Assembly (NCBI RefSeq): GCF_000422945.1
Contig: NZ_AUHA01000002.1
Span: 620,001-684,000, forward strand
From: Daejeonella oryzae DSM 19973
GTDB taxonomy: Bacteria > Bacteroidota > Bacteroidia > Sphingobacteriales > Sphingobacteriaceae
Length of the DNA: 64,000 nucleotides
Direction of reading: 5' to 3'
Below are positions 1-64,000 of this stretch, piece by piece. Numbering within the stretch: the first letter of the stretch is position 1; every line of letters begins with the position of its first letter. The position numbers and the translations under genes were made by a program. The notes beneath the pieces were generated by a model that made no database searches, was not told the origin of the DNA, and worked only from the letters and a program-made list of their open reading frames with translations.

Positions 1-1
1 T

Positions 2-661
2 AAACTCCTTGGCGGATATAATGTGTTTTTCAACGCTTTTAGAAAACTAAAAATCAGCAATGGTATGATCATCAGCGATTGGGGTTGCGGTGGTGGCGAT
101 TCATTAAGAGTTATTGCGAAATGGGCCCGATCTAAAAACCTGAAGCTGAAATTAGTGGGAGTTGACGCTACAGAATCGGCCATAGAATATGCACGGGCCA
201 AATCAAAAGATTATCCCGAAATTTCTTATATCCTGGCGGATGTAATGAGTGCAAAATTATATACAAACCAATTCGACATAGTTATATCAAGCCTGTTTAC
301 ACATCATTTTGAGGATAAAAGTTGGGTAAAACTCATTCAAAAAATGGCCGATTGCGCAAGTGCCTGCGTGGTTATAAACGATCTGCACAGGCACTGGTTT
401 GCGTATCATTCAATCGGTTTATTAACTTCCGCTTTTTCCCGATCAGAAATGGTGAAGCACGATTCTAAGCTATCTGTTCTAAGAAGTTTTAAACGCACAG
501 AAATTGAAGAAATGTTGCGAAAAGGAAATTTTGACAGCTATTCTATAAAATGGAAATGGGCTTTCAGGTGGCAGGTTTGTATCGATTCAAGTTCTTTTAA
601 AAACAGATTAGCGGAATTTAAGCCCAGAGAACAATTAATGCCTTTAATGATGGCTGAATAA
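2..661 (+). CDS. Class I SAM-dependent methyltransferase, 5' end outside the window
   Basis: The frame is open from base 2 and reads KLLGGYNV before the first possible in-window start (GTG at 23), so the true start lies upstream and this is the C-terminal part of a longer protein. The SAM-binding motif I is visible as DWGCGGGDS, followed by an acidic strand end (VGVDAT) and a motif IV-like segment (DIVISSLFTHHF). The stop overlaps the ATG of the next gene by one base (TAATG), so the two are probably translationally coupled. Methyltransferases of this type sit beside FAD oxidoreductases and type III polyketide synthases in Bacteroidota, so a role in methylating a polyketide or lipid-like product is an inference. 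The substrate is unknown. Confidence 0.8.
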   Translation, partial: KLLGGYNVFFNAFRKLKISNGMIISDWGCGGGDSLRVIAKWARSKNLKLKLVGVDATESAIEYARAKSKDYPEISYILADVMSAKLYTNQFDIVISSLFTHHFEDKSWVKLIQKMADCASACVVINDLHRHWFAYHSIGLLTSAFSRSEMVKHDSKLSVLRSFKRTEIEEMLRKGNFDSYSIKWKWAFRWQVCIDSSSFKNRLAEFKPREQLMPLMMAE

Positions 662-1779
662 TGAAAAATGCAATCATTATTGGCGGAGGTTTAGCCGGTT
701 TAACCTGTTCCATCCTTTTACAAAGCAAGGGCTATCAGGTTACCCTGATCGAAAAGAAGAAATATCCTTTTCATCGCGTTTGCGGCGAATATATTTCTAA
801 TGAGGTTCTTCCATTTTTAGAATCCTTAAATATCCGGGTTTCTGAGCTTAACCCCGCCCGACTCATCCATCTTTCCGTTACTTCGGTTTCAGGAAAAATC
901 ATGGAAACTCCGCTCCCGCTGGGTGGTTTTGGTTTAAGCCGGTACAAATTTGATTTTTTATTATTTGAGCATGCTCAGAAACTGGGAGTGCAATTCATAT
1001 TTGAAAAAGTTATTGATATCAACTTTACCGAAAACACCTTTAAAATATCTTTATCAAACAATCAAATTTTAGAATCCGCTATCGCGATAGCTGCTTATGG
1101 TAAGCGGTCAAATCTGGACCAAAAACTTAAGCGCCAATTTTTTTACCGCCGAAGTCCATATTTGGGAGTAAAATATCATATTAAAACAGACCTGGCCAAC
1201 AACCTGATCAGGCTGGATAATTTTACAGGCGGATATTGTGGAGTTTGCAAAATTGAAGACGACAAATACAGTCTTTGCTACCTTTCTGAAACGGCCAATC
1301 TAAAAAAGTATTCAGGAATTAGTGAAATGGAAGAGCAGATACTTTTTAAAAATCCGCACCTGAAATATCTTTTTAACAATTCTGAATTTATTTTTGAAAA
1401 GCCCGAAGTAATAAATGAAATTTCTTTTGAACGCAAAACTTTGGTTGAAGATCATTTACTTTTTTGTGGAGATGCAGCCGGAATGATAACTCCGCTTTGC
1501 GGAAACGGAATGGCTATCGCCATTCACTCCGGAAAAATTTTGGCAGAAAGTATTCTTTCCTATACCCACAAAAACTCCGGTTTAAACCGCTTGCTTCTGG
1601 AAAAAGAATATATATACCGATGGGAGAAAGAGTTTTCGATACGATTAAAAAGCGGCAGATTAATCCAGAAATTGTTCGGTAATAAACATGTATCTAATCT
1701 TTCGGTTAGCGCTTTAAAATCATTCCCCTCAGTGACCCGATTTTTGGTTAAAAAAACCCATGGCAAAGCGTTTATATAG
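661..1779 (+). CDS. FAD-dependent oxidoreductase, geranylgeranyl reductase-like
   Basis: A 372-residue flavoprotein. The N-terminal Rossmann dinucleotide motif GGGLAGL is followed by an acidic strand end (LIEKKK) and the segment RVCGEYIS, typical of the geranylgeranyl reductase/aromatic hydroxylase group. The second FAD motif (GDAAGMITPLCGNGM) lies near residue 275. It is coupled to the preceding methyltransferase by a one-base overlap. In Bacteroidota this pair usually follows a type III polyketide synthase, and the enzyme is thought to hydroxylate or reduce the polyketide or isoprenoid product. The exact reaction cannot be read from sequence. Confidence 0.82.
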   Translation: MKNAIIIGGGLAGLTCSILLQSKGYQVTLIEKKKYPFHRVCGEYISNEVLPFLESLNIRVSELNPARLIHLSVTSVSGKIMETPLPLGGFGLSRYKFDFLLFEHAQKLGVQFIFEKVIDINFTENTFKISLSNNQILESAIAIAAYGKRSNLDQKLKRQFFYRRSPYLGVKYHIKTDLANNLIRLDNFTGGYCGVCKIEDDKYSLCYLSETANLKKYSGISEMEEQILFKNPHLKYLFNNSEFIFEKPEVINEISFERKTLVEDHLLFCGDAAGMITPLCGNGMAIAIHSGKILAESILSYTHKNSGLNRLLLEKEYIYRWEKEFSIRLKSGRLIQKLFGNKHVSNLSVSALKSFPSVTRFLVKKTHGKAFI

Positions 1780-1791
1780 TAAATTGCATTC

Positions 1792-2820
1792 ATGAAATTA
1801 CGCGTTTTAGTCTTCTTAAATTCCCTTGCGGTCGCTTTAAGCCTTTCTATAATAAATTATTATTTCCAGCAAAATCTGTTGGATATGCTTATAACATTCG
1901 GCATTTCATTGGTTACCAGCTTTGTAGTATTTTATTATCTGATTGAAAAATTCGTATACAGCAAAATTAAACTGATCTACAAACTGATTCATAGCTTAAA
2001 ATTAGGGGAAGACCTGAAAGATGCCTTAGGAGAATATGTAAGTTCTGATCCTATAAATGATGTAGAGCAGGAGGTAAAAGAATGGGCAAAGGATAAAAAA
2101 ACAGAGATTGATGCCTTGCGGAAGCAGGAAAAGTTTAGACGGGAATTTTTATCAAATATTTCGCATGAATTTAAAACGCCGTTATTTGCCATACAGGGAT
2201 ATGTAGAAGCATTGCAGGACGGAGAGATTGATGATCCGGAAATGTCTCAAAAGTTTTTAGCCAAAGTTGCCAGAAATGCCGAGCGTCTTACGTTTCTTAT
2301 AAAAGATCTGGATGCTATTTCTAAACTCGAAACTGGCGATTTACCCATCAATTATGAAAAGTTTGATATGACCAAACTGATCAAAGAAGTGATAGAGTCG
2401 ATGGAATTAAAGGCTAAAAAAAATAACATCAGCCTGATTTTTAAAAGTAAATATGATTATCCAACCTGGGTTAATGCCGACCGTGAAAAAATAAGGCAGG
2501 TGCTGGTAAACCTGATTGACAATTCTTTTAAATATGGTAAAGAAAACGGCCAAACTGCTATCAGTGTTTTCTCTTTGTATGAAGAAATTTTAGTTGAAGT
2601 AACAGATAATGGAATTGGCATTGAGGAAAAAAATCTGCCTCGGTTGTTCGAACGGTTTTTCCGTACAGATAAAAGCCGATCCAGAGAAATTGGCGGATCA
2701 GGCCTAGGACTGGCGATTGTAAAACATATTATTGAAGCGCATCGTCAAACGATAAACGTTCGGAGTACCGAAGGTTTAGGTTCTACTTTCGGGTTCACGC
2801 TTGAAAAATATAAGGAATAA
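1792..2820 (+). CDS. phoR: PhoR-like sensor histidine kinase
   Basis: A 342-residue membrane histidine kinase. Two transmembrane helices (about residues 4-23 and 32-50) enclose almost no periplasmic sensor domain. A short linker leads to the HisKA box with phospho-acceptor His125 in SNISHEFKTP. The ATPase domain has an N box (VNLIDNSFKYG), a G1 box (DNGIGI) and a G2 box (GGSGLGLAIV). The gene converges with phoU at the end of the pst operon, which supports phosphate sensing. PhoR kinases often lack a large sensor domain and take their signal from PstSCAB-PhoU. No response regulator is adjacent, so its partner must be elsewhere. The symbol rests on context and overall form. Confidence 0.72.
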   Translation: MKLRVLVFLNSLAVALSLSIINYYFQQNLLDMLITFGISLVTSFVVFYYLIEKFVYSKIKLIYKLIHSLKLGEDLKDALGEYVSSDPINDVEQEVKEWAKDKKTEIDALRKQEKFRREFLSNISHEFKTPLFAIQGYVEALQDGEIDDPEMSQKFLAKVARNAERLTFLIKDLDAISKLETGDLPINYEKFDMTKLIKEVIESMELKAKKNNISLIFKSKYDYPTWVNADREKIRQVLVNLIDNSFKYGKENGQTAISVFSLYEEILVEVTDNGIGIEEKNLPRLFERFFRTDKSRSREIGGSGLGLAIVKHIIEAHRQTINVRSTEGLGSTFGFTLEKYKE

Positions 2821-2855
2821 TTAATCGGGAAAGTTAAAACGAAATCAACTTGCCT

Positions 2856-3530
2856 CTACTTCTTTTCCTGTTTTTTGGGAGTATGCTTTAACACCTTGGC
2901 TTCGATATAAAAAATGATTTCTTCGGCGATGTTTTTAATCTGGTCGCCTACCCGCTCCAGTTTTAAAATAATGGCCATCATGTAAAATGCCTGTTCTAAA
3001 TCTTCGGGATGTTTTTGCACGTGTTCTGTTAAGCTTTTAATGGCGTTCTTATTAATTTCATCTAAAAACTCATCCTGCTTAAATACCTTTCTTGATATTT
3101 GGGTATCCTCCTTTTCAAAGGCATCCTTTACCTCATGAAGCATTAACAAACATGTTTTGAACATCGGCATAATCGAAGCTCTTTCAATTATACGTTCATC
3201 AAAATTTTTATCGTACCGGATCACAAATTTTGCAATACCGGAGGCAATATCTCCTATCCGTTCGAGATTCGAATTAATTTTCAAAACTGCAAGCACAAGC
3301 CGTAAATCTATAGCCAGAGGATTATATAAAGCCAATAGGTTTTCGCAGTCCCTGTCCAGCTTTAATTCGAATGAATTAACATGATCTTCTATTACAATCA
3401 CTTCCCTGGAGAGATCTTTATCAAAATCCAACATGGCCTCCTGGCTTTTTGATACCTGACGGATAAGCAGGTTAAACATTTTAACTGTCTCTGCTTTTAA
3501 CTGATTGATTTGGGTTTCTATCGGACTCAT
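2856..3530 (-). CDS. phoU: Phosphate signalling complex protein PhoU
   Basis: A 224-residue cytoplasmic helical protein made of two tandem PhoU three-helix bundles. Each has the metal-binding style of motif seen in the family (ERIGDIASGIAKF in the first repeat, ERVGDQIKNIAEEI in the second). PhoU links the Pst transporter to the PhoR kinase and represses the phosphate regulon when phosphate is plentiful. It is the last gene of a pstS-pstC-pstA-pstB-phoU run, 40 bases after pstB. Length and position are normal for the family. Confidence 0.95.
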   Translation of the reverse strand: MSPIETQINQLKAETVKMFNLLIRQVSKSQEAMLDFDKDLSREVIVIEDHVNSFELKLDRDCENLLALYNPLAIDLRLVLAVLKINSNLERIGDIASGIAKFVIRYDKNFDERIIERASIMPMFKTCLLMLHEVKDAFEKEDTQISRKVFKQDEFLDEINKNAIKSLTEHVQKHPEDLEQAFYMMAIILKLERVGDQIKNIAEEIIFYIEAKVLKHTPKKQEKK

Positions 3531-3570
3531 GATGTAATTTACTTAGATATTAAACAAGAATGACAGCAAA

Positions 3571-4323
3571 TCAACCGAACCTTCCGGTGACATAGCTTTG
3601 TGTTTTGTCATGCTTAGGACTTGTGAAAATTATTGAGGTTTCGTCATATTCTATTAGTTCTCCCATATAAAAGAATGCAGTATTATCACTAATTCTGCCC
3701 GCCTGCTGCATATTATGGGTTACAATCACAATGCTGTATTTTTCTTTAAGCTGCAGGATAAGCTCTTCTATTTTTGCTGTTGAAATGGGATCAAGAGAAG
3801 ATGCCGGCTCATCCATCAGAATTATGGATGGTTCTACAGCTAATGCCCGGGCAATACACAAACGCTGCTGCTGACCGCCTGATAATGCTAAAGCTGATTT
3901 TTTTAAGCTGTCTTTTACTTCATCCCACAAAACCGCCTGCCTCAGAGAACGCTCTGCAATTTCATTTAATTTCTTTTTGTCCTTCTCGCCCCGAATGGTC
4001 AGACCATAAACTACATTTTCGAAAATGGTTTTTGGAAAAGGATTGGGTTTTTGAAAAACCATTCCCACCTGCTTGCGCAGATCCTCTACCCGAACTTGTT
4101 TATTATAGATTTCATTCCCTTCGATGATTATTTCGCCCTCTTTACGGAATCCGTCGATATAATCGTTCATGCGATTGAACATTCTCAAAAACGTAGATTT
4201 ACCGCAGCCCGAGGGTCCGATAAATGCTGTAATTGTATGCGGCTTAATTTGTAAATTAATGTTTTTCAGTACATGATTAGTACCGTAATAAGCATTAATT
4301 CCATTGGCTTCGAGTATGTGCAT
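3571..4323 (-). CDS. pstB: Phosphate ABC transporter ATP-binding protein
   Basis: A 250-residue ABC ATPase that powers high-affinity phosphate import with PstC and PstA. It contains Walker A (GPSGCGKST), the Q-loop ([11 protein letters not shown], a PstB hallmark), the signature LSGGQQQR and Walker B ([13 protein letters not shown]) with the H-loop (VTHNMQQA). Length is exactly that expected. It lies 13 bases downstream of pstA and just upstream of phoU. Confidence 0.97.
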
Positions 4324-4336
4324 CCTGTTTATTTTA

Positions 4337-5197
4337 TTACCATCTGATTTTTTTCTGCCACCTGTTTCGCAGGTAAACCGCTATTCCATTCATCACAAAT
4401 GTTATAGCAAGCAAAATTATAATTGCGGCCGCTGCATTAATTGCAAAGCCTTTTTGCGGTCTTGAAATCCAGTTAAAAATTTGCATCGGGAGGACCGAAA
4501 ATTCATCCATGGGAGATTCTGGGGTAAACGGAACGTATGCAAGGGCGCCAATTACAATTAAAGGCGCTGTTTCACCAATAGCTCTTGAGATTGCTAGTAT
4601 AATTCCTGTTAAGATTCCACCCGCTGCAGCAGGCAACGTAATCTGCCTGATAGTTTGCCATTTCGTAGCTCCCATTCCAAAAGATGCTTCTTTAATAGAT
4701 TTGGGAACAGTTTTAATTGCTTCTCTGGTTGCCACAATGATGATCGGCAAAATAAGCAATGAAAGCGTTAATGCGCCAGCTATTAAACTGTTTCCCAAAT
4801 GCATAATCCTGACAAATATTTCGAGTCCCAGTAAGCCGTAAATGATGGAAGGTATCCCGGCAAGGTTAGAAATATTAATTTCCAGAAGGTTTGCCATGCG
4901 GCTTTTCTTACCGTATTCTTCCAGGTAAATACCTGCGGAAATACCGATGGGAATAGCAATTATGGCGGTTAAGATCAAAATCCAGATAGTTCCTACAAAA
5001 GCAGTTAAAATTCCGGCCCGTTCAGGTATCCTTGATGGAAGTGAGCTTAGAAATGCCCAATCGATCCTGCCGATTCCTTTTATGAGGATATCAATCAGAA
5101 AAATTGCCAAAACAATAATTCCAAACAAAGTACAAAACAGACCGATATATTTAAAGGCTCTGTCTTTAATCCGGTTTATTCTCGTGGCGTTACTCAT
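4337..5197 (-). CDS. pstA: Phosphate ABC transporter permease PstA
   Basis: A 286-residue inner-membrane permease with about six transmembrane helices. The EAA loop that contacts PstB is seen as [20 protein letters not shown]. The conserved [17 protein letters not shown] segment follows it. The start overlaps the end of pstC by eight bases, indicating translational coupling of the two channel subunits. Confidence 0.95.
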
Positions 5198-6065
5198 ACT
5201 TTTCCTGGAATTTCTTTTTAATCCAATAGCTAACCGAATTTAATGTAAATGTAAATATGAACAAGGTTATGCCTGCTGCAAATATGGTTTGATATTCAAT
5301 GGATCCCTGCGGAACATCTCCCAAACTTACCTGTACAATGTAGGTAGTAATGGTTTCAATAGGCACCAAGGGATTTGCTGTTAAGCGTGGCTGCTGACCC
5401 GCTGCAATTGCTACAATCATGGTTTCTCCGATAGCTCTGGAGATTGCCAGAATTACCGAGACCACAATACCGGATGTTGCTGCCGGAACCATTACCTTAA
5501 AAGCTGTTTGGAAACGTGTTGCACCCATTCCATACGATGCTTCCTTTAAAGATTTGGGTATGGCATATAAAGCATCCTCACTTAAAGAAGAAATGAGTGG
5601 AATAATCATAATTCCCATAACCAAACCTGCTGAAAGTGAGTTAAATCCTGCTAAACCCGGAATAAAGCTTTGAAGAAACGGAGTGACTACCTGTAAAGCA
5701 AAAAATCCATAAACTACTGTTGGTACTGCTGCGAGTAATTCTAAAATAGGTTTTATTGTCTTTCTAAAACCCGGATAGGCATATTCATTAAGATATACTG
5801 CAATTGTTAATCCGATAGGTAATGCGAACAGAACTGCTATAAAAGTGGTGAGTAAAGTGCCGGCTACCAGTGGAAGAATTCCGAAATGTTTTTCGTCAAA
5901 AAGCGGAGTCCATTGTGTGTCGGTCAAAAAATCGATTATGGATACTTTGCCGAAAAACGAAAAAGCCTCCACTAACAACACCCAAAGAATACCTACAGTG
6001 GTAAGTATTGTTATTAGAGCGCTTAGCCCTAAACCAAACTCAATTACTTTTTCTTTCGTTTTCAA
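5190..6065 (-). CDS. pstC: Phosphate ABC transporter permease PstC
   Basis: A 291-residue membrane subunit paired with PstA. An EAA loop is visible ([20 protein letters not shown]), followed by [17 protein letters not shown], the PstC version of the conserved cytoplasmic loop. Its start lies 26 bases inside the 3' end of the substrate-binding protein gene, and its end overlaps pstA, so pstS, pstC and pstA form one tightly packed cistron series. Confidence 0.95.
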
Positions 6066-7038
6066 GTGAGTCAGCTTTAATATTAGAATACTTTAAACAG
6101 AAATCAAAAAAACGCTTTTTATCTTCCTCCGTATCTTTTGGTGTCAGGGCAATATATCCTACTTCACGGGCCAGTGTTTTGGTATTGTCCAGATAATAAT
6201 TCACAAAGATGCGGACATCTTCCCGCTTTACAGATTCACTGCTTACATATATAAATAGGGGCCTGGCCAAAGGAGCGTAGGTTTTATTCATAACTGTTTC
6301 TACCGATGGCAATATGGGTCCCTGTCCATTATCCTCTGTTTCATCATCTATTGGCACTAATTTTAATTTATCTCTGTTCTCTTCAAAATAGGCAAAGCCA
6401 AAAAATCCCAATGCCAGTTTATCTGTAGAAATGCCCTGTACCAGTACATTATCGTCTTCGCTGGCTGTAAAATCACCTCTGCTCGAATGACTTTTTCCAA
6501 CTATTGCTTCCGTAAAATAATCATATGTTCCCGACTCTACACCGGCACCATACAAGTGAATTTCTTCATCCGGCCATTCGGGCCGGATTTGATTCCAGCG
6601 CATGATTTTTCCCTGCGCCTCTGGCTCCCATATTTTTTTTAACTCGGCTACGGTGAGATAATCCACCCAGGTATTTTTAGGATTAACAACTACAGATAAT
6701 CCGTCATAAGCTGCTATGAGGTCAACAAAATCAATGTTATTTTTTTTACTGGATTCGATTTCAGTATCCTTTATTGGACGGGATGCATTACTAATATCTA
6801 TTTCGCCACGACTGAATTTCTTAAACCCACCACCTGTTCCGGATAATCCGACAGAAACCCGTATCCGCGGATATATTTTATTAAACTCTTCCGCAACCGC
6901 TTCGGTTATGGGGAAAACAGTGCTGGAACCGTCAATTTTTATCTTCCCCCGTTTGTCACTTTTTTCATCAAAGCGATTACTATCCAAACAGGAGCTCAGT
7001 AAAAAGATTAATAATATATATATACAGCTCTTATTCAT
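6040..7038 (-). CDS. pstS: Phosphate-binding lipoprotein PstS
   Basis: A 332-residue periplasmic binding protein. The N-terminus has a lipoprotein signal ending at LLSSC (Cys17), so it should be membrane-anchored rather than free in the periplasm. Phosphate-binding segments are recognisable: [13 protein letters not shown] near residue 38 and [11 protein letters not shown] with SNASRPI further on. It is the first gene of the pst operon and follows a promoter region with Pho-box-like repeats. The 3' end overlaps pstC by 26 bases, an unusually long overlap. Confidence 0.93.
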
Positions 7039-7051
7039 ATTTCAGAAAAAA

Positions 7052-7097
7052 CAAAATTAAGTAAAACTAAGAGCGTGAAGGTTAAATTAATATTAAG
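7052..7097 (-). promoter_or_regulatory. Predicted Pho-box and -7 element driving pstSCAB-phoU
   Basis: Read on the minus strand, CTTAATAT (7097-7090) and TTTAACCT (7086-7079) form two imperfect 8-mers at exact 11-base spacing. This is the geometry of PhoB/PhoP boxes and is close to the cyanobacterial CTTAACCT type. A TAATTTTG (7059-7052) matching the Bacteroidota -7 consensus TAnnTTTG lies downstream, placing the transcript start about 14 bases before the pstS ATG side of the gap. Binding is inferred, not shown. Confidence 0.5.
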
Positions 7098-7215
7098 AAT
7101 ATATTACCTCTGAATGAATTATAAATCAATGGATTACCTTTAAACAGCTTTTAAAGCTCCGTCAAAAGATTATTGAAATTATGGAAAGAAAAAATAAAAC
7201 ACAAATACTTAAACA

Positions 7216-7250
7216 CTTAACATTAACTTAACATTGAGATAGTAGCTTTG
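7216..7250 (+). promoter_or_regulatory. Predicted Pho-box and -7 element driving the DUF47-PiT operon
   Basis: Two near-identical 11-mers, CTTAACATTAA (7216-7226) and CTTAACATTGA (7227-7237), lie in direct tandem. Nine bases after the second TTAACA comes TAGCTTTG (7243-7250), a full match to the Bacteroidota -7 element TAnnTTTG. The repeats occupy the place where a -33 box would be, as in activator-dependent Pho promoters. The gene starts at 7270. Confidence 0.55.
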
Positions 7251-7269
7251 CGGCTCATTGTAAATTATC

Positions 7270-7917
7270 ATGTCTGTAAATAATATTTTTCAATACTTCA
7301 TTCCAAAGGATAAAAAATTCTTTCCGCTGTTTGAGCAGGATAGTGCAAACCTTATAAAACTGGGAGAAAAATTAGTAGAAGCTGTTAATACCGAAGATCT
7401 TACCCGCCGCGAAGAATTATTTAAAGAAATAGAAGCTTTGGAGCATATTGGAGATGAAATTACACACCAGATTCACCTTGAACTGAGCAAAAATTTTATT
7501 ACGCCTTTTGATCGCGAAGACATTCACCGTTTAGCAAGTGCAATTGATGATATTGCTGATTACATTCATGGTTCTGCCAGCCGGATGAACCTGTACAATG
7601 TTACCTTGATTACCGAGCCGATAAAGGAGCTTTCTAATTTAATTCTTCAAGGTTGTCAGGAGCTTGATAAAGCGATCCGCGAACTTCGTAATCTGAAAAA
7701 TATCCGCACCATTGCCGATTCATGCGTTCGCATTAACAGTATTGAAAATCAGGCTGATTATGTTTTTGATAAAGCCGTGGGACAATTATTTGATAATGAA
7801 AAAGATGCTGTTAACCTGATCAAATACAAAGAAGTTCTTTCTGCACTGGAAACAGCAACCGATATGTGTGAAGATGCAGCCAACGTATTAGAATCCATTT
7901 TGGTTAAACACGCATAA
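7270..7917 (+). CDS. DUF47 family PhoU-like accessory protein of a PiT phosphate transporter
   Basis: A 215-residue helical cytoplasmic protein related to PhoU. Segments such as EALEHIGDEITHQIHLEL and AIDDIADYIHGSASRM resemble the PhoU metal-binding repeats. DUF47 proteins are nearly always encoded beside a PiT-family transporter and are thought to modulate it. The PiT gene follows after 16 bases. The start ATG is 20 bases after a predicted -7 element. Confidence 0.9.
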   Translation: MSVNNIFQYFIPKDKKFFPLFEQDSANLIKLGEKLVEAVNTEDLTRREELFKEIEALEHIGDEITHQIHLELSKNFITPFDREDIHRLASAIDDIADYIHGSASRMNLYNVTLITEPIKELSNLILQGCQELDKAIRELRNLKNIRTIADSCVRINSIENQADYVFDKAVGQLFDNEKDAVNLIKYKEVLSALETATDMCEDAANVLESILVKHA

Positions 7918-7933
7918 TTAATACCCGCCAAAC

Positions 7934-8944
7934 ATGGTTACAACTCTTCTGATAACTGTCATTATACTGGCAGTTGTTTTCGATTATATTAACGGGTTTC
8001 ATGATGCAGCAAATTCCATTGCTACCATTGTGTCTACCAAGGTATTATCGCCCTTTCATGCAGTATTGTGGGCCGCAATTTTCAATTTTGCTGCTTACTT
8101 TTATTTTACTGACCATAAAGTTGCCAATACAGTTGCTAAAACAGTTTCGGAAAACTTTATCACCTTAGAAGTAATTCTGGCAGGATTGATCGCTGCAATT
8201 TCCTGGAACCTATTTACCTGGTATTACGGAATCCCATCCAGCTCTTCTCATACCCTTATAGGAGGATTTGCCGGTGCCGGCTTAGCCAATGCCTTATTCT
8301 CTGGCGGTACGCTATCCGAAGCACTAAATTACGGACCACTTTTAAAGGTTATTCTGTTTATAGTACTTGCACCAGTAATTGGAATGATCATTTCTTCGAT
8401 TACAACGCTGCTTATTATAAATATCTCTAAAAATTCAAAGCCATCTACTGCCGAGAAATGGTTTAAAAGATTACAGTTGCTTTCTTCTGCTGCATTGAGT
8501 TTTACGCATGGTGGTAATGACGCTCAAAAAGTAATGGGAATTATTTATGTAGCCCTGGTTGCTTCTAATGTATTAACTCAGGGGGCCGAAATGCCGGAGT
8601 GGATACCTCTGATTTGTTATACTGCTATTTCGGTAGGTACGCTGACAGGTGGCTGGAGAATTGTAAAAACAATGGGCTCAAAAATTACAAAGGTTACTCC
8701 TTTAGAAGGTGTTGGAGCAGAAACTGCCGGAGCCATTACTTTAGGAATTACCGAGCATTTTGGAATTCCGGTTTCAACCACACACACTATTACCGGATCT
8801 ATTATTGGTGTTGGTTTAGTTAAAAGAGTATCAGCAGTTCGCTGGGGAGTCACAGTAAGCCTTATCTGGGCATGGGTATTAACTATTCCTGTTTCAGGAA
8901 TTTTAGCGGCTCTTCTCTTTTCAATAATCCACTACATATTCTAA
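7934..8944 (+). CDS. pit: Inorganic phosphate transporter, PiT family
   Basis: A 336-residue polytopic membrane protein of the PiT (low-affinity, ion-coupled phosphate) family. The two inverted signature repeats are seen as NGFHDAANSIATIVST near residue 14 and FTHGGNDAQKVMGI near residue 190. A second internal pair, IPSSSSHTLIGG and IPVSTTHTITGS, is also present. Cotranscribed with the DUF47 gene. Together with the divergent pst operon the cell has both high- and low-affinity phosphate uptake side by side. Confidence 0.93.
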   Translation: MVTTLLITVIILAVVFDYINGFHDAANSIATIVSTKVLSPFHAVLWAAIFNFAAYFYFTDHKVANTVAKTVSENFITLEVILAGLIAAISWNLFTWYYGIPSSSSHTLIGGFAGAGLANALFSGGTLSEALNYGPLLKVILFIVLAPVIGMIISSITTLLIINISKNSKPSTAEKWFKRLQLLSSAALSFTHGGNDAQKVMGIIYVALVASNVLTQGAEMPEWIPLICYTAISVGTLTGGWRIVKTMGSKITKVTPLEGVGAETAGAITLGITEHFGIPVSTTHTITGSIIGVGLVKRVSAVRWGVTVSLIWAWVLTIPVSGILAALLFSIIHYIF

Positions 8945-8964
8945 ACTGGAGAATATATCTTATC

Positions 8965-8999
8965 AAAAATCCGGACAGTTTTAGCTATCCGGATTTTTT
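8965..8999. terminator. Bidirectional intrinsic terminator
   Basis: A perfect 11-bp inverted repeat AAAAATCCGGA (8965-8975) and TCCGGATTTTT (8988-8998) with a 12-base loop. The A and T runs flanking the GC core serve both the PiT gene and the convergent DUF6503 gene. Confidence 0.9.
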
Positions 9000-9021
9000 G
9001 GTTTATGAGGAATTTTAAACT

Positions 9022-9741
9022 TTAGTTCAATCTTATATTTTTAATTTCTATTCTGGATAACTCTTTTAATTTACCCTTTGTAAACAAGCTATCATACTTT
9101 ATTAAAGGAGTTAAAGAATCGCCTTCGGGAGCTTCATAATTAATATAATCCTGAAAAGTTACTCCTGAAACTTTATGAGATCCCATCACCTGCCGGAAAC
9201 GGTTGCCACCCGTGCTGTAAGCAAAATGATCCATGCTGTAATCTTCTTTATCAAACCAGTAATAAAAAACATCATCATGATCCTGGCCTCCTCCCTTTTG
9301 TTCAAACCTAACTTCCAGTTTATAGTAACTCTTATTTTTAATGCTGCTCTCTCCCAGATACTTTTTAATAACCGATGGATCATTGAGTTTTAGCGGAAGA
9401 TATACGAAATAGATAACTGAATTTACAGCTTGAGCATACTTAGCTGCCTGTTCGGCATCAAGCTTTAATTCTTTTCCGTTTACCATCCGCTTAAAGCTGT
9501 CATTGCTTAAAATATCATGTATCTGCCCGGTTGAATCACTAAAACTTCGTTCGTACACAAATTTACCATTCAACTGCATGGCCTTAAACTTAAAATTTCT
9601 GAAATCAAATTCTAATGTTGCATTCTGTAATTTTTCCATATTATAGAAGGCAACACTTTTATCAACAATGGTTTTTGCATCAGGCTTTGAACAACCCGAA
9701 ATAAAACACATAAAACAAATGATCAGAAAGGCGTATCTCAT
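9022..9741 (-). CDS. DUF6503 family lipoprotein
   Basis: A 239-residue secreted lipoprotein with a signal peptide ending at FISGCSKP (Cys near residue 17). The body resembles DUF6503 proteins found in Bacteroidota, with a likely lipocalin-like or LolA-like beta-rich fold (VYERSFSDSTGQ, FYYWFDKEDY). Function is unknown. Its ATG overlaps the stop of the M1 peptidase gene by four bases (ATGA), so the two are translationally coupled. Confidence 0.75.
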   Translation of the reverse strand: MRYAFLIICFMCFISGCSKPDAKTIVDKSVAFYNMEKLQNATLEFDFRNFKFKAMQLNGKFVYERSFSDSTGQIHDILSNDSFKRMVNGKELKLDAEQAAKYAQAVNSVIYFVYLPLKLNDPSVIKKYLGESSIKNKSYYKLEVRFEQKGGGQDHDDVFYYWFDKEDYSMDHFAYSTGGNRFRQVMGSHKVSGVTFQDYINYEAPEGDSLTPLIKYDSLFTKGKLKELSRIEIKNIRLN

Positions 9742-11597
9742 TTTAGCAACTCGTCAATTGAATTATAGGATACTGAATGATAATTTGGTCTTGCTTTTTG
9801 GTAAATATTTTTAGCCCATTGCTTTCCTTCCGATGTTTTTATCATTTCCTTATACAGAGGAGATAAAAACTTGCGTCGCCCCACATCCGTTAGAAATTTT
9901 TCAATGGAAGGATATGCCGGTGTGTATTTTTTACGAATTGCCAGGGTGTACCAGGCTGCCTGAATTTCTGAATTACCAGATGAGGTGAATCCAAATTCTT
10001 TATCAATAGCAGTCATTTGACTGATGCTGATATCTTCGGGCAAATGCCTGATCAGATAAAGAAGAACATTCGTTGATCGCTTGGATATATTTAAATCAGA
10101 AGTCTTACCCGTTTTTTTCCAGGTAGAAATCAAACTGTCAACGGTAGTAAAGTTTACTGAAGAAACTGCCGGAGAGTTGGATGGCAAACCGGGCTGATAG
10201 ATCCATTCATCAATTTTAAGTTTATCTCTCAGCTGCTTATCCCCTTTAATAAGATTCTTATCCAGATCTGCTAAAAATTCTTCGGTTGTTACCGACTGAA
10301 AAGCATGTGAGTTAAAGTAATTTTTTAAAAAAGCGTCCAGTTTTTCACGGCCCACTTCATTTTCAATAGTTCTCAGAAAGGAAAATCCTTTTTCGTAGGC
10401 AATATCAGAAACACCTTCATCCGGATCGCGGTCATTAAAATCAGCTTTTAATCTGGTATCAGGACTTTCTTTTCCAAAATCCTCTAGGGTAGCATTTAAA
10501 TCCTGGAAGCCCAGAACTTCCTGCATTTTAGCTTCATCCTTGCCATACACAGCTTCAATAATTCTCCGCTCAAAATAAACTGTGAAACCTTCATTCAGCC
10601 AGAAATCATTCCAGGTAGCATTTGTTACCAAATTTCCGCTCCAGCTATGAGCAAGTTCATGGGCTATTAAACTCACCAGCGAGCGATCTCCGGCAATAAC
10701 TGTTGGAGTAGCAAAAGTCAGCATTGGGTTTTCCATTCCTCCGAAAGGAAAGCTTGGAGGCAATACCAGCACATCATATCTTCCCCATTTATAAGGACCA
10801 TAAATATTTTCGGCGGCAGTAACCATTTTACCCATATCGGCAAATTCATAAGATGCCTTTTGAATAGTTACCGGCTCAGCGTAAACACCTGTTCTGCTAT
10901 CTATGGGTTTAAATTCAATGTCACCTACGGCAAGGGCCATAAGGTAAGAAGGAATTGGATTAGGTTGCTTAAACTCATACACGCCGGCCGCATTTTTAGC
11001 CTGCGGATTTTCTGCGCTCATTAATGCCAGCAGCTCTGCAGGAACGGTTACTTTTGCATTATAGGTAAAACGGATGCCCGGACTATCCTGGCAAGGAATC
11101 CAAGTTCGGGCCAATATTGCCTGCGACTGTGTAAATAAAAATGGATGCTTTTTACCGGCAGTTTGCTGAGGGTTTAACCATTGAACAGCGGCTGCATCTT
11201 TGGAAGTTGTATAGTAAATATTAACTTTTTTTGTCGAATCATTAATTTTGACCTTTAAAGCCTGACCCAAAATTTTCACATTTTCGGCAAGACTGAAAGT
11301 AGTTTCGGTTTCATCATCTCCCAGAGTAATTTTTTGAATCTGAAGCTGCCTGGTATCAAATACAATTTCCTCTGATTTTGCAAGATTTTCGATTAACCAG
11401 CTTGCTTTTCCGCTGATGAGCTGACTGGTAAAATCAACTTTAATATCCAGATCCAAATGTTTAACTATTGCTTTATGAGGTTCCGAAAAAGAATGAGCGT
11501 CCGATTTATTTTCGGTTGCATCAGTTTTTGTGTCGGCGGTTTTTTGCTGGCAGGAAAAAAGAACCAGGATAGGAAATACAAAAAATAATCTTTTCAT
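9738..11597 (-). CDS. M1 family metallopeptidase (aminopeptidase), lipoprotein
   Basis: A 619-residue zinc aminopeptidase. The signal peptide ends at LVLFSCQQ (lipoprotein Cys near residue 16). The exopeptidase substrate motif appears as GGMENP, and the zinc site is HELAHSW followed 18 residues later by the glutamate in NEGFTVYFE. The C-terminal helical region resembles leukotriene A4 hydrolase-type M1 enzymes. It should trim N-terminal residues from peptides at the cell envelope. First gene of a two-gene unit with the DUF6503 gene. Confidence 0.92.
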   Translation of the reverse strand: MKRLFFVFPILVLFSCQQKTADTKTDATENKSDAHSFSEPHKAIVKHLDLDIKVDFTSQLISGKASWLIENLAKSEEIVFDTRQLQIQKITLGDDETETTFSLAENVKILGQALKVKINDSTKKVNIYYTTSKDAAAVQWLNPQQTAGKKHPFLFTQSQAILARTWIPCQDSPGIRFTYNAKVTVPAELLALMSAENPQAKNAAGVYEFKQPNPIPSYLMALAVGDIEFKPIDSRTGVYAEPVTIQKASYEFADMGKMVTAAENIYGPYKWGRYDVLVLPPSFPFGGMENPMLTFATPTVIAGDRSLVSLIAHELAHSWSGNLVTNATWNDFWLNEGFTVYFERRIIEAVYGKDEAKMQEVLGFQDLNATLEDFGKESPDTRLKADFNDRDPDEGVSDIAYEKGFSFLRTIENEVGREKLDAFLKNYFNSHAFQSVTTEEFLADLDKNLIKGDKQLRDKLKIDEWIYQPGLPSNSPAVSSVNFTTVDSLISTWKKTGKTSDLNISKRSTNVLLYLIRHLPEDISISQMTAIDKEFGFTSSGNSEIQAAWYTLAIRKKYTPAYPSIEKFLTDVGRRKFLSPLYKEMIKTSEGKQWAKNIYQKARPNYHSVSYNSIDELLK

Positions 11598-11763
11598 ATT
11601 GATTTTCTAATAACAAATTTAGTTTATGCGCTATTGCGCTGAATGCTATATCCAAACCTAAAGTATTATTTAATTAGATTATAATCCACATAAATAATAC
11701 ATCTGTACTGCAAATACAGGCAATAATTAAGTTTTAGAGATGGCGCTTATTGATTTATAACTT

Positions 11764-12900
11764 TTAAAAGTCAAGGTCTACATGCACTTCCTGAGGTTTG
11801 CCGGAAGTGGAAGGCTTCCATTGCGGACCATTCTGGATAATTTTAACTGCCAAAGCATTGACTTCATCAGTTAATCCTTTTAGTATTTTAAAGTTGCTTA
11901 ATTTACCGTCAACACCCACAATAAACTCCAGCTTAACCAGGCCGTGTGCGTTCACATCAGCTTTAGCGTTTTTAATATTTTGGGCAATATATTTTTTAAA
12001 TTCCTTCCAGCCATCAGCAGGTTTTGCGAAGCCTGAATTATCTGGATTGAAGCCGGAAACCACAACTTCAGAAAGAGACCGGTTATCAGGATTTAGTGCT
12101 ATTCTTAATGAATCCCCGGGCATTGTCTTAATTATTTGTGGCTGATAGCCCATATAAGCAACCTGTAAAGTTTCATCTGCAGTTGAACCGCCAAGTTTAA
12201 ATTCACCTTTCGAATCTGTTTGTGCCGAAATATCCTTCCCTTTTAATTTAACCAAAACTCCCGGCAATGCCGACTGATCATTTGCTGAAATTATTTTTCC
12301 AGTGATAAAATTAGACGGGAAAGCTGATTTTTTAGCTGCGATTGTTGCGCTTCTCTTCAAAACAACAGGCTCTGATTCATTCAAAAGCTCAAACTTTCGG
12401 GACCTGGCTGAAATGGGGTTTTTAGTGACAGCAATCAAAGGTTCTGATTTAATCTGCTGTTCTGAATTTTCGGTTTCCGTCGCTTTAACAATTGCTTTTT
12501 TGCCGGCAGATTCATTCAGCAAGCTATCCATCGGAGTAAGACTTACTTCTGTTTGCCCTGAATTTGCAGCTATCTTTTGATCTGCCGGATGTGAATTCAT
12601 CCAGAATAAAACTCCTGCCGAGATGAAAAGAACAGCGGCAGCGGCGGCTACACTTAAACGTTGCCAGCTCAGGTAAAAAACCTTTTTATTTTCCTGCTGA
12701 TGAACAATGCGTTCCTGAAGCTGTCTTTGTAAAATACTTAAACCATGATCTGCATCCGGAGATTGAGCATAGCCTTCCAGCGCATCGGCTAAAAAAGGAT
12801 CTTCCAGAGCCTTTTTCTCAAGCTGATGCATCAACTTAGCCTCCAGAGTTCCGTTCAGGTATTGCTGGATTATAAGATTATCTGGCCAATTATTCTTCAC
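11764..12900 (-). CDS. Anti-sigma-like protein with carboxypeptidase-regulatory and TonB C-terminal domains
   Basis: A 378-residue single-pass protein. Residues 1-75 are cytoplasmic and resemble the N-terminal region of Bacteroidota anti-sigma factors. One transmembrane helix lies at about 82-100. A periplasmic carboxypeptidase-D regulatory-like beta domain (GKIISANDQSALPGVLVKLKG, then TDSKGEFKLGG) occupies about 197-275. The C-terminus (LVKLEFIVGVDGKLSNFKIL) matches the TonB C-terminal fold. The start overlaps the sigma factor gene by 11 bases, so it most likely binds that sigma factor and responds to an envelope or outer-membrane signal. The role as anti-sigma is inferred from position and layout. 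Confidence 0.7.
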   Translation of the reverse strand: MKNNWPDNLIIQQYLNGTLEAKLMHQLEKKALEDPFLADALEGYAQSPDADHGLSILQRQLQERIVHQQENKKVFYLSWQRLSVAAAAAVLFISAGVLFWMNSHPADQKIAANSGQTEVSLTPMDSLLNESAGKKAIVKATETENSEQQIKSEPLIAVTKNPISARSRKFELLNESEPVVLKRSATIAAKKSAFPSNFITGKIISANDQSALPGVLVKLKGKDISAQTDSKGEFKLGGSTADETLQVAYMGYQPQIIKTMPGDSLRIALNPDNRSLSEVVVSGFNPDNSGFAKPADGWKEFKKYIAQNIKNAKADVNAHGLVKLEFIVGVDGKLSNFKILKGLTDEVNALAVKIIQNGPQWKPSTSGKPQEVHVDLDF

Positions 12901-13468
12901 TATTTTTTTCTATACAGTTTTTCAGATTTCGCTTACCGTTCTGAATATAACTTTTTACTTTATTAAGATCATATCCCGTTAAATCAGCCACTTCCTTATA
13001 GCATTTCTGCTCAAGATAAAATAAACTGATGGTATCTTTCTGCTCGGCAGGAAGTTTGTCAATACATTGTTCCATGATGCTTAGTTTGCGCTCCCGGATA
13101 TCTTCTATATCCAGATGCGTAAAAGCTTCCTTTTCCATAAAATTTTCTTCTATGGGAACAATTGAATGTTTTCCTGATACTCTCAATGCCATCAGGCAGT
13201 AGTTGCGAGCCAGAGTATACAGCCAGCTTTTAAAATTACTTACTTCATGAATTCGGAGTTTATCAATCAGCTGTTCAAAAATCTGCATGACCGCGTCCTT
13301 ACTTAACTCCTCATCTTTAAGATATTTCAGGCAAACTCCGTACAGCAAATGCATGTAGGGTTCGTACAATTTACCAAGCACCTCCAAATTACCGCTTTCA
13401 CGGTATTCTTTTAAAAGAAATCCTTCATCAGAATTCTTATGATCAGAAATATTTTTAATAAACTTCAA
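12890..13468 (-). CDS. RNA polymerase ECF sigma factor
   Basis: A 192-residue extracytoplasmic-function sigma factor. Region 2 is at about residues 25-95 (YLKDEELSKDAVMQIFEQLI, then FKSWLYTLARNYC) and region 4 at about 130-185, with the helix-turn-helix segment YKEVADLTGYDLNKVKSYIQ. It is followed by, and overlaps, its probable anti-sigma partner. A VWA-domain gene is divergent at 13651, and the 182-base space between them is a candidate site for its own promoter. Confidence 0.9.
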   Translation of the reverse strand: MKFIKNISDHKNSDEGFLLKEYRESGNLEVLGKLYEPYMHLLYGVCLKYLKDEELSKDAVMQIFEQLIDKLRIHEVSNFKSWLYTLARNYCLMALRVSGKHSIVPIEENFMEKEAFTHLDIEDIRERKLSIMEQCIDKLPAEQKDTISLFYLEQKCYKEVADLTGYDLNKVKSYIQNGKRNLKNCIEKNSEE

Positions 13469-13650
13469 AATCTATTGTCTGCTTGCAATGCTCAAGTATA
13501 AAAAAATTAATTGATTATGAACCAGCATCAATCTTTATATGATTTTTGAGATTTTAATATCATAAAGAAATTTAAAACTTGGATATAAGTTAAAAAAATG
13601 AAGATTATGGAAAATGTCCCATTTGATCATCCCACTTAAAAATAAATTTT

Positions 13651-15522
13651 ATGAAATCGATATATCTAATTCTTCTTTCTTCTTTTATGCTAATGATTTC
13701 GGGTTTTAATTACAGTGCTGACCGGATTATAAGCGGCACAGTAATCGATAAAACTGATCAAACAGGAATTCCCGGGGTAAAAATAATTCTTAAAGGATCA
13801 GCAGAAACGAGTATTACTGATCAATACGGTAAGTTTAAACTAAAAGTCCCTCAGGGAAAGGAAATCTTGCAGATTAATTCCATAGGTTATAAAAGCAAAG
13901 AAATTAAGTTAGGTAAATCTGACGTAATCCTCGTTCAACTTGAGCCGCTTAACAATACACTGACTGAAATGATCAGCACATCTATGGATGGGAAATTCAA
14001 AGTTCCAAAATCTATTTACGGAATAGTTACACCCATTTCAGGAAGTAATGCTCAATTTAAAAGTAAAGAACAGATTTATAATACAGAATCTTATAACGCT
14101 ATCAACGAAAATCGTTTCTTAGAAGTAAAACAAAATCCCTTATCAACTTTCGGAATTGATGTAGATGTTGCTTCTTACAGTAATATCAGGCGTTTTATAA
14201 ATAAAGGTGAGATGCCGCCAATAGATGCAGTCCGGATTGAAGAAATGATTAATTATTTTAATTACGATTACCCTCAGCCGCAAACAAACGATCCTTTAAG
14301 CGTACATACAGAAATTTCATCCGCTCCCTGGAACGCAAAACACCGGCTAGTTAAAATCGGCTTACAGGGTAAAACCATAGCTACTGATAAGATTCCCGCC
14401 AGCAACCTTGTATTTTTAATAGATGTATCCGGATCTATGGATATGCCTGCCAAATTACCTTTGGTAAAATCTTCCATGAAATTAATGGTAGATCAGCTAC
14501 GTTCGCAGGATAGAGTAGCCATTGTGGTTTATGCCGATGCAGTAGGTTTGGTTTTAAAATCAACTCCGGGAAACCAGAAAGAAATTATTAAAAAAGCCAT
14601 AGATGGTTTGGAGGCCGGAGGCTCTACTGCCGGAGGAGCAGGCATTGAGCTGGCATACATAACAGCCACAGAAAATTTCTTAAAACAAGGAAATAACCGG
14701 GTGATTCTGGCTACTGACGGTGATTTCAATATGGGTGTTTCCAGCGATGCGGAAATGCACCGAATGATTGAAGAGAAGCGCAAAACCGGCATTTACCTTA
14801 CAGCACTGGGCTTTGGAATGGGCAATTACAAGGACAGTAAACTCGAAACTCTGGCTGACAAAGGCAACGGAAATTATGCTTACATCGATAATATGAGCGA
14901 AGCAAGAAAAACATTGGTAAAGGAATTTGGCGGTACAATTTTCACCATTGCCAATGATGTAAAATTGCAGGTTGAGTTTAACCCCGGAAAAGTGCAGGCT
15001 TACCGCTTAATAGGATATGAAAACCGAATGCTCAATAAAGAAGATTTTAATAATGATAAAAAAGATGCCGGGGATCTGGGCTCGGGCCATACAGTTACTG
15101 CATTGTATGAAATAATCCCAACTGGTGTAAATAGTGACTTTATTGAAAAAGTAGAAAGTCTGAAATATCAGAAACAAAGTGCTGATAACAGGAATTCTAA
15201 AAGCGATGAGCTGCTGACAGTTAAAATCAGATATAAAAAACCTGGCCAGGATGAAAGTAAGCTGATGGAGAAACCCGTTGCAGATCAGCAAATTTCATGG
15301 AATAACAGTTCAGAAAATTACCGGTTCGCTTCTGCTGTAGCCGCGTACGGAATGATTCTGCGCAATTCTGAATTTAAAAACAAGCTCACTTTTACGGATG
15401 TAATTCAATGGGCCGAAGGAGCTCTGGGTAATGATAGAGAAGGCTATCGTGCCGAATTTATAAAGCTGGTGAAGTCCAGCAATTTAATGGCAAAGGAATT
15501 GCTATCTGTTTCACAAAAATAA
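13651..15522 (+). CDS. VWA domain protein, YfbK-like, with N-terminal carboxypeptidase-regulatory domain
   Basis: A 623-residue exported protein with an N-terminal signal (about residues 1-23). A carboxypeptidase-regulatory-like beta domain follows (SGTVIDKTDQTGIPGVKIIL), then a YfbK/VWA N-terminal region (FGIDVDVASYSNIRRF). The von Willebrand A domain has an intact MIDAS motif (FLIDVSGSM) and GGSTAGGAGI. A DUF3520-like tail ends the protein. Such proteins mediate metal-dependent protein contacts at the envelope. The target is unknown. It is divergent from the sigma factor gene, and both it and the anti-sigma gene carry a carboxypeptidase-regulatory domain. Confidence 0.85.
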   Translation: MKSIYLILLSSFMLMISGFNYSADRIISGTVIDKTDQTGIPGVKIILKGSAETSITDQYGKFKLKVPQGKEILQINSIGYKSKEIKLGKSDVILVQLEPLNNTLTEMISTSMDGKFKVPKSIYGIVTPISGSNAQFKSKEQIYNTESYNAINENRFLEVKQNPLSTFGIDVDVASYSNIRRFINKGEMPPIDAVRIEEMINYFNYDYPQPQTNDPLSVHTEISSAPWNAKHRLVKIGLQGKTIATDKIPASNLVFLIDVSGSMDMPAKLPLVKSSMKLMVDQLRSQDRVAIVVYADAVGLVLKSTPGNQKEIIKKAIDGLEAGGSTAGGAGIELAYITATENFLKQGNNRVILATDGDFNMGVSSDAEMHRMIEEKRKTGIYLTALGFGMGNYKDSKLETLADKGNGNYAYIDNMSEARKTLVKEFGGTIFTIANDVKLQVEFNPGKVQAYRLIGYENRMLNKEDFNNDKKDAGDLGSGHTVTALYEIIPTGVNSDFIEKVESLKYQKQSADNRNSKSDELLTVKIRYKKPGQDESKLMEKPVADQQISWNNSSENYRFASAVAAYGMILRNSEFKNKLTFTDVIQWAEGALGNDREGYRAEFIKLVKSSNLMAKELLSVSQK

Positions 15523-15526
15523 TAAC

Positions 15527-16273
15527 ATGAAATTATTCAAAATATTCGCTGTAGCTACTTCTGTTCTTTTTTTAAGCAGTTGTGAAACTTTAAACCAGGC
15601 GGGACAAATTCTTAATCAAACAGGACTTGTAAATCCCACATCTTCTGAAATCAGTTTAGGTTTAAAGCAGGCCCTGGAATTTGGAACCAATTATAGTTCA
15701 GAACGCTTAGCGGCCAAAGACGGTTATTTTGGAAACATGGCTGTGAAAATCCTATTTCCTCAGGAAGCACAAAAAGTAGAGCGTACGCTCCGATCTCTTG
15801 GATTAAATTCTCTGGCCGATAATGTGATTTTAAGCATTAATCGTGCTGCCGAAGACGCAGCTCAGGAAGCTAAACCAATTTTCATTTCTGCTATTAAGCA
15901 AATGACCATTTCAGATGCTACTAATATTTTACTTGGCCGCCAGAATGATGCGGCAACCGAATATTTTAAACGAGTTACCAGCGATCAGCTTCGGAGTAAA
16001 TTCCGGCCGATTATCCAGTCCAGTTTAAATAAGGTTGGGGCTACGCGTTACTGGACAGATGTAATTAACCGCTACAATCAAATTCCTTTGGTTAGCCGGG
16101 TTAATCCGGATCTTGAAGCGTACGTTACTCAAAAAGCAATTGATGGTTTGTTTATTGAAATCGCTCAGGAAGAACTAAAGATCAGAAATAATATTTCTGC
16201 ACGTAATACCACACTTTTGCAAAAGGTTTTTGGATATGCCGATCAAAACAGAAAAACATCCGGAGTTTATTAA
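15527..16273 (+). CDS. DUF4197 family lipoprotein
   Basis: A 248-residue lipoprotein with its signal peptide ending at FLSSCETL (Cys near residue 19). The remainder matches DUF4197 (LGLKQALEFGTNYSSERL, AAEDAAQEAKPIF), a helical periplasmic family of unknown function. It starts four bases after the VWA gene and is almost certainly cotranscribed with it. Confidence 0.85.
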   Translation: MKLFKIFAVATSVLFLSSCETLNQAGQILNQTGLVNPTSSEISLGLKQALEFGTNYSSERLAAKDGYFGNMAVKILFPQEAQKVERTLRSLGLNSLADNVILSINRAAEDAAQEAKPIFISAIKQMTISDATNILLGRQNDAATEYFKRVTSDQLRSKFRPIIQSSLNKVGATRYWTDVINRYNQIPLVSRVNPDLEAYVTQKAIDGLFIEIAQEELKIRNNISARNTTLLQKVFGYADQNRKTSGVY

Positions 16274-16291
16274 GACATTAATAGCATTTCG

Positions 16292-16336
16292 AAAAAGGGC
16301 GAAAGTTCAGGAAGACACCTGATTTCGCCCTTTTTT
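16292..16336. terminator. Bidirectional intrinsic terminator
   Basis: AAAAAGGGCGAAA (16292-16304) pairs with TTTCGCCCTTTTT (16323-16335) to give a long stem flanked by A and T runs. An inner TCAGG/CCTGA pair extends it. It sits between the convergent DUF4197 and DUF885 genes. Confidence 0.9.
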
Positions 16337-16349
16337 ATTTTCCGGTGGT

Positions 16350-18140
16350 CTATTTTTGCGTGTTTGCCCACACATCCATTTTTTTCTCAATGATCTCCAA
16401 AGGCATGCATCCGTCTTTTAAAAATTCATCATGAAATGCGGCAAGCTTAAATTTATTGCCAAGCTGCTGCTGGTATTTATTACGAAGTTCTCTTATTTTT
16501 AAAGACCCGATTTTATAAGATAAAGCTTGTCCGGGAATGGCCATGTAACGTTCAATCTCAGCAGTTGCTCCATCCACACCAATAGCTTCATTATCTGTCA
16601 TGTATTTAATGGCTTCTTCGCGGCTCATGTTTTTGGTATGCATGGCTACATCCACTACAAGCCTGATTGCCCGGTGCATTTCATCGCCCAGAGCTCCCAT
16701 ATATTGATACGAATCTGTATATAATCCAAGCTCCTTACCTAATGATTCAGTATATAAAGCCCAGCCCTCACCATATGCACCATACCAGCTAAATCGTCTG
16801 AATTTGGGAAGCTCCTCATTTTCCTGCTGAAGTGAGATTTGATAATGGTGGCCGGGAATAGCTTCATGCAGGAAAAGCGATTCCATTCCTGACGTTGAAT
16901 TAAACTTTTTAGCGTCCAGAATGGGAACATAAAATATCCCCGGTCTTGATCCGTCCGGCGAGCCCTGATTATATTCCGCACTGGCGGAGGCTGCTCTGAA
17001 AGCTTCCGTTTGCCTGACTTCAAATGGAGTTTTTGGGCTGCGGCCAAATATTTTTGAAAGATTTGGTTCTATCTTTTTTTGAATGGCCCGGAAATCATTT
17101 AAAACATCTTCGGCAGTTTGATAAGGCATAAACTTCGAATCGTTTTTCATATAATCAAAAAATGAATTTAAATCGCCTTTAAAACCTGTTTGATTTTTAA
17201 CTTTCTCCATTTCAGCCTTGATCCGTTTTACTTCTGACAAGCCGGTTTGGTAAATTTCTTCAGAGCTTTTGTTGGTGGTTGTCCAGTATTTAATCAGGTA
17301 ATTGTATGTTTTCTCCCCATCCGGAATTGCTGAAATTCCGGTTGATGTTCTGGCTTTTGGCAAATACTCATTTTTTAGAAACACAGCCAGCTTCTGATAG
17401 CTGGGCACCAGTTCATTAAGAATAGCCTGTTTGTACAGACCAGTGAGACGAGATCGGTCGCTTTCTGAAAGCTGATCAGGAAATTTATTTAAAGGACCAT
17501 AAAACAAGCTTTTTGATGGGTCAGTTACGATCATAGCTTCCATTTGCGGGATCATTTTCTCTACCAGGGGTTTAGGTAAAACTATTCCTGCGGCAATTCC
17601 CTTTCTGAAATTGGAAATGGCAGTATCGGTCCAGGCACTAAACCCTTTTACTCTGCCCAGCCAGTTTTCGTAGTCTTTTACAGTTTTAAAAGGCTGATTA
17701 CCGTCTCCGGATCCCAGTTGCCCCATTGTTAATGGCAGACCCCAGAACTGCTGTGCAGGTATCATCCATAAATTTAACGCAAGTCCTTCCAGCTTGTCCT
17801 CCATCTCATATTTAAAAATGTCCATGCTTATTTTATCGTTCTGGTCCAGCTTTTCGCGGTCAAACTGGTTTATTCGATCAAGGTAAGTTTGATAGAAATT
17901 TTTTAAGCTGTCGCGGAAGCTCTGAGTACCATCATTGGGAAGCAGGTGATTATATCGGTTGTCGCCCTGGGTAGTTGCATTTAACGGAAAAAATTTCGCG
18001 TTTTCTTCCATATAATCTTCAAATACCTTGTCGATATTCTGATTGCTTGCTTTTTCACCATCGGCTAAGCCCTGATTACAGGCATAGAAACCAAATGCAA
18101 CGAAAACAACAAATAGCATAATCAATAAATTCTTTTTCAT
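16350..18140 (-). CDS. DUF885 family protein, putative metallopeptidase lipoprotein
   Basis: A 596-residue exported protein whose signal peptide ends at FGFYACNQ (lipoprotein Cys near residue 21). DUF885 proteins are predicted zinc peptidases. The conserved HEAIPGHHYQ motif is present near residue 428, with YGEGWALYTE a little downstream. Substrate is unknown. Single-gene unit by context. Confidence 0.85.
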   Translation of the reverse strand: MKKNLLIMLFVVFVAFGFYACNQGLADGEKASNQNIDKVFEDYMEENAKFFPLNATTQGDNRYNHLLPNDGTQSFRDSLKNFYQTYLDRINQFDREKLDQNDKISMDIFKYEMEDKLEGLALNLWMIPAQQFWGLPLTMGQLGSGDGNQPFKTVKDYENWLGRVKGFSAWTDTAISNFRKGIAAGIVLPKPLVEKMIPQMEAMIVTDPSKSLFYGPLNKFPDQLSESDRSRLTGLYKQAILNELVPSYQKLAVFLKNEYLPKARTSTGISAIPDGEKTYNYLIKYWTTTNKSSEEIYQTGLSEVKRIKAEMEKVKNQTGFKGDLNSFFDYMKNDSKFMPYQTAEDVLNDFRAIQKKIEPNLSKIFGRSPKTPFEVRQTEAFRAASASAEYNQGSPDGSRPGIFYVPILDAKKFNSTSGMESLFLHEAIPGHHYQISLQQENEELPKFRRFSWYGAYGEGWALYTESLGKELGLYTDSYQYMGALGDEMHRAIRLVVDVAMHTKNMSREEAIKYMTDNEAIGVDGATAEIERYMAIPGQALSYKIGSLKIRELRNKYQQQLGNKFKLAAFHDEFLKDGCMPLEIIEKKMDVWANTQK

Positions 18141-18269
18141 TTAATTCAGGTTTATATATAAATCTAGAAAAATTCAGGTTAAAAATTGAGAGCCTTGAAA
18201 TACTTCCGGCACATTCAAACTAAAGCGCTTGAGCCCTGTTATCCTGAAAACAATTTTAAAAGCCTAATT

Positions 18270-18725
18270 ATGGAAAATACGAATGAAAAATTAATTGATG
18301 ATTTGAATCATCTTCTTACAATATGCAATGATGGAAAATATGGTTATGAAACAGCGGCAGAAGATGCAGATTCAGCAGCTTTAAAGGGAATGTTTCTGGC
18401 ATACAGCTTGCAACGAGCTGATTTTGCAAATGTTTTACGTCAGGAAATTACAAAAGCAGGCGGAGATCCGGATAAAGGGGGCGGGCCATTAGGCGCTATA
18501 CACCGGGCATGGATAGATGTGAAATCTGCACTATCTTCAAAAGATAACAAAGCAGTTCTCGGGGCTTGTGTAACAGGTGAAAAAGCTGCGGTAAGTGCCT
18601 ATAATGGTGTATTGGAAAATATAGGACTTCATTCAGAACTGCGTTCGGTTTTAAATGAGCAGCGAAGAAATGTAGAAGAGGCATTAACTAAAGTTGAAGG
18701 ACTTCACAATACCATTGAATCTTAA
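18270..18725 (+). CDS. PA2169 family four-helix-bundle protein (DUF2383)
   Basis: A 151-residue protein. The ATG at 18270 is chosen over an in-frame ATG at 18186 because the family domain begins at once (ENTNEKLIDDLNHLL) and the upstream 28 codons look like untranslated sequence. Ferritin-like four-helix pattern with conserved CNDGKYGYETAAED and GGGPLGAIHRAW segments. These proteins are often induced by stress or in stationary phase. The biochemical role is unknown. Confidence 0.87.
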   Translation: MENTNEKLIDDLNHLLTICNDGKYGYETAAEDADSAALKGMFLAYSLQRADFANVLRQEITKAGGDPDKGGGPLGAIHRAWIDVKSALSSKDNKAVLGACVTGEKAAVSAYNGVLENIGLHSELRSVLNEQRRNVEEALTKVEGLHNTIES

Positions 18726-18738
18726 TAAGATAATCCAT

Positions 18739-18777
18739 AAAAAAACTCCCTTAAAAAATTTAAGGGAGTTTTTTTTT
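18739..18777. terminator. Bidirectional intrinsic terminator
   Basis: ACTCCCTTAAA and TTTAAGGGAGT form a long stem flanked by a run of A on the left and nine T on the right. Serves the PA2169-family gene and the convergent pyruvate dehydrogenase E2 gene. Confidence 0.92.
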
Positions 18778-18787
18778 ACTCATATAT

Positions 18788-20482
18788 TTAAACAAGCAAT
18801 CTGACAGGTTCTTCCAGCAGAGCTTTAAACGTTTGTAAAAATGCTGAACCGGTAGCGCCGTCAACAACCCGGTGATCACAACTTAAAGTTACTTTCATTA
18901 CATTTCCCGGTACAACCGCTCCATTTTTAACTACAGGAACAGACTGAATTCCTCCGATTGCTAAGATACATGCATCAGGCGGATTAATAATTGCTGTAAA
19001 TTCATCGATTCCAAACATCCCCAGGTTAGAAATAGTAAAGGTAGAACCTTCCCAATCTGATGGCTGCAATTTCTTAGCCTTCGCACGCTGTGCAAAATCT
19101 TTTACTTCGGCAGAGATATGAGATAATGATTTGCCGTCGGCAAAGCGAACAACAGGAACTAAAAGTCCGTCTTCTACCGCAACTGCCACGCCAATATTCA
19201 CATGTTCATTATACCGAATCTTGTCACCCAACCATGAAGAATTCACATTTGGATGTTGTTTTAATGCTATTGCCGCTGCTTTTAAAACCAGATCATTAAA
19301 AGATATTTTTACAGTAGAAAAATCATTAATCTTTTTACGGGCCTCCATTGCACTATCCATATCAATAGACATGGTAAGATAAAAGTGCGGGGAAGTAAAT
19401 AAACTTTCGGCTAAACGCTTTGCAATAACTTTTCGCATTTGCGAAACAGGCTTTTCAGTAAATTTCTCTTCGCCAATAAATTGAGGAATAGCTTGCTTAA
19501 CCTCAGCAGCTTCTTTGCCTGCTGTTGGCTGTGCTGCCGCAGCCTGCTGAACTTCTTTGGTTGAAGGGGTAAAACCTTCCACATCTTTTTTTACAATGCG
19601 GCCACCTTCTGCAGTACCTTTAACTTCATTCAGGTTAATACCTTTATCTTTGGCAATTTTACGTGCCAGTGGAGAGGCTTTTACCCTTGAATCTGAATCT
19701 GCAAAAGTTTCCTGCTTTTCTTCTGATTTTACAGGAGCAGCAGATTCTGCCTGACCGGCCTTTTTATCTTCAGATTTAACTTCAGCTTTCTTTTCAGGAT
19801 TTTTCTTTTTTAACAGAGGGCTGATATCAGTACCGGCTTTGCCGACAATAGCAATAATATCATTTACTTTAGCCGCCTGACCTTTTTCTACACCTATATA
19901 TAACAAAGTGCCGTCTGCGTACCCGTTAACCTCCATAGTAGCCTTATCGGTTTCTACATCTGCCAGAGCATCATCTCCTTTAACAGTATCCCCAACTTTT
20001 TTATGCCATTCTGCAATTACGCCTTCGGTCATGGTATCACTTAGTAAAGGCATCCGGATTACGGTTGCACCAATACTTTCAGGATCAACTTCAGCTTCCT
20101 CTGATTCTGCAGATGCTTCCTCTTCAGGTTTATCAGCAGAAGATTTAGATTCTGCCGGTTTATCTTCTTTAACTGCTTCTTCCGGTTTTTCCTCTGTCTT
20201 CTCAGGATTTCCGGCAGCCTCCAAAGCTGATTTATAATCTTCTCCCTCTTCACCAACTACGGCAATGATGGAATCAACTGGGACAGATGATCCTTCTTCG
20301 GCACCTATGTACAATAATGTACCTTCCTGGAAAGATTCAAAATCCATGGTGGCTTTATCAGTTTCAACCTCGGCAACTAATTCTCCCGAGCTAACCTTAT
20401 CACCTACTTTTTTATGCCATTTAGCGATAACACCTTCAGTCATGGTATCACTCATTTTGGGCATGCGCACTACTTCGGCCAT
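18788..20482 (-). CDS. pdhC: Pyruvate dehydrogenase complex E2, dihydrolipoamide acetyltransferase
   Basis: A 564-residue E2 subunit with two tandem lipoyl domains. The lipoyl lysines lie in VETDKATMDF (about residue 43) and VETDKATMEV (about 174). Alanine/proline/lysine/glutamate-rich linkers follow each. The peripheral subunit-binding domain is at about 270-305 (ASPLARKIAKDKGINL). The acyltransferase domain ends with the active-site SCDHRVVDGA. It transfers the acetyl group to CoA and forms the core of the complex. It lies 38 bases downstream of the E1-alpha gene. Confidence 0.95.
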   Translation of the reverse strand: MAEVVRMPKMSDTMTEGVIAKWHKKVGDKVSSGELVAEVETDKATMDFESFQEGTLLYIGAEEGSSVPVDSIIAVVGEEGEDYKSALEAAGNPEKTEEKPEEAVKEDKPAESKSSADKPEEEASAESEEAEVDPESIGATVIRMPLLSDTMTEGVIAEWHKKVGDTVKGDDALADVETDKATMEVNGYADGTLLYIGVEKGQAAKVNDIIAIVGKAGTDISPLLKKKNPEKKAEVKSEDKKAGQAESAAPVKSEEKQETFADSDSRVKASPLARKIAKDKGINLNEVKGTAEGGRIVKKDVEGFTPSTKEVQQAAAAQPTAGKEAAEVKQAIPQFIGEEKFTEKPVSQMRKVIAKRLAESLFTSPHFYLTMSIDMDSAMEARKKINDFSTVKISFNDLVLKAAAIALKQHPNVNSSWLGDKIRYNEHVNIGVAVAVEDGLLVPVVRFADGKSLSHISAEVKDFAQRAKAKKLQPSDWEGSTFTISNLGMFGIDEFTAIINPPDACILAIGGIQSVPVVKNGAVVPGNVMKVTLSCDHRVVDGATGSAFLQTFKALLEEPVRLLV

Positions 20483-20520
20483 TTTTTAAAAATTAGTGTT
20501 ATTAGATTATAAGGTTATTA

Positions 20521-21516
20521 TTAGTCGCGGATGTATGGGTAATCATTTTGAATATATACATCATTATATAATTCTTCAGGCTCCGGATAAGGTGACTCTT
20601 CCGAGAATTTTACAGATTCATCTACTATGGCTTTTACCTTCTGAGCTATTTCTTCAAACCATGCCTCATCAGCATATTTTTTTGATTCAATGGCTTTCTT
20701 AACTTCCTCTATCGGGTCTTTTGCCTTATATCCTTCAACTTCTTCTTTTGTACGATACTTTGCAGGATCAGACATGGAATGGCCTTTATAACGGTATGTA
20801 CGGATCTCCAGAAATGTTGGTCCTTCAGCCCGGCGTGCCCGCTGAACCGCTTCATCCATTGCATTGTGGACTGCTACCGGATCCATTCCGTCAACAGGAG
20901 CAGAGGGCATATCGAAACCTAATCCGATTTTATAAATATCAACCATATTGGTAGTACGGGCTACCGAAGTACCCATGGCATACCCATTGTTTTCGCAAAC
21001 AAAAATTACAGGTAATTTCCATAGCATGGCCATATTAAAAGTTTCGTTTAAGGCACCTTGTCTTACAGCTCCATCGCCCATATAACACACACAAACATTA
21101 TCTGTTCCGTTATATTTTTCCGCGAAAGCAATACCGGCTCCTAATGGAATTTGACCTCCAACGATACCATGTCCGCCAAAAAAGCGATGTTCTTTGCTAA
21201 ACATGTGCATAGAACCACCTTTGCCTTTTGAGCAGCCGGTTACTTTACCGTACAATTCGGCCATCACTTCATTGGCACCCATTCCTTTAGCTAAGGCGTG
21301 AGCATGATCGCGATAAGCGGTTATCATAGAGTCTTCAGGTCTGAGAACAGACATAGCGCCTGCCAATACAGCTTCCTGACCAATATATAAATGGCAAAAG
21401 CCTCTGATTTTTTGCTGTCCGTATAATTGGCCTGATTTCTCTTCAAACTTGCGCATCAAAAGCATCGACTCATACCACTGCAAATAGGTATCTTTTGTTA
21501 TTTCAACTGAACTCAT
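20521..21516 (-). CDS. pdhA: Pyruvate dehydrogenase E1 component, alpha subunit
   Basis: A 331-residue thiamine-diphosphate-dependent E1-alpha. The thiamine-binding motif runs from GDGAVRQGALNETFNMA to the asparagine pair in FVCENNGYAMGT. The phosphorylation-loop-like segment RYKGHSMSDPAKYR is conserved. It decarboxylates pyruvate with an E1-beta subunit that is not encoded in this window. It is followed by the E2 gene, so the operon is pdhA-pdhC. Confidence 0.95.
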   Translation of the reverse strand: MSSVEITKDTYLQWYESMLLMRKFEEKSGQLYGQQKIRGFCHLYIGQEAVLAGAMSVLRPEDSMITAYRDHAHALAKGMGANEVMAELYGKVTGCSKGKGGSMHMFSKEHRFFGGHGIVGGQIPLGAGIAFAEKYNGTDNVCVCYMGDGAVRQGALNETFNMAMLWKLPVIFVCENNGYAMGTSVARTTNMVDIYKIGLGFDMPSAPVDGMDPVAVHNAMDEAVQRARRAEGPTFLEIRTYRYKGHSMSDPAKYRTKEEVEGYKAKDPIEEVKKAIESKKYADEAWFEEIAQKVKAIVDESVKFSEESPYPEPEELYNDVYIQNDYPYIRD

Positions 21517-21541
21517 TCGTACTAATGTCTGATAAGGACGA

Positions 21542-21549
21542 CAAATCTA
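21542..21549 (-). promoter_or_regulatory. Predicted -7 element of the pdhA promoter
   Basis: On the minus strand TAGATTTG matches TAnnTTTG and lies 25 bases before the pdhA ATG. No convincing -33 TTG is seen at the usual distance, so the assignment is tentative. Confidence 0.35.
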
Positions 21550-21643
21550 ACTATATCTTGCTAAAAAAAGAATTAGGTAAGTGTTTTGTTTACACAATCA
21601 GCAGGCTCACAATATCCAATATGTTAAAACAAAGTTAAAAAGG

Positions 21644-21674
21644 TTGGATACAACCAATAATTATTATAGTTTTG
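21644..21674 (+). promoter_or_regulatory. Predicted promoter of the NlpC/P60 gene
   Basis: TTG (21644-21646), a 20-base spacer and TAGTTTTG (21667-21674) match the Bacteroidota housekeeping promoter. A small inverted repeat GGTTG-GATA-CAACC (21642-21655) overlaps the -33 box. Confidence 0.5.
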
Positions 21675-21745
21675 AAACATTCTGAAATAATTTCAGGTAT
21701 AAGGCGTTAATAGTCTTTGTTGTTTAACTATTAAACCAGTACAGA

Positions 21746-22294
21746 ATGGGGAAAAAAATAATTGTGGCTTTGCTGCTTATCATTTCTTTTGTGTCAGTTG
21801 AGGCACAAACAACCAAGAATCAAAATACTTTAAAAATTGAAGATCCGGATAATTTAGCTACAGAATATTTCTCTCAAATAATGGGTGTGGCCCTTTCTGC
21901 CACCTCAAACCTAAAGCTTTATCAATTTGTTTATGACTGGATTGGAACACCTTACCGTTTAGGCGGGGGTACCAAAAGAGGAATTGATTGTTCAGGTTTT
22001 GCTTTTCAGCTGTATAATAAAGTATTTAATACAGTTATCGGAAGTAATTCCCGTAACATTTTCAGCATGGTAAATCCCGTTAGCAAAGACGATCTGAAAG
22101 AAGGTGACTTGGTTTTCTTTAAAATTGGCAGCCGTTCTATAACTCATATGGGTGTTTATATGGGTAATAATAAGTTCGCACATGCTTCCAGTAGTAAAGG
22201 CGTTATGATCAGCGATCTTGATGAAGCTTACTGGAGAAGATATTATTATAAAGGCGGCCGATTACTTGCTTCTATTCGAGAAAGCATGAATTAG
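21746..22294 (+). CDS. NlpC/P60 (C40) family cell-wall peptidase
   Basis: A 182-residue exported cysteine peptidase with a cleavable signal (about residues 1-20). The catalytic Cys is in GIDCSGFAFQLY (about residue 81), the His in SITHMGVYMG, with a third polar residue in FAHASSSKGV. NlpC/P60 enzymes cut gamma-D-glutamyl or D-Glu/diaminopimelate bonds in peptidoglycan stem peptides. No binding domain is attached. Confidence 0.92.
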   Translation: MGKKIIVALLLIISFVSVEAQTTKNQNTLKIEDPDNLATEYFSQIMGVALSATSNLKLYQFVYDWIGTPYRLGGGTKRGIDCSGFAFQLYNKVFNTVIGSNSRNIFSMVNPVSKDDLKEGDLVFFKIGSRSITHMGVYMGNNKFAHASSSKGVMISDLDEAYWRRYYYKGGRLLASIRESMN

Positions 22295-22319
22295 TATTGC
22301 TTAATAAGGCAATAAGATT

Positions 22320-22347
22320 AAAAGGAAGCGTCATGCTTCCTTTTTTT
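22320..22347. terminator. Intrinsic terminator
   Basis: AAAAGGAAGC (22320-22329) and GCTTCCTTTT (22335-22344) with a 5-base loop and a run of T. It ends the NlpC/P60 gene and can also act on the convergent small gene. Confidence 0.9.
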
Positions 22348-22356
22348 ATGCTCCGC

Positions 22357-22545
22357 TTATTTAGCCTGATCGGTAGTGTTTCTTACTAAAGAAATGCCGG
22401 TAAAAAAGAATATTGCTCCTAATACAGCAAAAACAATCAGAGATTTTGCGGCTTCAGAATTTTGCACAAAGCCGATAGCTGCATAGATTAATCCTACAAT
22501 ACCAAGTATTGTTAAAACAAGACCGAAAGTACGTTTTAAGTTCAT
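22357..22545 (-). CDS. Small two-helix membrane protein
   Basis: A 62-residue protein with two hydrophobic segments (about residues 8-26 and 36-54) separated by a short polar loop (QNSEAAKS). I do not recognise a characterised family with certainty. Coding is supported by the clean start, the hydrophobic pattern and the terminator just downstream of its stop. Confidence 0.65.
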   Translation of the reverse strand: MNLKRTFGLVLTILGIVGLIYAAIGFVQNSEAAKSLIVFAVLGAIFFFTGISLVRNTTDQAK

Positions 22546-22606
22546 AATTTAATTTTTTAGGAGCAGATGCAAATTGCCTGCCAAGCTAAAATAAATTAGG
22601 AGCAGA

Positions 22607-23055
22607 TTAATTCTTAAGGATAACAAAAACTCCCAAAACAAGCATTATTGCACCAAAAAATCTCATCACATTAACGGGTGTTGTGTAAAGCCAAGCAAAC
22701 CAAAATGATCTAAGAACAGGGCAAACAATATTTGCCCGGCTACAATAAATCCGGCGGTATTTGCAGCACCAATCTTTGGAGCCACTAAAATTACTCCGGT
22801 AACATACATGGCACCAATAATGCCTCCGGTCCATTTATACCAGGCCATTCCATGCAAATTGGGCAATTGGCTAAAACTTTGACGCTGAAAAAGGAGCACA
22901 TAAATTAGTAGAACAATGCTTCCTGCAATAAATGAAATTAAAGCCGCAAGCACCGGGTTTCCCAAAACAGTTCGAAGTTGCGAATTTATTCCGGCCTGAA
23001 CTGCCAATATGATTCCGGCCAGAATTGCCAGAAGATAAAATGAGATATTAGCCAT
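22607..23055 (-). pseudogene. DMT-family (YdcZ/DUF606) transporter, apparent single frameshift
   Basis: The first 127 codons from the ATG at 23055 read a typical YdcZ-like four-helix membrane protein, ending GAANTAGFIVAGQILFALF and then DHFGLLGFTQHP. The frame stops at 22666. The missing final helix (VNVMRFFGAIMLVLGVFVIL) continues in another frame to a stop at 22607. Adding one C to the CCC run (plus-strand GGG, 22676-22678) would restore a normal protein of about 149 residues. This is either a recent inactivating deletion or a sequence error in a homopolymer. Confidence 0.75.
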
Positions 23056-23158
23056 CTGATAAGAATTTAGGCAGCAAATGTAATTAAACAGATTTTATGG
23101 AATAATGCTTGCATAAAATGATCACTTGATTTTATATTTTTGTTAAACACATAATTAT

Positions 23159-24217
23159 TTGGAAACTCTTAAAGACATAATACTGGGTGCTGGTTACCTC
23201 GTTATTTTAATTACATTAATCCCCTTTATAAGACATGATTTTTGGATTTTTCGGGTATTTGAATATCCCAGAATCCAAAAATTAATTCTAAATGTATTCT
23301 TGTTTGTTTCATTTGCAGCATTATTCGGACTCGTTACAATACACGATAAAGTTTTCACTACCCTGTTATTAGGCAACATTGGCTACCTAACATTTCAAAT
23401 CTGGCCGTTTACAAGGCTTGGAAATAAACAATTATTAAAATTAAAAACGCATACACCTGATAAGCAAATTGGCTTATTTATTGGAAATGTTTATCAATAT
23501 AATAGAAAAGCTACTGATTATCTGAAATGCATCAATTCAAAAGATCCGGACTTAGTAATGCTTGTAGAGACTGATAAATGGTGGGAAGAGAGCATGCATT
23601 CTCTCAAAGAAACCTATCCGCATCATCTCCTGGTACCCTTGGAAAATACCTATGGTATGCTTTTATATTCAAAATTTGAACTTGTAGATCCAAAAGTTAA
23701 ATATTTAGTTGAAGATGGTATCCCTTCCGTTCATGCCTGTATTAAATTACCTTCCGGCGATTTGATCCGATTTCATGGGCTTCATCCAACACCTCCTGTT
23801 CCGACTGAAAATCCACGTTCTACCGAGCGGGATAAAGAAATTTTAATGGTTGGCAAGAGCGCCAAAAATAGCAAGCTGCCTGTAATTGTTGCCGGCGATT
23901 TAAATGATGTTGCATGGAGTTACACAACAGAATTATTTTCCAGAACCAGCGGTCTGCTGGATCCTAGAAGAGGCCGCGGATTCTTTAATACTTTCCACGC
24001 AAAGTATTTATTTATGCGTTTCCCCCTTGATCATGTGTTTTGTTCCAACGATTTTACGCTTATTCATATAGAACGGATGCCGAATTGTGGTTCAGATCAT
24101 TTTCCAATGTATATCAAACTGCAATATTCGCCGAAGGCTGCAGCTATACAGGAAGAGCCGCATGCAGATCAGGCAGACCTGGAAACTGCTCAGGAAAAAA
24201 TCAATAAACCAACCTAA
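23159..24217 (+). CDS. Endonuclease/exonuclease/phosphatase family membrane protein
   Basis: A 352-residue protein with about three N-terminal transmembrane helices (residues 5-25, 41-60 and 65-83). A C-terminal EEP domain follows: the conserved VAGDLNDVAW motif (about residue 246) and the terminal GSDHFPMYI histidine motif are present. The start is taken as TTG at 23159 because a stop lies in frame at 23144 and no ATG precedes the first helix. EEP enzymes hydrolyse phosphodiester or phosphomonoester bonds. The substrate (nucleic acid, phospholipid or inositol phosphate) cannot be told. Confidence 0.85.
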   Translation: METLKDIILGAGYLVILITLIPFIRHDFWIFRVFEYPRIQKLILNVFLFVSFAALFGLVTIHDKVFTTLLLGNIGYLTFQIWPFTRLGNKQLLKLKTHTPDKQIGLFIGNVYQYNRKATDYLKCINSKDPDLVMLVETDKWWEESMHSLKETYPHHLLVPLENTYGMLLYSKFELVDPKVKYLVEDGIPSVHACIKLPSGDLIRFHGLHPTPPVPTENPRSTERDKEILMVGKSAKNSKLPVIVAGDLNDVAWSYTTELFSRTSGLLDPRRGRGFFNTFHAKYLFMRFPLDHVFCSNDFTLIHIERMPNCGSDHFPMYIKLQYSPKAAAIQEEPHADQADLETAQEKINKPT

Positions 24218-24345
24218 CATCCTATAGAATTATAACTCATTCAATCCGATTAACCCATTAGATTATTGAGTTTTATATATTTTTTCTTCAGGAAAAAAAC
24301 CCTAACTTTCTTATAAGCAAATCGCAAATAGAAAGGAGTATATCA

Positions 24346-24777
24346 ATGGGAAAAGTTAGAAACGTATTAAAAGCTAAAAGTAGTTCTACCATCTCCATCA
24401 GCCCGGATAATTCAGTATTTGAAGCCCTTGAATTAATGGTCGAAAAAAATATTGGTGCACTTTTAGTAATAGAACAAACCACATTTACAGGCATTTTTAC
24501 AGAAAGAGACTATGCCAGGAAAATTATCCTGAAAGGAAAAGCTTCTAAGGATACCCCCATCAGGGAGATAATGACTCCAAATCCCATTACAGTAAATCTT
24601 GATACTACCATTGAGGAGTGTATGCACATAATGACCAATAAGTTTATTCGTCATTTACCTGTTATGGAAAAAGAAGAATTAATTGGCATTATTTCTATTG
24701 GAGATGTTGTAAAGTACATCATTGATGAGCAAAAATTTATTATTCAAAATTTAGAACATTACATTGCCGGAACTTAA
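24346..24777 (+). CDS. CBS-domain pair protein
   Basis: A 143-residue stand-alone protein with two CBS motifs (about residues 10-65 and 75-130; VFEALELMVEKNIGALLVIE and MTNKFIRHLPVME). Such modules bind adenosine nucleotides and sense energy charge. The partner is unknown. Unusually for this genome it has a good Shine-Dalgarno sequence (AAAGGAG) about eight bases before the ATG. Appears monocistronic. Confidence 0.88.
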   Translation: MGKVRNVLKAKSSSTISISPDNSVFEALELMVEKNIGALLVIEQTTFTGIFTERDYARKIILKGKASKDTPIREIMTPNPITVNLDTTIEECMHIMTNKFIRHLPVMEKEELIGIISIGDVVKYIIDEQKFIIQNLEHYIAGT

Positions 24778-24948
24778 TGACAATGTTTAAATGTATACAC
24801 AGCTGAAATTTTACCAATTTCAAACTAAATTTTAATTTGTAATCCATTCTGATTAAAAGGATTTTTAAATGCTATTTCTGGATATTTCTATTCCAGTTTA
24901 TGCCTCATTTGGAACAAATAGGAATTAATTAAAATACAACTATCTAGT

Positions 24949-27426
24949 TCAAGATAATTTCTCATATCGCATACTCATTTTAGCAACCCGTTCCTCCATA
25001 GTTTCAGTAATTAGTTTTTCTCTGCTTAAACCATCTACCAGAATTGGAAAAGCAAACGGGGTTGGTTGTTCACTTTCTGTAATCACAACTTTTAAGGTTT
25101 GCAAACGCTGTAGTGCCGCTCGTAAACGATATTCCTCAAGCTGAAATTGTAAAGCTTCATGATAGGCCTGACGAACCAAAACGTTATCACTTTCATATTC
25201 ACTAAAAACTTCAAAGAGAAGAGATGTTGAAGCCTGCAAATGCCTGCTCTTCATAGCTTTTCCGGGGAAACCGGTAAATACTAAACCCGCAATATGAGCG
25301 ATATCTCTGAATCTTCGCCGGGCCATTTCAGTCGCGTTTAAACTTTGCTGAATATCATCAAGTAAATTATCAATTGAAAATAAGTCAGAATCCAGCGCTT
25401 GCTGAAGAACCACCTCGTCGTCTGTTAAGAGTTCAAAGCCGTAATCATTCATGGCGAGAGAGAAATTTGCTTTCTTTATTTTAGAAATTCGATACGCAAA
25501 TAGAGAAGCCATTCCTTCATGAACCAGTCTTCCCTCAAATGGATAGAAAAATAAATGATGCCCATCTCTCGAGGTAAATTTTTCAATTAAGAACTCAGTG
25601 TTTCTGGGAATATGCGATAATTTGGTCTGCAATTGAAATAAGGGCTGCAAAGCCTGTACTTCTATATCTTTTTCAACTCCACGGGCAACTTCATCCAATT
25701 TCTCGCGAAGCATAGCAGACAACTGAGATGACAGCGGCATTCTCCCCCCCATCCAGCTGGGTATAATTCCTTTCTTTTTTGTCGATTTGCGGACAAATGC
25801 GGTCATTTCTTTAACCTTAACTAGCTCTAAGCTTCGTCCTGCAAAATGAAAATTATCCCCAATTTTTAATTTAGAGATGAAGCCTTCTTCAATAGATCCC
25901 AAATATCCGCCTGTTAAAAATTTAACCCGCATACTCACATCACCAACGATAGTTCCCATACTCAGCCTATGGCGCATGGCAACCTTGCGACTGTTCACCT
26001 TGTATAAGCCATTTTCAATTTCCACTTTCAAAAACTCGTCATATTGCGAGAGCGTTTTGCCCCCCTTAGTTATGAAATCAAGAATTTGATTGAAATCTTT
26101 CTGTTCCAGGTCCGCGTATGCATATGTCGTTTTCAATTCTCTGAAAATGGGTTCGGGCAAAAATCCATCAGAAACTGCTAATGTGACCAGGTATTGCATC
26201 AGAACATCCATAGCCAATAAAATAGGGTCTCTGCTTTCGAATACCTCCTCGATAATTGCCTGTTTTAAGGCCGCACCTTCCAGCAATTCTAAGGAATGTG
26301 TAGGAACAAACCAGGCTTTAGAAGTTGCTCCTGGATGGTGTCCGCTTCTTCCGGCACGCTGCATAAAACGGGCTACACCTTTTGGACTACCTATTTGTAC
26401 CACCGAATCTACCGGACGAAAATCTACGCCCAAATCAAGACTGGAAGTACAAACCACTACTTTCAAAAGTTCGTTGTGCAGTGCGTTTTCAACCCAGTTT
26501 CTCAATTCATTATCCAGCGAACCGTGATGCATAGCAATTATTCCGGCATACTCCGGATATTTTTCCAGAATGGTCATATACCAGATTTCTGTTTGAGATC
26601 TGGTATTTGTGAAAATGAGGGTTGTTTTGCTGTTGGCAACAATCTCCATTACTTGCGGCAACAGCTTAATTCCCAAATGTCCGGCCCAGGAAAACTTTTC
26701 AATATTTTCCGGGATCACTGATTCAATCAGTATTTTCTTATTCAGTTTAGCCCGGATAAGTTTAATCCCGACTTTTTTAGTATCCACTCCAAGTAAAACT
26801 TCTGCAGCCTGATCCAGATTGCCAATGGTTGCAGAAATGCCCCAAATCTGTAACTGTTTAGCCTGAGACGTGGCGGGGGCGAGATTTTTTACCCTGGATA
26901 AACCCAGTTCCAATTGAACTCCCCGTTTGGTGCCCAGCAGTTCATGCCACTCATCAATAACTATGGCTTGTAAATTCTCAAAAATTTTAGGGTAATCTTT
27001 TAATGCCAGCATTAAGTGCAAACTTTCCGGAGTGGTTAGCAAAACTTCGGGCTGCCGTTTCTTTAATTCCTGTTTTTCCTTTGCAGAAGTATCTCCGGTG
27101 CGTGTTCCAACTTTCCATGGAAGCCCGAGATCATCAACCACGGTTTGCATGGCTTTGCGAATATCATTTGTTAGGGCTCTTAAAGGAGTAATCCACAATA
27201 ACTGCAAACCATTATTTTTACGTGTTTGATAATCTTCAGGATGCTTGTTGATGTAATCAGCGATAAATGGCAAAAACATTGCAAAAGTTTTTCCGCTTCC
27301 GGTTGGGGCATTCAGCAAACCTGAATAACCATCCAAAAAAGCCGCTTCCATTTCTTTTTGAAAAGGGAATTGCTGCCATTTTTTAGATTTAAACCAGTCT
27401 GAAATAATTTCTTGTCCTATACCCAT
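24949..27426 (-). CDS. Ligase-associated DNA damage response DEXH-box helicase (Lhr-like)
   Basis: An 825-residue superfamily 2 helicase of the Lhr core type. Walker A is NAPTGSGKT (about residue 39), the DExH box is VIDEWHELL, and motif VI is QRAGRSGHHPG. The C-terminal winged-helix and Lhr-specific domains follow. This subgroup is defined by its neighbourhood with an ATP-dependent ligase and an MBL exonuclease. It is the third gene of that set here, 68 bases after the ligase. Presumed role: 3'-5' translocation and strand remodelling in repair. Confidence 0.93.
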   Translation of the reverse strand: MGIGQEIISDWFKSKKWQQFPFQKEMEAAFLDGYSGLLNAPTGSGKTFAMFLPFIADYINKHPEDYQTRKNNGLQLLWITPLRALTNDIRKAMQTVVDDLGLPWKVGTRTGDTSAKEKQELKKRQPEVLLTTPESLHLMLALKDYPKIFENLQAIVIDEWHELLGTKRGVQLELGLSRVKNLAPATSQAKQLQIWGISATIGNLDQAAEVLLGVDTKKVGIKLIRAKLNKKILIESVIPENIEKFSWAGHLGIKLLPQVMEIVANSKTTLIFTNTRSQTEIWYMTILEKYPEYAGIIAMHHGSLDNELRNWVENALHNELLKVVVCTSSLDLGVDFRPVDSVVQIGSPKGVARFMQRAGRSGHHPGATSKAWFVPTHSLELLEGAALKQAIIEEVFESRDPILLAMDVLMQYLVTLAVSDGFLPEPIFRELKTTYAYADLEQKDFNQILDFITKGGKTLSQYDEFLKVEIENGLYKVNSRKVAMRHRLSMGTIVGDVSMRVKFLTGGYLGSIEEGFISKLKIGDNFHFAGRSLELVKVKEMTAFVRKSTKKKGIIPSWMGGRMPLSSQLSAMLREKLDEVARGVEKDIEVQALQPLFQLQTKLSHIPRNTEFLIEKFTSRDGHHLFFYPFEGRLVHEGMASLFAYRISKIKKANFSLAMNDYGFELLTDDEVVLQQALDSDLFSIDNLLDDIQQSLNATEMARRRFRDIAHIAGLVFTGFPGKAMKSRHLQASTSLLFEVFSEYESDNVLVRQAYHEALQFQLEEYRLRAALQRLQTLKVVITESEQPTPFAFPILVDGLSREKLITETMEERVAKMSMRYEKLS

Positions 27427-27494
27427 ATTGTGGATGAATCTATTTTCTGCATCATCTTAGCTGGCCAGAAATTATCCGACTGCTAATGCTGCAA

Positions 27495-29108
27495 CTATTG
27501 CAGGAATTCTTTTAACGTTTCAATGGTATCCGCGTCTTCAATCTTTTTGTCCTGACGCCAGCGCATGATCCGGGGAAAGCGAAGTGCCACACCTGATTTA
27601 TGACGGCTGGATTTATTAATTCCTTCAAAGCCGATTTCAAAAACCAAATGAGGCTTAACGGTTCTAACAGGCCCAAATTTTTCAAGCGTATTTCGTTTTA
27701 CAAAATGATCAACCTGGTTTATTTCCTTATCGGTTAAACCCGAATAGGCCTTGGCAAAAGGCACCAGTTTATCCTGATCCCATACCGCAAAAGTATAATC
27801 AGTATATAGGTCTGCCCGTCGTCCATGGCCCTTTTGGGCGTAAATCATAACTGCATCAATCGATAAAGGATCAACTTTCCACTTCCACCAATCGCCACGT
27901 TTACGCCCCACCAAATATGGCGAGTCGAGTTTCTTTAACATGAACCCTTCTGCATATTCTTCGCGGGAGCGCTTTCTCATTTCAAATAACTCATCCCAGG
28001 AATTGAAATTAACAACAGGCGATAGCCTGAAAATATGCTGATGGCTGCTATTTTTTTGCAGTAACTCCAATTTAGCTCTTCGCTCTTTCATGGGTAAATG
28101 CCTTATATCTTCGCCTTCAAACTCCAGGCAATCATAGGCTATGAATGCCATAGGACTTTCGGCCAGGATCTTTTTTGTGAGATTTTTACGTCCGATTCTT
28201 GTTTGCAGCACACTAAATGGCAAGGGACAATTATCCGCAAAGCAAATTGCTTCCCCATCCAGAACGGTGCCTTCGGGTAATTCTGATAAGAAGGGATGCA
28301 ACTCCGGAAATTTATCAGTCGCTAAATCCTCACCCCGGCTCCATATAAAAATCTCACCCTTTCGCTGAATTGCCTGCGCCCTGATTCCATCCCATTTCCA
28401 CTCAGCCTGCCAGTCTTCAGTATTGCCAAGGGCACTATTAATTTCTTTAGCCGTTTTTGATTGGGAGGAGGTTTCTTGTATCGCGTAAGCAAGATAAAAA
28501 GGATAGGGCCTGGAAATATCTTCAGAACCATCCGTCTCCTGAATTAATTGGGAATAGCTGAATGTTGCAGGATCCCAGTTTCCCATAATGCGATGCGTTA
28601 AAACCTGAGTTTCAAGTCCTGAAATTTCGGAAAGCGCCTTTATGATGAGACTTTGAGATACACCTACTCTGAAACTGCCAGTTAAAATCTTGTTAAAAAC
28701 AAAGCGCTCCTGCTGATCCATAGATTGCCAGGCAGAAATCAGCCATGCTTTTTTCTCTGCCTCTGACAAAGGGCTCAACGCATTAATTTCTGCAATCCAA
28801 TCGCTTAATGATTTATCCTGAGTTTCAATAGCCTGAGGCAAAAGCAAGGCAATGGTTTCTCCCAGATCGCCAACAACCTGATAACTTTCTTCAAAAAGCC
28901 AGGCGGGTATTCCTGCCATTTCCATGGCCCAGTTTTTTACCAAAGTTGAATTAATCTGACGTTTAGGTTTTCTGCCGGTAAATAAGGCCAGTGTCTGAAT
29001 TTTATCTTCATCAGCAACACTGACAAAATATTCTTTTAGAATCTGAACCTTTTGGGTGGTTTTATTAGTTTCATCCAGAGAGCTGAAAAGTTGGGCGAAA
29101 ATTCTCAT
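27495..29108 (-). CDS. ATP-dependent DNA ligase (repair-associated)
   Basis: A 537-residue ligase with an N-terminal DNA-binding domain (about 1-200). The nucleotidyltransferase domain has its adenylation lysine in EWKWDGIRAQ, motif III-like GTVLDGEAI, motif IV and the MLKKLDSPY segment. An OB-fold follows. It seals nicks using ATP and is distinct from the essential NAD-dependent LigA. Its ATG overlaps the exonuclease stop by four bases. Confidence 0.94.
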   Translation of the reverse strand: MRIFAQLFSSLDETNKTTQKVQILKEYFVSVADEDKIQTLALFTGRKPKRQINSTLVKNWAMEMAGIPAWLFEESYQVVGDLGETIALLLPQAIETQDKSLSDWIAEINALSPLSEAEKKAWLISAWQSMDQQERFVFNKILTGSFRVGVSQSLIIKALSEISGLETQVLTHRIMGNWDPATFSYSQLIQETDGSEDISRPYPFYLAYAIQETSSQSKTAKEINSALGNTEDWQAEWKWDGIRAQAIQRKGEIFIWSRGEDLATDKFPELHPFLSELPEGTVLDGEAICFADNCPLPFSVLQTRIGRKNLTKKILAESPMAFIAYDCLEFEGEDIRHLPMKERRAKLELLQKNSSHQHIFRLSPVVNFNSWDELFEMRKRSREEYAEGFMLKKLDSPYLVGRKRGDWWKWKVDPLSIDAVMIYAQKGHGRRADLYTDYTFAVWDQDKLVPFAKAYSGLTDKEINQVDHFVKRNTLEKFGPVRTVKPHLVFEIGFEGINKSSRHKSGVALRFPRIMRWRQDKKIEDADTIETLKEFLQ

Positions 29109-30250
29109 AATGCGCCTCCTGCCTTTTTTGCTTTTTTAAGAGCAATAGATTTTTCGGAATCTGATAATACTTTTTGAGGAGTGCTATCCTCCTCAGGCTT
29201 CTCTATTACTTCGCCATCCTGATTAACCAATTTTACAGGATCTTCATCCAGCTCGTTAGCTTCATCACCTCCATACAAGGTGTGCGCCTCGTGCGCATCG
29301 TAACCTATTTCTGAAAGATAACGTGAAAATGAGGCGGTATAACCATGGGTAAGATAAACAGTTTCGCATTCTGTAGCCTTAATCGCGGATATCAGGCCAT
29401 CCCAATCGGCATGATCTGATAATACAAAACCTCTGTCGGCAGCACGGCGCCGTTTTGCACCACGCAAAGCCATCCATCCCGAACAATAACCAAAGCTATA
29501 AGGATAAAATTTACGCATCCATGGAGTTCCAACAGACGAAGGTGGACAAAGGATCAAACCTTTGCGCATTTCCTCCCGGTTGGTTTCGGGAGTTACACGA
29601 ATAGTTGGATTTAGCTGCACACCGTTTCTTCTTAAAGCCTCGTTGGTATTTTCAATAACACCATGCGTATACACATTTCCGATTGACATATCCAGTCCCT
29701 GCAAAATGCGCTGCGCTTTGCCTAAAGAGTAGCCCACCAGCACTGTGGTTTTACCTTCTTCCAAATTTTGCCTCCACCATTTATTCATTTCCTCATAAAT
29801 AAACTCCTGTGATTTCCATTTGTAAACGGGCATGCCAAATGTACATTCAGAAATAAATGAATGGCATTTTACAGGTTCAAATGCTTCGCAAATTCCATCA
29901 TCTTCGACCTTATAATCTCCTGAAACAACCCAAATTTCTCCTTTATATTCTATTCTTACCTGTGCTGATCCAATAATGTGCCCGGCCGGATGAAAAGAAA
30001 TCTGAACGCCATTGCGGATACATGTCTGACCATAATCCATAGTTTCGAGGTTTATATCTCCTAAACGATATTTTAAAACTTCCCGCGAAAGCGTATGAGA
30101 GAGATAATGACTATGTCCCCATTTGGCGTGATCTGAATGAGCATGTGTAATAATGGCATCTTTTACAGGTCGCCACGGATCAATGTAAAAATTTCCCGCT
30201 GCGCAATAGATCCCATTATCGTTAAATTCTAAGAGAGGTTTAGAAAGCAT
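29105..30250 (-). CDS. Ligase-associated DNA damage response exonuclease (MBL fold)
   Basis: A 381-residue metallo-beta-lactamase-fold nuclease related to SNM1/CPSF-73. The metal site HAHSDHAKWG lies near residue 37. Further ligands appear in FHPAGHIIGSAQ, SGDYK and LSDHADW. Family knowledge places it with the ligase and helicase in a DNA repair set. It is the first gene of the three and is followed by a charged C-terminal tail. Substrate polarity cannot be read from sequence. Confidence 0.92.
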   Translation of the reverse strand: MLSKPLLEFNDNGIYCAAGNFYIDPWRPVKDAIITHAHSDHAKWGHSHYLSHTLSREVLKYRLGDINLETMDYGQTCIRNGVQISFHPAGHIIGSAQVRIEYKGEIWVVSGDYKVEDDGICEAFEPVKCHSFISECTFGMPVYKWKSQEFIYEEMNKWWRQNLEEGKTTVLVGYSLGKAQRILQGLDMSIGNVYTHGVIENTNEALRRNGVQLNPTIRVTPETNREEMRKGLILCPPSSVGTPWMRKFYPYSFGYCSGWMALRGAKRRRAADRGFVLSDHADWDGLISAIKATECETVYLTHGYTASFSRYLSEIGYDAHEAHTLYGGDEANELDEDPVKLVNQDGEVIEKPEEDSTPQKVLSDSEKSIALKKAKKAGGAL

Positions 30251-30286
30251 ACCAGTTGAACCAAATACCGATAAATTGGTTTCAGC

Positions 30287-30314
30287 AAAAACCCCGGTTT
30301 TGGCCGGGGTTTTT
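30287..30314 (-). terminator. Intrinsic terminator of the tail-specific protease gene
   Basis: AAAAACCCCGG (30287-30297) and CCGGGGTTTTT (30304-30314) with a 6-base loop, directly after the protease stop codon at 30319. Flanking A and T runs make it functional on either strand. Confidence 0.92.
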
Positions 30315-30318
30315 AATT

Positions 30319-32460
30319 TTAATTTTTCAACTGAATAAAATCGGCTATAATGCGGAGACTGGCATCCTGAACAAAATCACTTTCTTCCTTTGGTTTTGTT
30401 TCTCCTTTTTTGAGAGGAGCCAAACCGCGGGCAATCCGAATCTGATTTTCACGGGCGAGGTTTTTAGCTTCCTGGTCTTCACGCTCTTTCTTCAATTTTG
30501 CTTCATTTAAAGTAATTGAAGTTTCTGAATCACGCTTTCCGAATTGAATAATATCTTCTTTTAAGAATTTATATTCGGGAGAGGTTTGCATACGTTGCTC
30601 GTGATTTACTAATAACTGTTTTTTAATAGCCGTAAGATCTCTAACCTGTACATATTTGCTTGGCGGGATTGTATCCCATGGCAATGCAGAAGGTTCTGAG
30701 CTTTCTCCATATTTATCTGATGGGAAAACCATTGGGAACTGGATATCCGGCATTACTCCTTTATGTTGCGTACTGCTTCCGTTAATCCGGTAGAACTTGG
30801 CCATTGTTAAGTTAATCTGCCCAAACTGAGGTGCCGCATCACTTACCGGTGCAATAACACCTGTTTCGTTGGTTTTATTGGCAGCTAATAATCTTAACTT
30901 CTCGGCAGGACCAATTACCCTTGACATATCAATTCCCTGTTGAACCGTTCCTTTACCATAGGTTTGAGTTCCCATAATAATACCTCGACCGTAATCCTGG
31001 ATTGCTCCGGCGAAAATTTCGGAAGCCGATGCACTGAAACGATCCACCATGACTCCCATTGGACCATCCCAGGCAATGGAAGGATCAGAATCTTCATCCA
31101 CATCAATACGATTGCGGGCATCGCGAACCTGAACTACAGGACCGGTTTTAATAAATAAACCAGTTAAGCTGATTGCTTCGGGCAATGAACCACCACCATT
31201 ACTTCGAAGGTCGATCACAATACCATCTACTTTCTGCTGCTTTAATGTATCAATAAGCAAACGAACATCACGGGTAGTGCTTTTATAATTTTTGTCACCT
31301 GATTGCATCGCTTTAAAATCTGCATAAAAGGCAGGAATCTGGATAACTCCGATTTTATAGGATTTGCCGTCTGCGGTAACCGTTTTAATGGTTTTCTTAG
31401 CCGACTGATCTTCCAATACCACTTTATCACGAACCAATTCTACAATCCGTGGAGTTGCAGAAAGTTCCTGACCGGCCGGTATAATTTTAAGCCTTACAAC
31501 TGTTCCTTTCGGGCCTTTAATTTTACTGACCGTAACATCAATTCTCCAGCCTACCACATCCACAAATTCGCCATTTTTACCCTGAGCAACGCCTACAATC
31601 CGGTCATTTACACTCAATGTTTTAGCTTTAAATGCAGGACCGCCCGGAATAATCTCCATCACTTTTACAACTTCATTATCAACCTGCAAACGAGCACCAA
31701 TACCTTCAAATGTTCTGGCTAATTCCTCATTAAATTCCTGAGCCTTGTTAGGTACAAAATAATTTGTGTGCGGATCAACAGCTTCGGTAAATGCGTTCAT
31801 TATAGTTTGAAACACATCCTGATTATTGATTTTAGAGGATTGCGATAATAAATTTTCATATCGCTGCTTAAGTGTTTTAACGTTTTTAGCATCCTCTGTA
31901 CCTGCTATCTTAAGATTAAGCAGCTCATATTTAACGCGTTTATTCCACAGATCAAGTGCTTCTTTTTCTGTTGCAAACCAGGGAAGTTTTTCACGGTCAT
32001 AAGTGTATTGATCGTCTTGTGAGAATTCAAACTTATTGCCGATTTGAGAAAGTGCATATTTTAACCGGTCTGTATATCTTTTTTGATAAACATTGAAAAT
32101 ATAAAACGGAGCGCTTAAATCCCCTTCACGCAGATCGTCATCCAGTTTATTTCTGAATTTTTCGAACTCTGTGATATCGCTCTGCAAAAAATAAGCTTTG
32201 CCCGGATCTAATGCTTTTAAATACCGGTCAAAAACATCTGACGAAAAAGAATCATTGATAGTTACTTTTTTATAATGATAATTCTCAATAAGGTTAACCA
32301 GTTCTTTTGCTACTATAGATTGCTGGATATCCGGTTTCAAGTTTGGAGAACCTTCAACTTCGGTAGATACACGAGGCTCGGCTTTGCAGGAAAGGGCTGC
32401 AACCAGAAATAAAGCCAGATATACTTTCTTTAACATTTCTCTAAAAGATTTTAAACTCAT
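30319..32460 (-). CDS. prc: Carboxy-terminal processing peptidase (tail-specific protease, S41)
   Basis: A 713-residue protease of the Prc/Tsp group. A signal peptide ending in VAALSCKAE suggests a lipoprotein. An N-terminal helical DUF3340-like region (about 40-240) is followed by a PDZ domain (about 255-340, FEGIGARLQVDNEVVKVMEI) and the S41 catalytic domain. The catalytic serine is in DRFSASASEIFAGA and the lysine in GTQTYGKGTVQQ. It degrades or trims envelope proteins from the C-terminus. A structured region precedes it (32508-32573). Confidence 0.93.
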   Translation of the reverse strand: MSLKSFREMLKKVYLALFLVAALSCKAEPRVSTEVEGSPNLKPDIQQSIVAKELVNLIENYHYKKVTINDSFSSDVFDRYLKALDPGKAYFLQSDITEFEKFRNKLDDDLREGDLSAPFYIFNVYQKRYTDRLKYALSQIGNKFEFSQDDQYTYDREKLPWFATEKEALDLWNKRVKYELLNLKIAGTEDAKNVKTLKQRYENLLSQSSKINNQDVFQTIMNAFTEAVDPHTNYFVPNKAQEFNEELARTFEGIGARLQVDNEVVKVMEIIPGGPAFKAKTLSVNDRIVGVAQGKNGEFVDVVGWRIDVTVSKIKGPKGTVVRLKIIPAGQELSATPRIVELVRDKVVLEDQSAKKTIKTVTADGKSYKIGVIQIPAFYADFKAMQSGDKNYKSTTRDVRLLIDTLKQQKVDGIVIDLRSNGGGSLPEAISLTGLFIKTGPVVQVRDARNRIDVDEDSDPSIAWDGPMGVMVDRFSASASEIFAGAIQDYGRGIIMGTQTYGKGTVQQGIDMSRVIGPAEKLRLLAANKTNETGVIAPVSDAAPQFGQINLTMAKFYRINGSSTQHKGVMPDIQFPMVFPSDKYGESSEPSALPWDTIPPSKYVQVRDLTAIKKQLLVNHEQRMQTSPEYKFLKEDIIQFGKRDSETSITLNEAKLKKEREDQEAKNLARENQIRIARGLAPLKKGETKPKEESDFVQDASLRIIADFIQLKN

Positions 32461-32507
32461 TTGTAATAGTATCGTATCTAAATTAATACCAGAATTCTAA
32501 AGTAAAT

Positions 32508-32573
32508 AAAAAAGAGGCGAAATATGTGTTGCCTCCCTGTAACATATTTATACGAGTATAAGCTTACAGTAAG
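32508..32573 (-). promoter_or_regulatory. Candidate terminator/antiterminator switch upstream of the protease gene
   Basis: On the minus strand GAGGC (32535-32531) pairs with GCCTC (32518-32514) followed by six T, a terminator. An alternative stem AAATATGT (32549-32542) with ACATATTT (32527-32520) encloses the first terminator arm and, with only one base left between arms, should exclude it. Just upstream lie CTTAC-A-GTAAG (32563-32573) and TATAC-GA-GTATA (32549-32560) inverted repeats. Either attenuates the protease gene or ends a small RNA. Confidence 0.35.
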
Positions 32574-32855
32574 TTCCCCGAAGTTCATTTAAACACCGGC
32601 AATAATGAAAATATTCATTTATAAAACTGATTAATCTTCATTTAATTACAATAACCGTAGTTTTTGACATAAAGGTGTTAAAGCCGTTTAAATAAAGGAC
32701 AATCAAAATTACCTTCCTAAAACATAATTGCTTAGGGGATTTTACCATCTCATAATCCAATTACAACATTTTAACAATATTAATTATGTCTGACGATATG
32801 GCGTAACAATAAAAAAACTAAAAGAACCGTCTTGAATATCAGCCTTTAAAATAAA

Positions 32856-32882
32856 AAAACCACCCCGGTGATGGGTGGTTTT
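32856..32882 (-). terminator. Intrinsic terminator of the OmpA-family gene
   Basis: AAAACCACCC (32856-32865) and GGGTGGTTTT (32873-32882) with a 7-base loop. On the minus strand it follows the OmpA gene stop by about 50 bases and ends in a T run. Confidence 0.85.
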
Positions 32883-32930
32883 GTGATATAAATATTCAAA
32901 TGTTAAGGGATGAATATTATCTATATTTTA

Positions 32931-33605
32931 TTATTGAGCTTTAGCTTCTTCTTTCAATCTATCATTTGCAACAATTACAATCTCTACACGACGGTTTTGT
33001 GCTTTACCAGCTTCCGTAGTATTATCTGCAATAGGCTCTGATTCACCACGACCCTGAGTAGTTAAACGTGAAGAAGAAATTCCCTGAGCTACAGTGTAAG
33101 ATTTTACAGCATCTGCACGACGCACAGATAAACTTTTATTATAAGCATCAGTTCCTGTAGCATCAGTATGTCCAATAATCAGAATATTTGTTTCTGAGTT
33201 ATTTTTCATAGAAGTTGCTAAAGATTCGATATTGCTTTTCGCATTTGCTTTAAGCTGAGATTGATTCACGTCAAATAAAATTCCTGAATCAAATTTCACG
33301 ATGATACCTTCACCCTCACGGATAACTTCTGCATTTGGTACGGTTTGTTTAATTTCTTCAGCCTGCTGATCCATTCTGCGCCCTATATAAGCACCTGCTG
33401 ATCCACCAATTGCACCACCAATAATTGCTCCTACAGCTGTATTACCTGCTTTTTTACCAATTATTGCACCGATTGTTCCGCCTGCTGCTGCTCCAATACC
33501 TGCACCTTTTTGAGTTTTAGTTAATGAGCTACAACCGCTTATTAGAAATGCTGAAGTTGCGACCGCTATCGTAAACGTAGCTATTTTGTTTCTTGAAATT
33601 TTCAT
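32931..33605 (-). CDS. OmpA-family lipoprotein with glycine zipper
   Basis: A 224-residue outer-membrane lipoprotein. The signal ends at FLISGCSS (Cys near residue 25). A glycine-zipper segment (about 33-80, GAGIGAAAGGTIGAIIG and AIIGGAIGGSAGAYIG) is followed by a peptidoglycan-binding OmpA C-terminal domain (about 105-215). The conserved IIGHTDATGTDAYN and LSVRRADAVK segments and the final NRRVEIVI are present. The arrangement resembles E. coli YiaD. It likely anchors the outer membrane to peptidoglycan. Confidence 0.92.
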   Translation of the reverse strand: MKISRNKIATFTIAVATSAFLISGCSSLTKTQKGAGIGAAAGGTIGAIIGKKAGNTAVGAIIGGAIGGSAGAYIGRRMDQQAEEIKQTVPNAEVIREGEGIIVKFDSGILFDVNQSQLKANAKSNIESLATSMKNNSETNILIIGHTDATGTDAYNKSLSVRRADAVKSYTVAQGISSSRLTTQGRGESEPIADNTTEAGKAQNRRVEIVIVANDRLKEEAKAQ

Positions 33606-33696
33606 CTTTGTATAAGTTTAATCTGTTAACACTAATTCAAACTCAATGCCAACTTTGAATTTGTTTCACCAGAACGTAAATTATATAACATAGTGT

Positions 33697-34551
33697 ATGA
33701 TTAATAATAAAGCCGTAAGTATTTTAGGCTGTGGATGGCTTGGTTTAGAACTGGCTAAGGTTTTTAACAAATATGGCTTTGAAGTTAAAGGCTCTACAAC
33801 CAATTCGAATAAACTGCCCATTTTGGAATCTCAATGTATTGCCCCCTTTTTAGTACATTTTACAGAAAAGGAAATTTTCATTCCGCAGGAATTTCTCGAT
33901 TCGGATACATTAATAATTTCTATCCCTCCCGGGAGAAACAGTCCTAATGGAAATGTTGCTTATCAAAATATGGCAGACACACTTATAAAGGTGTTACCTT
34001 CGAGCAGAGTTGGTAAGATAATTCTAATAAGTTCTACTTCAGTTTATGGAGATCCGAATAAAATTGTAAGCGAATCTGACGTTGCCATTCCGGATACTGA
34101 ATCTGGAAAATTACTTTTAAAAGTAGAGAACCAATTTCTTCAATTAAAAGATAAAGAAATTATTGTAGTCAGGCCCGGTGGCTTAATTAGCGAAGACCGA
34201 TATCCGGGAAGATTTTTTTCAGGAAAAAAAAATATAGAAAACGGACTTACACCCGTTAACCTGATTCATAAGGCTGATATTACCCAAATTGTATTCGAAT
34301 TGTGTAAATCAAATCATGCATCCGGAATTTACAACGCCGTTGCTCCCCAGCATCCAGTAAAAAAAGATTTTTACACACTTGCCTCAAGTAAGTCCGGTTT
34401 AATTCCTGCTGAATTTTTGCAAGAAAAGACTACCTGGAAGATTGTTTCAGGTAAGCGCTTAGATGAAGAGTTAAATTACCAATTTATTTACCCGGATCTG
34501 ATGGCCTGGCTTACTGATTACCTTAACAAATTGAAAGAAGAAGATATTTAA
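33697..34551 (+). CDS. NAD(P)-dependent epimerase/dehydratase-like protein (YeeZ type)
   Basis: A 284-residue Rossmann-fold protein. It starts with the nucleotide-binding motif SILGCGWLGLELAKVF, the unusual GCGWLG form typical of YeeZ-like extended SDRs. ISSTSVYGD carries the conserved serine and tyrosine region. It lacks a close operon partner and converges with an SDR gene 13 bases away. The substrate is unknown. Confidence 0.8.
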   Translation: MINNKAVSILGCGWLGLELAKVFNKYGFEVKGSTTNSNKLPILESQCIAPFLVHFTEKEIFIPQEFLDSDTLIISIPPGRNSPNGNVAYQNMADTLIKVLPSSRVGKIILISSTSVYGDPNKIVSESDVAIPDTESGKLLLKVENQFLQLKDKEIIVVRPGGLISEDRYPGRFFSGKKNIENGLTPVNLIHKADITQIVFELCKSNHASGIYNAVAPQHPVKKDFYTLASSKSGLIPAEFLQEKTTWKIVSGKRLDEELNYQFIYPDLMAWLTDYLNKLKEEDI

Positions 34552-34563
34552 CGCAACAACTGC

Positions 34564-35349
34564 TTACAAACTTGGCGTTCTGCCACCGTCAACAGGTAAA
34601 TTTATTCCATTAATGTATGCAGCAGCCGGACTTGCTAAAAATGCAATTGCTGCTGCAACTTCTTCTGCTTCTCCTATTCGTTTTGCCGGAATACTTTCAA
34701 TCATCTGTTGTTTTATCTGCTCATAGTTAAGGTCTTCATTTTCGGCCCGGCTATTTATAAGTGATTCGAGCCTGGCCGTCATCGTAAAGCCTGGCAAAAC
34801 GTTGTTAACAGTAATCCCGAAAGGTGCCAACTCTGTTGCCAATGTTTTTGCCCAGCTGGCAACTGCTCCCCGTATGGTATTGGACACGCCCAAACCGGCA
34901 AGTGGTGTTTTAACCGAAGTGGAAATAATATTAATAATACGACCAAAGCCCTGCCTTTTCATTGCCGGAGTTACAGCCTGCACCAGAATCTGATTGCAAA
35001 TTAAATGGCTGATAAATGCCTTTGTAAATTCCTCTATTTTAGCATCAATTGCCTTACCTGCGGCCGGGCCGCCTGTATTATTAATCAGAATATCAATCGC
35101 GTGATCTTTTAGATAGTCATCAAGAACCATTTTTAGCTGTTCGGGATAATTAAAATCTGTAATAAGATAATGATGTGATTCTGTGTCATCTGCAGGCAGA
35201 TGTTCTACAACCGCCTTCAGAGATTCTTCATTTCGGGCTACAAGGGTAATACTTGCACCTAATAATGCCAGTTCCATTGCAGCAGCCCGGCCAATTCCCT
35301 GACTGCTTCCGCAAACCAGAGCTCGTTTACCTGTCAGATCTAAATTCAT
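34564..35349 (-). CDS. SDR-family protein with non-canonical active site
   Basis: A 261-residue classical-type short-chain dehydrogenase. The cofactor motif GSSQGIG is at residues 14-20, NNTGGPA near 90, and the typical C-terminal GITVNNVLPGFTMT is intact. The active-site serine is in IISTS (Ser143), but the expected YxxxK is replaced by S156-N-T-I-R160, so both the catalytic tyrosine and lysine are missing. This matches an atypical SDR subgroup rather than a sequencing error, because the surrounding fold is intact. It may use other chemistry or act as a binding protein. Confidence 0.85.
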   Translation of the reverse strand: MNLDLTGKRALVCGSSQGIGRAAAMELALLGASITLVARNEESLKAVVEHLPADDTESHHYLITDFNYPEQLKMVLDDYLKDHAIDILINNTGGPAAGKAIDAKIEEFTKAFISHLICNQILVQAVTPAMKRQGFGRIINIISTSVKTPLAGLGVSNTIRGAVASWAKTLATELAPFGITVNNVLPGFTMTARLESLINSRAENEDLNYEQIKQQMIESIPAKRIGEAEEVAAAIAFLASPAAAYINGINLPVDGGRTPSL

Positions 35350-35380
35350 AGCTTATTTTTAAAAGAAAATAAATAGCAGC

Positions 35381-36082
35381 TTATTGTAAAACCGAAAAGT
35401 ATTCCTCCAGTTCTAGAAGTGTGTTTTGATTGGTCTCAATATCTTTAATAATCATGCCTTTCTCCATTAATAAAATCCGTTCGCAAACGTCTGTTACATG
35501 ATTTAAATCATGACTGGATATTATGGTAGTTAAATGCTTTTCGCGATTAATATCGCGGATCATATTTTTAAGCCTGATCTGTGTGCTGGGATCGATATTG
35601 GCAAAAGGTTCATCAAGCATCAGCACTTCGGGGTTTTGCAACAAACAGGACGCTACACCAACTTTGCATTGATTTCCTTTAGACAAATCTCGAATGTATT
35701 TTCCCCGATTAAGAATTTCTCCGTTAAAAAAATCAGTAAATTTTATTAATTCGCTGTCAATATGAGCCTTGCTTAAATCATGCAAACCACCGGTAAAATA
35801 AAAGTATTCCTCTGGAGTAAGGTAATCAATCAGAAAACCTTCGTCGAGAAAAGAAGCCGTATAATCTTTCCATGAATCAGAATTAGCGACATTCTGATCT
35901 TTTGATAAAACCTCCCCTTTTTCAGGCCTGATCAAATCAAGCATCATTCTGAATAAAGTAGTTTTTCCTGCGCCATTATTGCCTATCAATCCTACAGTTT
36001 CTCCCTGTCTGATATTCAGCTCCGGAATGTTCACTACAACAACTCCGTTGTATATTTTTTGCAAGCTTTGAATTTGAATCAT
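35381..36082 (-). CDS. ABC transporter ATP-binding protein
   Basis: A 233-residue ABC ATPase. Walker A GNNGAGKTT (about residue 36), signature LSKGNQCKVGVA (variant of LSGGQ), Walker B EVLMLDEPFANID and H-loop IISSHDLNHV are present. It is the third gene after the DUF5687 permease and the DUF1569 gene. The permease lacks its own ATPase, so this should be its motor subunit, probably in an exporter. The substrate is unknown. Confidence 0.9.
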   Translation of the reverse strand: MIQIQSLQKIYNGVVVVNIPELNIRQGETVGLIGNNGAGKTTLFRMMLDLIRPEKGEVLSKDQNVANSDSWKDYTASFLDEGFLIDYLTPEEYFYFTGGLHDLSKAHIDSELIKFTDFFNGEILNRGKYIRDLSKGNQCKVGVASCLLQNPEVLMLDEPFANIDPSTQIRLKNMIRDINREKHLTTIISSHDLNHVTDVCERILLMEKGMIIKDIETNQNTLLELEEYFSVLQ

Positions 36083-36091
36083 GTTAATAGT

Positions 36092-36544
36092 CTAAACTCC
36101 AAATTGTGATAAATGATGATCAAGATGTTTGTAAAGCATATTATTCCATTCCTGTTTAGATAAAACTCCGAATGAATGAGATTCTTTACCATCAAAATAG
36201 GTTTCTCCCAAATGCTGGGTTTTATTGATGTAATTTATTAAACGACTTTTCTCTGTTGCGAAGTCTTTATCGTCTTTTACCAGAAATACCGGAGCAGTTT
36301 GCAGATTATGTTTGTAAGGTTTATCACTAACCACCTTATCTTTTACAAGCAGTTTTAAAATCAATTTCATTAAAAAATTAGGTTTCGGATGCTTATTCTC
36401 ATAAATAAGTTCATACGAAACATTGCAATGAGCAAGCATCTGTGACACGCTCATTTTCCCCCAATGCGCTACTGAATCCGGACTTAGTTTATCAATTCGA
36501 TTTAACAGATCCTGGGTATCGGCAGAGTTAAATACACTTTTCAT
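36092..36544 (-). CDS. DUF1569 (DinB-like) protein
   Basis: A 150-residue protein of the DUF1569/DinB-like four-helix group. AHWGKMSVSQMLAHCNVSYE near the N-terminus and HLDHHLSQFG at the C-terminus supply histidines at the places where DinB-like proteins bind metal. These enzymes are thiol-dependent transferases or unknown. It is embedded between an ABC permease gene and its ATPase gene with 24 and 9 base gaps, so it is very likely cotranscribed with them. Confidence 0.82.
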   Translation of the reverse strand: MKSVFNSADTQDLLNRIDKLSPDSVAHWGKMSVSQMLAHCNVSYELIYENKHPKPNFLMKLILKLLVKDKVVSDKPYKHNLQTAPVFLVKDDKDFATEKSRLINYINKTQHLGETYFDGKESHSFGVLSKQEWNNMLYKHLDHHLSQFGV

Positions 36545-36568
36545 GTTTTATAAATTTACGGCTTAACC

Positions 36569-38053
36569 TTATTTATTTCGGAAACCTTCGGCAATTTGAT
36601 AACGCTTATTCTTAAAATTTGAGCTCAGAGTTTCAACCCAAAATTTACGTGTGATGATAAAACCCAGTCCAATAATTCCCACCATTGCTATGGCAAGGCT
36701 TTCTAACCCCATCCAGTATAATGGAAGGAAGATAATAAATGGTCCTAAAAACAGGGGAATTGACAAAATCCACTGACTGGCTCCAACTCCCTGCCAGTTA
36801 AATGATGCACTTTTGGAAAGGTCAATAGATTTAAAATTTCGGTTAGCAAAATACAGAACAAGGGTTGCATTTACTCCTAAATTCCATAGAAACATAGCGG
36901 TGTGCATAATCAAAATTCGCCAGCCAAAATATACATAGGGAATAGTGAGAATTAAATTAACTGTGGCAAATAAAGTGAACAGTAAAAATTTGGATTTGAA
37001 AAAATCCGAGACACTAATTTTATTTGCCAGCAATCCATCAAAATGACTGCTTTGCCAGCCGAACATAAACTGCCCGTAGTTAACTATAAAAATTCCCGTC
37101 ATAAGCAGTCCGCAAAATATTGGAGCAAAAATATTGCTCTGGCTGCCTAGCCGGGGATTTGTATAAAACAGTAATCCGTAAAATATAAACAGGAAGCTTT
37201 TTATGACCGCAGATTTTGACCGCTTATTTCTGAAAATCAGTTTAAGTTCTGTGGCAGCAAGATCTCCTACAACTCCAAAGCGGTTTAAAAAAGGAATTTC
37301 TGAACTCGATTTTTGATTTTCGGTCGAAGAATGCAATTCATCCAGGTATAGATTCTTTTTCAGATAAAAATAATTTACCAGGAAAATACTTGCAAATGGG
37401 ATCAGTAACAGAAAACTTAAAAGTGAATTTTTAATTATTCCGGAGAATATAAAGTCGGAAAATCCGGATATCGAAATCAGGTGCAGAGAAAAATCTATAT
37501 ATGCTAAACCGCCAATTGATGCCAGAAATATAAGCATGACCCAGGCATTTCCGTTTTCCTTACGTTTAAGCCACAAGCTGAAAAAATGATTAAAAAAAGT
37601 TAAAGCAGCTATCGCGATAATAAAACCGGCAAAAACAGAAACACCATACTGAGGAAGTACAATTTTTGCAAGAAAGGGAACTGTCAGTAAAAAAGGCGCC
37701 AGATTAAATCCGGACCACAAGGAAATAAAGGACAGATAGTTAATAATCTGGCTTCGCTTAATGGGTAAATGAAGGTACGGCTTTACCCGAAGGGTGGGAA
37801 GTTCCTGAAACTGGTATCGCAATATAAGATCGAACAGAAAGTAATACAATAATAACCCGCTAAAGGATGACAAAATATTTTTTCCCGGAAAAATCTCTCC
37901 AAGTATTTTATCTAAGAAGAATGAAACTGCCAGCAGATTTATTAAGATATAGAGAATAAATATTCCGAGTATTACCTGGATAAGTATACTCTGACCTGTG
38001 TTTTTAGATCTCCAGAACGCTTTCCACTGCTGGCGGATCAGGGTTAATGTCAT
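36569..38053 (-). CDS. DUF5687 family ABC permease-like membrane protein
   Basis: A 494-residue polytopic membrane protein with roughly ten hydrophobic segments, beginning MTLTLIRQQWKAFWRS. DUF5687 proteins are found in Bacteroidota beside ABC ATPase genes and are the presumed membrane subunit. The expected ATPase gene is two genes downstream. It is the first gene of this three-gene unit. The substrate is unknown. Confidence 0.82.
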   Translation of the reverse strand: MTLTLIRQQWKAFWRSKNTGQSILIQVILGIFILYILINLLAVSFFLDKILGEIFPGKNILSSFSGLLLYYFLFDLILRYQFQELPTLRVKPYLHLPIKRSQIINYLSFISLWSGFNLAPFLLTVPFLAKIVLPQYGVSVFAGFIIAIAALTFFNHFFSLWLKRKENGNAWVMLIFLASIGGLAYIDFSLHLISISGFSDFIFSGIIKNSLLSFLLLIPFASIFLVNYFYLKKNLYLDELHSSTENQKSSSEIPFLNRFGVVGDLAATELKLIFRNKRSKSAVIKSFLFIFYGLLFYTNPRLGSQSNIFAPIFCGLLMTGIFIVNYGQFMFGWQSSHFDGLLANKISVSDFFKSKFLLFTLFATVNLILTIPYVYFGWRILIMHTAMFLWNLGVNATLVLYFANRNFKSIDLSKSASFNWQGVGASQWILSIPLFLGPFIIFLPLYWMGLESLAIAMVGIIGLGFIITRKFWVETLSSNFKNKRYQIAEGFRNK

Positions 38054-38175
38054 GGCTGAATGTAAGTAAAATGATCAGTAAAGCAAATTGAATTAAAGTT
38101 AATGAGATAACGTGTTCACTCTGAAAATTCTGAACTTATGAAGATTTTAAAAGGATCCAGGATACCGGGAAAATA

Positions 38176-39456
38176 TCAATACTTATATTTCCCTTTCCAG
38201 AGGGATCTTAGATAATCACGGAGCTTATTTTCGGAAGCATTTTTTCCGGGCTCATATAAAACGGTTCCGCTTAATTTTTCGGGCAGATATTCCTGTTCAG
38301 AAAAACTGTCATCGAAGTTGTGAGAATACTTATACTCTTTACCGTAGCCAATATTTTTCATCAGTTTGGTGGGAGCATTTCTAAGATGCAGCGGAACAGA
38401 TTGATCTCCCGTTTGACTGACCAACTCCTGGGCTTTATTAATGGCCTGATAACTGGCATTACTCTTGGCCGAAGAAGCCAGGTAAGTTACAGTTTGGGAT
38501 AAGATAATTCGTGATTCCGGCCAGCCGATTACATTCACCGCCTGAAAACACGTATTAGCCAGAAGCAACGCATTGGGATTTGCATTTCCAATATCTTCTG
38601 AAGCAAGGATAAGCAGGCGGCGGGCAATGAACGAAGGATCTTCACCTCCGGCAATCATACGGGCAAGCCAGTATACGGCTGCGTTAGGGTCGCTTCCGCG
38701 GATCGATTTTATAAAAGCAGAAATGATATCGTAATGCTGTTCTCCGGCTTTATCGTAAACAGCCATATTTTGCTGAACACTTTTCAAAACCAGCTCGTTA
38801 CTCAAAACAAGTTCCTTTTTACCGGAGGCATTTATAACCAGCTCTAAAACATTCAATAATTTTCGGGCATCCCCGCCTGATAATCTTAAAAGTACCTCAT
38901 GCTCTTTAATGGTGATCTTTTTATTAACCAGATGTTCATCCCTTTTCAGTGCATTCTCAATTAGTGAAAGCAACTCTTCTTCTTCCAGGTTTTTTAAAAT
39001 ATAAACCTGGCATCGCGAAAGCAGGGCCGAAATAACTTCAAACGAAGGATTTTCGGTAGTTGCACCAATTAAAGTAACTAGTCCGCGTTCCACCGCTCCA
39101 AGCAGTGAATCTTGTTGAGATTTGGAAAAACGATGAATTTCATCAATAAAAAGAATGGGAAGATCTTTGTTTTCCTCTTTCAGTTTCGCCGCTTTATCTA
39201 TAACCTCGCGAATATCCTTCACCCCCGAGTTTATTGCGCTTAAGCTAAAAAAAGGTCGCTGAAGCTGGCTGGATATAATGAATGCAAGGGTAGTTTTCCC
39301 CACTCCGGGAGGTCCCCACAAAATTATAGATGGAAGATTTCCGCTTTCTATGGTTTTGCGTAAAATAGCACCCTGCCCTACCAGATGTTTCTGTCCTACA
39401 TATTCATCTAAATTAGCAGGTCGCATCCGTTCTGCTAATGGAGCTAATGTTGCCAT
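38176..39456 (-). CDS. rarA: Replication-associated recombination protein RarA (MgsA)
   Basis: A 426-residue AAA+ ATPase. The N-terminus is typical (PLAERMRPANLDEYVGQKHL). Walker A GPPGVGKTT lies near residue 47, Walker B is FIDEIHRFSKSQQ, and sensor 1 lies in GATTENPSFEV. The C-terminal tetramerisation region contains IIAGGEDPSFIARR-like sequence. RarA acts at stalled replication forks. It lies downstream of cphA on the same strand with a strong hairpin between them. Confidence 0.95.
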   Translation of the reverse strand: MATLAPLAERMRPANLDEYVGQKHLVGQGAILRKTIESGNLPSIILWGPPGVGKTTLAFIISSQLQRPFFSLSAINSGVKDIREVIDKAAKLKEENKDLPILFIDEIHRFSKSQQDSLLGAVERGLVTLIGATTENPSFEVISALLSRCQVYILKNLEEEELLSLIENALKRDEHLVNKKITIKEHEVLLRLSGGDARKLLNVLELVINASGKKELVLSNELVLKSVQQNMAVYDKAGEQHYDIISAFIKSIRGSDPNAAVYWLARMIAGGEDPSFIARRLLILASEDIGNANPNALLLANTCFQAVNVIGWPESRIILSQTVTYLASSAKSNASYQAINKAQELVSQTGDQSVPLHLRNAPTKLMKNIGYGKEYKYSHNFDDSFSEQEYLPEKLSGTVLYEPGKNASENKLRDYLRSLWKGKYKY

Positions 39457-39471
39457 TTTATTATACTAATT

Positions 39472-39506
39472 AGGCTGAGAATATGATTAACCCATATTCT
39501 CAGCCT
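39472..39506. repeat. 14-bp perfect inverted repeat between cphA and rarA
   Basis: AGGCTGAGAATATG (39472-39485) and CATATTCTCAGCCT (39493-39506) with a 7-base loop. It begins about 12 bases after the cphA stop on the minus strand. Neither strand has a proper T run afterwards, so it is not a standard intrinsic terminator. It could be an mRNA-stabilising or processing stem, or a protein-binding site. Confidence 0.75.
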
Positions 39507-39518
39507 GAATTTAAAAGG

Positions 39519-42134
39519 TTAAATTCCTATTTCCTTATCCTGATAAGATTGAACAAGTTCAACCGCATCAGAAATTGAATCTCCGATAATGGTTGTAAAG
39601 GAGCCGTGCTGCGAAGTTTTTATAACGTGTTTCAGAGCATCTTTACCATTATGGATAAATTCTATGTGCATTTCAGGCTTCACTTCATGAATACCTTCCT
39701 GAAGTAAACCGATTATGTTTTCGCGGGTTCGTCCACGCAGGTATTTTTCCTGACAAATAATTATCTCATCAAACATCCGTGCAGAAATACGTCCTATTTC
39801 CCGCAGATCGTCATCTCTGCGATCGCCGGTTCCGGAAATAACACCTACATGATTGCTTACGTCCAGGGTCTCTAAAAATTCTTTTATACCGTTTAAGCCA
39901 TCCGGATTATGAGCAAAATCTACCATAATCTTGAAATCCTTAAACTCAAAAATATTCATTCTGCCTGGAGTCTGCGCTGCTGAAGGAATGAACGTTTCAA
40001 GAGATAAACGAATATCCTGAATTTTAAAACCCCAGGAAAAGGTTGCCAAACTTGCTGCAAGTGCATTCTGAACCATGAAACTAACCGTTCCGTTAAACGT
40101 GATGGGAATATGAGTTACTTTTGCAATGCGAATTTTCCAGTCCCCCTTTTTTATGGTAATAAAACCGTTTTCGTAAATAGCCGCCACTCCTCCTTTACGA
40201 CAATGATCTTTTACTACCGGATTTTTTTCATCCATGGTAAAATAAGCTACGTGGCAGCGTGCTTTCTTCCCGATTTTAACGCAATGTTTATCATCTGCAT
40301 TCAAAATTGCCCAGCCTTCATTTTTTACCGATCCAACTACAACTTCCTTAACCCTTGATAAATCATCCAGATTATGAATATCAGAGATACCTAAATGATC
40401 TTCCTGAATATTGGTAATAACTGCAATATCACACGAATTAAAGCCTAAACCAGATCGTAAAATTCCTCCACGGGCCGTCTCCAGAACGGCAAATTCTACC
40501 GTAGGATCTTTCATGACAAACTCAGCACTTTTTGGACCGGTTGTATCGCCTTTCAGCATCATTGAGTTTTGAATATATACTCCGTCTGAAGTAGTAAATC
40601 CTACTCTGTAACCATTATTTTTAACAATATGAGCTATTAAACGTGTAGTAGTTGTTTTTCCATTGGTGCCGGTAATGGCAATTATGGGAATGCGAGCAGA
40701 TTTTCCGGGAGGATAAAGCATATCCAAAACGGGTGCGGCCACATTTCTAGGAAGTCCTTCGCTTGGAGCAAGGTGCATCCGGAAACCCGGGGCGGCGTTT
40801 ACTTCCAGAACTACTCCTCCGTTTTCGGTTAATGGCTGGGTTAAGTTATTGGCCATTATATCAATTCCGCATATGTCTAAACCTATTACCCGGGCGATAC
40901 GTTCGCAAATAAATACATTTTGGGGATGAACCATATCCGTAACATCAATTGATGTTCCTCCGGTACTTAAATTTGCTGTAGATTTTAAGCAGATAACTTC
41001 TTTTGCTTTCGGGATACTTTCTAAGGTATAGCCCCTTTTTTCGAGCAGATCCAATGTATCCCTGTCAACAGTTATTTCTGTCAGCACATTTTCATGACCG
41101 TAACCTCTCCGCGGATCATTATTTTCAATATCAATTAATTCCTGAATAGTATGCTGTCCGTCGGCAACAACATTTGCCGGAACCCGCTGTGCGGCGGCTA
41201 CCATCTGGTTGTCAATAACCAAAACTCTGAAATCATGCCCGGTTATAAATCTCTCCACAATAACGCGGTTAGAATATTTTTGAGCGAAGGCGAAAGCTTC
41301 TACGGCTTCTTCTTTTGTTTTAACGTTTATTGTAGCTCCCTTGCCATGGTTTCCGTTTAAGGGTTTAAAAACCAAGGGGAAGCCGACTTTAGAAAGCGCT
41401 TCTTCCAGACCTTCCTGATTGCTTATGGTTAAGCCTTTAGCTACCGGGATTGCCTGCTCCTGCAGCATCCGTTTAGTTTCGTCTTTATTTCCGGCAATAT
41501 CTACGGCGATAGAGCTGGTTTTATCCGTCATGGTGGCTCTGAATCTGACCTGGTTTTTGCCATAACCTAATTGAACCAGAGAACTGGAATTTAAGCGGAT
41601 ATACGGAATGCGGCGGGCAACAGCTTCATCTATAATGGAACCGGTACTTGGGCCGAAACGCTCACGCTCACGCATTTTCTTCATGGCCATAATGTCCTGT
41701 TCAAGATCATATTCATGCCCGGCAATCAACGCTTCTGCAATTCGTACTGAAGCTTCGGCCGCATAAACACCTACAGATTCTTCCAGATAATTGAAAACTA
41801 CATTGTAAATTCCACTGGTTTTTGTTTCGCGGGTACGTCCAAAGCCTGTTTCCATACCCGCAAGGGTTTGTATTTCTAAGGCTATATGCTCAATTACATG
41901 ACCCATCCAGGTTCCCTGATCAATCCGTTCAAATAATCCGCCTTCATAGCCCGGAGAACAACGGTGTTTGAACAGACTTGGCAAAAGACTTTCAATTCGT
42001 TCCCGAAATCCTTCTATTTTATTCGTTGGAAACTGCTCCAGCTCTTCCAGATCGAGCCGCATTTGAATTAATTTTTTTCTGCGGATTGACCAGATATTTG
42101 GTCCTTTTAATATTTGAATGCCAAGGATTTTCAT
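39519..42134 (-). CDS. cphA: Cyanophycin synthetase
   Basis: An 871-residue CphA, the normal length. An N-terminal domain (about 1-160) precedes an ATP-grasp domain (about 210-470, with VFKPLNGNHGKGATINV) that adds aspartate. The C-terminal Mur-ligase-like domain (about 490-870) has the P-loop ITGTNGKTTTTRL and adds arginine. The product is multi-L-arginyl-poly-L-aspartate, a nitrogen store. Divergent from cyanophycinase, so synthesis and degradation genes are back to back. Confidence 0.95.
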   Translation of the reverse strand: MKILGIQILKGPNIWSIRRKKLIQMRLDLEELEQFPTNKIEGFRERIESLLPSLFKHRCSPGYEGGLFERIDQGTWMGHVIEHIALEIQTLAGMETGFGRTRETKTSGIYNVVFNYLEESVGVYAAEASVRIAEALIAGHEYDLEQDIMAMKKMRERERFGPSTGSIIDEAVARRIPYIRLNSSSLVQLGYGKNQVRFRATMTDKTSSIAVDIAGNKDETKRMLQEQAIPVAKGLTISNQEGLEEALSKVGFPLVFKPLNGNHGKGATINVKTKEEAVEAFAFAQKYSNRVIVERFITGHDFRVLVIDNQMVAAAQRVPANVVADGQHTIQELIDIENNDPRRGYGHENVLTEITVDRDTLDLLEKRGYTLESIPKAKEVICLKSTANLSTGGTSIDVTDMVHPQNVFICERIARVIGLDICGIDIMANNLTQPLTENGGVVLEVNAAPGFRMHLAPSEGLPRNVAAPVLDMLYPPGKSARIPIIAITGTNGKTTTTRLIAHIVKNNGYRVGFTTSDGVYIQNSMMLKGDTTGPKSAEFVMKDPTVEFAVLETARGGILRSGLGFNSCDIAVITNIQEDHLGISDIHNLDDLSRVKEVVVGSVKNEGWAILNADDKHCVKIGKKARCHVAYFTMDEKNPVVKDHCRKGGVAAIYENGFITIKKGDWKIRIAKVTHIPITFNGTVSFMVQNALAASLATFSWGFKIQDIRLSLETFIPSAAQTPGRMNIFEFKDFKIMVDFAHNPDGLNGIKEFLETLDVSNHVGVISGTGDRRDDDLREIGRISARMFDEIIICQEKYLRGRTRENIIGLLQEGIHEVKPEMHIEFIHNGKDALKHVIKTSQHGSFTTIIGDSISDAVELVQSYQDKEIGI

Positions 42135-42499
42135 TTGACTTTAATTTGAAATGTGCGGATGGAAAAAGAAGGTTTATAATGAAGGAGAAATGCAATTTTA
42201 TTGTTCAATTTTTGTTCATTTTTTTATTGACCCTATTGCAGGGCGTTTTTGGTATAACCTTATTGTTGCTTAATTTTTCATGGATACTTACTGTCTGATG
42301 AACAGAAACCATGGCGGGGTTTATTTGTTTTTCCCGGTTATTTTATCTCCTAATTTTCCTGCAAGAATAGCAATTGATTAAACCTAAAATCTAAAACAAG
42401 GTCAATATATAAAGTTTTTTGTGGATAAGTTTTAAAAGTAATGTTTAAACTTACTTTTTGTAATTATATATTTGAAATTATTGAAATAAATACACCCTT
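42135..42499. promoter_or_regulatory. Divergent promoter region of the cyanophycin genes
   Basis: A 365-base gap between cphA and cphB without a credible gene. On the plus strand TATATTTG (42467-42474) matches the Bacteroidota -7 element 26 bases before the cphB ATG. No -33 TTG at correct spacing and no matching -7 element for cphA were found. A 106-codon frame overlapping the cphA start is considered a shadow. Confidence 0.4.
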
Positions 42500-43414
42500 A
42501 TGGTTCCAAAAGGCAAACTCGTTATAATAGGAGGAGCAGTTGATCTGGGAAGTTCATTAAGTTTTAACGAAAATATCAGCCATCCGCATTATATTAAATT
42601 TTTTGAAAGAGGAATCTTGAAAAGAGTGATTACCGAATCTGCTAAAGCAGAAGATTCGGTAATTGAAGTAATAACAACTGCTTCGCAAATACCGGATATT
42701 GTGGGCCCGGAATACATTAAATCTTTTAATCAGTTACAGGTAAATAACGTAAATGTACTACCTATAAAAACCCGCGAAGAGGCTAACAGTAAAGAATATC
42801 TCGATCGGCTGGAAAAAGCTGATGCCGTTATTTTTAGCGGTGGTGATCAGTTGCGGCTCAGTTCAATTTTTGGAGGAACTCAGTTTCTGACCACAATGAA
42901 AAGAAAATACCAGGAGGAAGATTTCATGGTTGCCGGTACTTCTGCCGGAGCTGCCGCAGCTTCTACCAATATGATTTATCGCGGAAGCAGCAGCGAAGCT
43001 TTAATTAAGGGCGAAGTGCAAATGACCGGTGGCCTGGGTTTTTTAGACGGGGTTATCATTGATACTCATTTTGTACAGCGTGGAAGGATTGGCCGGCTGT
43101 TTTATGCAGTGGCCAGTAACCCAGGAATGCTGGGAATTGGCTTGGGCGAAGATGCAGGTTTGTTGGTTACAGATGGAAATTGCATGGAAGCAATTGGTTC
43201 GGGATTAACTATTCTGGTTGACGGAAGATACATCAGCGAAACCAGTATTTACGATGTGGAAATGGGATCTCCTGTTTCCATTGATAATTTACGGGTACAT
43301 GTCATGTCAATTTTTGATAAATACGATCTGCATCTGCACGAGCTAAAAATCAATAAGACGATTAAGGTAGAACCCGGAGTATATTTAAAAGTTAGAGACC
43401 AGAGCATTGATTAA
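42500..43414 (+). CDS. cphB: Cyanophycinase
   Basis: A 304-residue S51-like serine peptidase. The nucleophile serine is in VAGTSAGAAAAS (about residue 150), and FSGGDQLRLSS and the conserved DTHFVQRGRIGRL segment are present. It cuts cyanophycin to beta-Asp-Arg dipeptides. The stop overlaps the next ATG by one base (TAATG), coupling it to the dipeptidase gene that should act next. Confidence 0.95.
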   Translation: MVPKGKLVIIGGAVDLGSSLSFNENISHPHYIKFFERGILKRVITESAKAEDSVIEVITTASQIPDIVGPEYIKSFNQLQVNNVNVLPIKTREEANSKEYLDRLEKADAVIFSGGDQLRLSSIFGGTQFLTTMKRKYQEEDFMVAGTSAGAAAASTNMIYRGSSSEALIKGEVQMTGGLGFLDGVIIDTHFVQRGRIGRLFYAVASNPGMLGIGLGEDAGLLVTDGNCMEAIGSGLTILVDGRYISETSIYDVEMGSPVSIDNLRVHVMSIFDKYDLHLHELKINKTIKVEPGVYLKVRDQSID

Positions 43415-44262
43415 TGAGAACAAAACTTATAATTCACGGCGGATTTTTCAGCGAATCTCATACCAATCAAAGTGTAAAAAAAGCCAAGCAGGATGCTTTG
43501 GGAGCTATTGCTACAAAAGCCTATCAATACTTAAGTAATCATTCTGCGCTGGAAACCGTAGTATATGCCGTTTCCTTATTAGAAGATTGCGACCTTTTTA
43601 ATGCGGGCTTAGGATCTCAGATACAAAGCGATGGCAAGATCAGGCTAAGTGCATCTTTAATGGATGGCTCTTCTAAAAAATTTTCAGGTGTTATCAATAT
43701 TCAGGATGTTAAAAATCCCATCCAGATTGCAGAAAAATTAATTGGCTATGATGATAGCGTTTTAAGCGATTTGGGAGCGTTAAATTTTGCCCGCGAAAAT
43801 GGATTTGAATATTTTAATCCCGAGATAGAACAGCGCCGCAATGAATATATGGCCAAACTGGCCCAGGCTTCAAGACTTGGAACAGTTGGTTGCGTGGCTT
43901 TTGATGCTGAAGGAAAACTGGCTGCCGGAACTTCTACGGGTGGCAAAGGTTTTGAAATTCCTTCCAGGGTTAGTGATTCTGCCACCGTTGCCGGCAATTA
44001 TGCTAACAGCTTTGCCGGCATATCCTGCACAGGTGTTGGAGAAGATATTGTCAGCACTGCTTTGGCGGCTAAAATTGTTACCCGCGTAAGCGATGGATTT
44101 TCTTTAAAGGATGCAACTGATAAATCTTTTGCCGAGCTGAAGGAAATAGATGGTTTTGCAGGTATAATTGGAATATCGGCCAACGGAGAAGTCTATCATT
44201 CAGATTCACATCCTTATATGGTATGGGCGTCTTATGATGAAGAACTGGCAGTTTTTGATTGA
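43414..44262 (+). CDS. Isoaspartyl peptidase / L-asparaginase (Ntn hydrolase)
   Basis: A 282-residue plant-type asparaginase. The N-terminal nucleophile expected after autocleavage is the threonine in RLGTVGCVAFD (about residue 151). The substrate-binding GTSTGGKG is present. These enzymes hydrolyse beta-aspartyl dipeptides. Coupled directly to cyanophycinase, its likely substrate is beta-Asp-Arg, yielding aspartate and arginine. Confidence 0.92.
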   Translation: MRTKLIIHGGFFSESHTNQSVKKAKQDALGAIATKAYQYLSNHSALETVVYAVSLLEDCDLFNAGLGSQIQSDGKIRLSASLMDGSSKKFSGVINIQDVKNPIQIAEKLIGYDDSVLSDLGALNFARENGFEYFNPEIEQRRNEYMAKLAQASRLGTVGCVAFDAEGKLAAGTSTGGKGFEIPSRVSDSATVAGNYANSFAGISCTGVGEDIVSTALAAKIVTRVSDGFSLKDATDKSFAELKEIDGFAGIIGISANGEVYHSDSHPYMVWASYDEELAVFD

Positions 44263-44269
44263 TTAAGGC

Positions 44270-44980
44270 CTACTTTTTAAACAGTAAAAATATAACGGGT
44301 TTTTTATGCAAATCAGGGACCTGCTTTTTCCAGGCGGCAATTGTTTTAGTTTGCACCATTTCGTCGTTTGCGGTTAAATTACAGGCAATGCACAATCTGC
44401 TTTGAGGATTACAGGTTTTCAGAATCTCTTCCAGCATTGGATTATTACGGAAGGGAGTTTCTATAAATAACTGGGTTTGGTTGTTTTTTTCAGCCAGGTT
44501 TTCCAGCTCCTTTATTTTCTGGGAACGCTGTACTTTATCAATAGGTAAATATCCATGAAATGTGAAACTTTGTCCGTTAAATCCGGAAGCCATCAGCGCT
44601 AGCAAAATAGAACTCGGACCAACCAGCGGAACAACTTTTATTCCTTTCTGATGTGCCAAAGCCACAATTTCTGCTCCCGGATCGGCAATGCCGGGACACC
44701 CTGCTTCACTCATTAAACCCACATCTTTGCCTGCCAGTAGTCCGCCAAAAAATTCGTTAAGGTTACCCTCGCGATTGTGCTTGCCATAATCATGAATAAT
44801 GAGCTCGCTTTGCGGAATTTTTAAACCGGCTTCTTTTAAAAATCGCCTTGCGGTTTTACTGTTCTCAACAATATATTCGTTAATCTGATTAATTGTTTCA
44901 GTTAGATACGGGGTAAAGGATTTGGCAGAAGCGTTTTCGGCCAGAGGCACCGGTATGAGATAAAGGGTTCCAAAAGTCAT
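44270..44980 (-). CDS. RsmI-like tetrapyrrole-methylase-fold methyltransferase
   Basis: A 236-residue protein of the RsmI/YraL family (SAM-dependent ribose methyltransferases; RsmI makes 2'-O-methyl-C1402 in 16S rRNA). SEAGCPGIADPG and VVPLVGPSSILLALMASG are conserved. The N-terminal motif is LYLIPVPL rather than the usual LYLVPTPIGN, so it is a divergent member and a second RsmI may exist elsewhere in the genome. It converges with the isoaspartyl peptidase gene. Confidence 0.8.
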   Translation of the reverse strand: MTFGTLYLIPVPLAENASAKSFTPYLTETINQINEYIVENSKTARRFLKEAGLKIPQSELIIHDYGKHNREGNLNEFFGGLLAGKDVGLMSEAGCPGIADPGAEIVALAHQKGIKVVPLVGPSSILLALMASGFNGQSFTFHGYLPIDKVQRSQKIKELENLAEKNNQTQLFIETPFRNNPMLEEILKTCNPQSRLCIACNLTANDEMVQTKTIAAWKKQVPDLHKKPVIFLLFKK

Positions 44981-45006
44981 ATTGCAAAAATGCCCATTTT
45001 TATTAA

Positions 45007-45034
45007 TAAAAAAAGCCCCGCTTATGGCAGGGCT
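45007..45034 (-). terminator. Intrinsic terminator of the aminotransferase gene
   Basis: On the minus strand AGCCCTGC pairs with GCGGGGCT (one mismatch) and is followed by seven T. It lies about 26 bases after the stop of the aminotransferase gene. Confidence 0.85.
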
Positions 45035-45059
45035 ACATATGTTGTTTTCTGAGAAAATC

Positions 45060-46322
45060 CTATTTCAACTTTTCAAGTGCTGCTTTTAACCGCGGAAGCA
45101 TTCCCTGAATATCTGCTAGAGAGCAGCCTCCAACAGAAGCTCTGAACCAGTTCATACTGCTATCAGATCCAAATGCAGAAAACGGAACAAAAGCAATTTT
45201 TGCTTCTTTTATCAGATAGAAATTCACATCAGCGCTTGACTGAAGCAGATCGCCGTCGGGAGTAGTTTTTCCGGTGTAATCAATTTTCACCGTAAGGTAA
45301 ATGGCCCCCATCGGGTCAATAGAATCTACCTCAAAACCTTCTGATTTTAACTGCTTTACACCCTGATATAATGTATCCAGACTAAGCTGAAGCTGATTTT
45401 TGAAATTTTTCAGATAGGTGTTCAGGTCGGCGGTTTGAGTTAAAAACTTTGCGGTAGCAATTTGCTCTGCTTTTGGTGCCCATGCGCCCACATGACCAAG
45501 AATAGAGCGCATTTTACCAATTATATTCTGAGGACCGAAAGCCCAGCCCACCCTTACTCCGGTTGCGGCAAAGCATTTTGATATACCATCAATATAAATT
45601 ACGTACTCTCTTAATTCAGGTCGTAAAGTAACCGGGTCATAATGTTTTTTATCTGAAAAAGTTAGAAGTGAATAAATCTGATCATATAAAATATAAAGCG
45701 GTTTTTCATCTTCCGAACGACTGCTATTTTCTTCGATAACAAGGTCGCAAATCTCTTCCAGGTCTTTTTTAGCAAACATTGTCCCGGTAGGATTTAGCGG
45801 GGAACATAAAGCCAGCATGGTTGCTCCTTTTAAATGCGGACGAATATCTTCAGCTCTGGGCATAAAATTATTATCGGCACTGGTTGGAACCGGAATTCCG
45901 TTTGCACCAGACAAATGGCAATAATGATTATTGTTCCAGGATGGTGTTGGGTAAACAACTTTGTCTCCCGGATCAACCAAAGCAAGATAGGTGGCATAAA
46001 TTAACGGACGTGAACCACCCGCTACCAAAACCTCATTTATTTGATAATCAAGATGAAAACGTTCCTTTAAAAATGTGGATATATTTTCTCTTAAAACAGT
46101 TACTCCATCCGCCGGAGGATAGTTGGTATGATTTGCATGATAAGCATCGATAATACCATGTTTTAATCCCATTGGAATGGGGTAAATTGAGGGATCAAAA
46201 TCCCCGATTGTCAGATTAGCAATCTTTTCACCTTTGCGTTTAAGCTCATTAATCTCCCCGCCTATTTTTATAATTTCAGATCCTTTTAAAGTCTGTGCTA
46301 ATACAGATACACTCATTCCCAT
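45060..46322 (-). CDS. Class I/II pyridoxal-phosphate aminotransferase
   Basis: A 420-residue aminotransferase of fold type I. The PLP lysine is in DGISKCFAATGVRVGWAF (about residue 245), and CSPLNPTGT and RPLIYATYLALVDPG are typical. It resembles aspartate aminotransferase-like enzymes of Bacteroidota, but substrate preference is not readable. The start may be the second methionine (two codons in). It follows argH with a 51-base gap and could be at the end of the arginine operon or separate. Confidence 0.85.
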   Translation of the reverse strand: MGMSVSVLAQTLKGSEIIKIGGEINELKRKGEKIANLTIGDFDPSIYPIPMGLKHGIIDAYHANHTNYPPADGVTVLRENISTFLKERFHLDYQINEVLVAGGSRPLIYATYLALVDPGDKVVYPTPSWNNNHYCHLSGANGIPVPTSADNNFMPRAEDIRPHLKGATMLALCSPLNPTGTMFAKKDLEEICDLVIEENSSRSEDEKPLYILYDQIYSLLTFSDKKHYDPVTLRPELREYVIYIDGISKCFAATGVRVGWAFGPQNIIGKMRSILGHVGAWAPKAEQIATAKFLTQTADLNTYLKNFKNQLQLSLDTLYQGVKQLKSEGFEVDSIDPMGAIYLTVKIDYTGKTTPDGDLLQSSADVNFYLIKEAKIAFVPFSAFGSDSSMNWFRASVGGCSLADIQGMLPRLKAALEKLK

Positions 46323-46373
46323 TTCAAATTTAAATATGTAAAAACCACCTTGGCGGCTTTCAAGGTACTAATA

Positions 46374-47708
46374 TTATGCCTGTTTTGCAAGCAATGCTTC
46401 CAGGGCCCGGTTAACTTTTTCGAAGTTGAACTCTCGAATTGTTGCAGCAAAAATATGGCTTATCTCCTCATTGCACAAATTACCTATACTTCCCTCATGC
46501 GTATGCTCCAGTTTTGCAGGTGCCTTAAATTCTCCTGCCTGTATCAATGAGCCTATTTTTTGATACGCTTCACGGAAGGGAACACCTTTTAGAACTTCGG
46601 CATTTACAGCTTCTACACTAAATAAATAAGCGTATTTCTCGTCATTTAAGAGGTTATCGCTTACGCAGATATTCTGAAGCATAAACGCGGTCATCTCCAG
46701 GCATTCGTTTAAGGATTGAAAAGCAGGAAACAGATTTTCTTTTAGAAGTTGAAGATCTCGGTGATAACCCGATGGAAGGTTTGTGGTCATCATAGCAATT
46801 TCATTGGGCAGGGCCTGAATCTTATTGCATCTCGATCGAATCAGTTCAAAAACATCCGGGTTTTTTTTATGAGGCATAATGCTCGAACCCGTGGTCAGTT
46901 CATCAGGAAAACTGATAAAAGCAAAATTCTGATTGATAAACAGGCAAACATCCATAGCCAGTTTTGCCAGCGTGGCCGCCACAGAAGACATAGCCTGAGC
47001 CAGAATCCGCTCCGTTTTTCCCCGACCCATCTGGGCATACACAACATTGTAATTCAGCGTTTCAAAGCCGAGCAATTCGGTGGTCATGGTTCTGTTCAAG
47101 GGAAAAGACGAACCGTAACCTGCGGCAGAACCCAGCGGATTTTTGTTTACAATCTTCCAGGCTGCACGCATTAATTCCATATCATCTGCCAGGCTTTCGG
47201 CGTAGGCGCCAAACCACAGCCCAAATGAAGAAGGCATTGCAATTTGTAAATGAGTGTATCCCGGAAGGAGTTTATCTTTATTTTCTTCGCTTTGGCGGAT
47301 TAACTGCCGGAAAAGCAAGTCTGAATTATGAACCATCTGTTCTATCCGGCTCCTGAAAAATAATTTCAGATCAACCAGCACCTGATCATTACGAGAGCGG
47401 CCGCTATGAATCTTTTTACCAGCTTCTCCAATACGTTGGGTCAGCAAAAACTCTACCTGAGAATGTACATCCTCCACGTTATCATCAATGGAAAATTGAC
47501 CATCCGCTATTTCACGGTAAATATTTTTAAGCTCCTGCTGAATAAGTTTTAAATCATCTGAACTTAGCAGTCCGATGCTTTCAAGCATTTGAGTATGAGC
47601 CAATGAACCCAGCACATCAAATGCAGCCATTTGCAGATCAAGCTCACGGTCTTTGCCAACGGTGAATTTGTCTACTGATTTTTCTATTTCTTTATTTTTT
47701 TGCCACAT
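46374..47708 (-). CDS. argH: Argininosuccinate lyase
   Basis: A 444-residue lyase of the fumarase/aspartase superfamily. The signature GSSIMPHKKNPD (about residue 275) carries the mobile active-site serine loop. HSQVEFLLTQ and SGRSRNDQV are the other conserved regions. It splits argininosuccinate to arginine and fumarate, the last step of the pathway. It lies six bases after the M20 hydrolase gene. Confidence 0.95.
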   Translation of the reverse strand: MWQKNKEIEKSVDKFTVGKDRELDLQMAAFDVLGSLAHTQMLESIGLLSSDDLKLIQQELKNIYREIADGQFSIDDNVEDVHSQVEFLLTQRIGEAGKKIHSGRSRNDQVLVDLKLFFRSRIEQMVHNSDLLFRQLIRQSEENKDKLLPGYTHLQIAMPSSFGLWFGAYAESLADDMELMRAAWKIVNKNPLGSAAGYGSSFPLNRTMTTELLGFETLNYNVVYAQMGRGKTERILAQAMSSVAATLAKLAMDVCLFINQNFAFISFPDELTTGSSIMPHKKNPDVFELIRSRCNKIQALPNEIAMMTTNLPSGYHRDLQLLKENLFPAFQSLNECLEMTAFMLQNICVSDNLLNDEKYAYLFSVEAVNAEVLKGVPFREAYQKIGSLIQAGEFKAPAKLEHTHEGSIGNLCNEEISHIFAATIREFNFEKVNRALEALLAKQA

Positions 47709-47714
47709 TCTGAT

Positions 47715-48782
47715 TTAGGTTTTTAAAATAATCTGATCAATCATTTTCACATATATCCCAATTCCTTCAGTTATCTCATTGATAAAAATATATTCATCAG
47801 CCATATGCGATCGGGCTGAATCGCCGGGGCCCATTTTCAGGGATGGAATATCCAGTAATGCCTGATCACTGGTAGTTGGAGAGCCATAGGTTTTTCGTCC
47901 CAAAGAAATTCCGGCCTGTACAATGGGATGTCCGGTATCAATAAAAGATGGCTTTAAGCGCAATGATCTCGGTATTACCTCGCAGGATACATGTGTACGA
48001 ATAATCTTAAGAATTTCTTCGTTTCGATAGGCATCCGTAACGCGTATGTCGACCGTAAATTTACAAAGTGCAGGTACCACATTATGCTGTGAGCCAGCTT
48101 CAATAATGGTGACACACATTTTTACAGGTCCGAATAATTTAGATTCTTTTGAAAAGCGGTAGCTGCGAAACCATTCTATATCCATTAAGGCTTTATAAAT
48201 TGCATTCTCACCTTCTTCGCGTGCTGCGTGTCCCGCTTTGCCTTTTGCCACACAGTCTAAAACCATTAATCCGCGTTCGGCTATTGCTAAATGCATTTCG
48301 GTAGGTTCGCCAACAATGGCAAAATCCAGTTCACCCAAATCCGGAATAATAAGTTCAAGGCCATTTCTGCCTGAAATTTCCTCTTCTGCGGTAGCAGCAA
48401 TACATAAATTATATTTTAAATCTTCCCTGCTGTAATAATAAATGAAGGTAGCGATAAGGGAAACCAAACATCCTCCTGCATCGTTACTGCCAAGTCCATA
48501 TAACTTACCATCTTCAATTTTTGCTTCGAACGGATCACAAGAATATCCGGAATTTGGTTTAACCGTATCGTGATGTGAGTTTAATAAAATGGTAGGCTTT
48601 TTATCATCGAAATACTGGTTAAACGCCCAGATATTATTCAGTTTTCGCTGCGTTTTTATTCCATGCTTCTGCAAAAAAGACTCAATAATTAAAGCAGTTT
48701 CATCCTCTTCCTTACTAAAGGATGGAGTAGAAATTAGATTTTTAAGTAATTCAATACTTTCTGCAGCTAATATTTCAATCAT
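47715..48782 (-). CDS. argE: M20 metallohydrolase, N-acylornithine/N-acylcitrulline deacylase (ArgE-like)
   Basis: A 355-residue M20 peptidase-fold enzyme. Metal ligands lie in LNSHHDTVKP, LGSNDAGG and the glutamate pair ATAEEEISG. VGEPTEM is the usual following motif. In Bacteroidota that use an acylornithine carbamoyltransferase, this enzyme removes the acyl group from N-acylcitrulline rather than from N-acetylornithine. That role here is inferred from the neighbouring carbamoyltransferase. Confidence 0.87.
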   Translation of the reverse strand: MIEILAAESIELLKNLISTPSFSKEEDETALIIESFLQKHGIKTQRKLNNIWAFNQYFDDKKPTILLNSHHDTVKPNSGYSCDPFEAKIEDGKLYGLGSNDAGGCLVSLIATFIYYYSREDLKYNLCIAATAEEEISGRNGLELIIPDLGELDFAIVGEPTEMHLAIAERGLMVLDCVAKGKAGHAAREEGENAIYKALMDIEWFRSYRFSKESKLFGPVKMCVTIIEAGSQHNVVPALCKFTVDIRVTDAYRNEEILKIIRTHVSCEVIPRSLRLKPSFIDTGHPIVQAGISLGRKTYGSPTTSDQALLDIPSLKMGPGDSARSHMADEYIFINEITEGIGIYVKMIDQIILKT

Positions 48783-48787
48783 CGCTC

Positions 48788-49606
48788 TTACTCCTTAATA
48801 TATAATCCGCCGGCCTTAAGTGCAGAAAGCTTAATACCCTTTATCAGTGATGAACTAAAGCCCTGATGCTCCATTTCATTGAGACCGGCAATGGTACAGC
48901 CTTTCGGGGAGGTAACTTTATCTATTTCCTGCTCCGGATGACTGTTATGCTGCAGCAAAAGATCAGCGGCTCCTTTAGCAGTTTGAGCAGCCATCTTAAG
49001 GGCCTCATCTGCATGAAAGCCAATTTCAACCCCTCCCTGCGAGGCAGCCCTTATCGCCCTCAGAAAAAATGCTATTCCGCAGGCACACAATGCAGTTGCA
49101 GCAGTCATCAACTCCTCGTTAATCTGAATTATAGCTCCAACAGTTTCAAACATAGCCTTTACTTCTTCAAGATTTTCGGCCTCTGAATTATCAGATGCAA
49201 TGCAAGTCATTGACTGGCGGATGGCGATAGCGGTGTTGGGCATTGCTCTTACCACCTGCACTTTATCTCCCAGCTTTGACCGGATATTTTCGCAGGTAAC
49301 ACCCGAAACCACAGAAATAATTAAATGCCTGAGAGGATCAATAGCCAAAGCAATTTCATCCAGCAAACCATTTAATTGCTGAGGTAACACCGCAATAATT
49401 ATTACAGAGGATTCTTTAACAGCTTCAAAATTTTGATCTGTTACTTTAAAACCCTGCTCTGCCTGGGCAGAAACTTTTTGAAGATTGCGGCGGGTGAGCG
49501 TAATGTGATCAGCGGGACAATAGCCTGATGCGATTAATCCTTTTGCAAGTGAGGTGCCTATATTCCCACTACCTAAAATTGCTATTTTATTCGAGCTCTT
49601 ATCCAT
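48788..49606 (-). CDS. proC: Pyrroline-5-carboxylate reductase
   Basis: A 272-residue ProC. The nucleotide-binding motif ILGSGNIGTSLAKGL is at the N-terminus, and the C-terminal dimer domain contains GVEIGFHADEALKMA and TSPKGCTIAGL. It reduces pyrroline-5-carboxylate to proline. It lies inside the arginine operon (4- and 5-base gaps), so proline and arginine synthesis from glutamate are coregulated. Confidence 0.94.
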   Translation of the reverse strand: MDKSSNKIAILGSGNIGTSLAKGLIASGYCPADHITLTRRNLQKVSAQAEQGFKVTDQNFEAVKESSVIIIAVLPQQLNGLLDEIALAIDPLRHLIISVVSGVTCENIRSKLGDKVQVVRAMPNTAIAIRQSMTCIASDNSEAENLEEVKAMFETVGAIIQINEELMTAATALCACGIAFFLRAIRAASQGGVEIGFHADEALKMAAQTAKGAADLLLQHNSHPEQEIDKVTSPKGCTIAGLNEMEHQGFSSSLIKGIKLSALKAGGLYIKE

Positions 49607-49610
49607 AGCC

Positions 49611-50402
49611 TTATTGAATTAATCTAGTTCCAAAAGAGAGATTTTTGTTTAAAAAAGAGAGTTCAGCGGCTTTGCCGATATATACTTCCCTGACTCCGTT
49701 ATTTATAGATTGAAATGCATTGTGCAGCTTGGGAATCATGCCGTCAGCAATTATTTTCTTTTCTTTTAATGATTCAAAATCTGATGACCTGATTTCTCTG
49801 ATAACAGAATCTTCATTCTCTATATTCTCTAAAACTCCCTTTTTATCAAAACAATATACTAAACTGGTTCCATAGTATGGGGATAATGCTACCGCGATGG
49901 CAGAAGCAATGGTATCGGCATTGGTATTAAGTAATTGTCCGTTCCCGTCATGGGTGATAGCGGAGAAAACCGGAATAAAACCAGTTTCCAATAACTTTTT
50001 AAGGGAGCCTGCCGCGATGGAGTTATTATCCAGGTCGCCTGCAAAACCATAATCAATAGCTTTTACAGGGCGCTTGCTGGCTTTAATCAGATTACCGTCG
50101 GCACCGCAAAGTCCAATTGCATTACAATCTTTTGCCTGAAGCTGAGCCACAATTGATTTATTGACCAAACCGGCATAAACCATTGTCACAACTTTTAAGC
50201 TTTCAGCATCAGTAATTCTGCGGCCTTCAACCAGTTTTGCTTCGATACCCAGATCGAGGGAAATTCTGCTTGCAATTTTACCGCCTCCGTGGATCAATAT
50301 TTTATATCCTTCAATAGCGGCAAAATCCTGTAAGAATTGTTCCATATTTCGGGGATCGTCTATTACATTTCCACCAATTTTCAGGACATTTAGTTTTTCC
50401 AT
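49611..50402 (-). CDS. argB: N-acylglutamate kinase (acetylglutamate kinase family)
   Basis: A 263-residue amino-acid kinase. KIGGNVIDD and LIHGGGKIAS form the phosphate-binding elements; NTNADTIASAIAVAL is the conserved late motif. It phosphorylates N-acylglutamate, the second step of the pathway. Acyl group (acetyl or succinyl) is undetermined. Fifth structural arg gene after the GNAT gene. Confidence 0.94.
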   Translation of the reverse strand: MEKLNVLKIGGNVIDDPRNMEQFLQDFAAIEGYKILIHGGGKIASRISLDLGIEAKLVEGRRITDAESLKVVTMVYAGLVNKSIVAQLQAKDCNAIGLCGADGNLIKASKRPVKAIDYGFAGDLDNNSIAAGSLKKLLETGFIPVFSAITHDGNGQLLNTNADTIASAIAVALSPYYGTSLVYCFDKKGVLENIENEDSVIREIRSSDFESLKEKKIIADGMIPKLHNAFQSINNGVREVYIGKAAELSFLNKNLSFGTRLIQ

Positions 50403-50456
50403 TTTCTATCTTGTCATTTTGAACGAGAGTAAAAATCATCCCACAGCGTGCAATTG

Positions 50457-51416
50457 TTAAAGCTTTTCGAGCATTTTTTTCAAGACTACCTGAGCAGCCC
50501 ACACCCGGTTTCCGGCCTCTTTTATAACCAGTGAATTTGGTCCGTCGAGTATTTCTGAAGAAAGTTCAAGGTCTCGCCGAACAGGCAAACAATGCATTAT
50601 TTGTGCGTTATTACTGCTTTCTAATTTTTTGTTATCAATCATCCAGCCTTCACCTTCTGACAATATTTTTCCATATTCCCGGTAGGAAGACCAATTCTTT
50701 ACATAAATAAAATCAGCATTTTCCAAGGCCTCTTCTTGGTTATAGGTTATTGATGCGCCCGCGGTAAACTCTTCAGCTAGTTCATATCCTTCCGGGTGAG
50801 TAATTACAAAATCGACCAAGCCTTCCTGCTGCGCCCGGCACATCCATTCTGAAAAAGAATTGGGAACCGCCTGCGGCAAAGACTTTACATGGGGAGCCCA
50901 TGATAAGACCACTTTGGGTTTCACTGTTTGCTTCTGCTCTTGAATTGTTATCAAATCTGCCAGGCTTTGCAAAGGGTGAAGGGTTGCACTTTCAAGACTT
51001 ACTACCGGAACGCCGCAAAATTTAACGAATTTACGGAACAGATTTTCGCTGTAATCTTCTGTTCTATCCTCAAGTTTAGGAAAAGATCGCAGCCCCAAAA
51101 TATCACAATACTCGCCCATTACGGCTGCAGCTTCGCGAATATGTTCTACTGTTGTACCGTTCATAACCACCCCATCGCGGGTTTCTAATGCCCAGCCATC
51201 TTTATCCATGTTCATCACCATTACATTCATGCCCAGATTCAGGGCAGCTTTCTGTGTGCTTAGACGTGTACGAAGACTCGGATTTAAAAAAACCAAACCC
51301 AAAGTTTTGTTTTTGCCCAGGTTTTGAAAGCCGTACGGATCTTTTTTTAATTCAAGAGCCTCATTTACTAGTTGCTTTAAATCGTTTATATCTTTTACCG
51401 AGGAAAATAATTTCAT
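50457..51416 (-). CDS. argF': N-acylornithine carbamoyltransferase, probably N-succinylornithine type
   Basis: A 319-residue transcarbamylase of the acylornithine branch (ArgF'). NPSLRTRLSTQKA is the carbamoyl-phosphate loop, and HPLQSLADLIT and HCLPVRRD are conserved. Residue 90 decides substrate: Pro in Bacteroides N-succinylornithine enzyme, Glu in Xanthomonas N-acetylornithine enzyme. Here it is Val (GTTVEH), which by recalled mutational work favours N-succinylornithine. Normal length. Confidence 0.9.
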   Translation of the reverse strand: MKLFSSVKDINDLKQLVNEALELKKDPYGFQNLGKNKTLGLVFLNPSLRTRLSTQKAALNLGMNVMVMNMDKDGWALETRDGVVMNGTTVEHIREAAAVMGEYCDILGLRSFPKLEDRTEDYSENLFRKFVKFCGVPVVSLESATLHPLQSLADLITIQEQKQTVKPKVVLSWAPHVKSLPQAVPNSFSEWMCRAQQEGLVDFVITHPEGYELAEEFTAGASITYNQEEALENADFIYVKNWSSYREYGKILSEGEGWMIDNKKLESSNNAQIMHCLPVRRDLELSSEILDGPNSLVIKEAGNRVWAAQVVLKKMLEKL

Positions 51417-51443
51417 AATTGTGATTAGTGCGATCCTCTAAAT

Positions 51444-52577
51444 TCAGGATGACAATGTTGAATTAAAAGCCTCCAAAAACTGTTCGGCTTGAGATTTAGA
51501 TAAATTTAATGCCGGGAGCAATCGAATTACGTTTGGTTTAGCTTCGCCGGTAAAAATATGTTGCTTAAACAGCAGATCTTTTTTTACATGAGAAAGTTCT
51601 TCCGGTAGATCAATTCCAATCATTAGTCCGCAACCTCTAACTTCCCGAATCTGAGAAAACTTTTTTAGTTCTTCAATCAGATAGGTACCAATACCGGAAG
51701 CATTCTCCATCAGATTATCCTCCTTAATTACCTCCAAAACCGCAAGAGCAGCTGCGCATGCCAAGTGATTACCGCCAAAAGTTGTTCCAAGCATACCATG
51801 CCAGGGTTCAAATTGCGGGGCGATAGAAATGGCGCCTATCGGGAATCCATTGCCCATCCCTTTTGCCATACTGTATATATCGGCATTCACTCCGGAGAAG
51901 TCATGAGAATAAAATTTGCCGCTTCTTCCGTAGCCGCATTGAACGCTGTCTGCTATAAAAACAGAGTTATACTCCGTACAGAGCAATCGGATTTTTCTAA
52001 GAAAGATATCAGAAGCAACCCGGATACCGCCTACACCCTGAATTCCCTCAACAATTACTGAAGATATTTCATTGCCAAATTTTGCAAAAGCATTTTCCAA
52101 AGCCTCTACATCATTAAAAGGCAGAAAAGTTACATGATCGGTTTCATTAACCGGAGCAACAATTTTAGGATTATCAGTTGCTGCAACCGCCAGAGATGTT
52201 CGTCCATGAAAAGCTCCTTTGAAAGCAATAATCTTTTTACGCTTGTTGTAAAAAGAGGCCAGCTTAAAGGCATTTTCATTTGCTTCTGCACCCGAATTAC
52301 ACAGAAATAACCTGTAATCTTCTTTTCCTGAAATCTTCCCCAGCTTTTCGGCCAGTTGCTGTTGTATTGGAATTTGAATAGAATTTGAATAAAACCCAAC
52401 CTTACTTAACTGGTCAGTTATTCGTTTCAAATAATGCGGATGAGTATGACCAATTGAAATAACAGCATGGCCGCCATACAGATCCAGATATTCTGTTCCC
52501 GCTGCATCCCAAACATTGCTGCCGTACGCTTTAACAATATTTATATCGTTGATCGGATATACGTCGAAGAGTTTCAC
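51444..52577 (-). CDS. argD: N-acylornithine aminotransferase
   Basis: A 377-residue class III aminotransferase. YLDLYGGHAVISIGH, NSGAEANENAF, the lysine motif YSMAKGMGNGFPIGA and GTTFGGNHLAC are typical of ArgD. It makes N-acylornithine from the semialdehyde with glutamate as donor. It is followed by the carbamoyltransferase gene after 27 bases. Confidence 0.94.
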   Translation of the reverse strand: MKLFDVYPINDINIVKAYGSNVWDAAGTEYLDLYGGHAVISIGHTHPHYLKRITDQLSKVGFYSNSIQIPIQQQLAEKLGKISGKEDYRLFLCNSGAEANENAFKLASFYNKRKKIIAFKGAFHGRTSLAVAATDNPKIVAPVNETDHVTFLPFNDVEALENAFAKFGNEISSVIVEGIQGVGGIRVASDIFLRKIRLLCTEYNSVFIADSVQCGYGRSGKFYSHDFSGVNADIYSMAKGMGNGFPIGAISIAPQFEPWHGMLGTTFGGNHLACAAALAVLEVIKEDNLMENASGIGTYLIEELKKFSQIREVRGCGLMIGIDLPEELSHVKKDLLFKQHIFTGEAKPNVIRLLPALNLSKSQAEQFLEAFNSTLSS

Positions 52578-52580
52578 TTT

Positions 52581-52605
52581 GTAAGTTTTAAATAGTAAGT
52601 TTTAA
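52581..52605. repeat. 14-bp tandem duplication between argD and argC
   Basis: GTAAGTTTTAA occurs at 52581-52591 and again at 52595-52605, giving a tandem unit of 14 bases in the 114-base argD-argC gap. A small inverted repeat CCTTA/TAAGG lies nearby. No clear function. Confidence 0.6.
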
Positions 52606-52691
52606 GTGAGAGGTTTTTACGTTTTTTGATTCCTAACCTTATTTATTAAGGATATAAGCATTGCTTTAACTTCATTAATATTTTTATTAAA

Positions 52692-53762
52692 CTAAAACCC
52701 TGTTGCTTTCAGTCTCAAACCTGTTGTTTCTTCTATCCCAAACATCAGATTCATGTTCTGAAGAGCTTGACCGCTTGCACCTTTTAATAAATTATCTATA
52801 ATGGAAATAATAAAAAGCTTGTTTCCATGCTTTTCAAGATAGATAAAGCATTTGTTGGTATTAACCACCTGCTTTAAATCGATATTATTTTTGCTGATAT
52901 GTGTGAATGGCTGTTCGGAATAAAAATTTTCAAATAATATATAGGCTTCATCTAAACTCAAATCGCATTCAAGATAAATTGAAGCTAAAATCCCTCTGGG
53001 AAAATCTCCGCGTTGCGGGATAAAATTTAAAATACCCTGACCGCCCAACTGTGGAATGAAATCGGCTTGTAATTGATTCAAGCTCTGGCTTATTTCATAT
53101 AAATGCTGATGTTCAAAAGCCTTGTAAACTGATAAGTTATTATTCCTCCAGCTAAAATGCGATGTTGCCGATAAACTTTGTCCGGCGCCTGTTGAACCTG
53201 TGGTTGCATTCACATGCACCTCGCGTTTCAATAAGCCCTTGGAGGCAAGAGGCAATAATCCTAATTGTATACATGTGGCAAAACAACCGGGATTTGCAAT
53301 ATTCTTTGCTGATTTTATGGATTCGCGGTTTAGTTCCGGCAATCCGTAAAAAAACTGACGGGTTAGAGGTTTAGGATTCAAATCTGCTTCAGGATTTTGA
53401 ATAACAAAATCGGAATTGTGATTTAATCTGAAATCCTGACTCAAATCAATAATCTTAATTTCGGAGTCAATCTCATTCGTCTCCAGAAATTTTTTCGAAT
53501 CGTTATGACCAACACATAAAAATAAAACATCCACATACGTCAAATCTTCGGCAGATCCGAGAGATTTCAAAACTTCATGTCCCGAAAATTTTAAATCTGT
53601 ATCACCTAATAGATCTTTATGAACCTCAAATACATCATTTCCAGCATTACTGTTACTATGAATAAAGACGATGTCAACCTGCGGATGATTGATAAGCAGG
53701 CGAATAAGCTCTCCGCCGGTGTAACCTGCACCGCCAATAATTCCAGCTTTTATCTTATTCAT
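52692..53762 (-). CDS. argC: N-acyl-gamma-glutamyl-phosphate reductase
   Basis: A 356-residue ArgC. GGAGYTGGELIRLL is the NADP site, the active-site cysteine is in IANPGCFATCIQ (about residue 155), and LSQDFRLN and LPELNRE are conserved. It makes the semialdehyde used by ArgD. Its start overlaps the argG stop by eight bases. Confidence 0.95.
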   Translation of the reverse strand: MNKIKAGIIGGAGYTGGELIRLLINHPQVDIVFIHSNSNAGNDVFEVHKDLLGDTDLKFSGHEVLKSLGSAEDLTYVDVLFLCVGHNDSKKFLETNEIDSEIKIIDLSQDFRLNHNSDFVIQNPEADLNPKPLTRQFFYGLPELNRESIKSAKNIANPGCFATCIQLGLLPLASKGLLKREVHVNATTGSTGAGQSLSATSHFSWRNNNLSVYKAFEHQHLYEISQSLNQLQADFIPQLGGQGILNFIPQRGDFPRGILASIYLECDLSLDEAYILFENFYSEQPFTHISKNNIDLKQVVNTNKCFIYLEKHGNKLFIISIIDNLLKGASGQALQNMNLMFGIEETTGLRLKATGF

Positions 53763-54981
53763 TATTTACCTCCTGTTCTCCTTGCCGGAGCGCTGCGGAG
53801 GCATTTACCTTATGCCAGATCATTACCTGGTTGCCAAATATTTTCGAAAAGCCTTTCACATCTTCACCACTCCATGTATTATTCATTTCTCCGTAGCTGC
53901 CAAATTTATTCGACATCAGATCATGTTCAGACTCAATTCCAAGGATCTGGAAACGGTACGGATGCAACTCCAAAAAAACTTTACCCGATACTGTTTTCTG
54001 AGTATCGGCCAGAAATGCTTCTATATTTCTCATCACAGGATCGTGAAACTGACCTTCATGAAGCCAGTTGCCATAAAAAGAGGCCAGCGATTCTTTCCAG
54101 CTTAACTGCCATTTAGTAAGGGTATGCTTTTCTAAGGTATGGTGTGCTTTAATAATAATTACAGGAGCGGCGGCTTCAAAACCAACACGTCCTTTAATTC
54201 CGATTATGGTATCTCCAATATGTATATCACGACCAATTCCATAAGGCTGAGCCATGTTTTGCAATTTCTGAATGGCCTGTACCGGAGACATTTTCATCCC
54301 ATCAATGCCACACAATTCTCCTTCTTCAAATAGCAATTCTACTTTAATAGAATTGGACTCACTTACCTGAGTTGGCCAGGCTTCTTCCGGAAGGTATTCA
54401 TTAGAAGTAAGTGTTTCCTTTCCCCCAACAGATGTTCCCCACAGACCTTTATTAATGGAGTATTTTGCTTTTTCTGCACTGTATTCAACACCATGATTTT
54501 TCAAATACTCAATTTCCGCTTCGCGGCTTAATTTGAGATCACGTATAGGAGTTATAATTTCTACCTCAGGAATCAGGATATTGAAAATCATATCAAAGCG
54601 TACCTGATCATTACCGGCACCGGTACTTCCATGCGCCACATAGCCTGCACCGATTTTCTTTACGTAATGAGCAATAGCTGTTGCCTGACTAACACGTTCG
54701 GCACTTACAGAAAGCGGGTAGGACGCGTTTTTCAACACATTCCCAAACACCAGATATTTAATACAGTTTTTGTAATAACTCTCCGTTTCATCAACCACTG
54801 CGTGGGATGTTACTCCCAAAGCATATGCCCTTTTTTCAATTTCTTTAAGCTCATCTTCAGAAAATCCACCCGTATTTACAATAACAGAATGAACTTCTAA
54901 TCCCCGGTCCTGAGATAAATATATAGAACAAAAAGAGGTATCCAGGCCGCCACTAAATGCTAAAACTACTTTTTTCTTCAT
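53755..54981 (-). CDS. argG: Argininosuccinate synthase
   Basis: A 408-residue ligase. The P-loop-like AFSGGLDTSFC is at the N-terminus; STGAGNDQVRFD and WGTSVGGKETL are conserved. It condenses citrulline and aspartate using ATP. Second gene of the operon, 76 bases after the GNAT gene, and the first recognised arg enzyme. In this pathway citrulline is released from N-acylcitrulline by the ArgE-like enzyme. Confidence 0.95.
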   Translation of the reverse strand: MKKKVVLAFSGGLDTSFCSIYLSQDRGLEVHSVIVNTGGFSEDELKEIEKRAYALGVTSHAVVDETESYYKNCIKYLVFGNVLKNASYPLSVSAERVSQATAIAHYVKKIGAGYVAHGSTGAGNDQVRFDMIFNILIPEVEIITPIRDLKLSREAEIEYLKNHGVEYSAEKAKYSINKGLWGTSVGGKETLTSNEYLPEEAWPTQVSESNSIKVELLFEEGELCGIDGMKMSPVQAIQKLQNMAQPYGIGRDIHIGDTIIGIKGRVGFEAAAPVIIIKAHHTLEKHTLTKWQLSWKESLASFYGNWLHEGQFHDPVMRNIEAFLADTQKTVSGKVFLELHPYRFQILGIESEHDLMSNKFGSYGEMNNTWSGEDVKGFSKIFGNQVMIWHKVNASAALRQGEQEVNNE

Positions 54982-55057
54982 TGGATAATAATTGAGATTA
55001 TGCGAGGAAATTTGAGGTCCCGAATAATATTAATTTTTTACAGTTGCAGATTTGAAA

Positions 55058-55732
55058 TTAAATCTGCCTTGAACTCATAAACAAAACAGGGAGCAATAAT
55101 TTAGCCGATTTCTTAACGCTTGCCTCTATACGTTCTAAAAGCGATGCCTTGTGCGAAAGCTTTTTCATCTTCTCTTCAATCTCTTTAGCCTTTTCTACCG
55201 GATCCCACAGCATAGCTGTACACATGCAGTTTTTGCGATCCTTGCTTTTAAGAATATCATAGTTAACGCAGCTTTGACAACCTTTCCAAAATTCTTCGTC
55301 CTGCGATAATTCAGAATAGGTTACAGGTTCATATCCCAGTTCAGAATTAATTTTCATAACGGCCAAACCGGTAGTTAATCCAAATATTTTAGAATCCGGA
55401 TATTTCTGACGTGACAGTTCGAAAACTTTGTATTTTATCGCTTTTGCCAATCCACAATTTCTAAACTGAGGGCTTACAATTAAACCGGAATTGGCCACAA
55501 ATTTACCATGACTCCAGGTTTCTATATAACAAAAGCCGGCCCATGTTCCATCTGTATGCAAGGCGATAACCGCTTTGCCTTCTATCATTTTAAGCATGAC
55601 GTATTCCGGAGTACGGCGGGCGATACCTGTGCCACGGGCTTTAGCCGATTCGGCCATTTCATCACATATCTGAGATGCGTATTTGGTATGTTCTTCTGTT
55701 GCTGGTATAACAACAAACTCGTTTTCTTTCAT
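55058..55732 (-). CDS. GNAT acyltransferase, candidate N-acylglutamate synthase
   Basis: A 224-residue GNAT protein, first gene of the arginine operon. The acyl-CoA-binding stretch is VSPQFRNCGLAKAIKYKV (about 87-103), and KINSELGYEPVTYSEL is a typical C-terminal GNAT feature. Unusually, a cysteine cluster follows (C152-x2-C155 and C169-x-C171), which may bind a metal. No classical argA or argJ is in the operon, so this protein is a natural candidate for the missing first step. Function is inferred from position only. Confidence 0.75.
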   Translation of the reverse strand: MKENEFVVIPATEEHTKYASQICDEMAESAKARGTGIARRTPEYVMLKMIEGKAVIALHTDGTWAGFCYIETWSHGKFVANSGLIVSPQFRNCGLAKAIKYKVFELSRQKYPDSKIFGLTTGLAVMKINSELGYEPVTYSELSQDEEFWKGCQSCVNYDILKSKDRKNCMCTAMLWDPVEKAKEIEEKMKKLSHKASLLERIEASVKKSAKLLLPVLFMSSRQI

Positions 55733-55743
55733 GTTTTTTGAAG

Positions 55744-55766
55744 AAAAAATCCGTTTTTGAAGCGGA
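55744..55766 (-). terminator. Second terminator-like hairpin of the arg leader
   Basis: On the minus strand TCCG (55766-55763) pairs with CGGA (55753-55750) across a 9-base loop and is followed by six T. The stem is short, so it is weak. It lies 12 bases before the GNAT ATG and directly after the stronger terminator. Confidence 0.45.
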
Positions 55767-55790
55767 AAAAAGACTACGTTTTTAGTCTTT
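55766..55790 (-). terminator. Intrinsic terminator (attenuator) in the arg operon leader
   Basis: On the minus strand AAAGACTA (55790-55783), loop AAAACG, TAGTCTTT (55776-55769) and a T run of six in all. It sits 33 bases upstream of the first structural gene, so it would stop transcription before the operon unless bypassed. Confidence 0.75.
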
Positions 55791-55821
55791 ACTTGGGTGA
55801 AAAAATATTTTAATTGAATTT

Positions 55822-55844
55822 AAAACCGGGAGATAAGCGGTTTT
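55822..55844 (-). promoter_or_regulatory. AAAACCG/CGGTTTT hairpin in the arg leader
   Basis: A perfect 7-bp stem (55844-55838 with 55828-55822) and a 9-base loop, located between the leader peptide stop and the terminator. It resembles a terminator but has only a mixed A/T tail. It may be part of the switch. Confidence 0.5.
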
Positions 55845-55846
55845 TT

Positions 55847-55882
55847 AAGATTTGCCAGAGCTCAAGCCCTTGGCGTAAATCG
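55847..55882 (-). promoter_or_regulatory. Long hairpin starting at the arginine codons of the arg leader
   Basis: On the minus strand GATTT-AC-GCCA-A-GGGC, a TTGA loop, GCTC-TGGC-AAATC form a 13-bp stem with two bulges. Its 5' arm overlaps the last CGA codon and the final codons of the leader peptide. A ribosome stalled on the CGA codons would block this arm, one completing the peptide would briefly cover it. Confidence 0.5.
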
Positions 55883-55996
55883 TCGTCGGAGTGTAAGAAA
55901 CACGGTTCCGGGGAAAGGACAATTTCCTGATCTATGATCTACCCTGGCCGTTTTAGCGACAGGTGTAGATGAAAGATATGTAAAGGAAATGTTCAT
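55862..55996 (-). CDS. Putative arginine-rich leader peptide (44 aa)
   Basis: ATG at 55996, TGA at 55864-55862. The peptide starts MNISFTYLSSTPVAKTARVD and ends LTLRRRFTPRA. Six of 44 residues are Arg, three of them as consecutive CGA codons (55888-55880) close to the stop. It begins about 22 bases after the predicted transcript start. It lies entirely in the leader of the arginine operon, followed by hairpins and terminators. A chance frame of this length is possible in isolation. The codon run, placement and downstream structure together support a regulatory leader peptide. Confidence 0.55.
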   Translation of the reverse strand: MNISFTYLSSTPVAKTARVDHRSGNCPFPGTVFLTLRRRFTPRA

Positions 55997-56024
55997 TGTT
56001 AACAGATGGATTTATTTTTTTTTG

Positions 56025-56055
56025 CAAAGTATCAAATAAAAATCGAGCTAAACAA
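56025..56055 (-). promoter_or_regulatory. Predicted promoter of the arginine operon
   Basis: On the minus strand TTG (56055-56053) is followed after 20 bases by ATACTTTG (56032-56025), a one-off match to TAnnTTTG. Transcription would start near 56018, giving a leader of about 285 nt before the GNAT ATG. Confidence 0.4.
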
Positions 56056-56095
56056 CACAGAAATCTAATAAAATTGAATTTCTACATTGACGGTA

Positions 56096-56830
56096 TTAAC
56101 CTGCTATTTTGCGCAGTTTAATAATCCGAAGCATGTGCAATAATCGCATAAATGGATAAACTGGGTCGAATTCAAACCATCTTTTTGCAAAATTCGGACT
56201 GTTTGGAAATTTGTGGTGGTTATTCTGGAATAATTCGCCCAGCATCAAAAAATCAAATGGAGTGGTATTTTTTGATTTGTCTTTATTATCAAAATTAGAA
56301 TATCCGTATTTGTGTCCGCACCAGTTAACAATAGCGCCATGGATTGGCCCCATTAAAAAATGGATCGGCAAAAGTAAAAACATCCACCATTGTGTAGCAA
56401 AAAATACGTAAAACAAGGTGTATAAAACGCCAAATCCAATTCTGGAAAATGCGGTGTTGCCTAAAAAATCCATGAATTTCCATTCCGGGTAATTGCCTGT
56501 AAAACGCTTCTCAGGAAGATGTTTATACTTCAAAACATTCTGAAAAATATTTTTGGTATGAAAAGTCATTCTAAAAATATCCTTAAAGAAATGAGGTGAA
56601 TGCGGATCCTGCTCCGTATCGCTATAAGCATGATGCATGCGGTGTAAAATGGCATAGGCCCTGGGATTAAGAAAGGAGGATCCCTGGAAAATATAAGTCA
56701 TTATATAAAATACCTTCTCCCAACCTTTACTAAAAGTAAACATCTTATGTGAAGCATACCGATGAAGAAAAAAGGTTTGAAAAAATAGAGAGAGAAACCA
56801 ATGAGCAAAGAAGAAAATTAATATAATCAC
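56096..56830 (-). CDS. Fatty acid desaturase (acyl-CoA desaturase type)
   Basis: A 244-residue membrane di-iron desaturase. The three histidine boxes are HRYASH (about residue 24), HRMHHAY (about 65) and NNHHKFP (about 205). Hydrophobic segments flank them. It introduces a double bond in membrane lipid acyl chains. It is monocistronic, with an operator-like set of repeats upstream. Confidence 0.9.
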
Positions 56831-56939
56831 AATTAAAATTTAATGAGGGGCTAAATTATTAATAAAGTACTGAATTATATAAGATCATTTTCCTGGCCCG
56901 TAAAAAATAATTGTGCGTTATAAATCCAATAAATACATA

Positions 56940-57027
56940 TACGAAATATTTACGCATCCGTATTTAAAATTTCGTAAAGTTATGTGTTAATTCACCAATA
57001 GCTGTATAAATACGCATAATTATTTCG
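56940..57027. repeat. Nested inverted and direct repeats upstream of the desaturase gene
   Basis: TACGAAAT (56940-56947) and ATTTCGTA (56969-56976) flank an inner TACG-CATC-CGTA palindrome (56951-56962). The heptamer TACGCAT recurs at 57011-57017 and ATTTCG at 57022-57027, so a half-sized second copy exists 60 bases away. Located 110-200 bases before the desaturase ATG, these may be regulator-binding sites. Confidence 0.45.
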
Positions 57028-57094
57028 GGTAAGGGATTTAATCAGAGGATTTTACAGGGAATAATGAAGTTACAGATATGTATTAATTTTTAAT

Positions 57095-57748
57095 TCAGGG
57101 TTTACCATCCCTGAAAAGAATGGCCTTACGGAGTTTAATAGGTTTCTGAATATCTATCTGATGTTTCTCTTTACTGATAGAAATTCCCAGTAGTTCAAAA
57201 TCTTTAGAGGTTTTCTGATTCAGGTTTATAACCTTATAACCATCCTGAGAATTAAAAAAACAAAGGGCAGTTGGAATTACCTCTGTACCTTTCTCTTTTT
57301 TAAGATACAAACTGCTTGTAAAATCGCCGGTAGAAGCTATATGCGTATTTTTTGCATCAACAAACAATTTGGTTTGTTCCGGTAGATCAGCTGCAATCTG
57401 ACCTTGAATTGTCCAGTGTTCGTACAATGAGGATAAATCAGAATTCTGTTTTTTCAGGTTTTCATTTTCTGCAATTACCTTTTCAAGCTGCTTTGAAGTA
57501 GAATCATTCATGTATTTTAGGGTAAAAGCGAATGCAATCAGAACCAGGAGAAAATATCCTGCAAAGGCTCCCGACAAATTAATGGTTAATCCTTTAAACG
57601 GACCGCTCACGCTGGTTTGCGCCGGCAATGTTTTGTACAATATATAGGCGGGAATTAAAGGAATGAGGAAGCCTGCTAAAAGGTAGAGAATACTTAAGTT
57701 CATAACCTTAATTTTCATTAAGTTATGATGATTTAGGGGGAAATACAA
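57095..57748 (-). CDS. Membrane-anchored protein of unknown function
   Basis: Up to 217 residues; the real start is probably one of the internal methionines (Met11 at 57718 or Met16), since the hydrophobic helix begins just after (NLSILYLLAGFLIPLIPAYI). A second transmembrane helix lies at about 62-83, followed by a short coiled coil (KQLEKVIAENENLKKQNSDL). A soluble C-terminal beta-rich domain of about 100 residues ends the protein. I do not recognise the family. Isolated single gene. Confidence 0.6.
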   Translation of the reverse strand: MYFPLNHHNLMKIKVMNLSILYLLAGFLIPLIPAYILYKTLPAQTSVSGPFKGLTINLSGAFAGYFLLVLIAFAFTLKYMNDSTSKQLEKVIAENENLKKQNSDLSSLYEHWTIQGQIAADLPEQTKLFVDAKNTHIASTGDFTSSLYLKKEKGTEVIPTALCFFNSQDGYKVINLNQKTSKDFELLGISISKEKHQIDIQKPIKLRKAILFRDGKP

Positions 57749-57854
57749 ATTAAGGAAGGAAGATAGCTAATCCGGAGATTTAAAACACCCACCTTAGATT
57801 TGATCCTGGAATACCCCGGTAAAAAAACCTCTGGAACAATTCTCTACCAACCGC

Positions 57855-57903
57855 TTGACTATTAAAGTAATTAATCTATCTTTGCAGTCCCTAATAAATA
57901 GGG
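57855..57903 (+). promoter_or_regulatory. rplM promoter and 5' leader hairpin
   Basis: TTG (57855-57857), a 19-base spacer and TATCTTTG (57877-57884) form the best promoter match in the window. The transcript should start near 57891, where CCCTA-ATAAA-TAGGG (57889-57903) forms a small hairpin. A leader binding L13 for feedback is possible but unproven. Confidence 0.6.
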
Positions 57904-57939
57904 GTAATAGAAATTGTTAAATAATTTAAATTCAAGCAA

Positions 57940-58383
57940 GTGAATACGTTAAGTTACAAAACTGTCTCTGCCAACAAAACGACCGTTAACAAAGAATGGG
58001 TAGTTGTTGACGCTCAAGGCGAGATTTTGGGGCGCTTGTCTTCTAAGATCGCAATGATGATCAGAGGAAAACACAAGCCATCGTTCACCCCACACGTAGA
58101 CTGCGGAGACAATGTGATTGTCATCAATGCAGACAAAATTAAACTGACCGGAAACAAATTCGAAGAAAAAGAATACGTTTCCTATACCGGCTATCCAGGC
58201 GGTCAGAAATTCATTTCTCCAAAAGAGTTAATGGCGAAACATCCAACACGTGTAGTTGAAAAAGCTGTTCGTGGTATGTTACCAAAAAATCGTTTGGGCA
58301 AAGCTTTGTACAAAAACCTGTTTGTTTATGCAGGTTCAGAACATCCGCATGCTGCGCAAACACCAAAAACCATTAAACCGTAA
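57940..58383 (+). CDS. rplM: 50S ribosomal protein L13
   Basis: A 147-residue L13. It starts at GTG (57940), and the N-terminus NTLSYKTVSANK fits Bacteroidota L13. RLSSKIAMMIRGKHKPSF and AVRGMLPKNRLGKALYKNL are conserved. It is the first gene of the rplM-rpsI-rpsB-tsf operon, with a strong promoter upstream. Confidence 0.97.
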   Translation: MNTLSYKTVSANKTTVNKEWVVVDAQGEILGRLSSKIAMMIRGKHKPSFTPHVDCGDNVIVINADKIKLTGNKFEEKEYVSYTGYPGGQKFISPKELMAKHPTRVVEKAVRGMLPKNRLGKALYKNLFVYAGSEHPHAAQTPKTIKP

Positions 58384-58387
58384 TTAA

Positions 58388-58392
58388 AGGAG
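58388..58392 (+). promoter_or_regulatory. Strong Shine-Dalgarno of rpsI
   Basis: AGGAG, seven bases before the rpsI ATG. Noted because Shine-Dalgarno sequences are generally scarce in Bacteroidota. Confidence 0.8.
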
Positions 58393-58399
58393 AAAAGAA

Positions 58400-58786
58400 A
58401 TGTCAACTACAAACACTTCAGGAAGAAGAAAAACCGCAGTTGCCCGCATTTATTTAACTGAGGGAAGCGGCGTGATTACCGTAAATGGTAAAGATTACAA
58501 AGAGTATTTTCCAACATTGCCATTGCAATACGTGGTTACACAATCATTAGAAGTATCTGGTTCAACCGGTAAATTTGATGTAATCGTAAACGTTGCAGGT
58601 GGTGGAGTAAACGGACAAGCAGGTGCTGTACGTTTAGCTATTGCCAAAGCAATAGTAGAACTGGATCCGGAGACGAAATCTTCTTTGAGCGCTAAAGGAC
58701 TGATGACACGTGATAACCGTATGGTTGAGCGTAAGAAACCAGGTCGTAAGAAAGCCCGTAAGAAATTTCAATTCAGTAAACGTTAA
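58400..58786 (+). CDS. rpsI: 30S ribosomal protein S9
   Basis: A 128-residue S9 with the typical start (SGRRKTAVARIYLTEGSG) and the basic C-terminus (ERKKPGRKKARKKFQFSKR) that reaches the P-site tRNA. It lies 16 bases after rplM. Confidence 0.98.
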   Translation: MSTTNTSGRRKTAVARIYLTEGSGVITVNGKDYKEYFPTLPLQYVVTQSLEVSGSTGKFDVIVNVAGGGVNGQAGAVRLAIAKAIVELDPETKSSLSAKGLMTRDNRMVERKKPGRKKARKKFQFSKR

Positions 58787-58790
58787 TCTC

Positions 58791-58796
58791 AGGAGG
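58791..58796 (+). promoter_or_regulatory. Strong Shine-Dalgarno of rpsB
   Basis: AGGAGG, eight bases before the rpsB ATG; a full match to the anti-Shine-Dalgarno core. Confidence 0.82.
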
Positions 58797-58804
58797 ATCA
58801 GACA

Positions 58805-59641
58805 ATGGCAAGAACAACATATCAGGATTTATTGGATGCAGGTGTACATTTTGGTCACCTTACCCGCAAATGGGATCCGAAAATGGCTCCGTACATTTTC
58901 ATGGAACGCAATGGCATCCACATTATAGATTTAAATAAAACATTAACAAAGTTAGAAGAAGCTGCTGCTGCGATCAAACAGATCGTAAAATCAGGCCGTA
59001 AAGTTTTATTTGTTTCTACCAAGAAACAAGCGAAAGACATTGTAGCTGAGCAGGCACGTTCTGTAAACATGCCTTACGTAACCGAACGTTGGTTAGGTGG
59101 TATGTTAACAAACTTCCAAACTGTTCGTAAGTCAATCAAAAAGATGTCTAACATCGATAAGATGACTAAAGACGGAACGTATGATGTTTTATCGAAAAAA
59201 GAAAAATTAATGATACAGCGTGAGCGTATTAAGTTAGAGTCTCTTTTAGGAGGTATTGCCGACTTAAACCGTTTACCTGCTGCATTATTTATTATTGATG
59301 TTAAGAAAGAGCACATCTCTGTTGCTGAGTCGATGAAATTAAACATCCCGACTTTTGCAATGGTTGATACAAACTCTGACCCTTCTAACATCGATTTCCC
59401 GATTCCGGCAAATGATGATGCAACCAAATCAATTACCTTGATTATGGATGTAATTATGAAAGCTATCAACGAAGGCTTAGACGAGCGTAAAGTTGAAAAA
59501 GATCAGGAAGCTGATAAAGAAGCTGCAGCTGCAAAAGCTAAAATTGATACCGAAAGTAAGGATGAAGAAGCTCCTGCAAAACGTACCCGCAAGGTTACTG
59601 CAGAATCTAATGCGCCTGAAACTGGTAAATCAGAAGAATAA
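58805..59641 (+). CDS. rpsB: 30S ribosomal protein S2
   Basis: A 278-residue S2. LLDAGVHFGHLTRKWDPKM and RWLGGMLTNFQT are conserved. The last 45 residues or so are a charged, low-complexity Ala/Lys/Glu tail beyond the usual S2 core, seen in several Bacteroidota. Third gene of the operon, next to tsf as in most bacteria. Confidence 0.97.
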   Translation: MARTTYQDLLDAGVHFGHLTRKWDPKMAPYIFMERNGIHIIDLNKTLTKLEEAAAAIKQIVKSGRKVLFVSTKKQAKDIVAEQARSVNMPYVTERWLGGMLTNFQTVRKSIKKMSNIDKMTKDGTYDVLSKKEKLMIQRERIKLESLLGGIADLNRLPAALFIIDVKKEHISVAESMKLNIPTFAMVDTNSDPSNIDFPIPANDDATKSITLIMDVIMKAINEGLDERKVEKDQEADKEAAAAKAKIDTESKDEEAPAKRTRKVTAESNAPETGKSEE

Positions 59642-59739
59642 ATTTTTTATTGTGGGTTGCAGGTTATGTGTTGAAGTTTACTTCAGCAAATTACTTTCAA
59701 CCCATAATTTTTACAGATCAAATTAAAAAAAGAAAAATC

Positions 59740-60579
59740 ATGTCTACAGTACAAATTACTGCCGCAGATGTAAATAAATTACGCCAGCAAACCGGAGCCG
59801 GTATGATGGATTGCAAAAAAGCATTAACCGAAGCTAACGGAGATTTTGAAGCCGCTATTGATAACCTTCGTAAAAAAGGTGCTAAAGTTGCTGCAAGTCG
59901 TTCTGACCGCGATTCTAACGAAGGTGTGGTTATTGCAAAAACTACTGCTGATGGAAAAAGAGGAATCATCGTAGAAGTAAATTGCGAAACTGATTTCGTA
60001 GCCAAAAATGCTGATTTTTTAGCATTTGCAAACAGCATTGCTGATCTGGCTATTCAAAACAACCCAGCTTCAGTTGAGGAATTAACAGGTTATGAGCTGA
60101 ACGGAACAAAAGTTTCTGATCAGATCTTAGATCAAACCGGAAAAATCGGTGAAAAAATCGGCGTTTCTAAATTTGAGAACATTACCGGTGAAAAAGTGAT
60201 TGCTTACATTCACGGAAACTACCGTTTAGGTGTTTTGGTTGCATTAAGTGCTGATTCAGCAGGAGCTGACGAAGCAGGAAGAGATGTAGCGATGCAAATT
60301 GCTGCAATGAACCCGGTTGCAATTGATAAAGATGGTGTGGATGCTAAAACGATTGAGCGTGAGCTTGAAATCGCGAAAGACGTAATTCGTGCCGAAGGAA
60401 AACCGGAAGAAATGGTTGAAAAAATCGCTGCCGGTAAATTGAATAAATTCTACAAAGATTCTACTTTATTAAATCAGGAGTTTGTTAAGGATTCGTCTAA
60501 AACAATTTCTCAATTTTTAAACGAAGTGGATAAGGGATTAACTGTTACCGCCTTTAAACGGGTTCAGTTAGGAGCATAA
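59740..60579 (+). CDS. tsf: Translation elongation factor Ts
   Basis: A 279-residue EF-Ts. The ATG at 59740 is chosen because the conserved start follows (ITAADVNKLRQQTGAGMMDC); an in-frame upstream stretch is leader. VNCETDFVAKN and the RELEIAKDVIRAEGKPEEM region are conserved. It recycles EF-Tu by nucleotide exchange. Last gene of the operon, followed by a terminator. Confidence 0.97.
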   Translation: MSTVQITAADVNKLRQQTGAGMMDCKKALTEANGDFEAAIDNLRKKGAKVAASRSDRDSNEGVVIAKTTADGKRGIIVEVNCETDFVAKNADFLAFANSIADLAIQNNPASVEELTGYELNGTKVSDQILDQTGKIGEKIGVSKFENITGEKVIAYIHGNYRLGVLVALSADSAGADEAGRDVAMQIAAMNPVAIDKDGVDAKTIERELEIAKDVIRAEGKPEEMVEKIAAGKLNKFYKDSTLLNQEFVKDSSKTISQFLNEVDKGLTVTAFKRVQLGA

Positions 60580-60582
60580 TTT

Positions 60583-60613
60583 AATCCCCGCCTTAAAGGC
60601 GGGGATTTTTTTT
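60583..60613 (+). terminator. Intrinsic terminator of the rplM-tsf operon
   Basis: AATCCCCGCC and GGCGGGGATT form a 10-bp GC-rich stem with a 5-base loop, then eight T, immediately after tsf. Confidence 0.95.
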
Positions 60614-60680
60614 GTCTTCTTTTTAATGAATGAATTTATTTGATCCATTTGATCTGGTCTGATTCCCCCATAAACTAGCC

Positions 60681-61799
60681 ATGAGCAGTCGCACCGCATT
60701 TAGCAATGCCCGAATTTTTACAGGAGATGAAATTCTTCTTCACAAAACTCTTTTGATCGAAGGCGATAAGATCAAGGCGATCGTTGATTTTGAAGAAATT
60801 CCTGCCGATTACCAGGTCATTGATTTTTCTGATTTGACCATTGCCCCCGGACTTATTGATTTACAGATTTACGGAAGTGGAGGTCAGCTATTTGGGGGTA
60901 AACCTACAGTAGAAGCATTGCTTCAAATGGAAACAGACTTTTTGAGTCAGGGTTGTACCGGATTTTTGGCAACTGTAGGTACAAATTCATCCGGGATTGT
61001 ATTACAGGCAATTGAATCTGCAAAAATCTACAGAAAAAAAACCAAAGGTGCTTTTTTAGGATTGCACCTGGAAGGCCCGTTTCTAAATCCAAAGCGAAGC
61101 GGAGCCCATCCCAAAGAATATATTCGCAAAGCCTCTTTAACTGAGGTAAAAAACTGGATAGAACTATCTAAGGGTGAGATCAGAATGATTACCATCGCTC
61201 CTGAGCTTCAGGATGCAGAAGTTATTGATTATTTGCTCTCACAAAACATTGTTGTTTCTGCCGGCCACAGTGATGCAACTTATACCGAAGCAGAAAAATT
61301 TTTCAACTCAGGTATACATGCTGCAACCCATCTGTTTAATGCAATGCCGCAAATCCATCATCGCGAACCGGGATTAGTTGCTGCCATTTTAAAATATAAA
61401 CCCTTTACCAGCATAATTGCAGATGGTATTCATATAAGTTTTCCGGTTCTGGAGCTTGCCAAACGTGAACTGGGAAATAAATTATTTTTAATTACGGATG
61501 CGGTTACAGAAACCACGGAGGGATTATATCCGCATGTTTTTAACCATGACCGGTATTCAATGCCCGACGGAACGCTTTCAGGATCATGCTTAACCATGTG
61601 GAAGGCCGTTAAAAATTGCGTGGAATATGCCGGTATATCAACAGATGAAGCGCTACGGATGGCATCTACCTATCCTTCTCAATTAATTAAAACAGATAAG
61701 CGGCAGGGATATATAAAGCCGGGCTTCCGTGCTGATTTCTTTGCTTTTGACACTAAACTAAACGTTCAAAATACTTGCATAGCAGGTGTTTTAGATTGA
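60681..61799 (+). CDS. nagA: N-acetylglucosamine-6-phosphate deacetylase
   Basis: A 372-residue amidohydrolase. PGLIDLQIYGSGGQLFGG shows the NagA-type form lacking the HxH metal pair, as in E. coli NagA. HLEGPFLNP, SAGHSDATY and ATHLFNAMP provide the remaining metal and substrate residues. It removes acetate from GlcNAc-6-phosphate. It sits between tsf and pyrH; a link to them is unclear. Confidence 0.93.
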   Translation: MSSRTAFSNARIFTGDEILLHKTLLIEGDKIKAIVDFEEIPADYQVIDFSDLTIAPGLIDLQIYGSGGQLFGGKPTVEALLQMETDFLSQGCTGFLATVGTNSSGIVLQAIESAKIYRKKTKGAFLGLHLEGPFLNPKRSGAHPKEYIRKASLTEVKNWIELSKGEIRMITIAPELQDAEVIDYLLSQNIVVSAGHSDATYTEAEKFFNSGIHAATHLFNAMPQIHHREPGLVAAILKYKPFTSIIADGIHISFPVLELAKRELGNKLFLITDAVTETTEGLYPHVFNHDRYSMPDGTLSGSCLTMWKAVKNCVEYAGISTDEALRMASTYPSQLIKTDKRQGYIKPGFRADFFAFDTKLNVQNTCIAGVLD

Positions 61800-61831
61800 A
61801 ATTTTAATACTTTTACAAAATTTATTGCCAC

Positions 61832-62539
61832 ATGAAATACAAACGTATCCTATTAAAATTAAGCGGTGAAGCCCTGATGGGAGAAAAGCAATACGGCATT
61901 GACATGGACCGTGTGGCTCAATATGCCAAAGATATTAAGGCAGTTCATGACCAGGGAATGGAAATTGCCATTGTGATTGGCGGCGGCAATATCTACCGGG
62001 GTTTAAGCGCCGAAAAAGCAGGAATGGACCGTGTTCAGGCCGATTATATGGGCATGCTGGCAACGGTTATAAACAGTATGGCTTTGCAGGATGCTTTGGA
62101 AAAAACAGGGGTAAAAACCCGCTTGTTAACAGCAATTAAGATGGAGCAGATCTGCGAACCTTTTATTCGACGCAGAGCAGTACGCCATCTTGAAAAAGGA
62201 AGGATCGTAATTTTTGGTGCCGGAACCGGAAACCCCTATTTTACTACCGATACAGCTGCATCTCTTCGGGCTGTTGAAATAAATGCAGATGCGGTTTTAA
62301 AAGGTACACGTGTTGATGGTATTTATACTGCCGATCCGGAAAAAGATGCCAGCGCTACCCGTTTTGATGAGATCACATTCTCTGAAGTTTATGAGAAAAA
62401 CCTCAACGTAATGGACATGACGGCCATCACCCTTTGTCAGGAAAACAATTTACCAATCATTGTTTTTGACATGAATAAGCCGGGTAACTTCATGAAAATT
62501 ACCAATGGTGAACAAATAGGCACACTTGTAAAAGGATAA
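61832..62539 (+). CDS. pyrH: UMP kinase
   Basis: A 235-residue amino-acid-kinase-fold enzyme. [16 protein letters not shown] and [10 protein letters not shown] bind phosphate; [15 protein letters not shown] and the late TADPEKD are conserved. It phosphorylates UMP to UDP. Followed by frr, the usual bacterial order. Confidence 0.97.
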
Positions 62540-62632
62540 TTTTATTTCAAAGTATAGAATATTAATTAACAAATCTGAACAGTTTCAGGTGAGTCTTTTT
62601 TTATTATTTTTACAGAACGAACGGAAATAACT

Positions 62633-63196
62633 ATGAACGAACTTATAAAGAAACAACTTACGGACGCTAAACTAACTATGGAGAAAGCCATAGAGTATTG
62701 CGATAGTGAATTAACTAAAATACGGGCCGGAAAAGCAATGCCAAGCATGCTCGACGGCATAGTTGTAGATTATTATGGTACGCCTACTCCATTAAGTCAG
62801 ATCGGAACGGTTAATACTCCTGATGCACGTACACTGGTAGTTCAGCCCTGGGAAAAAAATATGCTTATCCCAATGGAAAAGGCAATTAGAGATGCAAATA
62901 TTGGCTTAAATCCGCAGAATGACGGGATTTTAATTCGCCTGAATGTACCGCCGCTAACTGAAGAGAGACGCCGCGATCTGGTGAAAAAGGTGAAGGAAGA
63001 AGCCGAGAGAGCACGCATTGCTATCCGGAACATCCGCAAAGATGCCAACGAAAAGATCAAAAGAACCAAATCAGAAGGTGTATCTGATGACGAGATCAAA
63101 ATCGGCGAAAGCGAAGTTCAAAAACTGACCGATGCATTTATAGTGAATGTAGATAAGCTGACCGAGATAAAAGAAAAAGACATCATGACAGTTTAA
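62633..63196 (+). CDS. frr: Ribosome recycling factor
   Basis: A 187-residue RRF. ELTKIRAGKAMPSMLDGI and VVDYYGTPTPLSQIGTVN are family hallmarks, as is LNVPPLTEERRRDLVK. It splits post-termination ribosomes with EF-G. Confidence 0.97.
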   Translation: MNELIKKQLTDAKLTMEKAIEYCDSELTKIRAGKAMPSMLDGIVVDYYGTPTPLSQIGTVNTPDARTLVVQPWEKNMLIPMEKAIRDANIGLNPQNDGILIRLNVPPLTEERRRDLVKKVKEEAERARIAIRNIRKDANEKIKRTKSEGVSDDEIKIGESEVQKLTDAFIVNVDKLTEIKEKDIMTV

Positions 63197-63218
63197 TCTT
63201 GATGAAGTGTAAAATTAC

Positions 63219-63250
63219 AGGGGAATAGATGCTTGCACTATTCCCTTTTT
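63219..63250 (+). terminator. Intrinsic terminator after frr
   Basis: GGGAATAG (63221-63228) and CTATTCCC (63238-63245) with a 9-base loop and a T run. A TATTTTTG (63250-63257) that could serve as a -7 element for the next gene overlaps the end. Confidence 0.88.
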
Positions 63251-63321
63251 ATTTTTGCGTATAATTAGGAAACGTATTAGGGTGTTTCGCCTGTCTCAAT
63301 ACTCATATTTCAATATCTCTC

Positions 63322-64000
63322 ATGAAAATATTATTTCAATATCTTAAAAATTATAAAGGCTTAATTGTGCTTGCCTTATTTCTGGCAGCCGTTAACCAGA
63401 TATTTTCATTGCTTGATCCCTGGATTTTTCGTAAGATCATTGATAAATATGTAACCCATTACAAAGATTTTACAACAGAAGAATTTTTTAAAGGAGCCGG
63501 TTTGCTCATCCTTGCAGCTATGGGCGTGGCCATGGTATCACGGATCGCCAAAAATTTCCAGGATTATTATGTAAATGTGATTACCCAGCGACTGGGCGCA
63601 CAAATTTATTCAGATGGATTGCGGCATTCGCTTGAATTACCCTATTCTGTTTTTGAAGATCAGCGAAGCGGCGAAACACTGGGAATACTTCAAAAAGTTC
63701 GGACCGATTCTGAGAAGTTAATTACCGCCTTTATCAATATCGTTTTCACGTCTCTTGTGGGCGTTACGTTTGTATTTATTTATGCTATTAACATCCACTG
63801 GTCCATTGCGGTAGTATATATTTCTGTCATTCCTGTTTTAGGATTTATTAGTTCGCTGCTTAGTAAAAAAATTAAAATAGTTCAGAAAACCATTGTAAAA
63901 GAAACCACTTCTTTAGCAGGTTCCACAACTGAATCATTACGTAACATTGAGCTGGTAAAAAGTCTGGGATTATCCAACCAGGAAATTAACCGACTGAATG
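63322..64000 (+). CDS. ABC transporter permease/ATPase (MsbA-like), 3' end outside the window
   Basis: The first 226 residues of an ABC half-exporter, open at the right edge. The visible part is the transmembrane domain: helices at about 13-32, 58-78, 136-156 and 159-180, with LLDPWIFRKIIDKYV and the coupling-helix region SGETLGILQKVRTDSEKL. The ATPase domain is beyond the window. The substrate is unknown; such exporters carry lipids, peptides or drugs. Start ATG at 63322. Confidence 0.85.
   Translation, partial: MKILFQYLKNYKGLIVLALFLAAVNQIFSLLDPWIFRKIIDKYVTHYKDFTTEEFFKGAGLLILAAMGVAMVSRIAKNFQDYYVNVITQRLGAQIYSDGLRHSLELPYSVFEDQRSGETLGILQKVRTDSEKLITAFINIVFTSLVGVTFVFIYAINIHWSIAVVYISVIPVLGFISSLLSKKIKIVQKTIVKETTSLAGSTTESLRNIELVKSLGLSNQEINRLN

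Follow-up and report, generated by a model that had tools for sequence, protein, structure and literature searches.

The window analysed here, a 64,000-nucleotide stretch of the genome of Daejeonella oryzae DSM 19973, carries an operon for arginine synthesis that follows a short leader on the minus strand in the order GNAT-argG-argC-argD-argF'-argB-proC-deacylase-argH. The full operon content was read in the window, while the loci of relatives were located by the first gene, GNAT, alone. The structural genes and the basis of their assignment were as follows:

55058..55732, minus strand: GNAT acetyltransferase, first structural gene (weak match to Pfam Acetyltransf_1, no NCBIfam family)
53755..54981, minus strand: argG, argininosuccinate synthase (family search)
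52692..53762, minus strand: argC (family search)
51444..52577, minus strand: argD-type transaminase (best match, below its cut-off)
50457..51416, minus strand: N-acetylornithine carbamoyltransferase-type enzyme, argF' (best match, just below its cut-off)
49611..50402, minus strand: argB (family search)
48788..49606, minus strand: proC (family search)
47715..48782, minus strand: ArgE/DapE-family deacylase (best match, below its cut-off)
46374..47708, minus strand: argH (family search)

Judged from its position in the operon, the GNAT protein may be an acetyl- or acylglutamate-forming enzyme. The leader ahead of it (55733-56060) contains the following elements:

56025..56055, minus strand: promoter-like pair, TTG (56055-56053) and TACTTTG (56031-56025), sub-consensus for the Bacteroidota -33/-7 type
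55862..55996, minus strand: leader ORF MNISFTYLSSTPVAKTARVDHRSGNCPFPGTVFLTLRRRFTPRA*, 44 codons, stop TGA at 55864-55862
55880..55888, minus strand: sensor codons 37-39, CGA CGA CGA (codon reading and comparison of relatives)
55849..55881, minus strand: P1, a 13-pair hairpin over the ORF end and stop codon, the candidate anti-antiterminator (folding)
55860..55866, minus strand: 5' strand of the proposed antiterminator, CUUGAGC, which includes the UGA stop (weak in D. oryzae)
55823..55843, minus strand: P2, the second hairpin (folding)
55769..55790, minus strand: T1, an 8-bp A/T-rich hairpin followed by a T run (-6.3 kcal/mol, two G-C pairs)
55757..55763, minus strand: 3' strand of the proposed antiterminator, GCUUCAA, in the 5' arm and loop of T2 (folding and alignment)
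55744..55766, minus strand: T2, a 4-bp hairpin with a 9-nt loop and T6 (stem-loop 55766-55750, T run 55749-55744, -2.3 kcal/mol)

The initial annotation of this DNA had described a 44-codon minus-strand frame at 55996-55862 with six Arg codons, three of them consecutive CGA codons, a 13-bp hairpin at the last CGA and a further hairpin behind it. All of these were recovered at the same place. The Arg codons occupy positions 18, 22, 37, 38, 39 and 43 out of 44; the long hairpin extends from the second base of the last CGA (55881-55849) and encloses the stop codon; the next one lies at 55843-55823. The -33/-7-like pair proposed upstream is also present but falls short of the Bacteroidota -33/-7 consensus in the window. 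In the Sphingobacterium/Parapedobacter group the full pattern TTG-N17-23-TANNTTTG preceded the leader at 15 of 16 loci (0.003 in shuffled sequence); it did so at none of the 16 loci of the own genus, 38 of Mucilaginibacter and 15 of Pedobacter. The consensus count is convincing in the Sphingobacterium/Parapedobacter group only.

Arginine accounted for 3.9% of the codons in 52 genes of the window, and the occurrence of four Arg in the last nine leader codons had a binomial P of 2.6e-4 for a stretch picked post hoc. The single-sequence enrichment is modest, and the comparative evidence is far stronger. Neither Pfam nor NCBIfam held a family for the eight leader peptides tried (P0001 and seven others; Pfam E up to 10). 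Rfam yielded no match in the leader (55733-56060) even at E up to 10, and a scan of 50000-60000 returned only matches below the gathering score, none of them inside the leader. A T-box or riboswitch identity of the leader was dropped for want of any Rfam match.

The GNAT gene was detected in 277 of 301 family genomes and in 103 of the 247 genomes that make up a phylum sample; the named collection supplied 80 loci that were kept. Upstream DNA was examined at 110 loci and at 88 more places from the phylum search (247 genomes); the remaining phylum matches of the GNAT gene, some in fused or interrupted frames, were left out. Removal of L085, with only 8 nt of upstream sequence, and of eight identical upstream regions gave 189 loci. 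A leader was scored where an ORF of at least 12 codons ended 40-200 nt ahead of the gene and held at least three Arg in its last ten codons. This rule was satisfied at 133 of the 189 loci. In a 161-locus subset, dinucleotide shuffles satisfied it in 5.3% of cases and the antisense strand at 3 of 161 loci. Sorted by the family labels of the phylum sample, the counts were 88/106 in f1, 17/17 in f23, 6/6 in f2, 6/6 in f8, 10/25 in f4, 3/4 in f5 and 3/7 in f24, so that the Arg-coded leader was present in sister genera and six further families of the sample. Of the 106 rows labelled f1, at least four (L087, L091, L092, L095) are Myroides or Flavobacterium and lie outside the family. No Arg-cluster leader occurred at the same place in 18 loci of eleven other families, nor in the 13 loci of genus f4g29, which make up 13 of the 15 misses in f4. 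All 18 misses in f1 hold two Arg in the last ten codons; they are L095, L004 from the own genus and 16 loci of the Pedobacter type. Only two Arg in this stretch were found at 16 of 19 Pedobacter-type loci. Sister species lacking the frame, which had been named in advance as counter-evidence, were not encountered among the family loci examined.

Four hand-assembled groups, namely the own genus (16 loci), Mucilaginibacter (38), Pedobacter (15) and the Sphingobacterium/Parapedobacter group (16), covered 85 of the 109 loci with a leader ORF. The other 24 comprised duplicates, near relatives and small lineages, and the count of CGA pairs spans all 109. The pair CGA CGA was present in 87 of these 109 leaders, including all 16 of the own genus, all 38 of Mucilaginibacter and all 16 of the Sphingobacterium/Parapedobacter group. 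Together with the 133 of 189 loci, this count bears out the earlier proposal of an arginine-coded leader peptide ahead of the arginine operon. The pair was found in none of 17 Pedobacter leaders and in none of five others (L086, L087, L091, L092, L095). In Mucilaginibacter the third position of the run encoded Arg in 38 of 38 leaders, as AGG in 26, CGA in 10 and CGG in 2. CGA constitutes 11% of the Arg codons in the 52 window genes, and CGACGA encodes none of the 36 Arg-Arg pairs in these genes.

By the common decoding rule, CGA is read by an inosine-bearing tRNA. Among 37 tRNA matches in the genome, 36 were typed, with the Arg anticodons UCU, ACG, CCG and CCU. No tRNA-Arg with the anticodon UCG was present among the 36 typed tRNAs, which indicates that CGA is decoded by the inosine tRNA, unless the single untyped match (L227) is UCG. 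In a Salmonella his-leader assay, Arg pairs that contained CGA gave high de-attenuation (PMC4046918, in part).

With the start set at the ATG nearest to a length of 43 codons, leaders of the own genus are 43-44 codons long and all 16 of the Sphingobacterium/Parapedobacter group have 44; the lengths are 39-48 codons for Mucilaginibacter and 33-44 for Pedobacter. In the final 14 codons, the differences per codon position (1/2/3) were 0.19/0.03/0.45 for the Sphingobacterium/Parapedobacter group, 0.19/0.12/0.24 for the own genus, 0.25/0.21/0.42 for Mucilaginibacter and 0.19/0.23/0.47 for Pedobacter. In three of the four groups the N-terminal part varied more freely at codon positions 1 and 2 than the C-terminal part did; in Mucilaginibacter, position 1 was alike in both. 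As far as substitution patterns can tell, these values show a coding leader ORF with its C-terminal codons under selection at the protein level.

Several of the retained residues are not arginine. All 16 Sphingobacterium/Parapedobacter leaders have Leu at -11 (six codons) and -4 (three codons) and Pro at -13, -6 and -3 (two to three codons each). In Mucilaginibacter, Pro was kept at -3 in 35 of 37 and at -11 in 36 of 37 leaders, with four codons each. The 15 Pedobacter leaders share Thr at -4 (three codons) and Arg at -2 (four codons); their R-I-stop end is kept, with Pro at -3 in 13 of 15, and the Arg run is gone. Such retention of non-Arg residues despite synonymous change is surplus to the needs of plain codon sensing. 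The C-termini differ by family, f23 ending mostly in RRR-stop, f4 mostly in RRP-stop and f8 in FRV-stop, YRV-stop or RI-stop. Conservation of the peptide sequence beyond its codons, as seen in arrest peptides, was found within subclades only and not between families. Across families Arg alone is held in common, which speaks against one universal arrest motif.

None of 100 dinucleotide shuffles folded as well as the whole leader (55733-56060; z -3.1). In a window around the stop codon the mean folding z was -0.86 over 130 leaders, compared with 0.01 in a control window inside the ORF; by group it was -1.53 in the Sphingobacterium group, -0.48 in Mucilaginibacter, -0.47 in f23 and 0.11 in f2. 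The stop codon was enclosed by at least four pairs in 104 of the 130 leaders, a count without shuffle control. Taken together, P1, P2 and T2 were paired in 81.9% of the alignment cells, a value reached by 1 of 500 shuffles; their covariation was thin, with 115 of 500 shuffles reaching the number of double-change pairs and 82 of 500 the covariation score.

The initial annotation had also described tandem terminators. The hairpins and T runs are indeed there, but they are weak, and their frequency in the genus is at shuffle level. A stricter terminator scan of the leader found none. With a looser scan, terminator-like hairpins in the own genus occurred at 0.50 versus 0.47 in shuffles, with mean energies of -3.6 versus -2.5 kcal/mol. 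They did not exceed shuffles in Pedobacter (0.07 versus 0.20), f4 (0.20 versus 0.40) and f24, and were above shuffles in Mucilaginibacter (0.50 versus 0.17), the Sphingobacterium group (0.81 versus 0.47), f23, f5, f2 and f8. The arms, loop core and T run of T2 were almost invariant in the own genus.

An antiterminator had been missing from the earlier description. A candidate was worked out by partition-function folding from the leading edge of the ribosome in 16 sequences of the genus, which are related and so do not amount to 16 independent tests. The mean probability of this pairing was 0.75 when the second CGA occupied the A site, 0.28 for RNA free from the CGA codons onwards and 0.01 for a wholly unoccupied leader; across the same three states T2 had probabilities of 0.24, 0.48 and 0.64. 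With the ribosome at the second CGA, the antiterminator exceeded 0.85 in 12 of 16 genus members, and T2 was lower there than in the free RNA in 12 of 16. Over 40 shuffles the antiterminator with the ribosome at this codon averaged 0.28 (sd 0.10, highest value 0.51), and the difference between stalled and free states was 0.47 as observed versus 0.09 in shuffles (maximum 0.30). In alignment A1 (20 rows) the antiterminator was paired in 81.7% of cells, compared with 10-48% when the strands were slid, and none of 500 shuffles was as high.

The pairing predicted in 12 of 16 genus members did not extend to the window itself. In its own sequence (L001) the antiterminator was absent in every state tested, with T2 at 0.58-0.92, T1 at 1.00 and a duplex energy of -4.9 kcal/mol. 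T1 is predicted in every state of this sequence, so that the T2 switch would be irrelevant if T1 terminates well. The antiterminator at the second CGA also failed in L002, L004 and L035, of which L004 forms it two codons later. In L009 and L022 it stayed high without a ribosome from the CGA codons until more upstream RNA was added, and in L003 T2 was near 0 in all states. Two double changes were noted in the antiterminator, one of them in L004 (stop UAA and loop U for C). The covariation was thin, as 39 of 500 shuffles reached the number of double-change pairs and 34 of 500 the covariation score. Permutation of strands within groups, which used wide windows in internally similar groups, was negative for coevolution in all of them, with P values of 0.86 in the own genus, 0.08 in Mucilaginibacter, 0.49 in Pedobacter and 0.56 in the Sphingobacterium group.

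Arginine synthesis is usually controlled by ArgR. A search for ArgR (PF01316) was negative in all 61 family genomes, that of D. oryzae included, and positive in the Bacteroides control. Within the phylum sample, ArgR was found in 93 and the GNAT gene in 103 of 247 genomes, and both in four. One of these (G352) has a weak ArgR match in a long frame and another (G329) five matches of equal score in 127-aa frames. The other two (G524 and G532, family f11) have strong ArgR matches that adjoin the GNAT gene, and the Arg leader was absent from the one f11 upstream region examined (L196). Control of the operon through ArgR boxes was dropped as an explanation since no ArgR was found in the family.

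Computation yielded a conserved frame, the CGA-CGA pair, C-terminal selection, a hairpin over the stop codon, no ArgR and, for 12 of the 16 genus members, an alternative pairing. The leader probably acts as a ribosome-mediated, arginine-specific attenuator that senses charged tRNA-Arg. In such a mechanism RNA polymerase would transcribe the short frame with its terminal Arg codons. A shortage of charged tRNA-Arg would stall the ribosome on the CGA codons, where it would cover the 5' arm of P1. The 3' half of that hairpin, with the stop codon and the next bases, would be freed and could then pair with T2 across its 5' arm and loop; with T2 and its T run blocked, transcription would go on into the operon. 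When arginine is plentiful, the ribosome would finish the frame and depart, P1 would close over the stop codon, and T2, located behind T1, would form and bring transcription to an early end. In this scheme the stall, termination and the arginine response are predicted elements. The sensing step is well supported and the output step only moderately; of the first proposal for this locus, the arginine-coded leader is supported and the tandem terminators only in part. Other lineages clearly share the sensor part alone, and from Pedobacter the Arg run is gone; the output may differ there, terminator-like hairpins being within shuffle level in Pedobacter and f4.

An Arg-sensing leader could also work through another output, in which stalling alters the translation start of the first gene or the loading of Rho and no intrinsic terminator takes part. 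This arrangement is possible, though we would not expect it. It would agree with terminator-like hairpins at no more than shuffle level in the own genus, Pedobacter and f4, and the near-invariance of T2 and its T run in the own genus stands against it. A possible contact with the start region was seen in the Sphingobacterium/Parapedobacter group, where the best helix between the leader end and the region before the AUG paired the Arg-Pro codons CGACC with GGUCG, 7-17 nt before the AUG, at 15 of 16 loci; in L042 it took the form GACCC with GGGUC, and L064 was the exception. At 13 of 16 loci of this group the partner base A went with CCU and G with CCC. By score alone, however, 10% of shuffles reached the mean of the group, and the recurrence of place, mainly in this group, is the stronger sign. 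The helix sits behind a terminator-like hairpin and a U-rich stretch and could therefore act on read-through RNA only. For the start region (-22 to +3), predicted accessibility averaged nearly the same in the free and the stalled state in each of the four groups, which also argues against an effect on initiation. An output of this kind has a precedent in the Salmonella speF leader, which works via Rho, masking of the ribosome binding site and mRNA decay (PMC6386406, in part).

The retained C-terminal residues allow for two further readings. TnaC, SpeFL and the fungal arginine attenuator peptide are nascent peptides that offer parallels to the first of these, in which the C-terminus (...P-R-A/V/T/I-stop) slows release or stalls the ribosome when arginine is sensed, alone or together with codon sensing. 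Non-Arg residues kept while their codons change in three groups, and the R-I-stop end that Pedobacter retains after the loss of its Arg run, point in this direction; we nevertheless consider it rather doubtful, given that Arg is the sole residue common to the families and part of the conserved stretch doubles as the 5' arm of P1. Small trans-acting leader peptides exist, and protein-level conservation of the C-terminus would also suit a small protein that has a function of its own, or an element that is passive, with arginine control placed elsewhere. The fixed site ahead of the same first gene and the Arg-specific ending in several families, together with the freer N-terminus of three groups out of four, the CGA-CGA pair of 87 of 109 leaders and the lack of a Pfam or NCBIfam family, make this very unlikely. 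The weak terminators and the modest single-sequence statistics (the post hoc binomial P of 2.6e-4) would even be compatible with a chance small ORF and chance hairpins. This is contradicted already by the comparative counts, since the leader is conserved within the family and beyond, and we assign virtually no probability to it.

Codon sensing by attenuation, the reading preferred here, might be combined with peptide effects in a wider scenario that is speculative and on the whole unlikely. The leader may have spread through much of the phylum and replaced ArgR, and may serve as a double sensor: the Arg codons would report charged tRNA-Arg, and the P-R-x-stop ending would hold the terminating ribosome at the stop, perhaps as a reaction to free arginine, and so mask the antiterminator strand that contains the stop codon. 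The frequent slow CGA-CGA pair and its conserved neighbouring residues offer a natural test of codon choice and of nascent-peptide effects on attenuation, in Bacteroidota, where ribosomes mostly work without Shine-Dalgarno pairing. With an Arg-coded leader at one and the same place in many relatives and in a family where no ArgR was found, the control of arginine synthesis would gain a directly testable answer.

The operons for Trp, His, Phe, Leu/Ile/Val and Thr are known cases of classical attenuation. Two other candidate leaders were observed in the genome of D. oryzae. The gene hisG is preceded by the His-rich ORF MNTVFTHQLHLHHRHEWR*, read from an ATG inside the frame as listed, and a chorismate-binding gene by a Trp-Trp ORF that is followed up by a strong terminator; among the four other amino acid loci inspected, ilvD and another chorismate-binding gene had none. 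In the same phylum, leader-peptide attenuation before amino acid operons has been described for Flavobacterium psychrophilum, and the 5' elements of hisG and pheA are conserved in other Flavobacteriaceae (PMC9723704, in part). Among the leaders named in the passages considered, there is none for arginine (PMC9723704). The initial annotation had known of no described arginine leader peptide in Bacteroidota, and our literature search, with most subscription papers and all preprints outside its scope, found none for arginine synthesis either.

Arginine operons of Bacteroides and others are under ArgR. Such operons share the physiological task with the one described here and differ by the ArgR protein and its operator, ArgR being a protein not found in this family. 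Leaders that respond to arginine are known for speF and rbfL. The leader orf34/SpeFL of speF in Salmonella and E. coli likewise has consecutive Arg codons and an arginine response (PMC6386406, in part), but it controls ornithine decarboxylase instead of arginine synthesis and is based on Rho and RNase G. SpeFL contains the conserved domain PF10940, whereas the eight leaders tried here have no match to PF10940, and the operon downstream is one of arginine synthesis. In rbfL of Staphylococcus aureus, the Arg codons of a short leader also sense arginine restriction; it differs by its target, a biofilm regulator that it turns down under limitation by blocking the ribosome binding site (PMC13009471, in part).

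The closest model is provided by attenuators of the trp and his type, such as trpL, hisL, leuL and pheL of E. coli and Salmonella. Like these, the leader of D. oryzae and its relatives combines a short frame with tandem cognate codons near its end, a hairpin over the end of the frame, a candidate alternative pairing, and a terminator-like hairpin with a T run ahead of the first gene of the matching pathway. It is set apart by arginine as the amino acid probably sensed, a stop codon inside the proposed antiterminator strand, weak terminators, conserved non-cognate residues at the C-terminus, lineages without a clear terminator, and its occurrence in Bacteroidota.

In the A2 alignment, which covers the Sphingobacterium/Parapedobacter group, a GGUCG-type element located 7-17 nt before the first AUG was complementary to the Arg-Pro codons of the leader. 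This complementarity was present in the following upstream regions:

L054, L069, L071, L072, L074, L075, L076, L078
L079, L081, L083, L084, L088, L090, L042

In most of these A2 loci, the third base of the leader Pro codon changed along with its partner base.

In family f4 of the Bacteroidota sample, L149, L154, L161, L166, L170 and L171 each carried an ORF ending in an arginine run, at a distance of some 200-330 nt upstream of the GNAT gene, with endings such as ...INRRRR, ...TRNRRRF and ...GLLRRR directly before the stop codon. A second Arg-bearing ORF was located nearer to the GNAT gene in L154, L161, L166, L170 and L171, and tandem arginine leaders are a possible reading for this family. 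Within the f4 genus g29, L139 and L141 had, instead of the Arg leader, an ORF containing ...TSPEVRML that lay at least some 240 nt upstream of the gene; L136 of the same genus was added to these loci by eye.

The GNAT gene itself occurred in other contexts as well. In family f11, it was adjoined by a strong match to the arginine repressor ArgR in L196 (genome G524) and in genome G532; no Arg leader was found at L196, the sole f11 region inspected. The GNAT domain resided within long open frames of 588-1079 aa in genomes G322, G463 and G499 (family f22) and G540 (family f37), where it is possibly fused to another enzyme.

Two further candidate leader ORFs were identified in the genome of D. oryzae (G000):

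L238, contig C1: ORF that includes Asn-Arg-Trp-Trp, roughly 60-180 nt upstream of position 888
L235, contig C3, reverse strand: ORF rich in His codons ahead of hisG, inside the stretch from roughly 290 to 218 nt upstream of the HisG domain match

The L238 region contains a strong terminator (CCCGACG...CGTCGGG followed by T7) ahead of a gene for a chorismate-binding enzyme, and is likely a tryptophan attenuator. Read from an ATG inside the listed frame, the L235 ORF gave MNTVFTHQLHLHHRHEWR up to its stop codon, with histidine at 5 of 18 residues. A weak hairpin and a T-rich stretch are located 3' of this ORF. The genome that holds the arginine leader likely also harbours a histidine attenuator.
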